Source: Candidatus Riesia pediculicola (GTDB taxonomy: Bacteria; Pseudomonadota; Gammaproteobacteria; Enterobacterales; Enterobacteriaceae). Taken from it: DNA of 64,000 nucleotides. The notes beneath the pieces were generated by a model that saw nothing but the letters and a program-made list of their open reading frames with translations, had not been told where the DNA came from and made no database searches. Position 1 is the stretch's first letter; every line of letters begins with the position of its first letter. The position numbers were made by a program, and so were the translations under genes. Below, one piece after another: positions 1-64,000 of the stretch. Where the stretch lies: NCBI RefSeq assembly GCF_002073915.1, contig NZ_CP012841.1, forward strand, positions 440,904 to 504,903. The letters are read 5' to 3'.

Positions 1-398
1 CACTATAAAAGAGCTTTGTAACTCCTTGGCTAGAGCCAGAGATATGGGACCAGCTCCAGCTCCTAAGTCTAATATTTTTAATCCTTTCTTTTTATTTGCT
101 AATTTTAGAGCCAACTCTACTAAATGTTCTGTTTCAGGTCTCGGTATCATAGTAACATTGGATACCAATAAAGGTAGAGACCAAAATTCTTTCTCTTTAA
201 TTAAATATGCTACTGGAAATCCTATATTTCTTAAAAGTAATAGTTTCTGAAGTTTCTTTTGTTGGTCTAGAGTAATTTTTCTTTCCGGATTTACGATGAT
301 ATCAGTTTTTTTTTTAATACGTGTTCTAAAAAAATCATCGCTTCTCTTTTAAAAATCAATTTTTTAAATGCATAATCCAACCAAAATTTACATTTCAT
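1..398 (-). CDS. prmC: PrmC, release factor glutamine methyltransferase (5' part, runs off window)
   Basis: N-terminal half of the SAM-dependent enzyme that methylates the Gln of the GGQ motif in release factors RF1 and RF2. The frame reads without a stop from the ATG at 398 to the window edge. It contains IPRPETE (PrmC has IPRPDTE here) and then the SAM-binding motif I, LDLGAGAGPISLALA. The catalytic NPPY motif would lie beyond the edge, so integrity of the whole gene cannot be judged. The start lies 22 bases after the prfA stop, the prfA-prmC order of E. coli, which places enzyme and substrate in one operon. No good ribosome-binding site is visible, which suggests coupling to prfA translation. 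Confidence 0.88.
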
Positions 399-420
399 AT
401 CAATCTAAATATTATTTTTA

Positions 421-1461
421 TCAGTTAACTATTTTACCAATTAAGATCTCAAGTTTTCCATTCATGACTTCGTTTATCTGATACGTAACTGAATTAGTTC
501 TATGATCTACTATCGTTCCTCTTTGAAAGTTATAAGTTCGAATCCTATCAGATCTTTCTCCAGATCCAAACAAAAACTTTTTTTTATAAGATTTTTCCTG
601 AGCAACCTTCTTCAATTCTAGATTTTTCAACCTAGCTAATAATACAGACATAGCTTTAGCTCTGTTTTTATGTTGAGAACGCTCATCTTGGCATTCCACA
701 GAAATTCCTGTTGGAATGTGAGTAACTCGAATTGCAGAGTTTGTCGTATTCACATGTTGACCTCCTGCTCCAGAAGAACGAAAAGTGTCTATTCTTATAT
801 CGTTTTGATTAATTTTGATTTCAGAAGCATCAACTTTTAAAAGTATCGCTACTTTACAAGAGGAAGTGTGAATTCTTCCTCTTGATTCTGTCTCTGGTAT
901 TCTTTGTACCCGATGTCCTCCAGATTCAAATTTCAATTTCCTATATACTTCTTTTCCAGAAATTTTGGCAATGATTTCTTTATATCCTGAACCAGACTCG
1001 ATTTCATTGATGCTGATAATTTCCACTTTCCAGGAACAAGATTCTGCATATTTACAATACATTCTAAAGAGATCCTTTGCAAAAATAGCTGCTTCGCTAC
1101 CTCCAGTTCCCGCCTTAATTTCCAAAAAACAATCTTTTCGATCGTTCTGATCCTTTGGAGTTAATTGATTTCGTAATCTATTTTCTACTTTTTTCTTTAA
1201 ATTAATCAATTTATTGAGTTCTTCCAAAGCTAAACTTTTCAATTCTTCATCGAGTATCAACTTTTTGATTTCCTCTATTTCTTTTCGGATAGATTCAATC
1301 TTTTTAAAATTAGATATAATTTTAAACAGTTTTGTGTATTCCCTCTGTAAAGAGGGACGAGATTTTGAATTATAAATAGATGATTTATTTAGAAAGTTCT
1401 TCTGAATTGTCTTAAATTTTTTCTTAATTTTCTGATATTCTTCAAATATCGATTTTTTCAT
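421..1461 (-). CDS. prfA: Peptide chain release factor 1
   Basis: Class I release factor that reads UAA and UAG and triggers peptide release on the ribosome. The protein has 346 residues against about 360 in E. coli. The GGQ peptidyl-hydrolysis motif is at residues 233-235 in SSGAGGQHVN, and the stop-codon reading P-x-T tripeptide is PET at 189-191 (PAT in E. coli RF1). The N-terminal coiled region is rich in Lys and poorly conserved, as usual in A+T-rich symbionts. It is followed by prmC, whose product modifies the GGQ glutamine. E. coli has hemA just upstream; no hemA is seen in the 518 bases on that side. Confidence 0.96.
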   Translation of the reverse strand: MKKSIFEEYQKIKKKFKTIQKNFLNKSSIYNSKSRPSLQREYTKLFKIISNFKKIESIRKEIEEIKKLILDEELKSLALEELNKLINLKKKVENRLRNQLTPKDQNDRKDCFLEIKAGTGGSEAAIFAKDLFRMYCKYAESCSWKVEIISINEIESGSGYKEIIAKISGKEVYRKLKFESGGHRVQRIPETESRGRIHTSSCKVAILLKVDASEIKINQNDIRIDTFRSSGAGGQHVNTTNSAIRVTHIPTGISVECQDERSQHKNRAKAMSVLLARLKNLELKKVAQEKSYKKKFLFGSGERSDRIRTYNFQRGTIVDHRTNSVTYQINEVMNGKLEILIGKIVN

Positions 1462-1979
1462 AACATAAAAATTTTTAAGAAGTTAGTAACAGTAAAAATT
1501 GTTTGAATTAAATAATTTTTACATATTAGATATATTTTTGATTTTTTGGAAAGTAGATTGTTGATTTTTTCATAAAAATTTTTGTATTTTTCTAAATATT
1601 CTTCAATTTTTATATTTTTATGAGTCAATTTTAAAAGATTTTAGAGATCTTCAAATGAAATAGAAAAATTATTTTCAATAAAAATTAAAAACACATTCCA
1701 TTTAATCTTCTATTTCGATATAAAATATTCAAACGTACATATGTTTACTGAAAATTCACAGTAAATAACCAAAAAATTTATTTTAAAGTATAGTACAATA
1801 AACAAGTTTTTGATTTTTTGAATTGAATTTTTATGATACATTCTTTTAATCAATTGTTTAATCTTTATCATCGTCTATATTGTGTAAAATTAAAAGAAGA
1901 ATAAATAGAACTAAAAATTTAATCCTTTATCTAAAAAAATTATATTAGTTCTTCGTATTATTGGAGTAATTTATTAAAA
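1462..1979. other. Gene-free stretch between divergent prfA and ispE
   Basis: About 520 very A+T-rich bases between two divergent genes. In E. coli this position holds hemA and lolB; no reading frame or recognisable remnant of either is visible. It must contain the promoters of both flanking operons. A GGAG at 1963-1966 may be the ispE ribosome-binding site, at a rather long spacing. Confidence 0.6.
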
Positions 1980-2873
1980 ATGATATTCTGGCCCTCTCCT
2001 GCTAAAATTAATTTATTTTTCAGGGTAAATAAAAAAAGAGAAGATGGATATCATGAAATACAAACCTTATATCATTTTTTGAACTACGGAGATACGATCG
2101 GGATCAATGAAAGAAGAGATGAAAAAATTAAACTGTTATACAATTCGAAATTTAAAGGTTTGATCAAAAATAACTTAATCTTACAAGCAGCTTCTTTATT
2201 TCAAAAGTACTGTATGAATAATTTTCCAGAAAAAAAATTTTCTGGAGTAAACATTTATGTTAAGAAAGTTCTACCAATTGGATCAGGATTAGGGGGCGGA
2301 TCTTCTAATGCTGCTACTACTTTAGTAGCTTTGAATTATCATTGGAGAACAAAGATATCAAAAAGAATTTTATGTAGTATTTCAAGCAATTTAGGAGCAG
2401 ATGTTCCATTTTTTGTTAATGGAAAAACTTCTATTGGAGAAGGTATTGGACAAAATCTTCATCCAATTCAAATAATTCCGAAATGGTATTTAATAGCATA
2501 TCCTAAAGTTTCTGTATCTACTAAAGAAATTTTCAAAAAATTAAATCTAAAAAAAATATCTGATAGAATTCCTAGAGAAATCCTTTTAAACAATAAATAT
2601 CAAAACGATTTGGAAGAATTTGTAAAACATTCTTTTCCTGAAGTAAAAAAATGCATAAATTGGTTTAAAAAAAAGTCTCTATCTCCTATCATGACAGGAA
2701 CAGGATCTTGTATTTTTGTTCAGTTTTCTTCAAAATCAGATGCATTGAAAATATTAAAGAGTATTCCGAAATGGATGGAATGTTTTGTGGCCGAGGGAGC
2801 TAACGATTCTCCTTTGTATACATTTAAAAGTTACATAATGAAAGAAAAATTTAAACGAGAAGATCATATATAA
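1980..2873 (+). CDS. ispE: 4-diphosphocytidyl-2-C-methyl-D-erythritol kinase
   Basis: GHMP-family kinase that phosphorylates CDP-methylerythritol with ATP in the MEP pathway, supplying isopentenyl units for undecaprenyl phosphate, ubiquinone and tRNA modification. It has 297 residues (283 in E. coli). The N-terminus WPSPAKINLF carries the substrate-binding Lys. The glycine-rich ATP loop is PIGSGLGGGSSNAA at about residues 100-113, followed by LGADVPFF with the catalytic Asp, and GTGSCIF near the C-terminus is GHMP motif 3. The stop and the prs start share one base (TAATG), so the two genes are probably translationally coupled; ispE-prs is the enterobacterial order. ubiA in this window is one consumer of the isoprenoid product. 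Confidence 0.96.
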   Translation: MIFWPSPAKINLFFRVNKKREDGYHEIQTLYHFLNYGDTIGINERRDEKIKLLYNSKFKGLIKNNLILQAASLFQKYCMNNFPEKKFSGVNIYVKKVLPIGSGLGGGSSNAATTLVALNYHWRTKISKRILCSISSNLGADVPFFVNGKTSIGEGIGQNLHPIQIIPKWYLIAYPKVSVSTKEIFKKLNLKKISDRIPREILLNNKYQNDLEEFVKHSFPEVKKCINWFKKKSLSPIMTGTGSCIFVQFSSKSDALKILKSIPKWMECFVAEGANDSPLYTFKSYIMKEKFKREDHI

Positions 2874-3793
2874 TGAAAATAAAAATTTTTTCTGGAAGTT
2901 CTGTATTAAAATTATCAAGAAAAATTTCGAAATATTTATATACTGAATTAAGTGATGTAAATATTGGAAAGTTTAGTGACGGAGAAACCAATATCAATAT
3001 AAAAGATAGTGTTCGAGGAAAAGATGTTTTTGTCATTCAATCTACTTGTTTTCCAGTTAACGATCATTTGATGGAACTAGTATTAATGATTGATTCATTA
3101 TATAGAGCTTCTGCAAGAAGAATTACTGCAGTTATTCCATATTTCGGTTATGCTAGACAAGATAGAAAAACTGGTTCTACTAAGACTCCAATTGCTGCGA
3201 AAATAGTAGCGGATATTTTATCTGTTGTTGGAACTAATAGAGTATTGACAGTGGATTTACATACAGAACAGATACAGGGATTTTTTAACATACCTATTGA
3301 GAATATCTCTGGAAGCGAAGTGATATTAGAAGATATTCGATCAAAAAAATTATATGATCCAATTATCGTTTCTCCTGATATCGGTGGAATTACTCGAGCT
3401 AGAACGATTGCAAAACTTTTTGGAAACATAGAAATAGCTGTTTCTGACAAAAATAGACCTAGAGCAAATACTTCAAAAACTCTTCAAATTATTGGAAATG
3501 TTAAAGATCGAGATTGTATAATAGTAGATGACATAGTAGATACTGGGTCTACTTTATGCAGTACAGCTGAGATGTTAAAAAAGAAAGGAGCTCTTAAGGT
3601 AATTGCATATGCTACTCATCCGGTATTTTCTGGAGACTCTTTAGAGAAGATTAATAATTCTTTCATAGATGAAATGATTGTATGCGATACAATTCCAATA
3701 TCCAAAAAAATTAAAGGTTTTAAAAACGTTCGATATTTAACTACATCTTTTATATTATCTGAATCTATTAAAAAAATTAGTTGTGAAATGTAA
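2873..3793 (+). CDS. prs: Ribose-phosphate pyrophosphokinase (PRPP synthetase)
   Basis: Transfers pyrophosphate from ATP to ribose 5-phosphate to form PRPP, the precursor of nucleotides, NAD, histidine and tryptophan. The protein has 306 residues (315 in E. coli). GKFSDGET near residue 31 and the flexible-loop residues in YFGYARQDRK around 97-106 match the family. The PRPP-binding loop is VDDIVDTGST at about residues 220-229. It overlaps ispE by one base and ends 64 bases before pth. Its conservation is high compared with most genes in this window, which fits a central metabolic enzyme. Confidence 0.97.
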   Translation: MKIKIFSGSSVLKLSRKISKYLYTELSDVNIGKFSDGETNINIKDSVRGKDVFVIQSTCFPVNDHLMELVLMIDSLYRASARRITAVIPYFGYARQDRKTGSTKTPIAAKIVADILSVVGTNRVLTVDLHTEQIQGFFNIPIENISGSEVILEDIRSKKLYDPIIVSPDIGGITRARTIAKLFGNIEIAVSDKNRPRANTSKTLQIIGNVKDRDCIIVDDIVDTGSTLCSTAEMLKKKGALKVIAYATHPVFSGDSLEKINNSFIDEMIVCDTIPISKKIKGFKNVRYLTTSFILSESIKKISCEM

Positions 3794-3857
3794 TATTTTT
3801 CTAGAATGTAAAATCTAGCGAATAGATTTCCGTAGGTTTTATACTTTATATTATCTC

Positions 3858-4457
3858 ATGAGAGCGAATTGTTTGTTTAAACTGATAGCTGGATTATCTA
3901 ATCCTAAAAGATACTCTGGAACTAGACATAATGTTGGAGAATTATTTGTGAAATTTTTTTCTAAAAAATTTGGAAATAAATTAGTACAAAATAAAAAATT
4001 TTTTGGAAAAATCGATAAACTATCTTTTCTCAATTCAAAGGTCTTTCTTCTTGTTTCAGATCTGTATATGAACAATAACGGAATTGCTATTTCTCATTTC
4101 TGTAACTTTTATCATATTTGTCCAAAAAAAATTCTAGTTGTACATGATGAATTGGATCTTCCTCCTGGATCACTAAGGATCAAAATAGGAGGAAGTTATA
4201 ACGGACATAAAGGAGTTTTAAGTGTAGAAGAAAAATTGGGAAGTTCAGAATTTTATCGCCTAAGAATTGGAATCGGAAGACCTTATAAAAATCAAAAAGT
4301 TTCTGAGTTTGTTTTGAATTTTCCGGATCGTCTAGATCGAGAATTGATCTCCCTAGCAATCAATCGAGCTTCAAGTTATCTTTATTCTGCCATTCAAAAA
4401 GATATTTGCTTTTCCAAGATTCAAAATTATATAAACTCTATTAATTATAAATTTTAA
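3858..4457 (+). CDS. pth: Peptidyl-tRNA hydrolase
   Basis: Releases tRNA from peptidyl-tRNAs that drop off the ribosome; essential in E. coli. The protein has 199 residues (194 in E. coli). The catalytic His lies in TRHNVGE near residue 24, the substrate-binding Asn in YMNNNG, and the catalytic Asp in HDELDLPPG. GSYNGHKGV and RLRIGIGRP complete the family signature. It follows ispE-prs in the same direction, as in enterobacteria where rplY or ychH may intervene, and is convergent with alr with 44 bases between the two stops. Confidence 0.96.
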   Translation: MRANCLFKLIAGLSNPKRYSGTRHNVGELFVKFFSKKFGNKLVQNKKFFGKIDKLSFLNSKVFLLVSDLYMNNNGIAISHFCNFYHICPKKILVVHDELDLPPGSLRIKIGGSYNGHKGVLSVEEKLGSSEFYRLRIGIGRPYKNQKVSEFVLNFPDRLDRELISLAINRASSYLYSAIQKDICFSKIQNYINSINYKF

Positions 4458-4501
4458 ATTTTCCAGTTCTTTTAAATATCAATTCCAATCTATAATTTTG
4501 A

Positions 4502-5590
4502 TCATATGTATTTTCTTTTAACCCTAGAAGTTAATTGAGAAACTGATCGATACAAACATGATACATCGTGACCTTTAAATGCTTCCTCAATTGGGAATTT
4601 TTTTTCACCCCATATAATGACTTCGTCTCCCACTTTGTCGCAAAGATGCTCTCCAAGATCTACAAAAATCATGTCCATCAAGATTGACCCAATAACAGGC
4701 ACTCTTCTTCCGTTGATTAGAACCCAAGAATTCTTTGAATCACAACTATGATAACCATCTCCATATCCTATGGATACTATTCCAATATATGTTTTTTTTC
4801 TATTATTGATCCAATTTTGTCCGTAACCCAACGTTTGACCGGGTTTAAATTGACGGACAGAAATTAATTTTGATTTTAGTTTCATAGCTGGAATCAATCC
4901 AAATTCCCTTCCATTTCTTCCGAACTTTGGAGAGATTCCATACATAATAATTCCTGCCCGAACCCATCGTAGATGAGAAGACGGCCAAAATAGTATTCCA
5001 GAAGAAGATGCTATGGAATTTTTCCCATTTTTATCAATTATAAATTTTTTAAATCGATCTAATTGAAGCTGAGTAAAATCAAAGAGATACGGTTCTTGAA
5101 TATTAGCACTGCTGAAATGACTTATCGTATTGACTGGCTTTCTTACATTTTTACATTTTTTTAATCGATTGTATATTTTGACAGCTTGATCTGGAAGAAA
5201 ACCCAATCTGTTCATTCCAGTGTTGATTTTCATCCATACTGCAATTGGGAATTTTATTTTTTCTTTCTCTAATATATTAATTTGTTCGTGGTTATGAACT
5301 ACAACTTCCAAACGAAGTTGACTAGCTAATTTTAATTCTTCATAATTAATAAAACCCATAAGAGATATGATTGAATTTTTAATACCATCATCAACGATTT
5401 TATGCGCCTCTTCAATATTAGATACTCCAAAATAATCTACAAAATCTTTTAATGTTCTTGTAACGAACTTTGATCCATGTCCATATGCATTAGATTTTAC
5501 TATGGCAATTATGCGACTATTATTGGTTAATTTTTGAATTTTTTTAATGTTATAGATCAAAGCCTTTTTACGAATTAATGCTATTTTCAT
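4502..5590 (-). CDS. alr: Alanine racemase
   Basis: PLP enzyme that converts L-alanine to D-alanine for the D-Ala-D-Ala end of the peptidoglycan peptide. The protein has 362 residues (359 in E. coli Alr). The PLP lysine is K32 in IVKSNAYGHG. The second-domain catalytic Tyr lies in the segment containing TLGYGQ, and ILMDMIFVDL is the conserved C-terminal segment. Its product feeds ddlB at 12.7-13.6 kb. Only 12 bases separate it from the upstream dnaB, and dnaB-alr is the E. coli order, so the pair is probably cotranscribed. Confidence 0.96.
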   Translation of the reverse strand: MKIALIRKKALIYNIKKIQKLTNNSRIIAIVKSNAYGHGSKFVTRTLKDFVDYFGVSNIEEAHKIVDDGIKNSIISLMGFINYEELKLASQLRLEVVVHNHEQINILEKEKIKFPIAVWMKINTGMNRLGFLPDQAVKIYNRLKKCKNVRKPVNTISHFSSANIQEPYLFDFTQLQLDRFKKFIIDKNGKNSIASSSGILFWPSSHLRWVRAGIIMYGISPKFGRNGREFGLIPAMKLKSKLISVRQFKPGQTLGYGQNWINNRKKTYIGIVSIGYGDGYHSCDSKNSWVLINGRRVPVIGSILMDMIFVDLGEHLCDKVGDEVIIWGEKKFPIEEAFKGHDVSCLYRSVSQLTSRVKRKYI

Positions 5591-5602
5591 ATTAAGCCGT
5601 TT

Positions 5603-7015
5603 TCAATCGTAATATAAATCGCTCATATCTGAATAATTATCAAACCTCGACCATTGTCCATTGAATGTAAGATGAACCTTTCCAATAGGTCCGTTTCTCT
5701 GTTTGCTTATTATGATTTCCGCTATTCCTTTGAGGTTAGAGTTATCATTATACATTTCATCTCTGTAGATAAACATGATCAGGTCTGCATCTTGTTCAAT
5801 AGATCCTGATTCTCTCAAATCAGAATTAACTGGTTTTTTATCGGCTCTTTGTTCCAAACTTCGATTTAATTGAGACAAAGCTATAATCGGAATTTTCAAC
5901 TCTTTAGCTAAAGATTTTAAAGAACGAGAAATTTCAGCGATTTCCAATGTTCTATTTTCGTATATGGAAGGCACTTTCATTAGTTGTAGATAGTCAATCA
6001 TTATCAAACTCAATCCGCTGTTTTCTCTGTAGATTCTTCTTGCTCTTGATCTAATTTCAGTAGGTGTCAATCCAGAGGAGTCATCAATATATATATTATT
6101 CTTTTCGATCAGCGATTTTATTGTATTGGAAATTCTAGACCAATCTTCATCTTTTAATCTTCCAGTTCTAATTTTTGTCTGTTCTACTCTAGAAAGAGAG
6201 GATAGCATTCTAACCATAATTTGATGCGCTGGCATTTCAAGACTGAATATTAATACAGGTTTTTCTTCTGTCATAGCGACATGCTCACATAAATTCATTG
6301 CAAAAGTTGTCTTTCCCATCGAAGGTCGAGCTGCTATGATGATCAAATCAGAGTTTTGTAATCCGGCTGTTTTTTCATCTAAATCTTTATATCCTGTAGA
6401 TATTCCAGTCAAATTACTGTACGGTTTTTGACGTAATTTCTCTATTTTTCGAACGGTTTCAGAAAGAACTTCTTCAATTCTTTTCGGTCCTCTTCCTTGT
6501 TTCGACCGAACTTCAGAAATTTGAAAAATAAGAGATTCTGCTAAATCTATCAGTTCTTGACTGGTTCTTCCTTTTGGATCATATCCAGCATCCGCTATTT
6601 CATTAGCAACTTCAATCATTTCCCTGATGATAGCTCTCTCGCGAATGATATTAGCGTATGCATTAATATTGGCTACGCTTGGAATATTCTTTGCTAATTC
6701 AGCAAGATACGCAAATCCTCCAACTTTTCCTAAATTTTCTTTCTGATTTAATGATTCGGAGAGTGTGATCAAATCGATCGGACTTCTTCTCTCAAAGAGA
6801 AGTTGCATTTCAGAAAATATAATTCTATGAGGATGGCTAAAAAAATCTTTTTTATTCAATTTTTCTGATATCTTCTCCCATTTCTCGTTATCAATCATCA
6901 AACCTCCTAGTACGGATTGCTCTGCTTCCAAAGAATAAGGAGGAGTTTTGATTCCTATCATTTTATGATCTTCCCAATTGATTGAGTTACCTTTTTTATT
7001 AAAGTACTTTTTCAT
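5603..7015 (-). CDS. dnaB: Replicative DNA helicase
   Basis: Hexameric 5'-3' helicase that unwinds DNA at the replication fork and contacts primase and the polymerase III holoenzyme. The protein has 470 residues (471 in E. coli) and is one of the best conserved here. The N-terminal domain has EAEQSVLGGLM. The RecA-type domain carries Walker A RPSMGKTT around residue 233, the Walker B region LIMIDYLQLM, and ELKIPIIALSQLNRSLEQR. It ends in the conserved FNGQWSRFDNY. alr follows at 12 bases. A 785-base gene-free region lies upstream. Confidence 0.98.
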   Translation of the reverse strand: MKKYFNKKGNSINWEDHKMIGIKTPPYSLEAEQSVLGGLMIDNEKWEKISEKLNKKDFFSHPHRIIFSEMQLLFERRSPIDLITLSESLNQKENLGKVGGFAYLAELAKNIPSVANINAYANIIRERAIIREMIEVANEIADAGYDPKGRTSQELIDLAESLIFQISEVRSKQGRGPKRIEEVLSETVRKIEKLRQKPYSNLTGISTGYKDLDEKTAGLQNSDLIIIAARPSMGKTTFAMNLCEHVAMTEEKPVLIFSLEMPAHQIMVRMLSSLSRVEQTKIRTGRLKDEDWSRISNTIKSLIEKNNIYIDDSSGLTPTEIRSRARRIYRENSGLSLIMIDYLQLMKVPSIYENRTLEIAEISRSLKSLAKELKIPIIALSQLNRSLEQRADKKPVNSDLRESGSIEQDADLIMFIYRDEMYNDNSNLKGIAEIIISKQRNGPIGKVHLTFNGQWSRFDNYSDMSDLYYD

Positions 7016-7800
7016 AATTAATTAGGAAAATGAATTCATTTCTACGATTTTTCATTGCTTTCAATTGAAAATTAATTATTTTATATCCTTCTTATCTCTT
7101 TATAGTATCTTACTATGATCGATATATCTACTCTCTTTCAATTTTATATAAATCGTAACTCATTTCTTATGGATATTGATAAGATTTCTTTAAAAATTTG
7201 AGAACGAATAGAGAGTTTCCTTATTATGATGAAACTAAATTTTTTTATAAAGTCAATCTTTGGATTACTTCAATTGCTCATAGTTATCTTTTAGATAAAG
7301 TAATTTCTACATATGGATTTCATTTTATTTCTTAATCAAAGAAAGTTTTTTGATGCCTGATAAAAAGGATATCTTTCTTAACATCTTTTAAAAAAATGCA
7401 TCATATCGATCGAAAAAATCTAAAAAATGACATAATCTTCAAATTTCGATCAGTCAATTTTGAAATACTCTATTAAAAATTCAATTTTACTGTAAATAAT
7501 CGAAAGTCCGTTAAGAACGGAGTTCAATATCTTAAAAAATCGATTAAAGTGTGTGATCTAAAATATTTTTCTTGAGTTTATTTTCATAGGAAATAAATCT
7601 GATGTCGATTGCTAAAAATCTTTATGAAAAATAGAATAGCGTATTAGATTTCTTACCTTTACTGAATCTTTTCCAAAAAGTTGATAGATCTTCAAATCTC
7701 GACTCTACTTTTTTTATAATCTATCAAAAGGGAGAGAAATTCAGTAAGAATCGAGAATTTATAAAAATTAAAAATTGAAAAATAGAATGCTTTTCACTAA
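7016..7800. other. Gene-free stretch between dnaB and fabA
   Basis: 785 bases with many stops in all frames. Short open segments exist around 7117-7340 on the plus strand, but none resembles a known protein and the frame breaks repeatedly, so this may be an eroded gene that can no longer be identified. It should hold the dnaB promoter. A possible fabA terminator at 7676-7727 is listed separately. Confidence 0.55.
7676..7727 (-). terminator. Possible terminator downstream of fabA
   Basis: On the minus strand a perfect 9-base inverted repeat, TTGATAGAT at 7719-7727 and ATCTATCAA at 7681-7689, is followed by CTTTTT. It starts about 75 bases after the fabA stop. The 29-base loop is large and the stem is poor in G+C, so its efficiency is uncertain. 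Confidence 0.35.
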
Positions 7801-8325
7801 TCAACCTCCAAACTCGTTACATTCTTGAAATAATCCCACTTTTAGATCTTTTGCAAGATATATTAATTCATCATCTACTTTTACCTCTCCGTCGGCAATA
7901 CCTACAATTAGCTTTCTTCTAATGATTCTTTTGAGATGAACAAAATAACTTAATTTTTTACAAGTTGGCAAAACCTGTCCAATGAATTTTACTTCCCCTA
8001 CTCCTAACGCTCTTCCTTTCCCTATTCCACCGATCCAACCAAGATAAAATCCTATCAACTGCCACATAGCATCGAGTCCTAAACAACCAGGCATCACAGG
8101 ATCATTTAGAAAATGACATTTAAAAAACCAAAATTCTGGATCAATGTCTAATTCGGCTTGAATAAATCCTCTTTTAAAGAATCCATCATTTTTATTAATT
8201 TCAACAATTTTATCAATCATCAGCATATTTCCAACTGGTAGAGGAGGGCTTCCTTTTCCAAAAAGCTCGCCTCTTCCAGAACTTTCTAGCTCTTTTTTTT
8301 TATAGTATGATTTACGATTATTCAT
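7801..8325 (-). CDS. fabA: 3-hydroxydecanoyl-ACP dehydratase/isomerase
   Basis: Dehydrates 3-hydroxyacyl-ACP and isomerises trans-2-decenoyl-ACP to the cis-3 form, the branch point for unsaturated fatty acids. The protein has 174 residues (172 in E. coli). The active-site His is in [13 protein letters not shown] and the catalytic Asp in [23 protein letters not shown] and KVGLFQ are also conserved. The N-terminus SSGRGELFG supports the chosen ATG. It works with fabB at 36.9-38.2 kb: FabB elongates the cis product. Retention of both indicates that the symbiont sets its own membrane fluidity. It is a single gene, flanked by non-coding DNA. Confidence 0.97.
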
Positions 8326-8730
8326 GTAAATTGATCTCTTAAGTTGAAGTGAAAATACTTCAATATATTTTTCAAAAATGTTTTAGAAAACTCTTTTCAA
8401 GAGTAAATGGAGAACCATATCATTCTTGTTCTTTTTTAAAAAAATTCTTTATAATTTTTTATAAAAAAATGTTTTTAAAATTATTAATTAGTTAATTTCT
8501 TGTTAAACTAAGACTAGACCTTTTTATTACAAAATTTTATCAATATTCAAAATGAAAATTTTCTATTTGAGTTTTTCAATACAGATCTAAAAAAGTTTAA
8601 AGCATCATAAAAAATTAAAGAATCTCTACTTTACTGCTTGAGATGCTCTTATTTTGAAATGTTTTTCGATAACCTTAACTAAATTCTTTTAACATTAGGT
8701 TTTAATGAACTTTTTGAAAATAAAATATTA
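8326..8730. other. Gene-free stretch between fabA and tusE
   Basis: About 400 A+T-rich bases with no open frame or recognisable remnant. In E. coli this neighbourhood holds genes such as rmf, ycbZ and matP; none is detectable here. It must contain the fabA promoter. Confidence 0.5.
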
Positions 8731-9057
8731 TCAAATACAAACTGTTGGTTTAGGGAGTCCAGCTATTTTTGAAGCTTGAAAAATCGGATTCTTTGGAAAT
8801 AATTGATATAATTTTCTGCTACTCAATCTATTTCCATACATTTTATACAGAAACTCATCCAAGTCTCTCATTTTTGGAAAAATACCAAATTTGAAGTAGA
8901 ATTTTCTTATCAAATTGATTATTTTCCAATGATCCATTGTTAATTCAATTCCTTCTAACTTTGCTAATTCAAAAGCAACTTTTTGATTCCAATTTTCTGG
9001 GTATTTAATAAATCCTTCTTTATCTTTTTTATATAAATCTTTTTTAAGTTCATTCAT
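8731..9057 (-). CDS. tusE: Sulfurtransferase TusE (DsrC/TusE family)
   Basis: Last carrier of the sulfur relay IscS-TusA-TusBCD-TusE that hands persulfide sulfur to MnmA for 2-thiouridine at U34 of tRNAs for Lys, Glu and Gln. The protein has 108 residues (109 in E. coli). The C-terminus KIAGLPKPTVCI carries the active Cys as the penultimate residue. DHWKIINLIRKFY and YQLFPKNP match the family core. tRNA-Ser(UGA) lies beside it on the opposite strand, as serT lies near tusE in E. coli. The rest of the relay is not in this window. Confidence 0.93.
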   Translation of the reverse strand: MNELKKDLYKKDKEGFIKYPENWNQKVAFELAKLEGIELTMDHWKIINLIRKFYFKFGIFPKMRDLDEFLYKMYGNRLSSRKLYQLFPKNPIFQASKIAGLPKPTVCI

Positions 9058-9173
9058 AAATCGATTTCCGTAGTTTTTTAATTATTTTTTACTTTCAAAA
9101 ATAAATTAGAAACATTTGAATTTTATGTTAAAATTTTTTTGAATTCTACGATAATTTGATATATTTTACTAAT

Positions 9174-9261
9174 GGAGGAGTGGCCGAGTGGATTAAGGCA
9201 ACGGTCTTGAAAACCGTCAACAGTGAATAACTGTTCAAGAGTTCGAATCTCTTCTCCTCCG
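9174..9261 (+). tRNA. serT: tRNA-Ser(UGA)
   Basis: An 88-base class II tRNA with a long variable arm. The acceptor stem GGAGGAG pairs perfectly with CTCCTCC, the anticodon loop is CTTGAAA with anticodon TGA, and the T loop is GTTCGAATC. The discriminator is G, as in serine tRNAs. No CCA is encoded after it. Its neighbour tusE matches the serT position in E. coli. Confidence 0.97.
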
Positions 9262-9698
9262 GAAATTAATGATTTTTTCATTTTCTAGAGGAAGAATGAA
9301 TTGAGTATTGATGGATAAAGACGACATTCTCTTTAAAGAGAAGATAAGTTTCTTTTTCAAGAAATGTGTTAAAAAACTTCGAAAAGTTTGAAAAAATAAT
9401 TTTTTCAAATCGTAGATTTTTAATCTTCTAAAAAAGATAAAAATAGTATTTGGCAAATTCGAGATACTTTAAACGTATATAAAATTTTTACAGATTTTTC
9501 AAAATAAAAATCATATTCTTCTACGACCCCTTTTATATAAGATAATTCGATGGTATAAGATGAAAAAGAATTTCTCTTTTATTATAGAATTTCTTTATTT
9601 CACACTTTCATGACCTAAATTTTTATCCTCATCAATTTTTAATTTTTAATATTCTTAAAATTTCGATTTTCTTTGACTAATTTAAGATTGCCATTAAT
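9262..9698. other. Gene-free stretch between tRNA-Ser and ftsZ
   Basis: This segment lies between two convergent genes and holds no credible reading frame. It contains a perfect 16-base palindrome at 9327-9342 (TTCTCTTTAAAGAGAA) and a 10-base-pair hairpin at 9387-9409. Either could help end transcription of tRNA-Ser or of the long division cluster. lpxC and secA, which follow ftsZ in E. coli, are absent here. Confidence 0.5.
9387..9409. terminator. A/T hairpin, possible bidirectional terminator
   Basis: TTTGAAAAAA at 9387-9396 and TTTTTTCAAA at 9400-9409 are perfect inverted repeats with a 3-base loop. The arm is rich in T on either strand and sits between convergent tRNA-Ser and ftsZ. It has almost no G+C, so its strength is doubtful. 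Confidence 0.3.
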
Positions 9699-10877
9699 TC
9701 ACTCAGATTGTTTCCTTAAAAATGTTGGAATTTCTAAGTAATTTTTTTTCTCTTCATCTGAAGAACGCTTTTTTTCAATTGTTTTATTTACAGTACTAAA
9801 ATAATTTTCCTTACTAGAATCCAGAGATAAATGTTGGACATAGTTTTTTTCTGAATTGAATCTTAAAGAATCGTTTTCTTTCTGATGAATTATGGGAATT
9901 TCTGATCTTCTTCTGCGAGGAGAATCCATTCCAATTCCAGTAGCGACTACGGTCACTCTGAGTTCATCATTCATTTCTGGATCGAGAGAAGTTCCGATGA
10001 TTACCGTAGCATTATCAGATGAAAAGGATCGAATTGCATTTCCTACTGTTTCAAATTCATCTAATCTAAGATTAAAACCTGCATTAATGTTAACTAATAC
10101 TCCCCTCGCTCCAGATAAATTAACATCTTCTAAAAGCGGACTGAAAATAGCCATTTCAGATGCTTCTTCTGCCCTATCTTCTCCTCTTGCAGATCCAGAA
10201 CCCATCATAGCATTTCCCATTTCTGACATTACAGTTCTGACATCGGCAAAATCTACGTTCATCAAACCAGGTCTAGTAATTAACTCTGCGATTCCCTGTA
10301 CAGCGTTTTTTAAAACGTCGTTAGCTGCGCCAAAAGCATCCAGTAAAGAAATTCCTCTTCCGAGAGTTTTCAATAATTTATCGTTTGGTAAAGTAATTAA
10401 AGAATCGACTTGTTTAGACAGTTCTAAAATACCACCTTCTGCAAAAGACATGCGTTTCTTACCTTCGAATCCGAATGGTTTTGTTACAACTGCAACAGTG
10501 AGAACATTGAGTTCTTTTGCGATTTCCGCTATTACTGGAGAAGCTCCAGTACCAGTTCCTCCTCCCATACCGGAGGCGATGAACACCATATCCGCCCCTT
10601 CCAATATGTTTTTTATCGACTCTCTATCTTCTTCTGCTGCTTGTCTACCAATTTCTGGATTTGCTCCTGCACCTAACCCTTTTGTTAGATTGTTTCCAAT
10701 TTGGATTGTCTGCCCAATCGACATTTTTCTTAGGGCTTGCGCATCGGTATTGATTACAAAAAATTCAACTCCTTCTATCTTTTCTCTCGCCATATATTCG
10801 ACAGCATTTCCTCCTCCTCCACCTACACCGATCACTTTAATGATCGCATCATTGATTGATTCGGTTGATTCGAGCAT
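9699..10877 (-). CDS. ftsZ: Cell division protein FtsZ
   Basis: Tubulin-like GTPase that forms the Z ring at midcell. Counting from the ATG at 10877 the protein has 392 residues (383 in E. coli). The GTP signature GGGTGTG is at residues 105-111, [12 protein letters not shown] lies near the N-terminus, and the T7 loop [11 protein letters not shown] is intact. The spacer after about residue 320 is divergent, but the C-terminal peptide IPTFLRKQ that binds FtsA and ZipA is kept. A GTG codon at 10895 would add six residues; the ATG start aligns better with E. coli. It follows ftsA by 36 bases at the end of the cluster. Confidence 0.98.
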
Positions 10878-10913
10878 GATTCTTTTTACCCTCACTTAAC
10901 AATTTAATGGTAA

Positions 10914-12182
10914 TTAAAATTCTCTTTTAATCCAATTAATAACCTTATGTAACCATGTATTCAATAAAGTTTTCTTTGTGCATCTCGATTCATCTTGTAA
11001 ATAAACATATTTTCCATAATGTAAAAGACCGATCACTGTTGAATAATTTGACTCTTCTGCATATTTGATCGATCCTGCAACGTTTAATGGTTTCCCAATT
11101 CTAACTTGATTCGTCTTGAATACTGTTTTAGCACACTCAATAATTCCTTCTATCTTAGATCCTCCACCTGTTAAAACGATTCCAAATTTGATCATATCTC
11201 TTTTATCTGATTGAAATCGAAGTTGTTTTTGTAATCGTAAAATTTCTGAGTTTACAAAACCTAGAAGCTCCATGTATCTTGGTTCTATTACTTTGGATAA
11301 CGAATAACGTTTTAGAACTTTTGTTGAAGACCTACCTGAAATATCAGGTATCTCGATCTGTTCTTCTTTATCAATAAGATTGCTACAAGCACATCCATAT
11401 TTAATCTTAATGATTTCTGCATCATTCATTAATGTTCCAAAAACATATGCAATATCACTGGTTACTATATTTCCTGCGTAGGGTATGACTTTGGTATGTC
11501 GTAAAGAACCTCCAGAATAGATAGCAATATCCATCGTTCCTCCTCCGATATCGATCATACAAACTCCTAATTCTCTTTCTTCTTCTGTTAAAACTGAATA
11601 GCTAGATGCTAAACCAGAAAATATGACCTGATCTACTTTAATTCCACATCTTTCTACAGCTTTAATTAAATTTTTTGTCATATCTACGTGGCAGGTAATG
11701 ATGTGAACTTTTGCTTGTATCCTTACTCCAGATAATCCTATAGGATTTCTAATACCTACTTGATGATCGATTGCATATTCTTGCGGAATGACATGAAGAA
11801 TCTCATATTTATCTCTAATACGAACTGATTTTGCTGTATGAACTACATTATCTACATCTTCTTGTGTTACTTCTTCTTTAGAAAGAATTGGAACGATTCC
11901 AATTTCATTTTGACAATTTATATGTTTTCCGGAAATTGCTAAATATACAGAGGATACTTGACAATCGGCCATCATTTCCGCTTGTTCAATCACTTGACGA
12001 ATACATTGCACGACCGATTCCAAATTATTTACATATCCTTTGTTCATCCCTTGAGATTGAACATTTCCAATTCCTATTACGTTAATGGTTCCATCTTGAA
12101 GTATTTCTCCGACTAAAGAGGATACTTTGTAAGTTCCGATCTCTAACCCAACTATTAGTTTTTTATCTGCTATTTTAGCCAT
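10914..12182 (-). CDS. ftsA: Cell division protein FtsA
   Basis: Actin-like ATPase that tethers FtsZ to the membrane and recruits later division proteins. The protein has 422 residues (420 in E. coli). GLEIGTYKV is the phosphate-1 motif, MIDIGGGTMDIA the phosphate-2 motif near residue 210, and VLTGGGSKIEG the adenosine motif. The C-terminal amphipathic membrane-targeting helix is WLHKVINWIKREF. The 518 bases upstream, where ftsQ lies in E. coli, carry no recognisable gene. ftsZ follows after 36 bases. Confidence 0.98.
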   Translation of the reverse strand: MAKIADKKLIVGLEIGTYKVSSLVGEILQDGTINVIGIGNVQSQGMNKGYVNNLESVVQCIRQVIEQAEMMADCQVSSVYLAISGKHINCQNEIGIVPILSKEEVTQEDVDNVVHTAKSVRIRDKYEILHVIPQEYAIDHQVGIRNPIGLSGVRIQAKVHIITCHVDMTKNLIKAVERCGIKVDQVIFSGLASSYSVLTEEERELGVCMIDIGGGTMDIAIYSGGSLRHTKVIPYAGNIVTSDIAYVFGTLMNDAEIIKIKYGCACSNLIDKEEQIEIPDISGRSSTKVLKRYSLSKVIEPRYMELLGFVNSEILRLQKQLRFQSDKRDMIKFGIVLTGGGSKIEGIIECAKTVFKTNQVRIGKPLNVAGSIKYAEESNYSTVIGLLHYGKYVYLQDESRCTKKTLLNTWLHKVINWIKREF

Positions 12183-12700
12183 ATCGAATATTTTTTGGAT
12201 TCAAATCACGTTTTGAACAGAATTTTATTTTTTTTAGAATTTATATGATTTTTTCATTCATCGTAATCTATATTTTGATCTTTTTTGATCTTTTCTCTGA
12301 AAGGTAAAAAATTGATTTTTGGGAGAATTTTTATATCATTCTTCTATTCTAATAGTTCTTATCTTATTTTCTATAGATCTTTGAATACGTTCAAAATACA
12401 TCGAATCATACGATGAAAAATTCAATTCATGTGTTAGAGCGGATCTTTCGAAGATCTTATGTTCGTAATGAGTATGATTTTTCTTATAAAGAAATGTATC
12501 AAACAAAAAATCATCTATATCAATGAATTTTTCAGAATATACCAATTCTTATCTTCTGAAAGATTTTCTTTTAAAAAATTGGTATTTTGTGAAATCATCT
12601 TTTGATTGTGAAGATAAGATAAACTTAAAAAGTTATACATATACATTTTTCAATCAAAACGAACTACAAACGATAATTGAAAATATAGAATATAAAATTC
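12183..12700. other. Non-coding gap at the ftsQ position
   Basis: 518 bases between ddlB and ftsA, where enterobacteria carry ftsQ. All three minus-strand frames are interrupted. The longest open segment (12336-12545, TTG start, 69 codons) has no transmembrane helix and no likeness to the FtsQ POTRA or beta domains. The region may be a fully eroded ftsQ and may also provide a promoter for ftsA-ftsZ. Confidence 0.6.
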
Positions 12701-13627
12701 TTAATAAAGAATTTTTCCTACTAATTTTGAGAAAGACATGCCTGATTGTTCAGCGGCAATCTTAACTAAACTCCGATCAGTCATTCCTGGAACAGTGTTA
12801 ATTTCTAATAAATAGAAGTTTCCGTCATAGTTTTGCTTGAGATCTACTCTGGATAATCCAAAACAACCTATTGCTTTATAAGCAGCTAATGCAATTTTTT
12901 TGATTAGAATTTCTTTTGATTGACTTGAACCTCCTGGACAAATGTACTCTACGAACTTATCATATTTATTTCCATAAGAAAATATTTCATCTCCATATAG
13001 ATCAATTTTAATCGAGGGTAATATGTAGTACGGATTTAAGATCGATACAGTATATTCTGGACCAATTATGTATTTTTCTATAATAATGTACTGATCATAC
13101 TTAAAAGATTCTACCAGAATTCTTTCGGCTTCTTTCAAAGAGAACGCTTTTCTTACTCCTATACTGGATCCTTCTGAGTCAGGTTTAATTATTAAAGGAA
13201 ATCCAATTTTTTTAAAAACAGAAGATATTGCAGATCTAGGTTGCATAAAAAAAGATTTTTTATTAATATAAAAAAAAGGAGCTGTTGGTAATTTTAAAGA
13301 AAACCATATTTTTTTGGTCAAAATTTTGTGTGTTCCTATAAAAGAAGAGTAAAAACCATTTCCTGTATAATTCATCTTGAATTTGTCTAATATTCTTTGA
13401 ATTGTTCCATCTTCTCCATTTTTTCCATGCAATGCAATGAAAATTTTATCATACCGAACAGAAGCGATGCGATCGATACTAAATTGGTATTTGGTATCGA
13501 TCAGATCCGATTGAATTCCGAGGTCTTTTAAAGAATTTGCTATGTTCTTTCCAGACTTTAAAGAAATCGTTCTTTCACTAGAATTTCCACCATATAGTAT
13601 TGCAACTTTCAATTCTTTATATCTCAT
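12701..13627 (-). CDS. ddlB: D-alanine--D-alanine ligase
   Basis: ATP-grasp enzyme that joins two D-Ala to make the dipeptide added by MurF. The protein has 308 residues (306 in E. coli DdlB). Present are YGGNSSER near the N-terminus, the ATP-binding IIKPDSEGSSIGV around residue 155, LSRVDL and the Mg-binding LLEINTVPGMT near the C-terminus. Its ATG lies inside the end of murC (11-base overlap), so translation is probably coupled. D-Ala comes from Alr, encoded at 4.5-5.6 kb. Confidence 0.97.
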   Translation of the reverse strand: MRYKELKVAILYGGNSSERTISLKSGKNIANSLKDLGIQSDLIDTKYQFSIDRIASVRYDKIFIALHGKNGEDGTIQRILDKFKMNYTGNGFYSSFIGTHKILTKKIWFSLKLPTAPFFYINKKSFFMQPRSAISSVFKKIGFPLIIKPDSEGSSIGVRKAFSLKEAERILVESFKYDQYIIIEKYIIGPEYTVSILNPYYILPSIKIDLYGDEIFSYGNKYDKFVEYICPGGSSQSKEILIKKIALAAYKAIGCFGLSRVDLKQNYDGNFYLLEINTVPGMTDRSLVKIAAEQSGMSFSKLVGKILY

Positions 13628-15074
13628 ATTTACCTATTGGATGCGATATTTTTTTAATAGTATTGCATATCTTTATGCAATCATATTCAGAGGCGCTTTG
13701 AACTAAAATGATATCTTTATTTTGAATAACTTTTTTTAAAATATCGATCAATTGATCTTCTTTAAAAAAGAGAAAAGATGTATTTTTTTTTCTGTTTTTC
13801 ATCTCTTGATGAAACGAAAAAACATTTAATTTAGATATTTCCCTTTCCCCTGAAGAACATATTTCAGTGATCAATAATAAATCTACTTTTTCTAGCACAT
13901 TCAAAAAGTAATTATAAAATTTTTGAAATCTGGTATATCGATGAGGTTGAAAGATCATTATTATCCTATTTCTTTTCCATCCTACTCTTATCGTTTCAAT
14001 AGTAAATCGAATAGCATTAGGATGATGACCATAATCACTGATTAATAAGAATTTACAAAAATTTCCATCTTGATTTTTAAGAATAAATTTTCCTAAAAAA
14101 TCTAACCTATTAGAAACTCCTTTGAAGCATTTTATAGATTTTTGTATTCTATCTTCTTTAATTCCGAAAAGTTTTCCTAATATGATAGTTGAAGTTGCAT
14201 TTAAAACATTATGTACCCCAGGAGTATTCATCTGAAATGAATAGATAGAATGAGATGGATCCAAAATGGAAAAGTGACATCGATTTTTTTTTTGTTCATA
14301 AGAAAGAATTCTAAAATGAGAATCTTTTCTAAATCCATATGTTATCATTTGACAATGTATATTTTTTATAATAGATCGAATAGCTGAATTTTCTATACAT
14401 AGTATCACTTTGGAAAAGTGAGATAATTTTTGAATAAATTTCAAGAAAGTATGTTTTAACTTTTTAAAACTATTTTCATAGTTATTAATATGATCTACTT
14501 CTAAACCGGTAACTATCAGAACTGAAGGGTCAAATTGGAGAAAAATAGGATGGCTTTCGTCCATTTCTATGACTACTATTTCATTTCTTTCATTCCAATA
14601 TGCACATTCTTTTAATGATTTTGAAAATCCTCCGATTATGTAATTTGGATGAAAGTTTTCGTTTTTTAACATTTCAGAAATCATAGAAGTTGTAGTTGTT
14701 TTTCCATGAGTTCCTGTTATAACTATACTGAATCTGTTCTTCACTATTTCAGATAATATTTCGATTCTATGAAAAACAGGAATGTTATATTTTTGTGCTT
14801 CAACGATTTCGACGTTATCCTGTGAAATTGCTGAAGAGATGACGATCAAATCTGATCCAATAACATTTTTAGGTCGATGAAAAAAATTAATCTTTGCTCC
14901 CATTGAAATTAATTGGTCTGTCATTTTATTCTTTAGAAGATCGGAACCATATATTTCATATCCAGATTCGATTAAGACTTTTGCTAAGCTTCCCATTCCG
15001 ACACCTCCTATACCGATTAAATAAATTTTAACTTTAGAAGGATTGTTTCTTGATAATAGTTCTTTTAAATTCAT
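13617..15074 (-). CDS. murC: UDP-N-acetylmuramate--L-alanine ligase
   Basis: Adds L-Ala, the first residue of the stem peptide, to UDP-MurNAc in the cytoplasm. The protein has 485 residues (491 in E. coli). It has the Mur-ligase Rossmann start IGIGGVGMGSLA, the P-loop TGTHGKTTTT near residue 120, and the C-terminal FQPHRYTRF. murB does not adjoin it, in line with enterobacterial rather than Legionella or Pseudomonas gene order. murG lies 37 bases upstream and ddlB overlaps it at the 3' end. Confidence 0.97.
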   Translation of the reverse strand: MNLKELLSRNNPSKVKIYLIGIGGVGMGSLAKVLIESGYEIYGSDLLKNKMTDQLISMGAKINFFHRPKNVIGSDLIVISSAISQDNVEIVEAQKYNIPVFHRIEILSEIVKNRFSIVITGTHGKTTTTSMISEMLKNENFHPNYIIGGFSKSLKECAYWNERNEIVVIEMDESHPIFLQFDPSVLIVTGLEVDHINNYENSFKKLKHTFLKFIQKLSHFSKVILCIENSAIRSIIKNIHCQMITYGFRKDSHFRILSYEQKKNRCHFSILDPSHSIYSFQMNTPGVHNVLNATSTIILGKLFGIKEDRIQKSIKCFKGVSNRLDFLGKFILKNQDGNFCKFLLISDYGHHPNAIRFTIETIRVGWKRNRIIMIFQPHRYTRFQKFYNYFLNVLEKVDLLLITEICSSGEREISKLNVFSFHQEMKNRKKNTSFLFFKEDQLIDILKKVIQNKDIILVQSASEYDCIKICNTIKKISHPIGKYEI

Positions 15075-15111
15075 TTTAATATTTTTGTTTAGTTCTAAAC
15101 TGTAATGATTT

Positions 15112-16185
15112 TTATTTTTTTGAAGATATGATTAGATTTTTTACAATTTTTTCTTCTGAATTCCGTACAAATAAGATACTTTTAAATTTTTTTGATATCC
15201 TAGATATTTCATCACGATTCCATTTTTTTAATTGATTAATCAATTTTTCAGAAAAAAAATTCGATTGTTCAATAATTTTAATGAGTCCAGATTTAATTAA
15301 AGGTTCAATATTCCGGTATTGATGATTATCTCGGTGTTTGTAAGGAACAAAAATGGTCGGTAATCCTATTGAATCTATTTCACTAACTGTCATGGCTCCG
15401 GATCTTCCAATGAGAATATCTGCCCAACGATAAGCCGAAGCAATATCTTGTATAAACTCAATAGTTTTATAACAATTTTCTTGAACACGAAGTCTTTTAT
15501 ATCTTTCTAGGGTAGAACTCTTCTTTCCTAAACCAGTTTGATGAAGGATTAAAACTTTGTTACAGATTTTCGAGGCAACTTTCGGTATTTTTTTGTTAAA
15601 AATGTCAGATCCTTGACTACCTCCTATCACTAAAACTCGAACTTTTCCAATTCTTTCATAAATTCTATATTTTGCAAATGGAATCGATAATATTTCTTTC
15701 CGAATTGGATTTCCTACAGTTTGAGCTTGAGAAAAAGTTTTGGGATAGGCTTGCAAAATTTTAGAAGCAACTTTTGATAACAATCTATTTGTTAATCCTG
15801 CAACTTTATTTTGTTCATGCAAGACCATCGGAATTCTGCAAATCCAAGATGCTACTCCGCTTGGAGCAGATACATATCCTCCTAATCCAAAAACAACATT
15901 TGGTTTATGTTTTCGAATAATTTTGATTGATTGTATTATCGAGAAAACTAGCTCAAAAAATTTTTTAAAATATTGAAAAAAATTCCTTCTTTTTAATCTA
16001 GAAATTTTTATAGTTTCTAAAATAAATCCGTATTTTGGAACAATGTTTCGTTCCATTCCTGTTTTCGATCCGATCCATATCACGTCCCATTGTATCTTTC
16101 TGAAATGTTGAGCAATTATTATTCCTGGAAATATATGACCTCCTGTTCCTCCGGATATAATGATTATTTTTTGAATTTGATTCAT
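15112..16185 (-). CDS. murG: UDP-GlcNAc:undecaprenyl-PP-MurNAc-pentapeptide GlcNAc transferase
   Basis: Membrane-associated glycosyltransferase that converts lipid I to lipid II. The protein has 357 residues (355 in E. coli). The N-terminal lipid-contact loop is SGGTGGHIFPG, the second G loop is VFGLGGYVSAP, and the C-terminal GT-B nucleotide site includes VLVIGGSQGSDIFN and GRSGAMTVSEI. It starts 4 bases after the ftsW stop, so the two are certainly cotranscribed. Confidence 0.97.
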   Translation of the reverse strand: MNQIQKIIIISGGTGGHIFPGIIIAQHFRKIQWDVIWIGSKTGMERNIVPKYGFILETIKISRLKRRNFFQYFKKFFELVFSIIQSIKIIRKHKPNVVFGLGGYVSAPSGVASWICRIPMVLHEQNKVAGLTNRLLSKVASKILQAYPKTFSQAQTVGNPIRKEILSIPFAKYRIYERIGKVRVLVIGGSQGSDIFNKKIPKVASKICNKVLILHQTGLGKKSSTLERYKRLRVQENCYKTIEFIQDIASAYRWADILIGRSGAMTVSEIDSIGLPTIFVPYKHRDNHQYRNIEPLIKSGLIKIIEQSNFFSEKLINQLKKWNRDEISRISKKFKSILFVRNSEEKIVKNLIISSKK

Positions 16186-16189
16186 ATAA

Positions 16190-17299
16190 TTACCTTCTAA
16201 ATGCTTGAATTTTATTCATTTTAGTCTCAAAATCTATCCTTAATAATATTGCAATCTTAATACAAGTTATTAACTTACTAGAACCTCCGTAACTGATTAT
16301 CGGCAACGTGGTTCCTTTTATCGGTAGAATTCCTATAGAAGATCCTATATTGATAATGGATTGTATGATTATTAATAAACTAATTGAGTAAGCTAAAAAT
16401 CCAGAAAAATATTGAAAATCTTTCAAAGCGTTTCTTCCAATATTCATTCCCTGAAAAAATATAAAAAACAAAGATATCACTATCATTGCAATGCCTAAAT
16501 ATCCCAGTTCTTCTCCAATGATAGATATGATAAAATCCGTGTGAGGTTCTGGAAGGAAATTTATTTTTTGAATTGAGTTTCCGATGCCCTGTCCGAACAT
16601 TTTTCCTCTTCCAAAAGATAACATAGAATGAACCAATTGATATCCATCTCCTAAATAATTAGACCAAGGATTCAAAAAAGATATTAATCTTTTTGCTCTA
16701 TATGAACGAAAATATATTAAAGATAGAACTATCGTTGTAAAGATGGCACTGCTTGCTGATAGAAAAAGAAAGTTTTTTCCAATCAAAAATAGCATAAATA
16801 AAAGAGATGAATATAATATTACTAACGTTCCAAAATCGGGTTGTGATAAAAGTAATTTAGATACGATAAGAATTATAGAAATTAATTGAATTGTGGAAGT
16901 TTTTTTGTTTTTTTCAGATAGATAAGAAGATAAATAGCAAGAAAAAGATATTTTTACTAGTTCAGAAGGCTGAATAAATGCAATTTTAATATTTATCCAT
17001 CTTTTTGCTCCATGGTTTGATATTCCAAAATAATTCAATGTGAGCAATAATATTATGGAACATAATATTAATTTATTCTTATTCTTTTTCCACTTATATA
17101 TAGGTACATTAAATACAAAAATCATACATAAGATGGATATGATTGAATGAATGAAGTTCTTCTTTAAAAAAGATAGATAATCTGTTCTTATTCGATTTCC
17201 AACAGATACGGAAGAAGAACCTACCATGATGATGCTAAAGATTAACAAAATGATCGTGACTGATAGAAGAGATCGATTATAGAGATGAGATTTTTTCAT
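16190..17299 (-). CDS. ftsW: Septal peptidoglycan glycosyltransferase FtsW
   Basis: SEDS-family polymerase that joins lipid II into septal glycan together with FtsI. The protein has 369 residues against 414 in E. coli; the shortening is mainly at the N-terminal cytoplasmic tail. Many hydrophobic segments are seen, consistent with about ten helices. Conserved SEDS stretches are IQPSELVKI, NPWSNYLGDGYQL, the loop PEPHTDFI with its conserved Asp, EELGYLG, and GTTLPIISYGGSS near the end. murD lies 21 bases upstream and murG follows directly. Confidence 0.96.
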   Translation of the reverse strand: MKKSHLYNRSLLSVTIILLIFSIIMVGSSSVSVGNRIRTDYLSFLKKNFIHSIISILCMIFVFNVPIYKWKKNKNKLILCSIILLLTLNYFGISNHGAKRWINIKIAFIQPSELVKISFSCYLSSYLSEKNKKTSTIQLISIILIVSKLLLSQPDFGTLVILYSSLLFMLFLIGKNFLFLSASSAIFTTIVLSLIYFRSYRAKRLISFLNPWSNYLGDGYQLVHSMLSFGRGKMFGQGIGNSIQKINFLPEPHTDFIISIIGEELGYLGIAMIVISLFFIFFQGMNIGRNALKDFQYFSGFLAYSISLLIIIQSIINIGSSIGILPIKGTTLPIISYGGSSKLITCIKIAILLRIDFETKMNKIQAFRR

Positions 17300-17320
17300 C
17301 TTTTGAATGCTTTCTTAAAG

Positions 17321-18640
17321 TTAAGAACCCAATTTTTTAGCTATTTCTGAAAAAACTGATCCTCGATGTTCGAAGTTAGAGAATTGATCCAAACTGGAGC
17401 AAGCTGGGGATAACAATATAATATCTCCTGATTCAGTATTCTTTGAAACTTTTAACATGCACTGTTCTAACGTATTTAATACGATACTATCGTTTCTCAA
17501 TTTTCCGAACTTTAACTTGTCTTTTCCAAAACAATATATCCGTATCTTTTTTTTGTAAGATACGAATTCCTTTAAACGAGATATCTTTGACTTTCTTTTA
17601 TCACCCCCTAATAGCAAATGTATCTTATTATTTGCTTTTATGCTCTTCAGAGCGGCAATTGTACTTTCTATATTGGTTGATTTTGAATCATTGATCCATA
17701 TAACTCCATTTTTTTTGTGAACCACTTGTAATCTATGTGGTAAACCTGAATATCGAGATATAACAAAGAGACTTATATTGATTGGAATTCCGATAATTTC
17801 TGAAAGACAAAGTGTTGCTAGAAAATTCATATGATTGTGCTGTCCAATAATTTTGATAAATTTTATATGAATCAAATCTTTTTCAAATCTTTGAATTGTA
17901 TTCTTTTTTGTGTTTAACCGGTAATCACCAGAATTAATTCCAAAACTCAAAAAATTTCTTTTATCGATTTCTTTTGGCCATATTCGATTATCCATGATAT
18001 TGATAACACAATTTTTTGCAAAATCATAAATTTTTAGCTTTGCTGAAAGGTATTGATACATTCCGAATGGATATCGATCCATATGATTTTCTGAGATGTT
18101 CAAAATAACAGCTCCAATAGATTTAAGAGTACTCGTAATTTCCAATTGAAAACTGGACAATTCTAAGATATATATATCATAATCGTAATTCAATAATTCC
18201 AGTACAGGAACTCCTATATTTCCACCGAGCCCAACTTTTAAATTAGCTTTCTTAGCTATTTCCGTCAAAACAGAAGCTGTTGTACTTTTCCCGTTTGAAC
18301 CAGTGATAGAAATGATCTTTTTATCTCGGTCCACTTCTCTACAAAAAAGTTCAATATCTCCTATTATCTCGATTCCTTTTCTATATGCTATTTGTATTTC
18401 TTCGTGTAATCGACTTACTCCTGGACTTAAGACAATTAGATCAGAACTAACAATCCATCCTCGATTCCAACTCCCAAAATGATAAATAACTCCTTCAGGA
18501 ATGGAATGTTTCGTATATGAAGGATATTGAGTATCAATGACTTTTGGGAATATTTTTTTAGATAAGAAGAAATTAATACAAGATAAACCAGTTTTTCCTA
18601 ATCCAATAATAACTACTTTTTTTCCAAAATAATTTACCAT
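17321..18640 (-). CDS. murD: UDP-N-acetylmuramoyl-L-alanine--D-glutamate ligase
   Basis: Adds D-Glu, made by MurI at 50.9 kb, to UDP-MurNAc-L-Ala. From the ATG at 18640 the protein has 439 residues (438 in E. coli) and begins with the typical FGKKVVIIGLGKTGLS. An in-frame start at 18685 would add 15 residues without family counterpart and is rejected. The P-loop is ITGSNGKSTT, followed by HMDRYPF and the C-terminal LLSPACSSLDQF. The start overlaps the mraY end by 7 bases. Confidence 0.96.
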   Translation of the reverse strand: MVNYFGKKVVIIGLGKTGLSCINFFLSKKIFPKVIDTQYPSYTKHSIPEGVIYHFGSWNRGWIVSSDLIVLSPGVSRLHEEIQIAYRKGIEIIGDIELFCREVDRDKKIISITGSNGKSTTASVLTEIAKKANLKVGLGGNIGVPVLELLNYDYDIYILELSSFQLEITSTLKSIGAVILNISENHMDRYPFGMYQYLSAKLKIYDFAKNCVINIMDNRIWPKEIDKRNFLSFGINSGDYRLNTKKNTIQRFEKDLIHIKFIKIIGQHNHMNFLATLCLSEIIGIPINISLFVISRYSGLPHRLQVVHKKNGVIWINDSKSTNIESTIAALKSIKANNKIHLLLGGDKRKSKISRLKEFVSYKKKIRIYCFGKDKLKFGKLRNDSIVLNTLEQCMLKVSKNTESGDIILLSPACSSLDQFSNFEHRGSVFSEIAKKLGS

Positions 18641-19716
18641 GTTATTAACAACCCAAAAATAGAAAACATTAAAGATATAATCCAAAATTTAAAAATAATT
18701 TCTGGTTCAGAATATCCTAACAGTTCATAATGATGATGTATAGGAGCCATTAAGTAAAACCTTTTATGAAATAATTTAAAATAAAATATTTGAAATATAA
18801 CCGAACTTACTTCCACAGTAAAAATTCCACCGATAAGCAATAGATTTAATTCCTTTTCAAGTAACACAGATATCAATCCCATAGTACTTCCCAAAGACAA
18901 CGATCCGACATCCCCCATGAATAACTTAGCTGGATGAATATTAAACCATAAAAAACCTGTACAAGATCCAATTATGGCAAAACACGCAATCGCTATTTCT
19001 GAATAATCTTTAATATTATGTAGATTATTAACTGTTAATTCAGAAGAAACAATATTTTGAGAACTTAGAATCGATATTACGGAAAATGAAAGATATACAA
19101 AAATTAGAGGCATTGAAACTAATCCATCTAATCCATCTGTTATATTTACTGCATTACTCATTCCAACTATTATAAGGTAAGAAATCATTACTCTTACAAA
19201 TAAACATATGCTAGATCCAACAGAAATATCATCTTTTTTTAGAAAGTTGTTTGAAAAATCATTCGAAGTATATAAAAAAAATAACATAATTATTGTCAGT
19301 AAGGATTGCCAAAAATATTTCCATCCAGCTGTTAACCCTTTCGAATTTCTATAAACAATTTTTTTATAATCGTCTATAAAACCAATTAATCCGTAAAAAA
19401 ATATGGAAAAAAATATATATTGGATATATTTGACATTGAGATTAGACCATAAAAACATTGAAGATAATACTGAGGATATTATCAATAATCCACCAAAAGT
19501 TGGTGTTTTTCTCTTTTTCAAGTGAGATTTAGGATTTTCTTCTCTAACTTTTTGAAAGAATTGAATTGACTTAAGCTTTCTAATAAAAACTGGTGCGAAC
19601 AATGTGAAGAATATAGCTGAAGTTAAAAAACTTGCTAACATTCTAAATGTTAACTGAGAAAAAAAGATAAAATTTTCTGTGTTTTTTAATAACTTTTTTA
19701 ATAAAAAAAATATCAA
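18634..19716 (-). CDS. mraY: Phospho-MurNAc-pentapeptide transferase
   Basis: Integral membrane enzyme that moves phospho-MurNAc-pentapeptide onto undecaprenyl phosphate, giving lipid I. The protein has 360 residues, the same as E. coli. Conserved loops are KTPTFGGLLI, GFIDDYKKI with the paired Asp, NITDGLDGL, FMGDVGSLSLG and the His-rich APIHHHYELLG. The start codon is TTG and forms TTGA with the murF stop, so translation is likely coupled; the exact length match supports this start. Confidence 0.96.
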   Translation of the reverse strand: MIFFLLKKLLKNTENFIFFSQLTFRMLASFLTSAIFFTLFAPVFIRKLKSIQFFQKVREENPKSHLKKRKTPTFGGLLIISSVLSSMFLWSNLNVKYIQYIFFSIFFYGLIGFIDDYKKIVYRNSKGLTAGWKYFWQSLLTIIMLFFLYTSNDFSNNFLKKDDISVGSSICLFVRVMISYLIIVGMSNAVNITDGLDGLVSMPLIFVYLSFSVISILSSQNIVSSELTVNNLHNIKDYSEIAIACFAIIGSCTGFLWFNIHPAKLFMGDVGSLSLGSTMGLISVLLEKELNLLLIGGIFTVEVSSVIFQIFYFKLFHKRFYLMAPIHHHYELLGYSEPEIIFKFWIISLMFSIFGLLITW

Positions 19717-21095
19717 GAAAATTTTCTCCTTCTTATATCTTCGATAACTTCTTCCATTCTCATTTTTCTAGAACCTTTTATTAATATTGATATCTTCTCA
19801 TGAATGGAAATTAGATAGATTAATTTTTTTGTTAATTTTTTTTTGGAATGAAAATGCATTCCATTTTGGAACGATTGGCTGATGAATAAACTGTACTTTC
19901 CAAAACTTATAATTGTGTTTAAGTTCTTGTTCTGAATTATTCTAGATATTTTTTTGTGATAGAAAGAAGAATACTGACCTAGTTCTAACATATCACCAAC
20001 GACCAGTACTCGATACCCAGGCATTTTGGAAAGAACATCGATAGCTGATTTCATCGAACCAAAATTTGAGTTATATGTATCATCTAGTATAATTTTTTCA
20101 GAAGATATGTAAACCGGATACATTCTTCCATCTATGGGATGAAAATTTTTTAGTCCTTTCTCTATTTGATCAATTTTAGCTCCAACAGATATAGAAAGAG
20201 CTGCAGAGGCTATTGAATTTGAAATATTGTGTAATCCAGCTAAATGACTCGAAACTCTCGCTATTCCAAAAGGAGTATGAATATCAAATTTCATAAAAAA
20301 ATTTTTTTCAGAGATTGTATTGGAGTAAAAATGAGATTTTTTCTTCTTTTTTAATGAAAAAAACCATACTTTAGAAAGATTACGAATCTTATGTTTCCAA
20401 TGTTTAATATCATGGTTATCTAAGTTAATAACTGCCGTATTAAACTTTGATAATCCAAAAAATATCTCTGATTTTGCTCGAGATAAATTTGAGAAAGACC
20501 CAAATCCTTTCAGATGAGATGCAAATAAGTTATTAATTAATACGACATCTGGATTGACAATCTTGCTGGAAAACTTAATTTCTCCTAATTGACTAGCACC
20601 AATTTCAATTACTACATATTGATGAAATTCGTTCACCCGTAAAAGAGTCAACAATACTCCAAGAGAATTATTATTATTTTTTTTAGTAGAGATAGTAGAT
20701 CCAACTTGAGAAAGAATCGTATGAGTCATCTCTTTAACAGAGGTCTTTCCAGAAGAACCTGTAATTGCGATAAACTTGGCTAGACTTTTTTTTCTAATCC
20801 AAGAAGCCAACCTTTCAATTGCATGGATAGTGTTTTCTACTATAATTTGAGGGTGATCAATAGATAATATTTTTTCTGATAATATCGCTAAAGATCCGTT
20901 TTTAACAGATTGTTTAGCAAAATGATGTCCATCAAAATTTTTTCCCTTAATTGCGATAAACAAAGAGCAACTTCTAAAGTTTCTGCTATTAGTTGAAATT
21001 TTTTGAATGATTAATTTACTAGCATGGGAACACGATATTTTCTGTAAGTTTCCTGAAACAATAGATGCAATCTTTTTTAAATCTGTTTGAAACAT
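19713..21095 (-). CDS. murF: UDP-MurNAc-tripeptide--D-alanyl-D-alanine ligase
   Basis: Adds the D-Ala-D-Ala dipeptide made by DdlB to UDP-MurNAc-tripeptide, finishing the soluble precursor. The protein has 460 residues (452 in E. coli). The P-loop is ITGSSGKTSVKEM near residue 113, then NNNNSLGV, and LDDTYNSNFGSM in the C-terminal half; VLVVGDMLELG is also kept. It contains a coding-strand A9 run (19836-19844) that stays in frame. It overlaps murE by 19 bases and mraY by 4. Confidence 0.97.
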   Translation of the reverse strand: MFQTDLKKIASIVSGNLQKISCSHASKLIIQKISTNSRNFRSCSLFIAIKGKNFDGHHFAKQSVKNGSLAILSEKILSIDHPQIIVENTIHAIERLASWIRKKSLAKFIAITGSSGKTSVKEMTHTILSQVGSTISTKKNNNNSLGVLLTLLRVNEFHQYVVIEIGASQLGEIKFSSKIVNPDVVLINNLFASHLKGFGSFSNLSRAKSEIFFGLSKFNTAVINLDNHDIKHWKHKIRNLSKVWFFSLKKKKKSHFYSNTISEKNFFMKFDIHTPFGIARVSSHLAGLHNISNSIASAALSISVGAKIDQIEKGLKNFHPIDGRMYPVYISSEKIILDDTYNSNFGSMKSAIDVLSKMPGYRVLVVGDMLELGQYSSFYHKKISRIIQNKNLNTIISFGKYSLFISQSFQNGMHFHSKKKLTKKLIYLISIHEKISILIKGSRKMRMEEVIEDIRRRKFS

Positions 21096-22591
21096 AAAGA
21101 ATAGTTTTTTAGGTAACTGACTACAATCTGATAATCAGAACAAAGTATTTTTCGATCTCCTACAATTTGTTTCTCTTCATGACCTTTTCCTGCAATTAGA
21201 ACTGTATCATTCGGTTTTGCTCTTGAAATAGAATATCTAATAGCATATTTGCGTTCCGGAAAATATCGTATAGATTCTAAATGAGTACATCCTCGTAAAA
21301 TTTCTTTGAAAATTTTTTTAGGATCTTCAAATCTGGGATTATCATCAGTTATGATGACAAAATCAGAATATTTTTCTGCTATTCTTCCCATAATTGCTCT
21401 CTTCCCTTTATCTCGACTTCCTCCGCAACCGAATACGCACCAAATTTTTCCTCCAAAATGTTTCCTGATTGAAATTAAACATTGCTTTAAAGAATCTGAA
21501 TTATGAGCATAATCTATAATAACTCTTGGATTATAATGTGAAACTAATTGCATACGTCCGATAACAGGAGATACTCTTTTCGAATTTTTAATCAAAAGAT
21601 GAATTGGGTATCCAATCATCAAAAGTGATGCTATAGCTAACATGAAATTAGCTACATTAAATTCTCCTAAAAATGATGTTCTTATTTCCCCATTACCCCA
21701 GTCAGAATTGAATCGAATTATTGTTTGATTGTATAAGTATTCAATTTTTGTTGCATATAATATAGGTCGATTTAATAAATTTAATTTATTTTTATGATTA
21801 ATGGATACTGCACAGGAATTTGGGAAATCTTTAATCCATTTAGATCCAACTGGATCATCTATGAAAAATACTCTATTTTTGCAATCATGTTCGTAAAATA
21901 GTTTTTTCTTCGATAATTCGTAATGCTCAATATTATTATGATAGTCTAAATGATCTCTTGTGATATTTGTAAAAATTGCGGAAGAAAAAGATAGACTACA
22001 AGTCCTTCCTTGATCCAATCCATGTGAAGAAACTTCCATAGCTACTATTTTCACGCTTTTTTCAAGAAACATTTTTAATGTTGAACAAATTTCAAAACAA
22101 GATAAAGTTGTTAGTTCACTTGGATAAATTTTTTCTCCAATTAATCCATTTCCTATAGTTCCCATAACTGCACTTTTTTGTCCAATTAATTTTGCTAATT
22201 GCGCAACGATATGAGAAACAGTGGTTTTACCATTGGTTCCTGTCACTCCAATCAACTTCATTTTTTTGTTTAAAGATCCATATAACTTTTTTGAAAAAAA
22301 AACTATTTTCTTTCTTATATTTTTGACAAATACGATTGGTATTTGATTCAAGAATTTTATGAATTCATCTTCTTTAGTTAAACTGTTGGATTCAGCAATT
22401 ATAGCAGAAGCACCTCTCGATATGGCATGATTAATATATTTCCTTCCATCTTTTTGAGATCCAACAATAGCTAAGAATATATCTCCTTTTTCAATTTTTC
22501 TGCTATCTAACTTGATTTCTTTAAACTTTACATTTGCAACAAGTTTTTTTGATTGATGTAAAAGATCCGATAAATTTCGGTATGTCTTCAT
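21077..22591 (-). CDS. murE: UDP-MurNAc-L-Ala-D-Glu--meso-diaminopimelate ligase
   Basis: Adds the third residue to the peptidoglycan stem. The motif TDDNPRFEDP contains DNPR, the determinant for meso-diaminopimelate rather than lysine, so the wall is of the Gram-negative type. From the ATG at 22591 the protein has 504 residues (495 in E. coli). The P-loop is GVTGTNGKTTVS, followed by MEVSSHGL, and FGCGGSRDKGKR in the C-terminal domain. The start forms ATGA with the ftsI stop; an upstream in-frame start at 22606 lies further inside ftsI and matches the family less well. Confidence 0.97.
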   Translation of the reverse strand: MKTYRNLSDLLHQSKKLVANVKFKEIKLDSRKIEKGDIFLAIVGSQKDGRKYINHAISRGASAIIAESNSLTKEDEFIKFLNQIPIVFVKNIRKKIVFFSKKLYGSLNKKMKLIGVTGTNGKTTVSHIVAQLAKLIGQKSAVMGTIGNGLIGEKIYPSELTTLSCFEICSTLKMFLEKSVKIVAMEVSSHGLDQGRTCSLSFSSAIFTNITRDHLDYHNNIEHYELSKKKLFYEHDCKNRVFFIDDPVGSKWIKDFPNSCAVSINHKNKLNLLNRPILYATKIEYLYNQTIIRFNSDWGNGEIRTSFLGEFNVANFMLAIASLLMIGYPIHLLIKNSKRVSPVIGRMQLVSHYNPRVIIDYAHNSDSLKQCLISIRKHFGGKIWCVFGCGGSRDKGKRAIMGRIAEKYSDFVIITDDNPRFEDPKKIFKEILRGCTHLESIRYFPERKYAIRYSISRAKPNDTVLIAGKGHEEKQIVGDRKILCSDYQIVVSYLKNYSLCFKQI

Positions 22592-24369
22592 AAAATATGA
22601 TGGCAATTTTTTATTGTATCTTTATATTTTATATAATTCAGTAATTTTTTCATAATTTCAGTGAATATTGGTGTCGATACCAATCTTCCATAATAGTTGC
22701 CTGCTTTTGGTTCATCTATAACAATTATCAATGAATATTTTGGATGAGATATCGGAGCAATTCCTACAGTACAAGAAATATATTTATGAACATATTTTGC
22801 ATTATTTACCTTTTTAATCGTCCCTGTTTTTATCACTGCTTGATAATCAATCTTTTTTTGAAAAGATTTTTCTCCTTCTAAAGGAACATGTTGCATCATT
22901 TCAATTACTTCCTGAACAATTTTTTTTGGAAAAACTCTTTTTTCAAAAAATAAACCGTCTTCTTTTTTTAAAATTGATAAGTTTTGAAAAATTCCATAGT
23001 TCCCAATGATTGAATAGGCTCGAACCAACTGTAGTGGAGTGATCATAAATCCATATCCAAAAGAAAAAGTAGCTTTTTCTATGGGAGTTAATTTTTTTTG
23101 AGAAAGAGGAAATCTTCCATTTTTTTCGTTAAACAAATTCAAGTTCGTGGATTTTCCAAATCCGAAATTTGAATATGTACTTAAAATTTCTTCAGAACTC
23201 ATTACTAATGCGATTTTAGAAGATCCAACATTACTTGAATGTTGTAAGATTTCTGAAATGGATGAAAAATCATATTTTTTGACATCCTTTATTAAAAATT
23301 TTCCTATTTTATAAGGTTTAGTTAGTATGATACTCTTTCGATTGATGATCTTTTCATTCAACGCTTTAACAATAATCATTGGCTTAACAGTCGATCCAGG
23401 CTCAAATAAGTCAGATATCACACGATTTTTAGTCATTTTTGTTGGACAACCATGAAAGTATCCATTTGGATTTTCAGAGGGTATACTTACCATAGATAAT
23501 ATTTCTCCAGTATGTATATCTAATAAAGCAGACATTCCTACTCTTGCTCTATTTTTCAGAACGTGTTTATTCATTGATTCATAAATAATTGATTGAATAT
23601 CAATATCGACACTTAAAGTTATATTCTTAGGAAGTATGTCTTTTTTAATGATAGATATTTCTTCAATAATCTTTTGATTTTTGTCAACACGAACAATTTT
23701 TTTTCCATCAACTCCGTTTAAGATTGAATTAAAACTTTTCTCAATCCCTTCTATTCCAACCTGATTCACGTTGGTCAATCCTAAAAAACTGGCAGAAATT
23801 TTTCCGTATGGATAATATCTTCGTAATTCTCTGAACACATGAAGTCCTTTAATTTTCATATTGACGATTGATCTAACATTTAGCCCAACTACTTTCCTAA
23901 CCAAATAAATAAACTTAAGATTCTTAGAAGAAATGATTTTTTGATAAATTCTTTCTAAAGGAATTTTAAGTTCGATGGATAATTGTTTCCAAATTTTTTG
24001 TTCTCTAATATCATTAAATTTTAGAACTATTTCTGGATTCACTCCTATAGAATAGGCTGTCACATTGATCGCTAATTTTTTTCCATTTCTATCAAATATT
24101 AATCCTCTATCATGTTTTATTTTTTTTGTTCTCAAAGATAAAAGATCGTGAAACTTAACTAACTTTTCAGAACATAAAATCTGTAAGTATCCTATTCTTA
24201 ATAGAATGATGATTGCACAAAACGAAAAAATGATTAATATAAAAAAAAATCGAATTTCCATTTCTTTTTTTTTGAATGAAGAAAAATAGAATGACATTGA
24301 ATTACTGTATAGTTTATCTTCTCTATCCTTGTTCATATTCTTGCTTGATTTTAAAATTTTTCTTCTCAT
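22588..24369 (-). CDS. ftsI: Septal peptidoglycan transpeptidase FtsI (PBP3)
   Basis: Class B penicillin-binding protein that crosslinks septal peptidoglycan with FtsW. The protein has 593 residues (588 in E. coli). A short cytoplasmic tail precedes one membrane helix at about residues 40-60. The dimerisation domain follows, beginning near RGLIFDRNG. The transpeptidase domain has the catalytic Ser in EPGSTVKPM, the SxN motif in HSSNVGSSK and KTGT in VIKTGTIKK. A run of nine A lies in the coding strand near the 5' end (24264-24272) and is in frame. It overlaps ftsL by 4 bases and murE by 4. Confidence 0.97.
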   Translation of the reverse strand: MRRKILKSSKNMNKDREDKLYSNSMSFYFSSFKKKEMEIRFFFILIIFSFCAIIILLRIGYLQILCSEKLVKFHDLLSLRTKKIKHDRGLIFDRNGKKLAINVTAYSIGVNPEIVLKFNDIREQKIWKQLSIELKIPLERIYQKIISSKNLKFIYLVRKVVGLNVRSIVNMKIKGLHVFRELRRYYPYGKISASFLGLTNVNQVGIEGIEKSFNSILNGVDGKKIVRVDKNQKIIEEISIIKKDILPKNITLSVDIDIQSIIYESMNKHVLKNRARVGMSALLDIHTGEILSMVSIPSENPNGYFHGCPTKMTKNRVISDLFEPGSTVKPMIIVKALNEKIINRKSIILTKPYKIGKFLIKDVKKYDFSSISEILQHSSNVGSSKIALVMSSEEILSTYSNFGFGKSTNLNLFNEKNGRFPLSQKKLTPIEKATFSFGYGFMITPLQLVRAYSIIGNYGIFQNLSILKKEDGLFFEKRVFPKKIVQEVIEMMQHVPLEGEKSFQKKIDYQAVIKTGTIKKVNNAKYVHKYISCTVGIAPISHPKYSLIIVIDEPKAGNYYGRLVSTPIFTEIMKKLLNYIKYKDTIKNCHHIL

Positions 24370-24623
24370 TTTATTTTTTGATCGATAGATAGATATTTTT
24401 TTAAATTTAAGATTTCTTTTTCAGATTTTATAAAAAAATTTTTCTCTATTTCTTCTTCTTTTTCAATTGTTAATAATTTTATCTCGTAATTTACTTTAAA
24501 AGTCTCTATCAAAGTGATGATTATTAATATCAATAAAAAAAAAACAGAAAAATTTTCTTTCTTAAAAATATCGATAATAATAATTTTTGCTAAATTATTT
24601 TTTTTTTTCATTGGATTATTCAT
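24366..24623 (-). CDS. ftsL: Cell division protein FtsL (short form)
   Basis: Small bitopic protein that, with FtsB and FtsQ, activates FtsW-FtsI at the septum. Identification rests on position between rsmH and ftsI, on one hydrophobic segment at about residues 26-40, and on the following charged heptad-like helix with KLLTIEKEEEIEKN. The product has 85 residues against 121 in E. coli; both the N-terminal tail and the C-terminal periplasmic end are shortened. The sequence is otherwise poorly conserved, as is usual for FtsL. It overlaps rsmH by 8 bases and ftsI by 4. Confidence 0.8.
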   Translation of the reverse strand: MNNPMKKKNNLAKIIIIDIFKKENFSVFFLLILIIITLIETFKVNYEIKLLTIEKEEEIEKNFFIKSEKEILNLKKYLSIDQKIK

Positions 24624-25548
24624 GAATATAAAATTGAATTATTCTTAACAAAGCACTTCTTGATTTAGGATTTTTATAAACTTCACTTCTTTTTGGTTTA
24701 ATTTTTTCAATTAATTTTAACTTAATGTATTCGGGAATATTTTTTTTAAAAGTTTTTTTATTGATTATCGAATTACTATCGTATTTTTTTATAAAGTTTT
24801 TAATTATTCTACTTTCTAAGGAATGAAAACTAATGACGGCTATTCTAGATAAGGGAGCTAATACCATAAGAGATTTTTCTAAAACTTCTTTTAATTCTTC
24901 TAATTCATTATTAATATGGATCCGGATAGCTTGAAAGGTTCTAGTAGCAGGATGTTTTCTTTTATACGAAACAATTTGAGAAACAATTTCTACTAATTGT
25001 TTAGTGCTAGTTATCTTTTTCAGATTTTTTTTATGATTTTGTCGAAAGATTGATCTAGATATCTTTCGTGATTTTTTTTCTTCACCATATCTTCTTAAGA
25101 TTAGCTCAATTTCTTCTCTCTTAGCCTTTTCTAACCATTTTTTTGCAGGAATTCCTACTTCTGGATTCATTCGCATATCTAAAGATCCGTTTCTTCGAAA
25201 AGAAAAACCTCGATTCTCATCATTAATTTGTATCATTGAAATTCCCAAATCTAGGAGTATACCATTTACTTTTCCGACAATTTTTTCTTCTTTGGCAAAT
25301 TGATATATATCTGAAAACAATCCATGTTTGATGATAAATCGAGAATCTTTGATTTTCTTTGCCACAGAAATAGATTTTGGATCACGATCAATTGCTATCA
25401 GTTTTCCCTTTTTTTCAAGTTTAGATAAGATGAGTTTGCTGTGTCCTCCTTGTCCGAAAGTACAATCAATATATGTTCCGTCTCTTTTAATATTTAATCC
25501 TTCTATTACTTCTTCTGGAAGAACTGCAATGTGATTCAACTCTTTCAT
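24616..25548 (-). CDS. rsmH: 16S rRNA (cytosine1402-N4)-methyltransferase
   Basis: SAM-dependent enzyme that methylates C1402 of 16S rRNA in the decoding centre (old name MraW). The protein has 310 residues (313 in E. coli). The SAM site is DCTFGQGGHSKLIL near residue 33, followed by AIDRDP. GILLDLGIS, RGFSFRRNGSLDMRM and AVISFHSLESRIIK are signature stretches. It is the first gene of the minus-strand cluster; mraZ, normally before it, is missing. Confidence 0.97.
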   Translation of the reverse strand: MKELNHIAVLPEEVIEGLNIKRDGTYIDCTFGQGGHSKLILSKLEKKGKLIAIDRDPKSISVAKKIKDSRFIIKHGLFSDIYQFAKEEKIVGKVNGILLDLGISMIQINDENRGFSFRRNGSLDMRMNPEVGIPAKKWLEKAKREEIELILRRYGEEKKSRKISRSIFRQNHKKNLKKITSTKQLVEIVSQIVSYKRKHPATRTFQAIRIHINNELEELKEVLEKSLMVLAPLSRIAVISFHSLESRIIKNFIKKYDSNSIINKKTFKKNIPEYIKLKLIEKIKPKRSEVYKNPKSRSALLRIIQFYIHE

Positions 25549-26249
25549 AGACCAATTTTTTTATTATTTTGTTTCTGATGAGTTTCTTGATGAAAGGTTT
25601 AGACTAAACGATTTCGTTTTTAAAAATGACTACCTTACAATATGAATATAAATTATTTTATTTAAGGTACGAATATCGTATTCAAATTATTAATTTATTT
25701 TTTTAATTACATTAAATATTTCTATTTTTTCTTTCTAAAAATAGAATTTGATATGATTTTTAGTTATATGTTTCGGATATCTTTGATATCATAAAACCAT
25801 TAAAAATGGTTCGTCTACTTTATATTTAATAACTTGATAATTTTAAAGTTTTTGTCTAATTTTTTCTTATTTAAGAAATATAAAATTTAATTTCAAAATG
25901 GTTTTTTTAATAACAAATATATTTATGTGAGTTAATTTTAGAAAAATTAATTGTTAAAATTTTGAGAATTTTTCGGGTGTTTTTAGAAATCTATATGAAA
26001 ATAAATTTATATTTCAACCTTATCGAGAGTATTTTTTTAATGGAAGAACAGTAATTTTTTGTAATCTACAAAAAGTCTTAAGAAAATTAGTAAAAATTTA
26101 TTCAATTGTTACTATCTAACCAATTTAGAATTTTTCTTTAAAAAAGTAAAGTTAATTTATTAAAGTTATAAGTTACTATTATATAATTTCTCTAATTTAA
26201 ATTGGAAGCGAAGAAAGTTTGTTCAAACATAAAGGTTACTTGTAAAGAT
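25549..26249. other. Divergent promoter region between rsmH and metK
   Basis: About 700 bases without a recognisable gene. It must contain the promoter of the dcw cluster on the minus strand and that of metK on the plus strand. TATAAT at 26182-26187 is a reasonable -10 candidate for metK, without a clear -35. The mraZ gene, which lies here in most bacteria, is not visible in any frame. Confidence 0.5.
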
Positions 26250-27407
26250 ATGACAGGTTCGCTTTTTACATCTGAATCGGTTTCAGAAGGTCATCCAGAT
26301 AAAGTTGCTGATCAAATTTCTGATGCTGTTCTTGATGAAATACTTAGACAAGATAAAAATTCCAAAGTTGCTTGTGAAGTTTACGTCAAAAATGGAATGG
26401 TTATGATTGGAGGAGAAGTTAAAACTCAATCCAACATAGATTTAGAGAATACCGTTCGAAAAACATTATCTGATATTGGATATACGGATTCAAAAATAGG
26501 ATTCGATGCTCGTTCTTGTGCTATTATCAATATGATTAGTAAACAGTCTCCAGATATACTGCAAGGAATTAATAAAAAAAATCCAATTGAACAAGGAGCA
26601 GGTGACCAAGGAATTGTTTTTGGGTATGCTGATATAGAAACAGAAGATTTAATGCCAGCTCCAATTACTTATGCTCATAAATTAATGATACGTCAATCTG
26701 AAGTTCGAAAAAGTAAAATTTTGCCATGGATTAGACCAGATGCGAAAAGTCAAATTACTTTTCGATACGAGAATGGAAAAATAATAGGTATTCATTCAAT
26801 TGTTATATCGACTCAACATTCTGAAGAAATTGATAGAAATTCTTTAAAAGAAGGGGTGATAGAAGAAATTATATTACCTATTATTCCTAAAAAATGGATT
26901 AAAAAATATACGAAGTATTTTATAAATCCAACTGGGAGATTTGTAATAGGAGGTCCCATGGGCGATTGTGGGTTAACTGGAAGAAAAATAGTGGTTGATA
27001 CTTATGGAGGAACTTCTCGTCATGGAGGAGGAGCATTTTCTGGAAAAGATCCTTCTAAAGTAGATCGTTCAGCTGCTTACGCGGCAAGATATATAGCAAA
27101 AAACATTGTTGCTTCCGGAATAGCGGAAAAATGTGAAATACAAATATCTTACATAATTGGAATACCTGAACCAAACTCTTTGACAATTGAAACTTTTGGA
27201 ACCGAAAAAGTAGATATCAAATATTTAAAAAATATAATTAATGAAATATTTGATCTTAGACCATATGGACTGATTAAAATGCTTGATCTTCTTCGTCCTA
27301 TCTATTTGAAGACGGCTTCTTATGGACACTTTGGTCGATCAATTTTTCCTTGGGAAAAAATAGACAAAGTGAAGCAATTAAAGTCAATTTTTCGAATTGC
27401 TAACTAA
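26250..27407 (+). CDS. metK: S-adenosylmethionine synthetase
   Basis: Makes SAM from methionine and ATP; SAM serves the methyltransferases in this window (RsmH, PrmC). From the ATG at 26250 the protein has 385 residues (384 in E. coli). [15 protein letters not shown] carries the ATP-binding His, [12 protein letters not shown] is the signature, and the phosphate loop is [21 protein letters not shown] at 26202 would add 16 residues that are absent from the family; the ATG is preferred although its possible ribosome-binding site (AAGG at 26232-26235) is rather far. Single-gene unit. Confidence 0.97.
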
Positions 27408-27612
27408 TTGTTTTCTTTTTATTAATTTGAGAATTTTGTAATTTTCGAGAGCTTCAAACATCTTTTTTAAAAAATATGAAATTGTTGACGCTTTGTTTTT
27501 TTAAAAATTGGTTTAAAAGTTATTTTTCGTAAGAAAATTAAAGAAAATCACTTGTTGAATTCAATTTTTATGAAATTCTCTAAAAAAGTTCTTCCTTGTT
27601 TAGGTATACATT

Positions 27613-29025
27613 TTATTTTTTAATCATCTTCTGATAAATGTATTGAAAATAGTAGTTTATCTTAGAAATAGTAATTTTTTTACCGATTTCATATATAACT
27701 AAACTAATTTTAGGAGATTGATTTTTCCCTGTTAGAACAAATCGTAGAAACATGTAGACTTCTTTGACATCTATTTGAAATTTTTTTGATAAAGATAGAA
27801 TAATGGAATTGATGCTTATGATGTTCCAATCTGTTAAATCTGATATTTTTTTTTGAAACTTATACAGTAGCTTTAAAAAAGCCTTGCTCGAATATGTTGG
27901 AATAATTGATTCAAATTCGTTTTTTTCCTGAAATAATGGTAAAGAACACTCAATCATTTCTAGAAGTGTTTGACATCGATTTTTGAAAAGTTTGGCAACC
28001 TTATTCAAATCAATTTTCTGTTTTAAGAGATTTTTCTGCGATTCAGAAAAAGTTTTTAAATGTTGAACAATATAAAATTCAGGTAAGGATTTTATATAAT
28101 ATTCATTCATCCATAACATTTTTTTTTGATTTAACATGCTAGGAGATTTTCCGATAGATTTTAAAGAAAAGTAATTAATCATATCTTCTATACTGAAAAT
28201 TTCTAGATTTCCGTATGACCAACCTAGTCGAAGTAAATAATTTAAAATTGCTTCTGGTAAGAATCCTTTTTTTTGATAACTTTCAATCCCATACAATTTA
28301 TCTTCTCTTTTAGAAATTTTTTTTCCTTCTTGATTTAATATAGGAGCAACATGAATATATTCCGGGGCTTTTAATCCAATAGCATGCAAAAAATTGATTT
28401 GTTTTGGAGTATTATTAATATGTTCTTCTCCTCTAATCACGTGAGTGATGTCCATTTTGTTATCGTCAATAGGAGTACAAAAGTTATAAGTAGGAATGCC
28501 ATTTTCTCTACGTAATATAAAATCATCTAATTCAGAATTGCAAAACACAATATCTCCGCGAACCAAATCTTTTACAACGACTGAACCTTCTTTCGGATTT
28601 TTAAATCGTACTACATGGGGACGATTTTGAAAGGTCCGGGATATATTTCTGCAGTTTCCATCATATTTTGGTTTCTTCCCTACACTTATCTGGTTAGCTC
28701 TCAAAACATTTAATCTTTCTAAGGAACAGTAACATCGATAGGCAAGATTCTTAACAATCATTTCTTCAATTATATCATTATAATATTCTAATCTTTTACT
28801 CTGATAATACGGTCCTTCATCCCAGATTAAATTCAGCCATTTTAGAGTTTTTATGATGTTTTTCTTTGATTTTTCAGAAGATCGAGTCAAATCGGTATCT
28901 TCTATTCTTAGTAAGAATTTTCCATTAAATTTTCTACTAAATAACCAAGAATATAAAGCTGTTCGAATATTTCCTAAATGTAGATTTCCTGTTGGACTTG
29001 GTGCAAAACGAGTTTTGATGTTCAT
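27613..29025 (-). CDS. gltX: Glutamyl-tRNA synthetase
   Basis: Class I synthetase that charges tRNA-Glu. The protein has 470 residues (471 in E. coli). The HIGH-like motif is in FAPSPTGNLHLGN and the KMSKS-like motif is KKISKRE. The acceptor-domain zinc knuckle keeps Cys98, Cys100 and Cys125, but the fourth ligand, His127 in E. coli, is Asn127 here. tRNA-Val(UAC) lies upstream on the opposite strand, as valUXY lies next to gltX in E. coli. Confidence 0.97.
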   Translation of the reverse strand: MNIKTRFAPSPTGNLHLGNIRTALYSWLFSRKFNGKFLLRIEDTDLTRSSEKSKKNIIKTLKWLNLIWDEGPYYQSKRLEYYNDIIEEMIVKNLAYRCYCSLERLNVLRANQISVGKKPKYDGNCRNISRTFQNRPHVVRFKNPKEGSVVVKDLVRGDIVFCNSELDDFILRRENGIPTYNFCTPIDDNKMDITHVIRGEEHINNTPKQINFLHAIGLKAPEYIHVAPILNQEGKKISKREDKLYGIESYQKKGFLPEAILNYLLRLGWSYGNLEIFSIEDMINYFSLKSIGKSPSMLNQKKMLWMNEYYIKSLPEFYIVQHLKTFSESQKNLLKQKIDLNKVAKLFKNRCQTLLEMIECSLPLFQEKNEFESIIPTYSSKAFLKLLYKFQKKISDLTDWNIISINSIILSLSKKFQIDVKEVYMFLRFVLTGKNQSPKISLVIYEIGKKITISKINYYFQYIYQKMIKK

Positions 29026-29209
29026 CTTAAATTTATTTTAATCAAAAGTTTTCTAAAAATTATAACAACAAATGAATTCAGTATTCTATAAAAATAAATT
29101 TGTTTTTTTCAATCACATACAGTAGTATAGAGAGATTGATTTAAACTCATAAAAAGTCAGACTAAAATCATTTCGAACAAGCTTTGTAGGAATGACTTTT
29201 TCTTGAATT

Positions 29210-29282
29210 GGGCGATTAGCTCAGTTGGTAGAGCACCTCCCTTACAAGGAGGGGGTCATCAGTTCGAGTCTGATATTGCCCA
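29210..29282 (+). tRNA. tRNA-Val(UAC)
   Basis: A 73-base tRNA. The acceptor stem GGGCGAT pairs with ATTGCCC (one G-T pair), the anticodon stem is CCTCC/GGAGG around loop CTTACAA with anticodon TAC, and the T loop is TTCGAGT. The discriminator is A and no CCA is encoded. It corresponds to the valU family, which lies beside gltX in E. coli. Confidence 0.97.
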
Positions 29283-29950
29283 AATATTTTTAAAATAGAT
29301 CAATTTTAGAATTAAAAAAAGGACAAAAATTTTTTCTTATCTGATTTTTTCTATGATATTTTCAAGATTTCTTTTCTAATTTTATATAGTATATCTCTTA
29401 ATAATCGGTCTATACGGAATTGTATTCCTTAACTTTTTTCAAAGACTTTAAAGTCAATCCTTCTATCATATTTTTGTAGAAAGAACTAGAAAAATGTAAA
29501 ATCAAAAATTTAATTTATAATATCCATTTTTTCATTTTTAATATTATACTATATAGGGATGATATTCAAAAAAAGAATAAATTTAATTGATTTAAACTTT
29601 TTATCAATTTTTTTTTGAATAAATGACTAAATCAAAAAAAATAAATATCTAACTTTATATTTTTTTTGAAAATTTAATTTTAAGAATGTAATAAGATTAA
29701 AATGACAGATTTACTTTGAAAATTTTAATAATTGAATTAGGTATCTTTTAGAAAACGAAATATTTTTTTGAACAAGTGATTCTTACTGTTCTTTTAAAGA
29801 AAAAGAAGGTTGAATATGACAAAACGTTCATTTATCTCTTGAATAGGAGCTCATTTCGTAAATATTTATTGTTCGTTGAATAAGATTCTTAAATTAGTCA
29901 ATTTTTTAATCTTTAAAGATCAAGAAAAATGAAGATCAATACTTTTTAAA
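29283..29950. other. Gene-free stretch upstream of potA
   Basis: About 670 bases with very low G+C and stops in all frames. No gene remnant was recognised. The potABCD promoter should be in the last part, but no convincing -35/-10 pair stands out against the A+T-rich background. Confidence 0.5.
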
Positions 29951-31063
29951 ATGAAAGAAATAATTCCCGGTAGATCATTAATTGAATTAAGATCTTTAAC
30001 GAAATCTTTTAAGGGAAAGCAGGTAATTTCTCAATTTAATTTAAAAATAAAAAATGGTCAGTTTTTGGCTATATTAGGACCTTCTGGATGTGGAAAAAGT
30101 ACCATATTGAGATTGATTGCTGGATTGGAAATTGCAGATCAAGGACGTATTTTTTTAGATGGTCAAGATATAACTACTGTTCCTCCTTCAAAAAGAAATG
30201 TAAACATAGTTTTTCAAAACTATGCCTTATTTCCACATATGTCTGTATTCGAGAATATTGCTTTCGGATTAAAAATCAAAAAGCAGTCTTCTTCGGTTGT
30301 ATCGGAAAAAGTAGAAAATATTTTAGAGATCATGCAAATTCAGAAGTTAAAGAATAGGTATCCTAATAAACTTTCTGGAGGACAACAACAAAGAGTAGCA
30401 ATTGCTAGAGCAATGATTAATCAACCTAAAGCTCTTCTTTTGGATGAGTCTTTATCTGCATTAGATTATAGTTTAAAAAAAAAGATGCAGAAAGAGTTGA
30501 AAAGATTACAAAGACAATCTGGAATTACGTTTATCTATGTTACTCATAATCAAGAAGAAGCATTTTCTATGTCAGATAGAATACTAATTATGAAGGAAGG
30601 AAGATTAGAACAATATGCATCTCCAGAAGAAATATACAAAAATCCTAAGAATCTATTTGTTGCAAAGTTTGTTGGTGAAATTAATATCCTAGATGCTACT
30701 GTTGTATATCGAATTGAAGAAAAGAAAGCTAGAGTGAATTGTGAAGGACTATATTATGATATAAGCACTAAGTTTCCGACTTATCAAGGACAAAAGCTTA
30801 AAATATTATTACGTCCTGAAGATTTAAAAATTAAGAAGATTAAAAAAATAAAATTTGAAAATAAGCAATTAATTGGCTTTATTAGAGAAAGAATTTATAA
30901 AGGTATGATCGTTGATACAGAGATAGAAATTAAGAATGGAAAAAGAATTAAAGTAAGTGAGATTTCTAGTCAGTTGAAAGGAGAGAGGAATTATTTATTA
31001 AATCAAAAAATTGAAATTAAATGGAAAGAAAATTCGGAGATTATTTTTTTTGATGAATCGTAA
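29951..31063 (+). CDS. potA: Spermidine/putrescine ABC transporter ATP-binding protein
   Basis: ATPase of the polyamine importer. The protein has 370 residues (378 in E. coli). Walker A is GPSGCGKST near residue 44, the Q loop FQNYALFP, the ABC signature LSGGQQQRVAIARA, Walker B LLLDESLSALD and the switch His is in VTHNQEEA. The C-terminal TOBE-like regulatory domain has ILLRPEDLKI. All catalytic motifs are intact. It overlaps the preferred potB start by 11 bases. It is the first gene of potABCD, in the same order as E. coli. Confidence 0.97.
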   Translation: MKEIIPGRSLIELRSLTKSFKGKQVISQFNLKIKNGQFLAILGPSGCGKSTILRLIAGLEIADQGRIFLDGQDITTVPPSKRNVNIVFQNYALFPHMSVFENIAFGLKIKKQSSSVVSEKVENILEIMQIQKLKNRYPNKLSGGQQQRVAIARAMINQPKALLLDESLSALDYSLKKKMQKELKRLQRQSGITFIYVTHNQEEAFSMSDRILIMKEGRLEQYASPEEIYKNPKNLFVAKFVGEINILDATVVYRIEEKKARVNCEGLYYDISTKFPTYQGQKLKILLRPEDLKIKKIKKIKFENKQLIGFIRERIYKGMIVDTEIEIKNGKRIKVSEISSQLKGERNYLLNQKIEIKWKENSEIIFFDES

Positions 31064-31910
31064 TTACTATAGTTTTCGAAATATCATAATTTCCTTTGTA
31101 TTACTTTGGTTGTCTACTTTTGTACTTTTTCCAAGTATATTGGTCTTCATAACGAGTTTTCTAACCAAAGATGGTCAAAAAATTTTCGATTTTCGTTTAA
31201 CTTTTGAAAATTATACAAAATTATTTGACCCAATGTTTAAAGAAGCTTTTTTACAATCTCTTTCAACTTCAATAATTTCTACCTCATTTTGTCTGATCGT
31301 TAGTTATCCTTTTGCATTTTGTCTATGTTGTGTTCCAGAGAAAATTCAAAAATTAATGTTATTTTTAATAGTTATGCCTTTTTGTATAAGTTCTCTTGTT
31401 CGAATTTATGGATTAAAAACTTTCTTAAGCAAAAATGGATATCTTAACGATTTTCTAATTTGGTCAAAAATAATTAGCAAACCAATCAAAATTTTATATA
31501 CAAAAAAAGCTGTGATAATTGGATTGGTTTATATATTTGTTCCATTTATGATCATACCAATTTATATGAGTTTTAAAAAAATAAATTATTCTTTAATTGA
31601 AGCAGCAAGAGATCTTGGAGCAAATAAATACCAAATTTTCATCAAGGTGATATTTCCATTAACTCTTCCTGATATTGTATATAGTTTTTTACTCGTTTTT
31701 TTATCTTCAATAAGTTTATTCTATATTTCTGATCTTATGGGTGGATCAAAAAGTTTGTTGATTGGAAACATTATTAAAAGTCAATTTTTAAACTTGGGAG
31801 ATTGGCCATTTGGTTCAGCTACAAGTATAGTATTAATCATTTTTACAAGTCTATTACTTTATTTTTATTACATCATTTCATGTTTAATAAAAAGAAAAGC
31901 GGGTAGATGA
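31053..31910 (+). CDS. potB: Spermidine/putrescine ABC transporter permease PotB
   Basis: One of the two membrane channel subunits. From the ATG at 31053 the protein has 285 residues (275 in E. coli), with about six hydrophobic helices. The EAA loop that docks on PotA is EAARDLGANKYQIFIKVIFP near residues 180-200. VRIYGLKTFLS and DWPFGSATS match PotB. An upstream in-frame start at 31011 would lie deeper inside potA and is less likely. potC begins 3 bases after its stop. Confidence 0.95.
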   Translation: MNRNYYSFRNIIISFVLLWLSTFVLFPSILVFITSFLTKDGQKIFDFRLTFENYTKLFDPMFKEAFLQSLSTSIISTSFCLIVSYPFAFCLCCVPEKIQKLMLFLIVMPFCISSLVRIYGLKTFLSKNGYLNDFLIWSKIISKPIKILYTKKAVIIGLVYIFVPFMIIPIYMSFKKINYSLIEAARDLGANKYQIFIKVIFPLTLPDIVYSFLLVFLSSISLFYISDLMGGSKSLLIGNIIKSQFLNLGDWPFGSATSIVLIIFTSLLLYFYYIISCLIKRKAGR

Positions 31911-31913
31911 AAT

Positions 31914-32711
31914 ATGATTATTCGTTTTTTAAGGAATTTTCTTATCCTTTCTGTGTACTTTTACCTCTATATTCCCATAATTATCTTAATAATCGACTCT
32001 TTTCATTTTTACAAACTTGGTAGCTCTCTCAAAGAAATTAATATTAGTAAATACGAATTATTGTTGAAAAATGATTCTTTAATGCAAGCTGCATTAAATT
32101 CCATAACAATTTCTTTTTTATCTGCAAGCATAACTACAATAATAGGATTTTTAATTTCTCTCTCCCTTTTAAGATATAGCCTTAAAAGTAAATTTTTTAT
32201 ATATTGTATGCTTTTTATTGTTTCTGTTTCTCCAGATATAGTAATGGCAATCTCTTTATTATTTTTATTCAAATTTATAAGAATTCCATTAGGATTCTTT
32301 TCTTTATTATTATCTCATATTACTTTTTGTTTACCATTTTCAGTAATCAATACTTATTCTAAGATGAAAAAGTTCGATATAAACTTGTTAGAAGCAGCTG
32401 AAGATCTTGGAGCTAGTGAGTTTTTAATTTTGCGATATATCATTCTTCCATTATCGATTCCAGCAATAGTATCTAGTTGGCTATTAACTTTTATTGTTTC
32501 GATAGATGACGTCACTATTTCTTCATTTGTTACTGGACCAAGATATGAAATACTTCCTTTAAAAATTTATTCTATGGTAAAAGTAGGAATATCTTCAGAA
32601 ATTAATGAAATTTCAATACTTCTTCTTTTATTCTTTATGTTTTGCTTTTTATTGGTTCATGGATTATGGAAGATTTTCAAAAAAAATAAGAGAAAGAGAT
32701 TAATAGTATAA
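31914..32711 (+). CDS. potC: Spermidine/putrescine ABC transporter permease PotC
   Basis: Second channel subunit of the polyamine importer. The protein has 265 residues (264 in E. coli), with about six membrane helices. The EAA loop is EAAEDLGASEFLILRYIILP. SIDDVTISSFVTGP is the conserved segment that marks PotC. It follows potB at 3 bases. In E. coli potC is tightly followed by potD; here 125 bases with a strong stem-loop structure intervene. Confidence 0.95.
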   Translation: MIIRFLRNFLILSVYFYLYIPIIILIIDSFHFYKLGSSLKEINISKYELLLKNDSLMQAALNSITISFLSASITTIIGFLISLSLLRYSLKSKFFIYCMLFIVSVSPDIVMAISLLFLFKFIRIPLGFFSLLLSHITFCLPFSVINTYSKMKKFDINLLEAAEDLGASEFLILRYIILPLSIPAIVSSWLLTFIVSIDDVTISSFVTGPRYEILPLKIYSMVKVGISSEINEISILLLLFFMFCFLLVHGLWKIFKKNKRKRLIV

Positions 32712-32731
32712 AATCGAGATGATTTTAACTT

Positions 32732-32817
32732 TCAGATTTTTTTTGAATTGATATAAGAAATGATTTTTTATGTTTTTAATAAATCAATTCTAGAACTATA
32801 GTAAATCTGATTTTTTT
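32732..32817 (+). terminator. Nested stem-loop plus T-run between potC and potD
   Basis: Outer repeat TCAGATTT (32732-32739) and AAATCTGA (32803-32810) encloses a second perfect repeat, GAATTGAT (32745-32752) and ATCAATTC (32783-32790). Seven T follow at 32811-32817, only 19 bases before the potD start. It looks like an intrinsic terminator or attenuator, or a 3' end stabiliser of potABC mRNA that would set the ratio of PotD to the membrane subunits. Confidence 0.45.
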
Positions 32818-32836
32818 AATAAGAAGAGGTTGGAAC

Positions 32837-33886
32837 ATGAAAAAGTACATTTTTTGTCTTTTTTTAATCAAGATATTTTTTTTTGGACCTTTTGTTCTTT
32901 CAAAACCAAAACAAGAGACTTTATATTTTTATAATTGGTCCGAATACACACCTTCTTGGTTATTGAATCAATTTACTAAGGAGACTGGAATTAAAGTTAT
33001 ATGTTCTACGTACGAGTCAAATGAAAGTATGTATAGTAAATTAAAAGCTAATTTTCAAGAATCTTATGACATCATCGTTCCTTCGAGTTATTTTATAGAA
33101 AAAATGAAACAGGAAGGTATGCTTCAAAAAATAGATAAAACTAAATTAAAACATTTTCATAATTTGGATCCAAAATGGTTAAAAAAATCCTTTGATCCTG
33201 AAAATGACTATTCTATTCCATATATATGGGGAGCTACAGGGATTGGTGTTAATAAAAAACTTCTTTCGAGTAAGTCAAACATTTCTTCTTGGTCAGATTT
33301 ATGGAAACCTGAATTTAAAGGATCTGTTCTTTTAATCGATGATGCTAGAGAGATATTCCAAATGACTTTAATCAAACTTGGATATTCTGGAAATACTAAA
33401 GATTCCAATTTGATTCGAATAGCTTATGAAGAACTCAGAAAGTTAATGCCAAATGTAACAGCTTTCAATTCAGATAATCCGGCTATGCCTTTCCTACAAG
33501 GTGAAGCTGATCTCGGAATGTTATGGAATGGATCTTCTTTTGTAGCTAAAAGAATGGGGTTTCCAATTGATTTCGTTTGGCCGAAAGAAGGAGGAATTTT
33601 TTGGATGGATAATTTGGCTATTCCATCAAATGCAAAAAATGTAGAAGGTGCAATTAAGCTAATTGATTTTTTATTAAGGCCTGAAATAGCCGCGGAAGTC
33701 TCTAAACAAATTGGATATCCAACACCTAATTTAGGAGCAAAAAAACTTCTTCCAAAATCTATAACAAATGATAAAACTTTATATCCAGACGAAGATGTAA
33801 TTAAAAAAGGAGAATGGCAAAAGAATGTTGAAAAATCAAATATATTGTATGAAAAATATTTCCAAAAATTAAAAATTGAAAGATAA
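32837..33886 (+). CDS. potD: Spermidine/putrescine-binding periplasmic protein PotD
   Basis: Periplasmic receptor that delivers polyamine to PotBC. The protein has 349 residues (348 in E. coli). Residues 1-22 form a signal peptide (Lys-Lys then a hydrophobic core ending near VLSKP). YFYNWSEYTP, DIIVPSSYF, YIWGATGIGVN and WPKEGGIFWMDNLAIP contain the aromatic and acidic residues that bind polyamine in the family (Trp, Tyr and Asp). A ribosome-binding site AGAGG lies about 10 bases before the ATG. The gene is separated from potC by a stem-loop. Confidence 0.97.
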   Translation: MKKYIFCLFLIKIFFFGPFVLSKPKQETLYFYNWSEYTPSWLLNQFTKETGIKVICSTYESNESMYSKLKANFQESYDIIVPSSYFIEKMKQEGMLQKIDKTKLKHFHNLDPKWLKKSFDPENDYSIPYIWGATGIGVNKKLLSSKSNISSWSDLWKPEFKGSVLLIDDAREIFQMTLIKLGYSGNTKDSNLIRIAYEELRKLMPNVTAFNSDNPAMPFLQGEADLGMLWNGSSFVAKRMGFPIDFVWPKEGGIFWMDNLAIPSNAKNVEGAIKLIDFLLRPEIAAEVSKQIGYPTPNLGAKKLLPKSITNDKTLYPDEDVIKKGEWQKNVEKSNILYEKYFQKLKIER

Positions 33887-33950
33887 AATGGAGTTTTTTT
33901 GAAAAAATATTGATTTTCTTTTCATTTGAATATTTTTTTTAATTCAATTT

Positions 33951-34023
33951 CGTTCTCTACAGGATTCGAACCCGTAACTAACCGTTAGGAACGGTTTATT
34001 ATATCCAGTTTAACTAAGAGAAC
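33951..34023 (-). tRNA. argW: tRNA-Arg(CCU)
   Basis: A 73-base tRNA. The acceptor stem GTTCTCT pairs perfectly with AGAGAAC, the anticodon stem AACCG/CGGTT surrounds loop TTCCTAA with anticodon CCT, and the T loop is TTCGAAT. The discriminator is G and no CCA is encoded. argW of E. coli has the same anticodon. Confidence 0.95.
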
Positions 34024-34518
34024 TGTCAAATTTTTCTTAATCTATTTTCTCAATTGGTAAATCTTTACTTGGAGATATGATCCGATTTCGTACAGAAATT
34101 AAATTTGAGTAACCTAATCAATCTTCTCGAATTGATTTTCAAAAATTAAATCGTTAAAATATTTTTCCCATGTGAAAATTTTTTTTTAATTTTTCTGGAT
34201 AATCTATTAATAGTTTTTGTAAAAGTTTTTATATGAATCAGAGAAAAACTGTCATTTTAAAAGAAATCTAAAAAGACTTTTGATAAAAAAATTACCAAAT
34301 GAAATCGAGATGTTTTTAGTATATTTTTTTAATATTTTATGTCAACTGGTATCTTTCATTAAAATTTTTTTTGAATTGAAATATTTGAAATTAAAAAATA
34401 TTTTGTAATTTTTTATATAAATCAAGTTTTAAAATTTTTAAGAAAAAGTTAGACATTTCTTATTTTAAAATTTAAGTATTTTGAAAAAGACTTTCGGTTA
34501 ATTCTCTCGAAGAGTATT
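34024..34518. other. Gene-free stretch between tRNA-Arg and prmB
   Basis: About 500 A+T-rich bases with stops in all frames. Nothing is recognised. It should contain the promoters of tRNA-Arg (minus strand) and prmB (plus strand). Confidence 0.5.
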
Positions 34519-35441
34519 ATGAAAAATAAGTATCAAAACATAAATAATGAAATACTAGAGATGTGCACTATCAAAGATGTGCTCAGATTGATGGTGACCA
34601 AACTTAATGATTCAGATGTTTGCTACGGACAAGGAACAGATAATTCATTCGATGAAGCTGTGTATCTTCTATTTTCCACAATTAAATTATCAACCGATGT
34701 TCCAGAGATTTTTTTGTCTTCTCGTTTAACTCGTTCAGAAAAAAAGAAAATTGCAGAAGTTTTGATTTCAAGAATATTCGATAGAATACCCTCAGCCTAC
34801 TTAACTAATGTAATCTGGTTTTGTGAACACGAGCTTTATGTAGATGAAAGAGTATTCATTCCAAGATCCCCTATCTCAGAATTGATTGATAATAATTTTG
34901 AATCTATTATAAACGTGGAACCAAAGAAAATTTTAGATCTTTGTACTGGAAGTGGATGTATAGCCATTTCTTGCGCACACATCTTTAAAAATTCGGAAAT
35001 AGAAGCATCGGATATCTCTAGAGAGGCGTTGGAGGTTGCTCGGAAAAATATAGAGTTGCATTCTCTTTCTGAAAGAATATTTTGATTCATTCCGATCTAT
35101 TTACTAGCATTCCACCAAAGAAATATGATCTTATTATTACAAATCCTCCTTATGTCGATCAAAAAACATTGGGAATGTTGCCAAAAGAATATCAAATGGA
35201 ACCAGTTATTTCTTTAAGAGCTGGAGAAGATGGTTTGAAATTTATAAAAAAGATACTACGATATTCTTCTTATTTTTTGAACGAGAATGGACTGTTAATA
35301 TGTGAAGTTGGCGAAAATATAATGAATTTGTTCAGTCGTTTTCCAAAGGTTAATTTTAAAATTTTAAAATTAAAAAATAAAGGAAAAGGAGTGTTCTGTA
35401 TTGGAAAGAGACAGATTTTTGAAAACCAAAAATTTTTTTAA
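34519..35441 (+). pseudogene. prmB: PrmB, ribosomal protein L3 glutamine methyltransferase, one frameshift
   Basis: PrmB methylates a glutamine of ribosomal protein L3. The two halves together match the 310-residue E. coli protein throughout. Codons from 34519 read CYGQGTDNSFDEAV, VDERVFIPRSPI and LDLCTGSGCIAI (SAM motif I), then stop at TGA 35083-35085. The rest, with the catalytic NPPYVD, continues in the next frame from 35082. One T is missing in TTTT at 35080-35083; with five T the frame reads through. The stop overlaps a TTG (TTGA), so a split, coupled pair is conceivable. Otherwise it is a recent pseudogene or a sequencing error. Both halves remain well conserved, so any loss is young. 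It sits next to aroC as in E. coli. Confidence 0.85.
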
Positions 35442-35492
35442 AATTGTTTAGAAATGTCATAAAAGAAATTAAAAAAAATCGGAGTTCAAATA

Positions 35493-36560
35493 ATGACTGG
35501 AAATTCAATTGGAAAGATCTTTCGTGTTACTACATTTGGTGAGTCTCATGGGATAGCCATGGGATGCATCTTAGATGGAGTTCCTCCTGGAATACAAATT
35601 TCAGAAGAAGACTTAAGAATTGATTTAGATCGAAGAAAACCTGAAATAATCTCTGAAGAAGGAATCAGTCAAAGAAGCGAGCCTGATGAAGTGAAAATAA
35701 TTTCTGGAGTGTTTGAGGGGGTAACAACTGGTAATCCCATTGGAATGTTCTTGAAAAATTACGATCAAAAACCTAAAGATTACAAAAGTTTCAAAAATAT
35801 TTTTAGACCTGGACATGCTGATTATACTTATCAGAAAAAGTATGGAGTTAGAGATTATAGAGGAGGAGGAAGATCTTCTGCTAGAGAGACCGCCATGTGG
35901 GTAGCCGCAGGTTCGATCGCAAAAAAATATTTAAAAAAAGAATTGGGAGTGGTTATACAAGCTTATCTAAGTCAGGTCGGAAAAATTTCTCCTAAATTAA
36001 AAGAATGGGGTGAAATTTCTAAAAAAAATTTTTTTTGTCCAGACAGCTCGATGGTTTTGAAACTAAAAAAATTATTTTCTTCTTTAAAGAAGAAAGGTGA
36101 TTCCATAGGATCAAAGGTTACTGTACTTGGTCGGAACATTCCTTCAGGTTTAGGAGAACCTGTTTTTCACAAAATTAATGCTGATATCGGTCATGCAATG
36201 ATGAATATTAATGGAGTAAAAGCTATAGAGATAGGAGATGGCGTCAAAGTTGTCGAGATGAAAGGAAGTCAAAACAGAGATGAAATGGTAAAAAATCATC
36301 TTTTTCTTACCAATCATTCTGGCGGAATTCTCGGAGGAATCACTACTGGACAAGATATAGTAGTACATGTTTCATTTAAACCAAGTTCTAGCATTAAGAT
36401 TCCATGTACAACGATTAACCATCTTGGAGAAGAAACCACTATTTCTGTTTCAGGAAGACACGATATTTGTATTGGAATTAGGGCAGTTCCTGTAGTAGAA
36501 GCAATGTTAGCTATTATTTTAACCGATCATTTCTTGATTCATCGAGGAAGATGTACGTGA
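35493..36560 (+). CDS. aroC: Chorismate synthase
   Basis: Last step of the shikimate pathway: converts EPSP to chorismate using reduced FMN. The protein has 355 residues (361 in E. coli). The signatures [39 protein letters not shown] and [13 protein letters not shown] are all present. Chorismate could serve aromatic amino acids, folate or ubiquinone; folC, ubiX and ubiA in this window suit the last two. It lies 51 bases after prmB in the enterobacterial order. Confidence 0.97.
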
Positions 36561-36934
36561 CGAAATCTCTTTTTTTGAAAGACTTTCGATTGCTTCTTAA
36601 GAAGAAATATCAATAAACATGAAGAATTGGAATTTCTGATGTAAAAATGAATAAACTATTTTTCAAAGATATATTTTTATAAGGATATCAAATGCTTAAT
36701 GATTTGTTTTGTATGAAATAAATTTTGTATCCTTTCTTTTTTATATTTTTTCTAAAAGATAAAATTTCTTTCTATTTAGATCTGTTTTTTATTTTATATT
36801 ATTTTCTTTAGAAAATTTTTTGAGTTTTCTCATATTTTCTCAAAATAGAGTTTTGGCTGTTTTTTTCTGAATGAAATTCATAGAGTATTTTTTGAAATTA
36901 AATTAATTATGATCGTAGATAAGGTATATTTTTA
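36561..36934. other. Gene-free stretch between aroC and fabB
   Basis: About 370 bases without reading frames. A perfect palindrome CTTCTTAAGAAG at 36593-36604, about 30 bases after aroC, may act as a transcript end. In E. coli the genes mepA, yfcA, epmC and mnmC lie here; no trace of them is seen. Confidence 0.5.
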
Positions 36935-38179
36935 ATGAGAAGAGCAGTAATTACCGGAATTGGAATTATTTCAAGTATTGGTAACAATCAAAAAGAAGTT
37001 CTTCATTCTTTAAGATTTGGAAAATCTGGAATTCAATTTTCAGAAGAGTTTAAAAGTGCTGGATTAAGAAGTTGTGTTTGGGGGGGTATTAAAATTGATA
37101 GACAAAAAATTAGAAAGAAGATTCATAGAAAAGTGTTACGTTTCATGAGTGATTGTTCCATATACACTTACTTAGCTATGCAAGAAGCTATCCTAGATTC
37201 TCAACTTTCGCATGATCAGATTTCTCATATAAGAACAGGGATTGTGGTTGGTTCTGGAGGAGGATCGCCATATCATCAGGTAGCTGGTTCTGATATTATG
37301 AGGAAAAGAGGATTAAGGGGAATTGGACCTTATATGGTTACGAAAGCAATGGCATCTGGGATATCAGCTTGTTTAGCAGTTCCATTTAAAATCAAAGGTG
37401 TAAATTATTCAATTAGTTCTGCTTGTTCAACTTCAGCTCATTGTGTTGGACATGCTTTAGAATTAATTCAGTTGAATAAACAAGATATTGTTTTTGCGGG
37501 AGGAGGAGAAGAATTGAGTTGGCAATTGACTTGTGAGTTTGATGCGATGGGAGCTTTATCTACAAAATACAATCATATTCCAGAAAAAGCTTCTCGACCA
37601 TATGATGAAGGACGAGATGGATTTGTAATTTCCGGAGGTGGTGGAATCGTTGTAGTAGAAGAATTATTTCACGCATTGTCAAGAGGGGCTAATATATATG
37701 CAGAGATAACTGGATATGGAGCAACTTCAGATGGATATGATATGGTTTCCCCGTCAGGGGAAGGAGCGGAAAGGTGCATGAAGATGGCTTTACGCAACAA
37801 AAAGAAAGGTGCTATAGATTATCTTAACACGCATGGAACATCGACATTAATTGGAGATATAAAAGAATTAGACGCTATTCGAAAGGTCTTCGGGAAAAAT
37901 AACCTTCCTTTAATTTCTAGCACTAAATCGATAACTGGACATTCTTTAGGAGCTGCTGGAGTACATGAGATTATTTACAGCTTAATCATGTTGAAATACG
38001 GATTTGTTTCTCCGAGTATTAATATAGATGAACTTGATAAAAATGCAAAAGACATGAATATTGTTACAGAATATTTTGAAAAAGAGATGAACTCAGTTAT
38101 GTCGAATAGTTTTGGATTTGGAGGGACTAATGCATCTATCTTAATGGAAAAATATTCTTTTCCAACTATAGACAAATAA
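36935..38179 (+). CDS. fabB: 3-oxoacyl-ACP synthase I (FabB)
   Basis: Condensing enzyme that elongates acyl-ACP with malonyl-ACP and is needed for unsaturated fatty acids. The protein has 414 residues (406 in E. coli). The active-site Cys is in [10 protein letters not shown] near residue 165, and the catalytic His residues are in NTHGTST and [20 protein letters not shown] lies near the C-terminus. A good ribosome-binding AAGG lies before the ATG. It works with fabA and accD. It stands between aroC and pdxB as in E. coli, where flk lies between fabB and pdxB. Confidence 0.98.
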
Positions 38180-38330
38180 TAAATCAAAATGTTGGGGAAT
38201 TTCTTGAACTTTTATTTATAAAATAATTCTTGATTTTATCTTTTATTTTAGGGATTGAGGTTTTGAACTTCATGCAGGTTTTATTTGAGTTCTTGTGAAT
38301 TTTATATAAAATTTTTGAAAAATTGACGAA

Positions 38331-39467
38331 ATGTTAAAAATATTGGTGGACAAAAATATTCCTTATGCTTTGGAACTGTTCGGGAAATTCGGTGATGTAG
38401 ATTTTTTCGATAATCATAATGTTTTTGAAAAACTTTCAAAAGATGTAGAAATATTGATAGTTCGGTCGATTACCAAAGTAAATCGTTCTCTAATAGAAAA
38501 TACCAATATAAAATTTGTCGGAAGTGTAACGTCCGGAACGGATCATTTGGATAAAAAATGGATGAAAAAGAATGGAATTTTCTTTTGCGATGCGGGGGGA
38601 TGTAACGCAATTTCTGTTGTAGAGTACGTTATATCTGCATTATTATCTCAATTTGATCAAAAATTTTTTAAATTACAAGGAAAAACTTTTGGAATTATAG
38701 GATTTGGGAAAATTGGGAGTTTATTAAAACGTTATTTAAAATCTTTCGGAGTAAATACCATATTATATGATCCTTTTAGATCTGTCAATGAAGAAAAAGA
38801 TAAAAGAACACAGTGTATTTCTTTGGAAGATCTAATACAAAAATCTGATATTATTTCCTTGCATACATCTTTGGAAACTTCTTCATATCATTTGTTTAAC
38901 GAGAATGTTTTAGATGCTGTTGGAACAAACAAAATTTTGATTAATACTAGTAGAGGATCTGTTATAGATAATCGAGCACTCTCTAAATTATTTCGGAAAG
39001 GAAAAAAGATTAAAGTGATTTTAGACGTTTGGGAAAACGAACCGAATATTTCTCAATATCTTTTTGAAAAAGTTATGATTGGAACTCCACATATTGCTGG
39101 TTATTCAATAGAGTCTAAAATAAGAGGTGTAACGCAAATTTTTAAGAAGCTAAATAAATTTTTGAAGAAGAAATCAATAGAAATTTTGGAAGATAGACTT
39201 TTTCCAAAATCAAAGTTTAAAGAAATCTTTTTTACTGGATCAATCGATGAGAAGAATCTAAAAAATTTGATACATCTAGTCTATAATGCTAACGATGATA
39301 GTATCTTATGGAAGAGAATTTATGAAAGAAATAGGGAAATTTCTTTTGAATATATTCGAAACAATTACTCAATACGAAGAGAATGGTCTTCCATTATGGT
39401 AAATTGTGATGATGTCAATTCATTTAATTTACTAAAAAGAATTGGTTTTATCGTAAGGTATATTTAG
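38331..39467 (+). CDS. pdxB: Erythronate-4-phosphate dehydrogenase
   Basis: Second step of the DXP-dependent pathway to pyridoxal 5'-phosphate: oxidises 4-phosphoerythronate with NAD. The protein has 378 residues, as in E. coli. Residues 1-90 are the substrate domain with SVTSGTDHLD. The NAD Rossmann motif is GIIGFGKIGSLL, and the catalytic triad residues lie in NTSRGSVID, DVWENEPN and TPHIAGYS. The PdxB-specific C-terminal domain ends with IRREWSSIMVNCDD. Alr in this window is itself PLP dependent. The order pdxB-truA matches E. coli, less usg. Confidence 0.96.
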   Translation: MLKILVDKNIPYALELFGKFGDVDFFDNHNVFEKLSKDVEILIVRSITKVNRSLIENTNIKFVGSVTSGTDHLDKKWMKKNGIFFCDAGGCNAISVVEYVISALLSQFDQKFFKLQGKTFGIIGFGKIGSLLKRYLKSFGVNTILYDPFRSVNEEKDKRTQCISLEDLIQKSDIISLHTSLETSSYHLFNENVLDAVGTNKILINTSRGSVIDNRALSKLFRKGKKIKVILDVWENEPNISQYLFEKVMIGTPHIAGYSIESKIRGVTQIFKKLNKFLKKKSIEILEDRLFPKSKFKEIFFTGSIDEKNLKNLIHLVYNANDDSILWKRIYERNREISFEYIRNNYSIRREWSSIMVNCDDVNSFNLLKRIGFIVRYI

Positions 39468-39635
39468 GAAATATTTTGGATCGATTTGAAATGTTGTTTT
39501 TTTTAATAATTTTCTATCTTTTTGAATTTTAAAATATTCGAACTATTCTTATCGGATGAATTTCTATCCAATTGAAATTTTTCAAAGTATTTAACTAAAC
39601 TTTGGAAGATAATTTTCAAGTTTTTTTTTAAAATT

Positions 39636-40403
39636 ATGAAAAATAGAGTTGCACTTGGAATACAGTATGACGGAAGTCGATATCATGGATGGCAAAAACA
39701 AAAAAACGGATTGGATAGTATACAGAAACGTTTAGAGAGCTCTTTAAAAAAATTGACCGATGAAGATATTAAAACATATTGCGGAGGAAGAACTGATTCT
39801 GGAGTGCATGCGTTCGGGCAAGTGGTTCATTTTGAAACTTATAAAATCCGAAAGGACGTCGTATGGGTTTCAGGAGTTAATCATTTTTTGCCAAAAGATA
39901 TATCGGTTCTTTGGGTAAAGCCCGTTTCTCATCGATTTCATGCTAGATTCAGTGCAATTTCTAGGCACTATCGGTATCTGATTTTTAATAAAGAGATTCG
40001 TCCAGCAATATTTCGATCGAATGTTCTTCATATTTCTAAGAAACTAGATTATAAAGATATGAATAAAGCTGCTCAATGTTTATTGGGAGAAAATGATTTG
40101 ATTTCCTTCATTTCCTTTGATCGTCGTTCATTTAGATCCACTAAAAGAAATATTCGATATATAAACGTAAAAAGGTTTGATAGTTATGTTATTATTGACA
40201 TTGTGGCGAATTCATTCGCTTACAATATGGTCAGGAATATCGTCGGGAGTTTGATCGAAGTGGGTTTAGGAAAAAAAGGAACAGAATGGATAAAAAAACT
40301 GATTGAGTTAAAGGATAGAACAAAATCAGGTCCTAAAGTACATTCAAAAGGTCTATATTTGATGCACATAAATTACTCAAAAGAATTCAATCTTCCTAGT
40401 TGA
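39636..40403 (+). CDS. truA: tRNA pseudouridine(38-40) synthase
   Basis: Isomerises uridines 38, 39 and 40 in the anticodon arm of many tRNAs. The protein has 255 residues (270 in E. coli). The catalytic Asp is in CGGRTDSGVHAFGQVVHF near residue 54. YDGSRYHGWQ at the start, ARFSAISRHYRYLI, and FAYNMVRNIVGSL complete the family pattern. It follows pdxB; dedA, which lies between truA and accD in E. coli, is missing. Confidence 0.97.
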   Translation: MKNRVALGIQYDGSRYHGWQKQKNGLDSIQKRLESSLKKLTDEDIKTYCGGRTDSGVHAFGQVVHFETYKIRKDVVWVSGVNHFLPKDISVLWVKPVSHRFHARFSAISRHYRYLIFNKEIRPAIFRSNVLHISKKLDYKDMNKAAQCLLGENDLISFISFDRRSFRSTKRNIRYINVKRFDSYVIIDIVANSFAYNMVRNIVGSLIEVGLGKKGTEWIKKLIELKDRTKSGPKVHSKGLYLMHINYSKEFNLPS

Positions 40404-40622
40404 ACTACTTGTTCTTTATTCTTAGCTTAGAACGAATTTTATCAATTTCACTTCTCATTTTTTTTAATTTAATTTGTACATCTTTTAGAACACGATTTCT
40501 TTAAAAGACAATTAATTTTCTATTGAATATATTTTAAAGGATTCACCTTATTTTTATTTAAAACAAAACTAACAAATACGTTCTATTTTTTTGTAGAACA
40601 AATAAGCATTCTCTTATAAAAC

Positions 40623-41504
40623 ATGAGTTGGATCGACAGAAAATCTAAAAAAAACAAAATCGTTCGTACAAAAAAAAGAAATTTTCCTGAAGGAATATGG
40701 ACAAAATGTGATAATTGCTCCCAAATTCTTTATAGAGAAGAGGTAGAAAAAAATTTGTTTGTTTGTCCAAAATGCAACTTTCATATGTATATTTCTGCTC
40801 GGAAGAGATTATGTTTTTTTTTAGATAGATCTAAATCAATAGAAATTGGAAAAAATTTAAAAACAAAAGATTTTTTTAACTTTTACGATATAAAAAAGTA
40901 TACTGATAGATTGAAAGAATCTCAAAAAAAATCTAAAGAAAACGACGCCATGATTGTCATGAAAGGTGAATTAAAAGGTATGCCAATTGTATCCTCTGCA
41001 TTTGAATTTTTATTTATGGGAGGATCAATGGGTTCTGTTGTTGGATCCCGATTTGTCATAGCAGTAGAAAGATCTTTAAAAGACCACTGTCCTCTAGTTT
41101 CTTTTTTTTCCAGTGGAGGCGCGAGAATGCAGGAATCTTTTATTTCTCTGATGCAAATGGCTAAAACTAGCGCATCTCTAAAAAAAATGAGGAGAAAAAG
41201 GTTACCTTATGTTTCGATATTAACCAATCCTACTATGGGTGGAGTTTCTGCAAGTATTGCAATGTTAGGAGATATCAATATAGCAGAACCGAAAGCTCTT
41301 ATTGGATTTGCCGGTCCAAGAGTAATTCGACAAACTATTGGAAAAGAATTACCAAAAAATTTTCAAAGAAGTGAGTTTCTTTTAAAGAATGGAGCAATTG
41401 ATATGATCGTAAATAGATTTGAAATGAGAGAAAAAGTCTACAATATACTTTCTATTTTAACTAATCGAAGAATTTTTAAGAAAACATCTTCAAAAAAGAC
41501 ATGA
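40623..41504 (+). CDS. accD: Acetyl-CoA carboxylase carboxyltransferase subunit beta
   Basis: Beta half of the carboxyltransferase that makes malonyl-CoA for fatty acid synthesis. The protein has 293 residues (304 in E. coli). The N-terminal zinc ribbon has CDNC and CPKC with the usual spacing near residues 29-51. The crotonase-fold core has [33 protein letters not shown] and GFAGPRVI. The acidic C-terminal tail of E. coli is absent. Its stop overlaps the folC start by 4 bases (ATGA). accA, accB and accC must be encoded elsewhere. Confidence 0.97.
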
Positions 41505-42787
41505 TTTATCCGAAATTAAGATTTAATAAGAATTTTTCTTTTGAAGATTGGTTGGTTTATATTCGTTCTCAACATTCCATTCAAATCGATATGAGTTTGG
41601 AACGAATTAAATCAGTTGCAAAGAAGATGAATTTGTTTCATCCTGCTCCTATTGTCATTGTTGTTTCTGGAACTAATGGAAAAGGTACGACTTGTAATGT
41701 TATAGAGAAAATTTTGATTCAATCCAATGTCAAAACTGGAGTATATAGTTCTCCTCATCTAATTTCTTATACTGAAAGAATTAGAATTTCAGGGAAAGAA
41801 GTTTCTGAAAGATTGCTTTGTAATGCTTTTTACGATATAGAGAAAAGTAAGGAGAAGATTGTCACGTTAACAGAGTTTGAGTATGGAACGTTAGCAGCTT
41901 TAAAGATCTTTAAAAAAAGTCAGTTAGAAATCGCTATATTGGAAGTCGGTTTGGGTGGAAGATTAGATGCAACGAATATTATTGATTCTGATATATCTAT
42001 AATTGTTAATATCGCTCGAGACCATGTTAAATTTCTAGGAAACGATAGGGAAAAAATTGGATATCAAAAATGTGGAATATTTCGATATGGAAAAACTTCG
42101 ATTATTGGGGAAACAGATATTCCGAACTCAGTTCAAATATCGGCAAAGAAATTAATGACTGATTTATTTATTTATGGAAGAGATTGGATTTTCGAGATTG
42201 AAAAAAATTGTTGGCAATGGAAATCCGGAGAATGTATCTTTCGAAAATTACCTTTTTCAGAAAGTATTCCAATAAACAATGTTGCTACAGGGTTAGCTGC
42301 TATATACTTATTGAAGAAGAATTATGTTAACTTAAGAAAAAAGATAAAAAATCAGCATATTCGAAATGGAATCTTAAATGCTAAATTACCAGGAAGATTT
42401 CAAATCATTCGTCTTAAAAAAGGTCCTATAACTATTCTAGATGTTGCCCATAACTTTCATGCTGCTCAATATTTATCAAAAAGGTTGGATTATTTCCAGT
42501 CTCGGAGAAAAAAAATATACGCTATAACTTCTATATTGAGAGATAAAGATATAAACCTAATTCTATCAGTTCTGAAAGATAAGATTTGGCAGTGGAACTT
42601 TGTTTCTAACTTTCAAGATGAAAGAGGGCTATCATCTAAAGATCTATCAAGATATATGAAGAAGTCCTTTCAACATGAAAATTTTTTGTCAGCATATGAA
42701 TCAGTTTTAAAAGAGATCGAAAAAAATGTTCTATTAGTTTTCGGATCTTTTTATATAGTTTCCGAGTATCTAAAAATGTTCAGTTAA
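41501..42787 (+). CDS. folC: Dihydrofolate synthase/folylpolyglutamate synthase
   Basis: Joins dihydropteroate to glutamate and extends the polyglutamate tail of folates. The protein has 428 residues (422 in E. coli). The Mur-ligase type P-loop is [12 protein letters not shown] near residue 57, followed by [28 protein letters not shown] and the C-terminal ILDVAHN. It shares ATGA with the accD stop, so translation is coupled. Whether it serves de novo synthesis or only retention of imported folate depends on folP and folK outside the window. Confidence 0.96.
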
Positions 42788-42826
42788 AATTTCGTTTAAT
42801 TGCGATAATATCTTTTTTATTTGAAG

Positions 42827-43387
42827 ATGAAAAAAATCATAGTAGGTTTGACAGGAGCGAGTGGAGTAGTTTACGGAATTCGTCTTTTGGACATCGTTCG
42901 ATCATCTAATTTATTTGAAATACATTTGATTATTAGCGAATCTGCAAAAAAAGTAATCAGTTTAGAGACAAATTGTCCTTTGAATCAAATTGAAGAAAAA
43001 GCAGATTTTGTTTATAGCAACCAAGATCAATCTTCCGTTATATCTTCAGGATCCTTCATTACTTCAGGGATGATCGTAGTTCCTTGTTCCATTAAAACTC
43101 TTTCAGGTATTGAAAATAGTTATAATGATTGTTTAATCGTTCGTGCTGCCGACGTTGTTTTAAAAGAAAAAAGAAATTTGGTATTGTGTGTTCGAGAAAC
43201 GCCTTTTCATTTAGGTCATATCAAATTGATGGAAGAACTCTTAAAAAGAGGAGCAGTCGTATTTCCTTTAATACCATCTTTTTATAATAAACCAAACTGT
43301 ATATCTGATATCGTTGATCAGACTGTCTATCGTATTTTGGATCAAATTGGAATTTTTTTAGAAAACTCTATAAGATATAAAGGTTAA
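42827..43387 (+). CDS. ubiX: Flavin prenyltransferase UbiX
   Basis: Joins dimethylallyl phosphate to FMN to make the prenyl-FMN cofactor of the UbiD decarboxylase in ubiquinone synthesis. From the ATG at 42827 the protein has 186 residues (189 in E. coli). VGLTGASGVVYG binds FMN, and VPCSIKTLSGI and KRNLVLCVRETPFHLGH are active-site stretches. A TTG two codons earlier is unlikely to be the start because GAAG beside it suits the ATG better. dedD, cvpA and purF of the E. coli order are missing between folC and ubiX. It is convergent with pta. Confidence 0.96.
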   Translation: MKKIIVGLTGASGVVYGIRLLDIVRSSNLFEIHLIISESAKKVISLETNCPLNQIEEKADFVYSNQDQSSVISSGSFITSGMIVVPCSIKTLSGIENSYNDCLIVRAADVVLKEKRNLVLCVRETPFHLGHIKLMEELLKRGAVVFPLIPSFYNKPNCISDIVDQTVYRILDQIGIFLENSIRYKG

Positions 43388-43414
43388 AAATTATATTTTA
43401 AGAAATTAATAGTT

Positions 43415-45568
43415 TTATCTTGATTGAATAGAAGTAGCTGCAATTGTATAAATGATGTCTTCAATTGAAGCTCCTCTGGAGAGATCGTTCACCGGTTTTC
43501 GTATTCCTTGTAGTATCGGACCTACGGAAGTTAAGTTCGCTGCTCTCTGAACAGCTTTATATACTGCGTTTCCGGTATCCAAGTTTGGAAAAATAAAGAC
43601 AGTTGCTTTTCCAGATAAATTGGAATTTGGAAATTTTTTTTTCGATACTTCTTCAGAAATAGCAGCATCGTACTGAATCGGTCCATCTACTAATAGTTCT
43701 GGTTTCTTTCTTTTAATGATTTTTACTGCTGATTTAACTTTTTCTACACTGTCCCCATATGCAGAATTTCCTGTAGAGTAAGATATCATAGCTATTTTTG
43801 GAATTATTCCAAAATGCATAGCTGATTCTGCTGATTGAATAGCAATTTCGGATAATTCTTCTGAATTAGGATCGATATTAATAGCACAATCTCCAAAGAT
43901 CAATGTCTTTTTCGGAAATAGCATAAAAAATATGGATGAAATAATCGAGCTTATTGAGTTTGTTTTGATCAATTGTAAGGCAGGTCGAATGGTATCTGCT
44001 GTAGTGTTAACTATTCCGGAAACTAGACCATCTACTTCATCTTGCTGAAGCATCATAGTTGCCAATAAAATATTATTTTTCTTAAGTTGACTAGAAGCAG
44101 ATTCTCGGTTCATACCTTTCTTTTTTCTTAAAATTACTAATTGATCGATATATCGATGATAAATTGTTTTTGGATCGAGTATTTCAATATCCTTCAAACT
44201 AATTTCAAATTGATCAGCTATTTTTTTTACTTTTTTAGGATTACCTAACAAAATGCAGTTGGATATACCTTTTTTTTTGCATATAGAAGCAGCTCGAATC
44301 ATTTTAAACGTTTCTCCTTCTGGAAGGATGATCGTTTTTCTTTTCTGTTTTGCTAGATAAATTAATTTGTAACGAAACATTGCAGCAGAGATATTTTCTC
44401 CTCGGCATTCTAAAAAAAAGTTAGAGATCGATTTTTTTTCTTCAATGAACAAAGATTTTATCCAGCTACCTTCCAAATGGGTAGAAATATAATTTCTAAT
44501 TTTTTTGATTTTCTGAACATCTTGATATTGAATCATTAGATTTAATGGATTGATTTTTTGTATTTTAACCGAAGTTTCAAATAAATTTTCTTCTACGATG
44601 AGTACGGGAAGGTGAGTGTTATAGAACAGACGGTGTAAACAATTGTATAAAGTTCTATCGATATCAAGTCCATCTACAATGAGTAAAGTACTAATCTTTA
44701 ATCTTTCGTTTAAAATAGATAGATAAGTTGATATTATAGTTTGGAGATCTTTCGAGCTTGATATGATTAGAGACTTTTCAGGAATATTATTAAAATGATC
44801 AAAAAGTTTTTTTGTTCCAAACAAAATTGAATTTATTCTCTTAGTTTCTATTTCTCCACGGTTTAGTATATTACTTTTTAAGTATCTTGATATATCAATA
44901 CTTCTAATAGACATAAGATTGAAGTTCCATGGAATCTTGATCATTTCTATATTAGAAAATGCTTTAAAATTTCTTTTTTTTGAATTAAAGTGTTTCTTAT
45001 TTAAATTTTCTTTATAAGAAAAATTTAAAAAAGTTTTTTTTGGATGTTCATCAAGATAATCTGAAACATTACTGAAAATTATTCCTAGAACATTTTTTCT
45101 TGAAATTTTTAAGAATTGTATATATTTTAAAATTGATTGATGATAATCAGTATCTTCGGAAGCGATAAAAACGATTTTTGCTGATATTGAATTCATAATT
45201 TCGTAGTTTATAAACATATTTGAATGATATTCATTTGATATACAATTTCCTTTAATCAAATAAATTTTATCGATATCTTCCTTTAATCTAATTAAATTAT
45301 AATAATCAATTATCTCTTCTAGGACTTTTTCTTTTTCAAAGAATTCTGATCTTTCAACATTTTTCTTTTTTGATCTTTGATATATACATTTTTTTGAAGT
45401 TATTTTTATTAACTTTTCAACATCATTATTTTTTTCTTCTATTTTTTTGAAGATTGGTTCGAAAAGATATATTTTTTTCTTTTGTCTTTCTAAGGAATGT
45501 ACCAATCCTAATATGATATTACTTAAGTTTCTCTCAGGATTTGTTGGAATTAAGATAATTGTATTCAA
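43415..45568 (-). CDS. pta: Phosphate acetyltransferase
   Basis: Converts acetyl-CoA and phosphate to acetyl phosphate; with AckA it yields ATP and acetate. The protein has 717 residues (714 in E. coli). The N-terminal P-loop-like domain (about 1-220) is strongly diverged, the middle DRTGG domain keeps ILNRGEIE-like segments, and the C-terminal catalytic domain is well kept, with LPEGETFKMIRAA, GLVSGIVNTTADTIRPALQ, DCAINIDPN and STGNSAYGDS. It lies 66 bases after ackA, as in E. coli. Confidence 0.95.
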   Translation of the reverse strand: MNTIILIPTNPERNLSNIILGLVHSLERQKKKIYLFEPIFKKIEEKNNDVEKLIKITSKKCIYQRSKKKNVERSEFFEKEKVLEEIIDYYNLIRLKEDIDKIYLIKGNCISNEYHSNMFINYEIMNSISAKIVFIASEDTDYHQSILKYIQFLKISRKNVLGIIFSNVSDYLDEHPKKTFLNFSYKENLNKKHFNSKKRNFKAFSNIEMIKIPWNFNLMSIRSIDISRYLKSNILNRGEIETKRINSILFGTKKLFDHFNNIPEKSLIISSSKDLQTIISTYLSILNERLKISTLLIVDGLDIDRTLYNCLHRLFYNTHLPVLIVEENLFETSVKIQKINPLNLMIQYQDVQKIKKIRNYISTHLEGSWIKSLFIEEKKSISNFFLECRGENISAAMFRYKLIYLAKQKRKTIILPEGETFKMIRAASICKKKGISNCILLGNPKKVKKIADQFEISLKDIEILDPKTIYHRYIDQLVILRKKKGMNRESASSQLKKNNILLATMMLQQDEVDGLVSGIVNTTADTIRPALQLIKTNSISSIISSIFFMLFPKKTLIFGDCAINIDPNSEELSEIAIQSAESAMHFGIIPKIAMISYSTGNSAYGDSVEKVKSAVKIIKRKKPELLVDGPIQYDAAISEEVSKKKFPNSNLSGKATVFIFPNLDTGNAVYKAVQRAANLTSVGPILQGIRKPVNDLSRGASIEDIIYTIAATSIQSR

Positions 45569-45634
45569 TGTTTTTACCTCGCTTATTTTGAAGGTATAGC
45601 ATATAAGGTCATAAAGAGACTTTACAGAAAGGCA

Positions 45635-46858
45635 TTAACTCTTTTCTTTTAATAGATCAAAGGTTTCTTTTGCAATGATCAATTCTTCATTCGTAGGAAT
45701 TACCCATACTGGAATACTATCAGATTTACTAATCATTGCACATTTTCCGAATTTAGTTCTTGAATTGATTTTCTCGTCGCACTTAACATTGAAAATCTTT
45801 AATTTGTCCATGGTGATCTTCCTAACCATAACTGAATTTTCTCCAATTCCTCCAGTAAACACGATTCCATCTGGAAATTTATTCATTGTTATAAAGTAAG
45901 ATGCTATATACTTCGATAGTCTATAACAATACATTTTCATAGCACAATTAGCATGAACATTTTTATTGTAGTGATTTTCGACAAATCTCATATCATTACT
46001 GACTTGAGTGATTCCTAATATTCCCGACTTTTTTGTTAAAATATCTTGTATTTGACTAACATTCATCTTTAGAACGTTATATAAATAGAAGATAATGGAG
46101 GGATCTATATCTCCACTTCTCGTCCCCATCATCAAACCTTCTAGAGGTGTCATACCCATGGAAGTATCCACTGATTTTCCATGAACTATTGCAGTAATTG
46201 ATCCACCGTTTCCGAGATGGCAACTGATTATATTTAATTTCTTTATGTCTTTTTTGACAATTTTTGCAAACTTTTCAGAAACGTATTGATGACTAATACC
46301 ATGTGCACCATATCTTCTAATTCCATATTTTTTATATAAGTAGTAAGGAATAGCATATAAATGAGATTCTCTTGGAATACTATTATGAAAAGTTGTGTCA
46401 AAAACCGCTACTTGTTTGTTTTTTAAGTTTGGGAAAGCGTATGAAGCTTCTTTAAAACCAATTATTCCGAAGGGATTATGAAGAGGAGCAAATGGAACAG
46501 ATTCTTGTATTTTTTTTAAAATTTTATTATTAATTATGACTGATCGATTTAGCTCTTTTCCTCCGTGAACTATTCTATGTCCTATTCCTACAATTGAGTT
46601 CAGATTTTCCAAATTTTTGAGTAATATTGTTTGGACTATAAAATTAATTGATCTTTTATGTGTCAAATTTTTAATGAGAATAGTTTCTTTTTTTTGATCT
46701 CTATATCTTTGATAGATTATTCGAGATTCTTTTGAATTTAAACATTCCGCAGTTCCAAACAAAATTTTTTCTTGTTCAATAACATCAATGACAGCAAATT
46801 TTAATGAGGAACTTCCGCAATTTAATACTAATACGTATTTCTCGATTTTTCTAATCAT
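45635..46858 (-). CDS. ackA: Acetate kinase
   Basis: Transfers phosphate from acetyl phosphate to ADP, an ATP-yielding step that supports energy metabolism on incoming peptides or sugars. From the ATG at 46858 the protein has 407 residues (400 in E. coli). Signatures are VLNCGSSSLKFAV at the start, the catalytic region FDTTFHNSIP, GAHGISH, GTRSGDIDPS and FTGGIGENS. AAAGG about 6 bases before this ATG supports it over an in-frame start five codons earlier. The genes are ordered ackA-pta on the minus strand. Confidence 0.97.
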   Translation of the reverse strand: MIRKIEKYVLVLNCGSSSLKFAVIDVIEQEKILFGTAECLNSKESRIIYQRYRDQKKETILIKNLTHKRSINFIVQTILLKNLENLNSIVGIGHRIVHGGKELNRSVIINNKILKKIQESVPFAPLHNPFGIIGFKEASYAFPNLKNKQVAVFDTTFHNSIPRESHLYAIPYYLYKKYGIRRYGAHGISHQYVSEKFAKIVKKDIKKLNIISCHLGNGGSITAIVHGKSVDTSMGMTPLEGLMMGTRSGDIDPSIIFYLYNVLKMNVSQIQDILTKKSGILGITQVSNDMRFVENHYNKNVHANCAMKMYCYRLSKYIASYFITMNKFPDGIVFTGGIGENSVMVRKITMDKLKIFNVKCDEKINSRTKFGKCAMISKSDSIPVWVIPTNEELIIAKETFDLLKEKS

Positions 46859-48166
46859 AGGTACCTTTTCCAATTAACATCCTATCCAGATTTCTAAAAA
46901 TAAAATCTTCGATCAAAAAATATGATTTTCTTTTTTACTTTGAATATATTTTGATCGAATTATTTTTTTTGAATTATAAAAAAAGTAAATTGATTAACTT
47001 TTTGGAATTTTTGATAATTTTTCATATTATGTTGTTTTGAAATTGGATTATTTTTATGTTATGAAAAGTTATGTTTAAACGGTACTGATCGTCTGACTTT
47101 GTATTATGAGAGCTCTTTAAAATATGTTTTATTCGTATTAGATTCTTTCGAAGAATCGTTTTTAACTCTTATAAAAGAGATTAAAGAGTCTTTGAATTTC
47201 TTTAGATTGAGTTTTAAATTTTTGATAAAAATCATTGTTTTATATAATTAAATTAGTTTCTTTAACTTTTTCTCCTCTATTCAAAAATCTTTATAACTTT
47301 TAAAGATTTTTAGGAGTATGGATGATCATATTGATGAATTATTTGATAATTTTTTCTTCATTTTACATGAACAAACTTTCAATCAAAGAATTTTTTAGAG
47401 ATGATAGGAAGATCTCATAATTTAAGAAGATACTTCTTGTATAAGATAATTTTAATGTTATTCATTTTGAGAATGATGTCTTAAAATTCTTATTGTTTTC
47501 TCATTTTTGCAAAGGATCTTTTAAAAATATTTTTTTGATTGTGTTAACTTATCGTTTTTTAATTCCAAAGATTAGAGCAGTAAAATGATACGTTCAATTA
47601 TAGATAAAGTTTATAATTTAGATATGTATTTAAAAAAAATCATGTTTATAATTATTTAAAATTTTTTAATCGATGTAGATCAAATTATCTTTTGTTTTCG
47701 TTCAAATATTTCTGATAATACTTGATTTATTTTTTAAATAAATTTTCATATGTTATCAATGTTATAAAAAGATTAATAATATGTTTGAATAATAATAAAT
47801 TAAAAAGATAATTTCTTTATTTATTTAAATTATTTGGACCTGATTATTAAGAATCTTAGTTTCTTTTAAAGGTTCTCGGTATTCTTTTCTTCAAAAGAAA
47901 AGATCTTATAAGTATTCTTAACGATATTCGAACAGGTCCTATAAATATTTGAAAACTATTTTCTTCAAAATCAGTATGTTTTTCGTTTTTAAATTGAAGG
48001 TTGAACTTTTTATATTCTCGAAGTTATCGAATTTAAATTTATCTTTTAACATTTGATTTAAAAACTATAACAGATTTTTACAAATTACCCTCAAGTTATT
48101 TCCAATTTGACTTAGTTAAAAATTAAATTTCCTCTTATCGGAATCAGATTTTAATTTTTTTTGAAA
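46859..48166. other. Long gene-free stretch between ackA and yibN
   Basis: About 1.3 kb without a credible reading frame; the largest empty region in the window. G+C is very low and stops are dense in every frame. No remnant could be identified. It contains one clearly structured element (47836-47939), listed separately, and must provide the ackA promoter. A conserved length here would suggest a function; otherwise it is a gene graveyard. Confidence 0.55.
47836..47939. ncRNA. Nested inverted repeats, possible structured RNA
   Basis: Three perfect, nested complementary pairs span 104 bases: GGACCTG (47836-47842) with CAGGTCC (47933-47939), TTAAGAAT (47847-47854) with ATTCTTAA (47914-47921), and TCTTTTCTT (47883-47891) with AAGAAAAGA (47895-47903). 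The outer pair is G+C-rich against an extremely A+T-rich background. No T-run follows on either strand, so it is not a simple terminator. It does not match RNase P, 4.5S, 6S or tmRNA motifs that I can recognise. Strand and identity are unknown. Confidence 0.35.
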
Positions 48167-48604
48167 TTACAATTTTTTCTTTCTAACTAATGGAAGATGA
48201 TCTTTCTTCCATCCATTAATTCCATTAGTTAGAACATAGATTTTTTTGTGTATTAACTTTTTTAACATTCTCGTTGGTTTTAAAATTTCTGTTCCGTTTT
48301 CTGTAATCACTATAATTTTTTTATCTTTTATTTTTTTTATATTTTTTTCATTTACTTCTTTTGAAGATATTTCAGAGAAATGAATAGAATGAATTATATG
48401 CTCTTTACAAAAATCATCATAATTTCTAAAATCAAAAATAATAGATTTCTCTCGATTAATCCATCGAATTAATTGATAACTACTAATATTTTTTAGTTTT
48501 AAAAAAAATTGATATAAATTGATAAATATGAAAGAAAAAAATAAAATAGTCCAAATTGAACTAATCATTTTATATTTATTAAAAAAAACAATTATATCTT
48601 TCAT
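48167..48604 (-). CDS. yibN: YibN-like membrane-anchored rhodanese domain protein
   Basis: From the ATG at 48604 the protein has 145 residues (143 in E. coli YibN). One membrane helix at about residues 12-32 is followed by a cytoplasmic rhodanese domain with IIFDFRNYDDFCKEHI, IHFSEIS, IIVITENG and NGINGWKKDHLPLVR. The position of the rhodanese active Cys (in GSGMQCQE of E. coli) is occupied by Ile, so sulfurtransferase activity is unlikely. E. coli YibN has been linked to membrane-protein insertion with YidC, a role that may not need the Cys; this is recalled, not shown here. A GTG start at 48679 would add 25 residues. The E. coli partners grxC, secB and gpsA are absent beside it. Confidence 0.8.
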   Translation of the reverse strand: MKDIIVFFNKYKMISSIWTILFFSFIFINLYQFFLKLKNISSYQLIRWINREKSIIFDFRNYDDFCKEHIIHSIHFSEISSKEVNEKNIKKIKDKKIIVITENGTEILKPTRMLKKLIHKKIYVLTNGINGWKKDHLPLVRKKKL

Positions 48605-49634
48605 AAAAATAAGGAATTTTTGAAAGAACTTACTTTGAAGAGTTTTTGATATTCTCAATTTGTCGAAATTTTCTAACACATCAAAAAATACGAATTGATT
48701 ATGGATAACTTTTTAGATTATCGACTGGGGTTAATAAATATCGAAAGAAAAATGCAACAAGAAGATCATTTATCTATTTTTAATCAAATTGAGAGATATT
48801 GTTTAGATATAAACTTCATTATAATTGAGCAATTTATTGAAATCAATAATGAATTTATATTTTCTATCTAAATAAAATTGACTGATCAAATATTCGGTTT
48901 TAAGTATACATTCTCAAATATTTTTGCTTCTTTATAAAATGATAAAATGATAATGCTTGCATCTTTCCAAATTAAATCTTTTATTTAAGTCACTTCGATT
49001 GACTTAAATTATATAAGCATTTCTTAAGTTTGTAGAACATAATCTTTGGAAGATTTTTTAAAAATAATGATAAAAATTATTCTTTTTTATTTTTAAATGA
49101 GATCAATTAAAATTTTTTACAAATTCATTTTTCGTTTAGAGTGTTAAATCATTTTCCTAAATAAAAAAATAAATTTCTTGATAAGTTTCTTAAATTTTTT
49201 TTAAAAGACAAACCATTTTAAAGAAACTTCTTTCAAAGAAATCATTTAATGATTTAGCACTAACTTTTGGAAATTTAATTAAAGTGTGCTTATAATTTTT
49301 ATGTTGAAGCGATTGTGAAAATACTTTCTTTTGAATCTGACCTTCAAAAATATTTAAAAATTAGTTTTTGAATGAAATTAGGACATCATGTAAGCTTATC
49401 TTTAAGATTTAATCGAATAGTTTTGTTGATAGTAAAACGATTATTGAAAGAAGATGATATTTATTAAATATTAGAGATTTTTTCAGAAAGATTTTTTAAT
49501 TGAAAAAATTTTTTCTTTAGTAACAAAATTTTTTCAAGAAATAAAGAATAAAAATTTTTGTTTGAAACTTAATTATACTACTTTTTAATGTTTTTATTAA
49601 AAATTAGATTTTATAAAAGAAGGAATCGTAAATA
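48605..49634. other. Gene-free stretch between yibN and coaD
   Basis: About 1 kb with dense stops. One short open frame at 48699-48869 (plus strand, ATG, 56 codons) has no recognisable family and is probably chance. In E. coli waaA precedes coaD; no trace of it is seen. The divergent yibN and coaD promoters must lie here. Confidence 0.5.
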
Positions 49635-50130
49635 ATGAAAAAAAAATCGGCTATCTATTCTGGAAGCTTTGATCCTCCTACTATAGGGCATGTAGACATC
49701 ATCGTCCGAGCTTCTTCCATATTTGATCAAATTATTGTAGGAATAGCTAATAATCTAAAAAAAAACACTTCTTTCTATTGAAGAGAGGATTTTTTTTATA
49801 AAGGAAAGTACTAAATTTATTAAAAACGTTCAAGTGAAAAAAATTCCGGGATTAGTAGTAGATTTTGCAAGATCAAACAAAATAGATATCTTGATAAGAT
49901 CTATTAGATGTATTATTGATCTTGAGTATGAAAAGAAAATCGCATTTCTAAATAAGAAAATTTCAAGTAATTTGGAAACGATATTTTTACTTTCTTCTTA
50001 TGATTCTTCCTTTATTTCTTCTTCCTTAGTGAAGGAAATAGCATATTACGGAGGAAATATCTCTAGATTTTTACCAAAACCTGTGAGGAAAGATCTAAAT
50101 CGCACAATTCTCAGAAAAATAAATTTATAA
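49635..50130 (+). CDS. coaD: Phosphopantetheine adenylyltransferase, frameshifted in an A9 run
   Basis: CoaD adenylates 4'-phosphopantetheine, the penultimate step of coenzyme A synthesis. The first frame has YSGSFDPPTIGHVDII with the nucleotide-binding T/HxGH, then stops at TGA 49779-49781. The remainder (IEERIFFIKES, FARSNKIDILIRSIR, SSFISSSLVKEIA, FLPKPVR) continues in another frame to 50130 and matches E. coli CoaD to the end. The break lies in nine A at 49757-49765; eight A would restore one frame of about 164 codons (159 in E. coli). CoaD is essential in E. coli and both halves are well conserved, so rescue by polymerase slippage on the A-run is plausible. Alternatives are a pseudogene or a sequencing error. 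rpmG-rpmB follow, as in E. coli. Confidence 0.82.
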
Positions 50131-50318
50131 AATATACTAAAGGAAAAACCATATTAATATTTCGATTATTATCATTTAAAAAATGTTTTCATTGATTAAA
50201 TAATAAAAATAAAACTCTCTGTAAGAATAGTTTTTTAAAAAAAAGCAAACCTCGACGAATTCGAATATCCAACTATATTTTTCTAAAACGTAAAAATTCG
50301 AACAGTAATCTTAAAAGA

Positions 50319-50486
50319 TCATTTAATTTTTTTTTCTTTATATAAGACGTGCTTTTTAACAGTCGGATCAAATTTTTTGATTAACAATTTTTTTCGACTA
50401 TTTTTTTGATTTTTAAATGTTGTATAAAAATGACCACTTCCTGAAGAAGAAACCATTCTAATTTTTTTTCTTAAACTTTTTGCCAT
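50319..50486 (-). CDS. rpmG: 50S ribosomal protein L33
   Basis: A 55-residue ribosomal protein, the same length as E. coli L33. It begins MAKSLRKKI and keeps [27 protein letters not shown] and the end KKIK. The Cys-type zinc motif is absent, as in other zinc-free L33 proteins of enterobacteria. Its ATG lies inside the 3' end of rpmB, overlapping by 29 bases in another frame. Too short to stand out by length, but the similarity is unmistakable. Confidence 0.95.
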
Positions 50487-50703
50487 ATTTTTTCGATTTC
50501 AAAATATTTTCGATTCCTTTCTTTTCTATTATTCGAACTCCCTTAGCTGAAATTCGTAATCTTACGAATCTTTTTTCCTTTTCTATCCAAAATTTATGAT
50601 AATGTAAATTAGGAAGAAAACGACGCTTGGTGGCATTCATCGAGTGAGATCGATGATTACCTTTTGTAGATTTTTTTCCAGTGATTTCACATATTCTACT
50701 CAT
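50458..50703 (-). CDS. rpmB: 50S ribosomal protein L28
   Basis: An 81-residue large-subunit protein (78 in E. coli). It begins [10 protein letters not shown], followed by [20 protein letters not shown] and [11 protein letters not shown]. The last residues ([10 protein letters not shown]) are an altered, Lys-rich tail caused by a shifted stop, and this tail overlaps the rpmG start by 29 bases. rpmB-rpmG are one transcript in E. coli, and the overlap should couple their translation. Confidence 0.97.
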
Positions 50704-50885
50704 GTTTTTTATTTTTTAAATTTTTTTTAAGAAGATATGTATGGATTACTTGAATTATGTTATCCGCTATCATAGCGTATTAAAGGAAAATTACTTAAAA
50801 CTTGGATTATAACAGATTATTTTTTGTGATACAATAAAAATGATCATTAAATGTCTTCTAATAGATAAAATCTCGAACAATTACT

Positions 50886-51698
50886 GTGAAAAATATCAAT
50901 TTTTCTCAAAAAATATTAATTCTTGATTCTGGATTAGGCGGATTGTCCGTTTATAAATATTTGGTAAGAAAACTACCAAATCTAAGTTACACTTATGTTT
51001 TTGACAACGAATTTTTTCCATATGGAAATAGAAAAGAATCTTTTATAATTAAAAGAGTAATAAGGTTGATTGATCAAATTCAGAGAGACAGAGAATTTGA
51101 AATAATTATTCTTGCTTGCAATACTGTTAGTGTAGTAAGTATAAACATATTAAAAGATATTTTTTCAGATTATATAATTTTAGGATCCGTTCCGGAAATA
51201 GACGTTGCTATCCAATTTACTAAAAATAAAGTCATATATGTTTTGGCAACTAAAAGAACGATTGAATACATCAGAAATAAAGTAAGTTTTTATTCAAAAG
51301 AGTTTAAAATTCATTTAGTTTCTTCTTCTAAACTAGTAAGGATGATTGAGGAGAAAATTCGAGGAAAAATTATTTTAAAAAATAAAATTTATTCTATTTT
51401 AAAGAATTTATCTAATCATCAAATTCCAGACACAATTGTTTTAGGATGCACTCACTACTCATTTATTTCCAAAGAAATAAAAGAAGCTTTTCCAAAATGT
51501 ATTAACTTGATTGATTCTAAAAAGAATATTTATGATGATTTAACTAATTATGTCGATAAGCGATCGAAGAAAAAAGAATACTATGATAAATATCATGAAA
51601 ATATGGTTTTTTTTACAAAATCTGATTATAAAATGAAAGAATTATCAGATTTCTTCAAAAGGATTGGATTTTTAAAGATGAAAAAGATAACTATTTGA
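50886..51698 (+). CDS. murI: Glutamate racemase
   Basis: Makes D-glutamate for MurD. The protein has 270 residues (285 in E. coli, which has an N-terminal extension). The two catalytic cysteines are in ACNTVS near residue 78 and GCTHYS near residue 191; the first is ACNTAS in E. coli. DSGLGGLSVY and FDNEFFPYG with the conserved Asp and Tyr are intact. The start codon is GTG. It is a stand-alone gene followed by pgi. Confidence 0.95.
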   Translation: MKNINFSQKILILDSGLGGLSVYKYLVRKLPNLSYTYVFDNEFFPYGNRKESFIIKRVIRLIDQIQRDREFEIIILACNTVSVVSINILKDIFSDYIILGSVPEIDVAIQFTKNKVIYVLATKRTIEYIRNKVSFYSKEFKIHLVSSSKLVRMIEEKIRGKIILKNKIYSILKNLSNHQIPDTIVLGCTHYSFISKEIKEAFPKCINLIDSKKNIYDDLTNYVDKRSKKKEYYDKYHENMVFFTKSDYKMKELSDFFKRIGFLKMKKITI

Positions 51699-51761
51699 AT
51701 TTTCAAACAGTTTGATCGTAGTAAATTGATTACTGCAAAATATTTTCCTCTAAAGAACTTG

Positions 51762-51779
51762 AACTTAAAATTTTAAGTT
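51762..51779. repeat. 18-base perfect palindrome between murI and pgi
   Basis: AACTTAAAATTTTAAGTT is self-complementary over all 18 bases. It lies 63 bases after murI and 82 before pgi. No T-run follows on either strand, so it is not a typical terminator; it may be a protein-binding site, a weak hairpin or chance in A+T-rich DNA. Confidence 0.4.
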
Positions 51780-51860
51780 AAAGAGTTTCTAAAAAAAAAT
51801 TTCGCATATAATGGAAATTAATTTATAAATGTACTGTATAACTTAAGAGATTTTATAGTA

Positions 51861-53522
51861 ATGAAAAATATAAGTCCTATTTTCACAAAAGCATGGAAAA
51901 ATTTAGAAAGGAATTATCAATCTTTCAAAGATGTACATATGAAAGAAATGTTTCTTCGAAATAAAAATCGATTTCAGGAATTTTCTATCAATTTTGATGA
52001 TAAGATATTTTTTGATTACTCAAAAAATAGAATTGATCAAAAAATAATTGAAAATTTGATTGATCTTGCGAAAGAAACTCATTTAGAAGATGCAATCAAA
52101 AGTATGTTTTGTGGAAAAAAAATTAATGTAACGGAAGGAAGATCTGTTTCTCATATGCATTTAAGAGGGAATATCCTTGATGAAAATCAAAATAACTTTT
52201 TACAAAATATACGAGAAAAAGTAAATATATCTTTAAAAAAGATGAAATCTTTTAGCGAAGATGTTATTCAAGGTATATGGAGGGGATACACTGGAAAAAA
52301 AATAACCGATGTTGTCAACATAGGAATAGGAGGTTCTAATCTAGGTCCAAAGATCATGATTCAGTCTCTAAAACCTTATAGAAATCATTTAAGATTTCAT
52401 TTTCTATCAAACATTGATGTGGAACATTTCAACGATCTTTTAAAAAAAATTCATTTAGAAACAACATTATTTCTAATTTCCTCAAAAACTTTTCGAACTC
52501 AAGAAACTTTGACTAACGCATATTCCATAAAGAAGTTCTTTCTAAAGAAAGCAAAAAATGAAAAACATATGAATAATCATTTTATTGCCATTTCTATGAA
52601 TATTCATGAAGCCAAAAAATTTGGTGTGAAATCTGAAAACATATTTAAGATATGGGATTGGGTAGGAGGAAGGTATTCGCTTTGGTCGGCGATTGGAATA
52701 CCGATAGTTTTATCTATAGGATTTTCGAATTTTAAACAGATTTTAGCTGGTGCAAATTCTATGGATCGTCATTTTTATGAGAGCGATTTTAAAAAAAATA
52801 TACCTGTGATTATGGCTTTAATAGAGATATGGTATAACAATTTTTTTAAATTTGAGACAACTGCTGTTTTACCTTATAACTACTGTTTGAGGAATATTCC
52901 AAATTATTTACAGCAACTCGGTATGGAATCTAATGGAAAAAATATCGATAGAAATCATCAAACCATATCTTATCAAAGTAATCCAATTATTTGGGGAGGT
53001 TCCGGAATTGATGGACAACATGCTTTTTATCAATTATTCCATCAAGGAACCAAAATTATTCCCTGTGATTTCATAGGTTCTGTTTGCGTACATGATAGTG
53101 ATAATGAAAAAAGTTTTACAAGGGATCATCATGATAGATTGATGAGTAATTTTTTTGCGCAATCTGAAATATTGGCTTTTGGGAATATCAAAAAAGAACA
53201 AAATATTTGTAAAAAATCGAATGATATTCTTTATATTCACAAATTTTTATTTGGAAATAAACCTTCTAATTCGATATTAATCAGAAAAATTACTCCATAT
53301 GTAATGGGTTCTTTGATTGCTATGTACGAACATAAAACGTTTTCTCAAGGGGTGATCTTAAATATTTTCAGTTTTGATCAATGGGGAGTAGAATTTGGAA
53401 AAAAATCGGCCAACTATATTTTTTCAGAAATTAATGACCCGTTAAAAAAGAAAGTTCAATACCATGATAGTTCTACCAATGGTTTAATTAATCTTTATAA
53501 AAAATGGAAGATTCGTTATTGA
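51861..53522 (+). CDS. pgi: Glucose-6-phosphate isomerase
   Basis: Interconverts glucose 6-phosphate and fructose 6-phosphate. The protein has 553 residues (549 in E. coli). Signatures are VNIGIGGSNLGP near residue 154, WVGGRYSLWSAIG, the catalytic Glu in GMESNGKNIDRN, His in GQHAFYQLFHQGT and Lys in FDQWGVEFGKK. It indicates use of host sugar through glycolysis and a route to fructose 6-phosphate for amino-sugar (wall) synthesis. Closely followed by ubiA. Confidence 0.97.
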   Translation: MKNISPIFTKAWKNLERNYQSFKDVHMKEMFLRNKNRFQEFSINFDDKIFFDYSKNRIDQKIIENLIDLAKETHLEDAIKSMFCGKKINVTEGRSVSHMHLRGNILDENQNNFLQNIREKVNISLKKMKSFSEDVIQGIWRGYTGKKITDVVNIGIGGSNLGPKIMIQSLKPYRNHLRFHFLSNIDVEHFNDLLKKIHLETTLFLISSKTFRTQETLTNAYSIKKFFLKKAKNEKHMNNHFIAISMNIHEAKKFGVKSENIFKIWDWVGGRYSLWSAIGIPIVLSIGFSNFKQILAGANSMDRHFYESDFKKNIPVIMALIEIWYNNFFKFETTAVLPYNYCLRNIPNYLQQLGMESNGKNIDRNHQTISYQSNPIIWGGSGIDGQHAFYQLFHQGTKIIPCDFIGSVCVHDSDNEKSFTRDHHDRLMSNFFAQSEILAFGNIKKEQNICKKSNDILYIHKFLFGNKPSNSILIRKITPYVMGSLIAMYEHKTFSQGVILNIFSFDQWGVEFGKKSANYIFSEINDPLKKKVQYHDSSTNGLINLYKKWKIRY

Positions 53523-53601
53523 TATATCATTTTCTTAAGAATAAAAAAGAAGAATTTTTAATTAAATTTTGTTCTATCTCTTATAAAAGATTTATCTTTT
53601 T

Positions 53602-54480
53602 ATGTTGTTAAAAACTTTTTTATCGATACGAAATAAAATTGGAACATATGCTAGAATTTCTAGATTAAACAAACCAATAGGTTTTTTTTTATTTTTATTT
53701 CCTATATTATGGACATTTTGGTTATTAGAACAAGGTAAACCGAGATTAAAAGTTTTATTTATTTTTATGCTCGGAACGTTCAGTATGAGATCTGCGGGTT
53801 GTATAATCAATGATCTTTTAGATAAAGATTACGATGCCTTCGTTCAAAGAACTAAAGATAGGCCTTTCCCCAAAAAAGAAATTAAAAAAAAAGAAGCATT
53901 AATTTTATTTTTTTTATTTGTTTTTTTGTCGATTTTATTAGTGTTTCAACTAAGTTATATATCCATCATTTTCTCTATAATAGTTTTTATTTTAACAATT
54001 GTTTATCCTTTGATAAAAAGATTTAATCATTTTCCTCAAGTTGTACTAGGAATATCTACAGGATTATCTATACCAATGATTTTTTTTGAAACAATTAATA
54101 ACTTTTTTTCTATAGAATGTCTAACTTTATTTTTAATTAATTTAGTATGGACACTGATATACGATACACAGTATGCAATGGCTGATAAAAAGTATGACAT
54201 AAAAATTGGATTGAAATCTACGGCTATACTTTTTTCTAAGTTTAATCAAATAGCTATTTGTATTTTTCAATTTTTGATGATGATAATGCTAATCTACATT
54301 GGAGTTCAAAAAAAATTAAGTTCGATCTACTTTTCTAGTTTATTCCTTATTCTTTTGATATTTTTGTATCAATATCATTTGATTTCTAGAGATGAATCTA
54401 ATTTATATCTGAAAGCGTTTTTGAGTAATGGATTGGTTGGTTGTATATTGTTTTTAGGAATATTATTAAGTTATTTCTAA
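53602..54480 (+). CDS. ubiA: 4-hydroxybenzoate octaprenyltransferase
   Basis: Membrane enzyme that attaches the polyprenyl tail to 4-hydroxybenzoate in ubiquinone synthesis. The protein has 292 residues (290 in E. coli), with several hydrophobic helices. The two Asp-rich motifs are NDLLDKDYD near residue 70 and DTQYAMADKKYD near residue 190. RLNKPIGFFLFLFP and FPQVVLGISTGLSIPM also match. ubiC, which precedes ubiA in E. coli, is missing. It is convergent with plsB; the two stop codons touch. Confidence 0.96.
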   Translation: MLLKTFLSIRNKIGTYARISRLNKPIGFFLFLFPILWTFWLLEQGKPRLKVLFIFMLGTFSMRSAGCIINDLLDKDYDAFVQRTKDRPFPKKEIKKKEALILFFLFVFLSILLVFQLSYISIIFSIIVFILTIVYPLIKRFNHFPQVVLGISTGLSIPMIFFETINNFFSIECLTLFLINLVWTLIYDTQYAMADKKYDIKIGLKSTAILFSKFNQIAICIFQFLMMIMLIYIGVQKKLSSIYFSSLFLILLIFLYQYHLISRDESNLYLKAFLSNGLVGCILFLGILLSYF

Positions 54481-56976
54481 TTATTTTTCATTGGAATATT
54501 CATAAAATCCTTTAAAGGAATCTTCAAAAGATTTTATTTCTAAATAAATTTCTCTAGGAATTAATCTAAATATAATTTGATACAATTTCTTTGATTTTTG
54601 ATTAACCAATATCAAATTTTTTTCCTTCCTTAAGAAATTGTTTTGAAACAAAATATTGATTAAATTAAAAAAATTTCTCTTATTGAATGTAATAATGATG
54701 TCTTTTATTACGATTGATCGAAAAAAAGAATAAGAAAAAAAGAAATCAATCCATAACCTTATTTTATTCAAATTAAAAATTGGTTTTAAATTTAGAAAAG
54801 ATAAAACAATAAAATATTTACATAAAATTTCCTCTATTATTTTGGAAAATAGATTGATAGAAGTCATTTTTTCTTCGTTTAAAGAAATTTTTTTATTTTT
54901 TGAATCAAAATGTACAATTTTTTGATTGAAGAATTCTTCGACCGTTCTATCTATTTGGTTAGATATCAATTTCATCGAGTAATTTAGAAAGAACTCTTTT
55001 TTAATGATAGGTAAGATCAAAAAAACTTGATGATATATTTTATCGATCTTAATCTTTTGAAAAATAAGTATGATTCTTAATATCAAAGATGGAAGAATAA
55101 AAAGATGCATGATATTATTCTTGTAATATTTTAACATCATATTATTTTTTTTGATTAAAAATATTTTGAGATTATCTTTCATTTCAGCTAAAAGTTGAAA
55201 TTTTTGATTTAAAAAGAATTCTCTAACCAGATCTCTTGAATTTTTTTGAGGAACAACAATTCCTTCTGAGTAAGGAATATGATTGAGAAAATCGATATAC
55301 AGTTGCACTTGTAAAGTTAAAGTTTTGATGGATAAAGAGTTACCTGAAATGTACGAAAGAACTATCGAGCATAAATTAACAGAATTAATTGAAATGGAAT
55401 TATTCAGACTAGTCATTATTTTAATAGATACTTTATCGATGACTTGATTGAAATGAGAAGAATGATCTCGACTATTTAAATTAGAGATTCGATATTTTTT
55501 TTTTGATAAGATAATGTCTTTCAAGAATATTGGATTTCCGAAATTAATGTAACCAAATCTTGATTTAAGTTGATTTAATTTGACTATTTCTCGAAATATT
55601 TTTAAAAATCCTTCTTTCTCTTTCGGTTTTCCGTTCAATTCTTTTACATAAGTAGATAATTCTAACACTTTATCGTACATAATATGAACTGGAACAATCA
55701 CAAATTCTCGATTCTCAAATTGATATTTTGAAAAATTTTTTATTATAGTTGATAAAATTCCAGTCTTAGGATTTAATAGCAATCCAGTTCTCGATCTTCC
55801 TCCTTCTATAAAGTATTCGATAGATCTTCCAGAAAACATTATATATCTAAAACATTTCTGGAATGTTCTCATATATATTTCATTTTTTTTAAAAGATCGG
55901 CGAATGAAAACCGCTCCTAGTTTCTTAAGAAGAAATCCTATTGGCCAAAAATTTAAATTTATTCCTGCAATAATATAAGGTACCATCATTCCTTTACGAT
56001 AAAGAATATAAGATAGTAAAAGATAATCCATATGACTTTTATGAGATGGTGAGTAGATTATTTGTGTATTTTTTTTTTCTAAAACTTGGTATAGATTTTC
56101 TAAGTTATACACAAAAATTTTTTTATAGATTCTATTTAAAATTATATTGAATATGACATTAGTTAGTTGAATCATCCCATAAGAAATATCATCCATCATC
56201 TCTTTAATAAGATTCATGATATGTTCATCAATTCTTTTTTTTGAAATCATCTTTCTTTTTGATTCTCTTTCGACTAAATCATCAATAATCCGATCAGATC
56301 GAACTTTTTTGAAAAGATCTTGACGATAGAGAAACTCTTTTGGTCCAGTTGTAATAAAAACATTTTTAAAATGCTTAATCATCATCATTCTAACAATTTT
56401 TTGAAAGATCGTTTTGTCTCTTATGAATCTTACAGATAACTCTCTTAAGGAGGAAATCAAATAAAAACGGACCCAAATGTTTCTTTTAAAAAATATTAAA
56501 AAAAAGACATCATATAGTTTCACAATTATATTCGTGAAAATTTGACATTTTAATTTTCTTCTATAAGAAAACTTATGAAATACAATTGAAACGAACAATA
56601 ATTGAACTTTTGGATTTTTAGACAGAATAGAAGGATGAAGATATGATTCAAGTGAATTGGAAACTGATTTATAATTTGAAGAAAGATTTCTATTTTTTAC
56701 TTTCTTTTTATGAACAAATATATAAGAGCAAGATTCTTTTTTATCAACTTTAATTTTTTTGATTGGATCTGATAAACCAAAAAGTTTACATTGATGTCGC
56801 AGAATAGTTAGATCGAACATAGATCCATAAGGAAGCAAATACAAAAAGGAATCATTAGTTTTCAAATTTAATTCTTCCATCGGATTTTCTGGAATTGATC
56901 TGATATTGAAAAATAAAAATCTCAAAGATTGAAGAATTCTAAGATGTAATCTTTTTAAAAAATAAAAATCAATCAT
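54481..56976 (-). CDS. plsB: Glycerol-3-phosphate acyltransferase
   Basis: Inner-membrane enzyme that starts phospholipid synthesis by acylating glycerol 3-phosphate at sn-1. The protein has 831 residues (807 in E. coli). The catalytic HX4D box is SHKSHMDYLL near residue 300, followed by GAVFIRRSF, IEGGRSRTGLLL and IVPVHIMYDKVLE, the four acyltransferase blocks. The N- and C-terminal parts are diverged. ubiA and plsB neighbour each other as in E. coli. Together with fabA/fabB and pgsA it indicates that the symbiont makes its own membranes. Confidence 0.96.
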   Translation of the reverse strand: MIDFYFLKRLHLRILQSLRFLFFNIRSIPENPMEELNLKTNDSFLYLLPYGSMFDLTILRHQCKLFGLSDPIKKIKVDKKESCSYIFVHKKKVKNRNLSSNYKSVSNSLESYLHPSILSKNPKVQLLFVSIVFHKFSYRRKLKCQIFTNIIVKLYDVFFLIFFKRNIWVRFYLISSLRELSVRFIRDKTIFQKIVRMMMIKHFKNVFITTGPKEFLYRQDLFKKVRSDRIIDDLVERESKRKMISKKRIDEHIMNLIKEMMDDISYGMIQLTNVIFNIILNRIYKKIFVYNLENLYQVLEKKNTQIIYSPSHKSHMDYLLLSYILYRKGMMVPYIIAGINLNFWPIGFLLKKLGAVFIRRSFKKNEIYMRTFQKCFRYIMFSGRSIEYFIEGGRSRTGLLLNPKTGILSTIIKNFSKYQFENREFVIVPVHIMYDKVLELSTYVKELNGKPKEKEGFLKIFREIVKLNQLKSRFGYINFGNPIFLKDIILSKKKYRISNLNSRDHSSHFNQVIDKVSIKIMTSLNNSISINSVNLCSIVLSYISGNSLSIKTLTLQVQLYIDFLNHIPYSEGIVVPQKNSRDLVREFFLNQKFQLLAEMKDNLKIFLIKKNNMMLKYYKNNIMHLFILPSLILRIILIFQKIKIDKIYHQVFLILPIIKKEFFLNYSMKLISNQIDRTVEEFFNQKIVHFDSKNKKISLNEEKMTSINLFSKIIEEILCKYFIVLSFLNLKPIFNLNKIRLWIDFFFSYSFFRSIVIKDIIITFNKRNFFNLINILFQNNFLRKEKNLILVNQKSKKLYQIIFRLIPREIYLEIKSFEDSFKGFYEYSNEK

Positions 56977-57186
56977 CTACATGAATATCTTTTATAAAAA
57001 GATTGAATATATTTGCTCAGTCGAAGATCTTTAAAAAAAAGATCAATTAGCAATCTAGAGAATGTGTTTTCTATATAAATTTAAAACGAAAAGTTTATAG
57101 GAACTTCATTTAAAAATTAAAAACATAAAGTATACGATACTCTTTGAAATAACTCATTTTCTTCTTAAAGTTGATTTTAACACCAA

Positions 57187-57273
57187 TACCCAGAGCGGGG
57201 ATCGAACCCGCACGACCAAAATTAGGTCAAGGGATTTTAAGTCCCTTGTGTATACCGATTTCACCATCTGGGC
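57187..57273 (-). tRNA. leuZ: tRNA-Leu(UAA)
   Basis: An 87-base class II tRNA. The acceptor stem GCCCAGA pairs with TCTGGGT, with G-T at the first pair as in E. coli leuZ. The anticodon stem AGGGA/TCCCT surrounds loop CTTAAAA with anticodon TAA, there is a long variable arm, and the T loop is TTCGATC. The discriminator is A and no CCA is encoded. Confidence 0.97.
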
Positions 57274-57301
57274 AATTTTTCTTTAATTTTAAAGATTATT
57301 T

Positions 57302-57375
57302 AGGCGTATCCCGGAATCGAACCGAGGTATTCGGATTTGCAATCCGATGCATGGATGCCATTCTGCCAATACGCC
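57302..57375 (-). tRNA. cysT: tRNA-Cys(GCA)
   Basis: A 74-base tRNA. The acceptor stem GGCGTAT pairs perfectly with ATACGCC, the discriminator is T, as required for CysRS, and the anticodon loop TTGCAAA gives GCA. No CCA is encoded. The order pgsA, tRNA-Cys, tRNA-Leu(UAA) is that of E. coli pgsA-glyW-cysT-leuZ with glyW lost. Confidence 0.97.
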
Positions 57376-57472
57376 AAATTTTCTAAAAAGAAATAAATTG
57401 TAACACAAAAGTTATCTATTTTTTGAATTAAGTATTTCTTTTATTTCAATTTAAAATTAATTTTTAATAATT

Positions 57473-58012
57473 TTATTTCAATAATCTCCAAGAAGATCGA
57501 AAATACTGAATCATTGAATAATATGTTAGAAAAACAGAGAAATATAATAACATAACGGAAAGAATTAATATCAAACCATTTTCTTTTAAGAACATTCCAA
57601 CTAAAGAAAACATCTGAAAAAAAGTTTTCCATTTTCCAATTCGAGATACAGAGACACACTTCTTTTCCCCGAAATCTGCAGCTAACTCTCGAAGAGACAA
57701 AATGATAATTTCTCTAATTATCATAGCAATGGAAGGTAAAGTAATCCACCAAACATGGTACCAATCAACTACCAATATAAGAGAACTTACTACTATGATT
57801 TTATCTGCCACCGGATCTAAAAAGGTACCTAGTTTTGTTGTTTTTTTGAAGTATCTTGCTAAAAGTCCATCGAACAAATCTGTTATTGCTGCAATTACGA
57901 ACGTTACTATACTCATTACTTCAGACCAAGAGAATGGCATATAAAAAAATACAATTAACATGGGAGTTGACAGAATTCTAAAGAATGTTAAAGAAGTTGG
58001 ATGCAATTGCAT
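57473..58012 (-). CDS. pgsA: CDP-diacylglycerol--glycerol-3-phosphate 3-phosphatidyltransferase
   Basis: Makes phosphatidylglycerophosphate, the precursor of phosphatidylglycerol and cardiolipin. The protein has 179 residues (182 in E. coli), with several membrane helices. The CDP-alcohol transferase motif is complete: DGLLAR, then G and the two Asp residues in LGTFLDPVADK. REIIILSLRE and RIGKWKT match PgsA. It lies before tRNA-Cys and tRNA-Leu as in E. coli; uvrC, its usual upstream neighbour, is absent. Confidence 0.96.
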   Translation of the reverse strand: MQLHPTSLTFFRILSTPMLIVFFYMPFSWSEVMSIVTFVIAAITDLFDGLLARYFKKTTKLGTFLDPVADKIIVVSSLILVVDWYHVWWITLPSIAMIIREIIILSLRELAADFGEKKCVSVSRIGKWKTFFQMFSLVGMFLKENGLILILSVMLLYFSVFLTYYSMIQYFRSSWRLLK

Positions 58013-58527
58013 TAACGATTGCTATATAATTTTTGAGATTTTTTGATAGAAATTTTCGATTTTAACCAAGTTTTTAAACCATTTAATAATAAGAAAAATC
58101 TGACTTTTTTCGATAAAATTCAATTTAAAGCCCAATTTTGGACAAGTTCAAGAAATGTAATTATTTGCAAGATCTCGATAAAATTCTTTTGAAAGTCAAT
58201 AATCTTTAAAAGAATAAAATCAAAAATTTCAATTTTTTAATCGGTTGTATAAAACATTCTCTTATCTAAATTTCTTTAAAAAAATAATTTTTTTGTACTA
58301 GATTAACTTGTTTCGATACAATGAAAGAAATTTTTGATCAAATGTGTTCTCTAAAATAACTCTTCTTCAGAATAAGAATTTATAAACTGCTAATTTATTT
58401 TAGTAAGATTAATGTATTACTCTAAATAGAGATTATTCAACTGATGTCTTCTTAAGATTGATTATAAAACAAAAACACACTTATTCTTAAATTAATTTTT
58501 AAATTAACGTAAATTTAAAATATTTTT
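58013..58527. other. Gene-free stretch between pgsA and dtpA
   Basis: 515 bases with very low G+C and stops in all frames. Nothing is recognised, including no remnant of uvrC or uvrY, which precede pgsA in E. coli. It should hold the pgsA promoter. Confidence 0.5.
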
Positions 58528-60033
58528 CTATTTCTTCAAAGTAATTACACGATTTAAGTAAGGAGCTGTGTAAAACATGATCATTGAAATAATTAAGCTA
58601 ATTATTCCTATTTTGATAAAAACTAAGTCATATACCTTCAATGATTCGATAGTATTGAATATTTTGTCTTTAGGAAAAGTCGTTAAGGATGACACATATC
58701 CAGCTATAAATGAAGAAATGGAATTAGTCAAGAACCAGGTACCCATTATAAATCCCATTAATCCTTTAGGAGCAAACTGAGCTATCATCGATAATCCCAA
58801 ACCTGAAATCATCAATTCTCCAATTCCTTGGAAAGCATATGAAAATATTAACCAAAATGGAGACACAATTCCTCTTTCAGAGAAGATAGAACCAATTGGT
58901 AATATCAAAAAAGATATCGAGCAAAAAACCATTCCAATTGCAAATTTATATGGAATCAATAAACATGTTCCAACTTTTTCATATATTTTCGATAAAATAG
59001 GACTAAAAACAATGATCCAAAAAGGATTTAAGGATTGATATTGTGCTGGCTCTATGGAAATACCGAAAATCGTGTGCGCCACATTGTGTGTAGCAAAAAA
59101 GTTTATAGACATTGGCATTTGCCCGTACAAAACGAAGAAGACCAATGCCTCAATGGTCAATATTGATACAACTGACATTTTTAATCGATCCAAACTTTTC
59201 ATCGATATTATTTCTTGAATAAACTTAAAGACAATAAAGATTGAAATCATTGTAAGAACAATCTTAATAGTGTTTAAATGATAAAGAAGCCAATCAGAAA
59301 TTAGTATCAATACGAAGATTCCACAAAATATAAAGAAATAAGTTTTTAAAGAGACCGATTGAAAATCTGGATAAGATCCTATTTTTTTTATCCAATTCCG
59401 AAAAGATAGAAAGATTATTAAAGTAATCAATAAACCAAACACACTCGTAGCAAAAGCTACGTTCCATCCATAAATTTTGGCTAGAACTGGAGTAATCAAC
59501 ATGGATAAGAAAGATCCAATATTGATTGACATGTAATACATGGTAAACGCTCCATCCAGACGGACATCTTTCTTGTCGTAACAAGAAGAGAGCAAAGAAG
59601 ATGGGTTAGATTTAAATAATCCGTTTCCTACGGAAATACAAGATAGTCCAAGATATATTGATGATATCTCATTATTGGAGAAAGCAATTAAAGAATATCC
59701 GAAAATTAATGTTAAAGTTCCAAGAACGATGACTCTCTTAGATCCTAAAATTTTATCTCCTATCCATCCTCCAATGGCTACGAATCCGTAAACCAAGGCA
59801 GTAAATGCAGAAAATAAAGAAAACGCTTTATCTTCGGACATTCCTAAAATTTTAGTTAAATAAATTGTTAAAATTCCTTGTAAACCATAGAAACTAAATC
59901 TTTCCCATAATTCTATTGAGAAAATTAAATAGAAAGGTTTCGGTTGTTTTAATAGATTAAAATTTAGACTACGAGAGTTATCCTTCAAAGACACGATCAA
60001 CCTCTTCGATTCCTTTTTCTTAAAAATTTTCAT
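58528..60033 (-). CDS. dtpA: Proton-dependent di/tripeptide transporter (POT family, DtpA-like)
   Basis: Imports di- and tripeptides with protons. The protein has 501 residues (500 in E. coli DtpA) and similarity runs end to end. The POT motif ExxER is in IELWERF near residue 43. AIGGWIGDK, GNGLFKSNPSSLL, DGAFTMYYMSINIGS, and near the end GELMISGLGLSM and GFIMGTWFL are family blocks. About 14 helices are expected. It would supply amino acids to a cell with limited biosynthesis and fits the downstream alsT and gdhA. Confidence 0.93.
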   Translation of the reverse strand: MKIFKKKESKRLIVSLKDNSRSLNFNLLKQPKPFYLIFSIELWERFSFYGLQGILTIYLTKILGMSEDKAFSLFSAFTALVYGFVAIGGWIGDKILGSKRVIVLGTLTLIFGYSLIAFSNNEISSIYLGLSCISVGNGLFKSNPSSLLSSCYDKKDVRLDGAFTMYYMSINIGSFLSMLITPVLAKIYGWNVAFATSVFGLLITLIIFLSFRNWIKKIGSYPDFQSVSLKTYFFIFCGIFVLILISDWLLYHLNTIKIVLTMISIFIVFKFIQEIISMKSLDRLKMSVVSILTIEALVFFVLYGQMPMSINFFATHNVAHTIFGISIEPAQYQSLNPFWIIVFSPILSKIYEKVGTCLLIPYKFAIGMVFCSISFLILPIGSIFSERGIVSPFWLIFSYAFQGIGELMISGLGLSMIAQFAPKGLMGFIMGTWFLTNSISSFIAGYVSSLTTFPKDKIFNTIESLKVYDLVFIKIGIISLIISMIMFYTAPYLNRVITLKK

Positions 60034-60206
60034 TTTATAAACTTCATAATAAAATTAAAAGATATATGTTATAAACTCTTTTTGATTTCTTAATAATCAG
60101 ATTTTCCTAAAGTCTTATTATTTTGGTTATCAATTCCTATTTGTTCTACTATATCATTTTAAATGAAAATTGATGTATTACTGATTAAAAGAGATATGTT
60201 TTTAAT

Positions 60207-61622
60207 CTATTTTCCCCAAACATCATATTTAATTTGTATATTTGGATATTTTTTGATATTAAATTTAGGTATTTTTCCTTCTTTTATTTGCAAATGATAG
60301 TCCCTTGTTAACATAAATATGAGTTTAGATAGCAGAAAAATAGCAATTAAATTAATTATTGTCATACACCCCATCGATATATCTGCTAACTTCCAAACTA
60401 GTGGAGTTTCTACATATGTTCCAAAAATAATCATGACTATTGTGCAAACTCGTAACATAAACAAAGAATAAGAATCATTTTTTTTCAGAAAAATTATATT
60501 ACTTTCAGCATAGCAATAATTTGAGATTATAGAAGTAAAAGAGAAAAAGAAGGTTGAAATGGATATGAAAAATTTTCCAAAATCTCCAAAAAAATGAGAA
60601 ACAGCCATTTGTGTTAATTCAATTCCATTGATCGAATCATTTGTATTATTTAATACTCCAGAAGAGATGATAACGATGGCCGTTGTACTACAGATTATCA
60701 TTGTATCTATGAAAACACCTAACATTTGAATATATCCTTGAGAAACAGGATGAGGTGGATATGGAGAAGCTGAAGCAGCTGCGTTTGGAGTAGATCCCAT
60801 TCCAGCTTCGTTCGAAAAAAGTCCTCTTTTAAATCCTTGAACCATTATTTGAGAGAAACTATATCCAGCTATTCCACTGCAAGCTTCTCCTATACCGAAA
60901 GCATTTTTTATTATTGAGAAAAAAACTTCGAACAATTGATTTACATTTTTACCAATTGCCCAACAAGAAAGAAATAAGTAAGTAATTGCCATGAATGGAA
61001 CAATAAATTCAGATACTTTTGAGACAGATCGTAATCCTCCAAATATAACTATTCCACATATCATAGAAAGACACGTCCCAACATGTAAAGAATTTACGTT
61101 AAATGCTAAAGAAGCTGCTTTTACAATAGAATTCGATTGAACAGAATTAAATATTAATCCAAAAGAAATAATTAATAATATAGAAAATAGTGTTCCCATC
61201 CATCTCATGTTCAAACCTTTTTCCATATAATAAGAAGGACCCCCATAGTAACGTCCTTTTTTGTCAATTGTTTTATAAAGTTGCGCAAGTATACTTTCTG
61301 AAAAAGATGTTGCCATACCTATTATGGCAGCAACCCACATCCAAAAGATTGATCCTACTCCTCCCAAATTTAAGGCAATTGCAACTCCGGTAAGGTTGCC
61401 AGTTCCAACTCTAGAAGCTAACGTTGTACATAAAGCTTGAAATGAAGATATTCCAGATTTATTTGATTTATTGCTTCCTCTAAGTATTGTAAACATATGA
61501 AAAAAATGTTTGATCTGAATAAATCTGGTACCGACTGTGAGATAAATTCCAACTAATATTAAAAAATAAATTAGTAAATGATCCCATAGAAAGTTATTTA
61601 ATTTATCTATTAATCGCGTCAA
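60207..61622 (-). CDS. alsT: Sodium:alanine/glycine symporter (AGCS family)
   Basis: Imports alanine or glycine with sodium. The protein has 471 residues (476 in E. coli YaaJ). Family signatures are GTGNLTGVAIAL near residue 72, SFSESILAQLYK, YYGGPSYYMEKGL and FKRGLFSNEAGMGSTPNAAA. About eleven hydrophobic helices are seen. Alanine could feed Alr and MurC for the wall. The exact substrate and name (alsT, yaaJ, agcS) cannot be decided from sequence. Confidence 0.92.
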   Translation of the reverse strand: MTRLIDKLNNFLWDHLLIYFLILVGIYLTVGTRFIQIKHFFHMFTILRGSNKSNKSGISSFQALCTTLASRVGTGNLTGVAIALNLGGVGSIFWMWVAAIIGMATSFSESILAQLYKTIDKKGRYYGGPSYYMEKGLNMRWMGTLFSILLIISFGLIFNSVQSNSIVKAASLAFNVNSLHVGTCLSMICGIVIFGGLRSVSKVSEFIVPFMAITYLFLSCWAIGKNVNQLFEVFFSIIKNAFGIGEACSGIAGYSFSQIMVQGFKRGLFSNEAGMGSTPNAAASASPYPPHPVSQGYIQMLGVFIDTMIICSTTAIVIISSGVLNNTNDSINGIELTQMAVSHFFGDFGKFFISISTFFFSFTSIISNYCYAESNIIFLKKNDSYSLFMLRVCTIVMIIFGTYVETPLVWKLADISMGCMTIINLIAIFLLSKLIFMLTRDYHLQIKEGKIPKFNIKKYPNIQIKYDVWGK

Positions 61623-61854
61623 AATTTACTCCTAGATTGAACAAAAAATGACAAAAAATAAAAGTTACTTTTTATTAATACAATATTTCAGATATCGTAA
61701 AATATTAGAAAATCTAAATAACTAACATGAATTGAGATTAAAAAAGAAGATCTTAAATAAATATTTAGCTATTTTTATCTATTTTTAAAATGATCGTCGA
61801 TTTGAACAGTTATTAATCGATATTGCATTTAATCATTAATCAAGAAAATAAATC
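61623..61854. promoter_or_regulatory. Intergenic region upstream of alsT
   Basis: About 230 bases between alsT and the pyrimidine dimer glycosylase gene, both on the minus strand. It is the likely alsT promoter region. No specific element is recognised. Confidence 0.3.
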
Positions 61855-62277
61855 TTATGACTTTTGAAAAAATTTTAATGAAAAATTCTTTCTTTTCAAG
61901 ATATTAGAAAATCTTGGTTTAGGAGGCATCTTTTCATATATTCTAATTCTATTTTTTTTAATATCGCATTCAGTAACTTTATAATCTTTCCACAAAGAAA
62001 CATATTGAATAACAGATTTTGGCCATCTAAAGTTTACCTTAAATCCCCGATTTATACATTCTTTCTGTAGAAGCATATATCTTTTATATAAGAATAATAG
62101 CTTGTCTCTAAAGAAAATTACATGTCCTTTTCCTAAGATATATTGTGAAACTTTAGAAATTTTTACTAATCCAAACTTTTTAATCACATAATTAGGAATT
62201 CTAATAATTTCCATGTTTTCAGCCAATAAGTGTTGATCGCATAATTCAATCGGTTGAACAACATTAATTCTAGTCAT
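61855..62277 (-). CDS. pdg: Pyrimidine dimer DNA glycosylase/AP lyase (T4 endonuclease V family)
   Basis: Cuts the glycosyl bond at cyclobutane pyrimidine dimers and nicks the abasic site. From the ATG at 62277 the protein has 140 residues (138 in T4 DenV). It begins MTRIN; in the T4 enzyme the free amine of Thr2 is the nucleophile, so this start, not the ATG at 62286, must be used. ELCDQHLLAE, Glu23 and Arg26 are kept, but T4 Arg22 is Met here. YILGKGHVIFF and LYKRY match the core. The C-terminal third is diverged, though RIYEKMPPKPRF fits the bacterial relatives. Flanked by alsT and tRNA-Leu(CAA). Not part of the conserved E. coli gene set, so it was probably acquired by an ancestor. Confidence 0.85.
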   Translation of the reverse strand: MTRINVVQPIELCDQHLLAENMEIIRIPNYVIKKFGLVKISKVSQYILGKGHVIFFRDKLLFLYKRYMLLQKECINRGFKVNFRWPKSVIQYVSLWKDYKVTECDIKKNRIRIYEKMPPKPRFSNILKRKNFSLKFFQKS

Positions 62278-62387
62278 ATAGGTCATAATAAATAAATTGG
62301 AAAACTCAAAATATATTCAATTTTTAATTTTTGATCGATGAAAATTCATTAATTTTTAGAAGTTATGCAGAATTCTATTCAATTCCT

Positions 62388-62469
62388 TGCCGAAGATCGG
62401 ACTCGAACCGACAAACCATAAGGTGACTGATTTTGAATCAATTGCGTTTACCAATTTCGCCACTTCGGC
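62388..62469 (-). tRNA. leuX: tRNA-Leu(CAA)
   Basis: An 82-base class II tRNA. The acceptor stem GCCGAAG pairs perfectly with CTTCGGC. The anticodon stem ATTGA/TCAGT (one G-T pair) surrounds loop TTCAAAA with anticodon CAA. A long variable arm and T loop TTCGAGT follow. The discriminator is A; no CCA is encoded. Confidence 0.95.
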
Positions 62470-62516
62470 AAATATTAAGCTAATGGAAATTGTTAATTAG
62501 TTTTTTATGTATATTA

Positions 62517-63863
62517 TTATATTGATCCTTGAGAAATTACTGCATCAGCTACTTTAACAAAGGAAGCAATATTCGCTCCTCTGACATAATTAACTTTTTT
62601 CTTTTCTTCTCCATATTTTATGGAAGTTCTATAAGAGTTTTTCATCACTTTCTTCATTTCTTTTTCAACTTTATTTTTGTTCCATACAGAATATGTAGAA
62701 TTTTGAATTTTTTCTAAAACTGAAACTATGACTCCTCCAGAATTAGCTATTTTTCCTGGAATAAATAAAATATCGTAATTTTGAAACAATTGTATTGCTT
62801 TTTTTATGACAGGCATGTTAGATCCTTCAACTACAATTTTTATGTTGTTCTTTATCATCATTTCAGCATCAACTTCGTTAATTTCATTTTGAGTAGCGCA
62901 AGGAATCGCTATGTCTGCTGAAATGGACCAAGGTGATTTATCTTTAAGATAGATTAAACCGAATTCTTCAGAATATTGTTGAATTCTTCCATTCAGCTCT
63001 TTTTTTATAAATTTCAATCTATTTAACTTTTCTATGTTAAATCCTTCAAGATCTACAACTGTTCCATCTGAATCGGACGCAGTAATAACTCTTGCTCCCA
63101 TTTGTATGCATTTTTCGATAGCGTGTATAGCAACGTTCCCAGATCCTGAAATCAATACTTTCTTTTTATTGATAGATTCATTATGATGGTAATTTAGAGC
63201 TAATTCAGTTAAATATATCACTCCATAACCTGTAGATTCTTCTCTTAATTGACTACCAGACGAAAATAGACTTTTTCCAGTAAACACACAGGAGGAGTCA
63301 CCACAAATTTTTCTCATCATACCTGCCATTAGGTCTATTTCAGAATAACCTACTCCTATGTCGCCAGCTGGTATGTCAGTGTTTGCTCCCAAATATTTGT
63401 ACGAATTTAAAATAAAAGATTGACAGAATCTTTCGATCTCTACTTTACTCTTCTTTTTAATGCTAAAATTCGATCCTCCTTTTCCTCCTCCAATTGGAAA
63501 ATTAGTAAGTGCATTCTTAAAAGTTTGTTCAAAACCGAGAAATTTTAGAACTGATATATTAACTGACTCATGAAATCGAATTCCTCCTTTGAAAGGTCCT
63601 ATTGAAGAGTTGAATTGCACTCTCCATCCTGTATTAATTTGAGTTTTTCCAGAATCATCTATCCAACATACTCTAAATTGTATTATTCTTTCAGGTTCCG
63701 TTAGTCTTTTTAACAAAGAAATATCTTGATATTTTGAATGATCGTATAAAAAAGGTAAGATTGATGAAAAAAATTCTTGTACTGACTGAAAAAATTCCGG
63801 TTGATCCTTGTGATTTAATTCGAAAGTATTCAGAAATTTCGTCAATAAAGCAAAACTTTTCAT
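62517..63863 (-). CDS. gdhA: NADP-specific glutamate dehydrogenase
   Basis: Converts 2-oxoglutarate and ammonia to glutamate with NADPH, or the reverse. The protein has 448 residues (447 in E. coli). GPFKGGIRFH, the catalytic Lys in PIGGGKGGSNF, PAGDIGVG, the NADP-binding ISGSGNVAIHAIE with DSDGTVV, and NEINEVDAEMM are clear. It can assimilate host ammonia and supply glutamate for GltX, MurI and FolC, or burn glutamate from peptides. It is a single gene near the window end. Confidence 0.97.
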   Translation of the reverse strand: MKSFALLTKFLNTFELNHKDQPEFFQSVQEFFSSILPFLYDHSKYQDISLLKRLTEPERIIQFRVCWIDDSGKTQINTGWRVQFNSSIGPFKGGIRFHESVNISVLKFLGFEQTFKNALTNFPIGGGKGGSNFSIKKKSKVEIERFCQSFILNSYKYLGANTDIPAGDIGVGYSEIDLMAGMMRKICGDSSCVFTGKSLFSSGSQLREESTGYGVIYLTELALNYHHNESINKKKVLISGSGNVAIHAIEKCIQMGARVITASDSDGTVVDLEGFNIEKLNRLKFIKKELNGRIQQYSEEFGLIYLKDKSPWSISADIAIPCATQNEINEVDAEMMIKNNIKIVVEGSNMPVIKKAIQLFQNYDILFIPGKIANSGGVIVSVLEKIQNSTYSVWNKNKVEKEMKKVMKNSYRTSIKYGEEKKKVNYVRGANIASFVKVADAVISQGSI

Positions 63864-64000
63864 ATTCTAATTTACCTCGATTTTTTTGATGAATTTTCTT
63901 AGAAAAATAAAATTTTATAAATACAGTTTTTCATTAAGAAACAATGAAAACATTGATGAAATTTTGATGTATTTTAGATTTTTAATATTTTTATGATTTA
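63864..64000. promoter_or_regulatory. Upstream region of gdhA (window end)
   Basis: 137 A+T-rich bases before gdhA, reaching the window edge. No gene starts here that I can recognise. On the minus strand AGGTAAAT lies a few bases before the gdhA ATG and may be its ribosome-binding site. Confidence 0.35.

Follow-up and report, generated by a model that had tools for sequence, protein, structure and literature searches.

Every cell needs CoA. The chief benefit that lice are considered to draw from Candidatus Riesia pediculicola is a supply of pantothenate (PMC4232544). In this symbiont, the coaD gene for phosphopantetheine adenylyltransferase lies in two reading frames, which raises the question of whether this gene is dying or still supplies an enzyme. 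We addressed this question in a window of 64,000 nucleotides (contig NZ_CP012841.1, positions 440,904 to 504,903) and in related genomes. Our comparisons suggest that coaD is probably a working gene with an old frameshift, read through slippage of RNA polymerase.

Two coaD frames and their meeting point

The two frames of coaD span 49635-50130 on the + strand. The 5' half is an ATG ORF of 48 aa in frame 0 (49635-49781, +) that carries the motif GSFDPPTIGH and ends at TGA 49779-49781. A putative Shine-Dalgarno-like element, AGAAGGAA, was found by eye at 49618-49625 (+), 9 nt upstream of the ATG. The 3' half, 123 aa plus a stop in the second frame (49759-50130, +), carries ISSSLVKE at 50014-50037, and there is no further stop inside either half. 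When compared to TIGR01510, the 5' half matches positions 2-43 (58.2 bits) and the 3' half matches positions 39-153 of 155 (110.7 bits, with a cut-off of 103.3). The profile is matched over its whole length, but the match is split across two frames. An earlier sequence-only reading had described two halves that match CoaD and keep its motifs, divided by a frameshift at a run of nine A, and these data bear out both points.

The two frames can be joined only within 49759-49778. The dominant feature of this 20-nt overlap is the A9 run at 49757-49765 (+), a candidate slippage site that encodes the Lys42 loop; seven of its nine A fall within the overlap. Upstream, the second frame is bounded by a TAA at 49756-49758 (+), and an identical TAA is found in the sister genome, G001, from the symbiont of the chimpanzee louse. 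Because this TAA is present in both genomes, the frame shift must occur downstream of it. The break had been placed exactly in the run; A9 itself is the likeliest site, though not strictly proven, and a join is possible anywhere in the overlap. With one break bounded to 20 nt in a long A run and the remainder of the gene intact, coaD resembles other homopolymer frameshifts. Scans for repeats and promoters gave nothing usable.

Conservation of the break and of the CoA pathway

We compared the tract with that of a relative, much as the sequence-only reading had proposed. In G001, coaD is broken at the same place, with A9 and the TAA both unchanged and with 347 of 493 positions identical to the window's genome (G000) in an ungapped alignment (~70%). 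The longest identical stretch within coaD is a 20-nt block at 49756-49775 (+). We rejected this block as proof of constraint because it is only mildly unusual: 1693 of 20000 shuffles reach a run of this length. Aside from the A9 of coaD, there are 22 runs of at least nine A or T in the window's conserved ORFs, and just one is unbroken at that length in G001. This is an A10 in the intact ORF at 13620-15131 (-).

We further compared substitution rates between G000 and G001. The N-half of coaD has a dN/dS of 0.167/1.296 (omega 0.13) and the C-half 0.262/1.22 (omega 0.21), compared with a median omega of 0.164 (range 0.039-0.276) for 48 ORF pairs of the syntenic region with at least 80 aligned codons and finite dS, among them the coaD C-half. 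Both halves are thus under ordinary purifying selection. Given these omega values and a dS above 1.2, the 3' half was maintained as protein, in its frame, through most of the divergence. The split between R. pediculischaeffi and R. pediculicola has been dated to ~5.4 My (PMC4232544). The break is shared between species without decay of the gene, and with both halves conserved as protein the split is more than chance. However, dN/dS dates the selection and not the break, and two recent parallel breaks are possible, although the same outcome would be needed twice.

The earlier reading had suggested looking for another CoaD, and one CoaD search of the whole genome (582,126 bases on two contigs, the larger of 574,389) found no second CoaD. 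The third match in this search, at 27 bits, is NadD and was discarded as a candidate. Both Riesia genomes have coaE, coaBC and coaA above the profile cut-offs and with no stops; the coaA match begins at profile position 73 in one genome and 67 in the other, of 310.

Genomes in which coaD has been lost look different. Among the 40 relatives searched first, coaD is absent from G007 and G011, and in G022 it is a mere fragment with six stops; all three lack coaBC and an intact coaE. An intact coaE is present in five of five with coaD broken solely at a homopolymer (G000, G001, G140, G152 and G148) and in none of four with lost or decayed coaD (G007, G011, G022 and G399; Fisher p 0.008, from small sets chosen after seeing coaD, in which the two Riesia are not independent). 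The pathway is less uniform in its other genes. While coaBC is intact in G152, it is absent in G140, G148 and G399, and G019 has an intact coaD, coaA and coaE with no coaBC match. In G006, coaA is in pieces. Since both G140, with a broken coaD, and G019, with an intact one, are without coaBC, the CoA pathway is not always retained as a unit.

The Lys42 loop and its recurrence in relatives

When the halves are aligned individually, as proteins, to two full-length CoaDs, their junction falls at the invariant Lys42. In crystal structures of the enzyme (PPAT), Lys42 contacts the phosphate of phosphopantetheine (PMC12784347). The Lys42 alanine mutant of H. pylori PPAT has reduced but substantial activity according to the abstract and results of that study, and is worded as a loss of function in its conclusion (PMC12784347).

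The loop has a prevailing length. The spacing from GH to EER is 30 residues in 103 of 110 CoaDs, 31-33 in seven and 29 in none, where the 110 are motif-pattern matches among 96 proteins plus coaD loci, some of them not independent of one another. With a looser pattern, 40 of 41 distinct loops have length 30 and the other has length 20. This last one (L026) is an early match of the loose pattern and was ignored. A Riesia transcript with eight A would be in frame with two lysines and a spacing of 29, whereas one with eleven A would be in frame with three lysines and a spacing of 30. The proposal that eight A would restore the gene is thus correct for the frame but not for the length of the loop.

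A relative, G008 (L030), has an intact coaD with an in-frame A11 and three lysines at this loop. An identical loop is present in an Arsenophonus protein of 157 aa. The three-lysine A11 of G008, together with its match in Arsenophonus, suggests that the Riesia run lost two A from an ancestral A11, which we regard as the probable history. This same loop and the 30-residue norm point to the eleven-A transcript as the probable useful one. The A11 in the intact coaD of G008 should likewise yield slipped transcripts.

We also searched 392 genomes of the family, of which 327 match CoaD with an E-value no weaker than 1e-9. Among the matches listed, the best E-value is weaker than 1e-45 in seven of the 327 (G000, G001, G045, G140, G148, G152 and G399), a set picked by best E-value alone. 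Two of these, from other genera, have coaD broken at the same Lys42 loop, again among the matches listed: G140 in A10 and G152 in A9. Both frames are otherwise open in each, and by our count adding a single A, the commonest slip (PMC5574713), would bring the loop encoded by the mRNA to its usual length. In G148 (L088), the break lies in a T10 at about profile position 115, away from the loop. These three are single assemblies in which run errors are possible, and G148 has 8% contamination. Of the remaining candidates, G045 was dropped as a further split coaD because the genome is poor (49% complete) and shows several breaks. G399 was not accepted as a homopolymer break and is counted as decayed, having a match to positions 4-118 with a TAG, and a coaE fragment. 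Genomes of at most 1.4 Mb make up 53 of the 327 (hand count from rounded sizes), and all of those with broken coaD except G045 are among them.

What may be new in these observations is that breaks recur at a single active-site loop. It is conceivable, though we put this forward tentatively and with some doubt, that slippery sites arise repeatedly at the Lys42 loop and are tolerated there. An essential CoaD would then be produced, independently in several symbiont lineages, through an out-of-frame poly(A) that encodes the substrate-binding lysine, and the rate at which RNA polymerase slips would determine CoA output. A CoaD-like protein of 112 aa, P0016, from a contig of 605,233 bases of another source, is without the part up to EER; it may be a further split coaD or merely have a wrong start.

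Explanations for a split but conserved coaD

The shared break, purifying selection on each half, the presence of the neighboring pathway genes and the recurrence in reduced genomes all argue for a working gene. The sequence-only reading had proposed such a gene, dependent on slippage; comparison supports the working gene, while we infer the slippage step, and with it the production of enzyme, a rescue during transcription and the class of transcript that serves. In the account we favor, with reasonable confidence, the DNA would carry an old frameshift at the A9 run. RNA polymerase would slip on this run and generate mRNAs of mixed A number. The classes with one A fewer or two A more than nine would be read as one full-length phosphopantetheine adenylyltransferase, and the plus-two class, with three lysines, should yield the better enzyme, since its Lys42 loop is of the usual length. 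In Buchnera, 151 of 157 insertions but only 16 of 57 deletions fall in runs (PMC5574713), a concentration of insertions that suits the longer product. Other results of that study speak against rescue by slippage. Slippage in A and T runs mostly inserts a single base (PMC5574713), and plus-one A, the commonest slip, does not restore the coaD frame in Riesia. The study also reports no Buchnera case of a transcription error restoring a frame.

A change of frame on the ribosome would give the same working gene by a different route. Here the ribosome, and not RNA polymerase, would shift on the A-rich lysine stretch, by plus one, by minus two or by sliding. The site offers two AAA codons followed by AAC, and we reason that a ribosomal minus-two shift would yield the identical three-lysine product. 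The A AAA AAC heptamer, however, would shift the ribosome by minus one, into a frame that is closed by a stop at offset 164 in the window and at offset 185 in G001. Folding of the 100 nt after the site does not surpass that of shuffles (z -0.18 and 0.33), and we rejected minus-one programmed ribosomal frameshifting on these two grounds. Another model is prfB, a programmed plus-one ribosomal frameshift with a conserved stop at the shift site. Like Riesia coaD, prfB involves a plus-one-type frame change in a needed gene, but the frame-0 stop of coaD differs between the two genomes, being TGA at codon 49 in the window and TAA at codon 56 in G001, and prfB-type frameshifting was rejected as well. 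Sliding of ribosomes along poly(A) does occur in E. coli systems, although in the cell-free reactions little product was made at A9 or A10 and much at A11 (PMC4363877). Taken together, weak sliding at A9, the closed minus-one frame, the unconserved stop and the lack of structure lead us to prefer transcriptional slippage, and we consider a ribosomal shift unlikely.

It is also rather improbable that coaD is dying after real, recent and separate inactivation in each species, with CoA or dephospho-CoA coming from the louse. The Lys42 loop does resemble a mutation hotspot, frame breaks confined to one species occur nearby (prmB in the window, ftsW and one further ORF in G001), and the selection signal between species could predate two recent breaks. 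Yet this scenario requires two independent recent events that both gave A9. The three other breaks affect one species each and, by our reading, lie outside long runs, and the four genomes with lost or decayed coaD have no intact coaE, whereas both Riesia retain coaE, coaBC and coaA. Homopolymers are error-prone in sequencing, but an error of sequencing or assembly is very improbable when A9 is found in two genomes that are ~70% identical in coaD. The C-half of G001 is identical over 118 aa to a protein of Ca. Riesia pediculischaeffi PTSU, whose Illumina-based draft (PMC4232544) has it as a separate protein. Likewise, the window's 98-aa C-half forms a protein cluster of two sequences on six contigs, and no near-identical full-length CoaD occurs among 79 matches. 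We attach equally little probability to an enzyme assembled from the two halves as independently made polypeptides. Both halves have open frames, and a TTG in G001 could start its C-half. Against this, the candidate C-half starts are not conserved (GTG at 49834 here, for 98 aa; TTG in G001, for 118 aa), the N-half ends differ between the genomes, and the junction sits within the active-site loop.

Transcriptional slippage at coaD would have close parallels. The rescue of frameshifted genes by poly(A) slippage in Buchnera and Blochmannia, to which the sequence-only reading had referred, is documented with 12-50% corrected transcripts (PMC3017870, PMC5009743). The bearers of these genes (Tamas 2008; Wernegreen 2010; Williams and Wernegreen 2010) are likewise AT-rich obligate insect symbionts. 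As in Riesia coaD, such genes have one break in a long A run and are otherwise intact (PMC3017870), and some of the breaks are conserved between species, with rates as in intact genes (PMC3017870, PMC4389277). Riesia coaD differs in belonging to another lineage, in encoding an enzyme of the CoA pathway, in having its break in an active-site loop and in the recurrence of breaks at that loop in other genera. Homopolymer frameshifts with slippage rescue are thus already known in kind, and what would be new is the Riesia lineage and the coaD gene. Slippage of the dnaX type, on nine A or T in Thermus, gives useful products in both frames, while in Riesia coaD only the shifted product would be the full enzyme. 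The dnaX run is also of A9 type, and its mRNAs have up to six extra nucleotides (PMC5009743). We found no description of a coaD frameshift in Riesia in the literature searched; a figure in PMC4959230 compares CoA synthesis and includes Ca. Riesia pediculicola.

If our reading is correct, the only CoaD gene known in this lineage has been out of frame for millions of years. As an old break shared by two species, it would allow a test of the amount of protein obtainable through slippage, and scoring such genes as pseudogenes would misrepresent symbiont metabolism.

Other frame breaks were observed in the region. A prmB-like gene at window positions 34453-35438 (+), whose best NCBIfam match is an L3 glutamine methyltransferase, is divided near a T4 into pieces of 210 and 122 aa, and its G001 copy is one ORF of 308 aa. 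The ftsW gene at 16193-17314 (-) is one ORF in the window, and its G001 copy is frame-broken at about residues 291-295 of 374, outside a long A run. An ORF of 153 aa at 61858-62316 (-), with no NCBIfam match, is broken in G001 at a repeated GTAAG.
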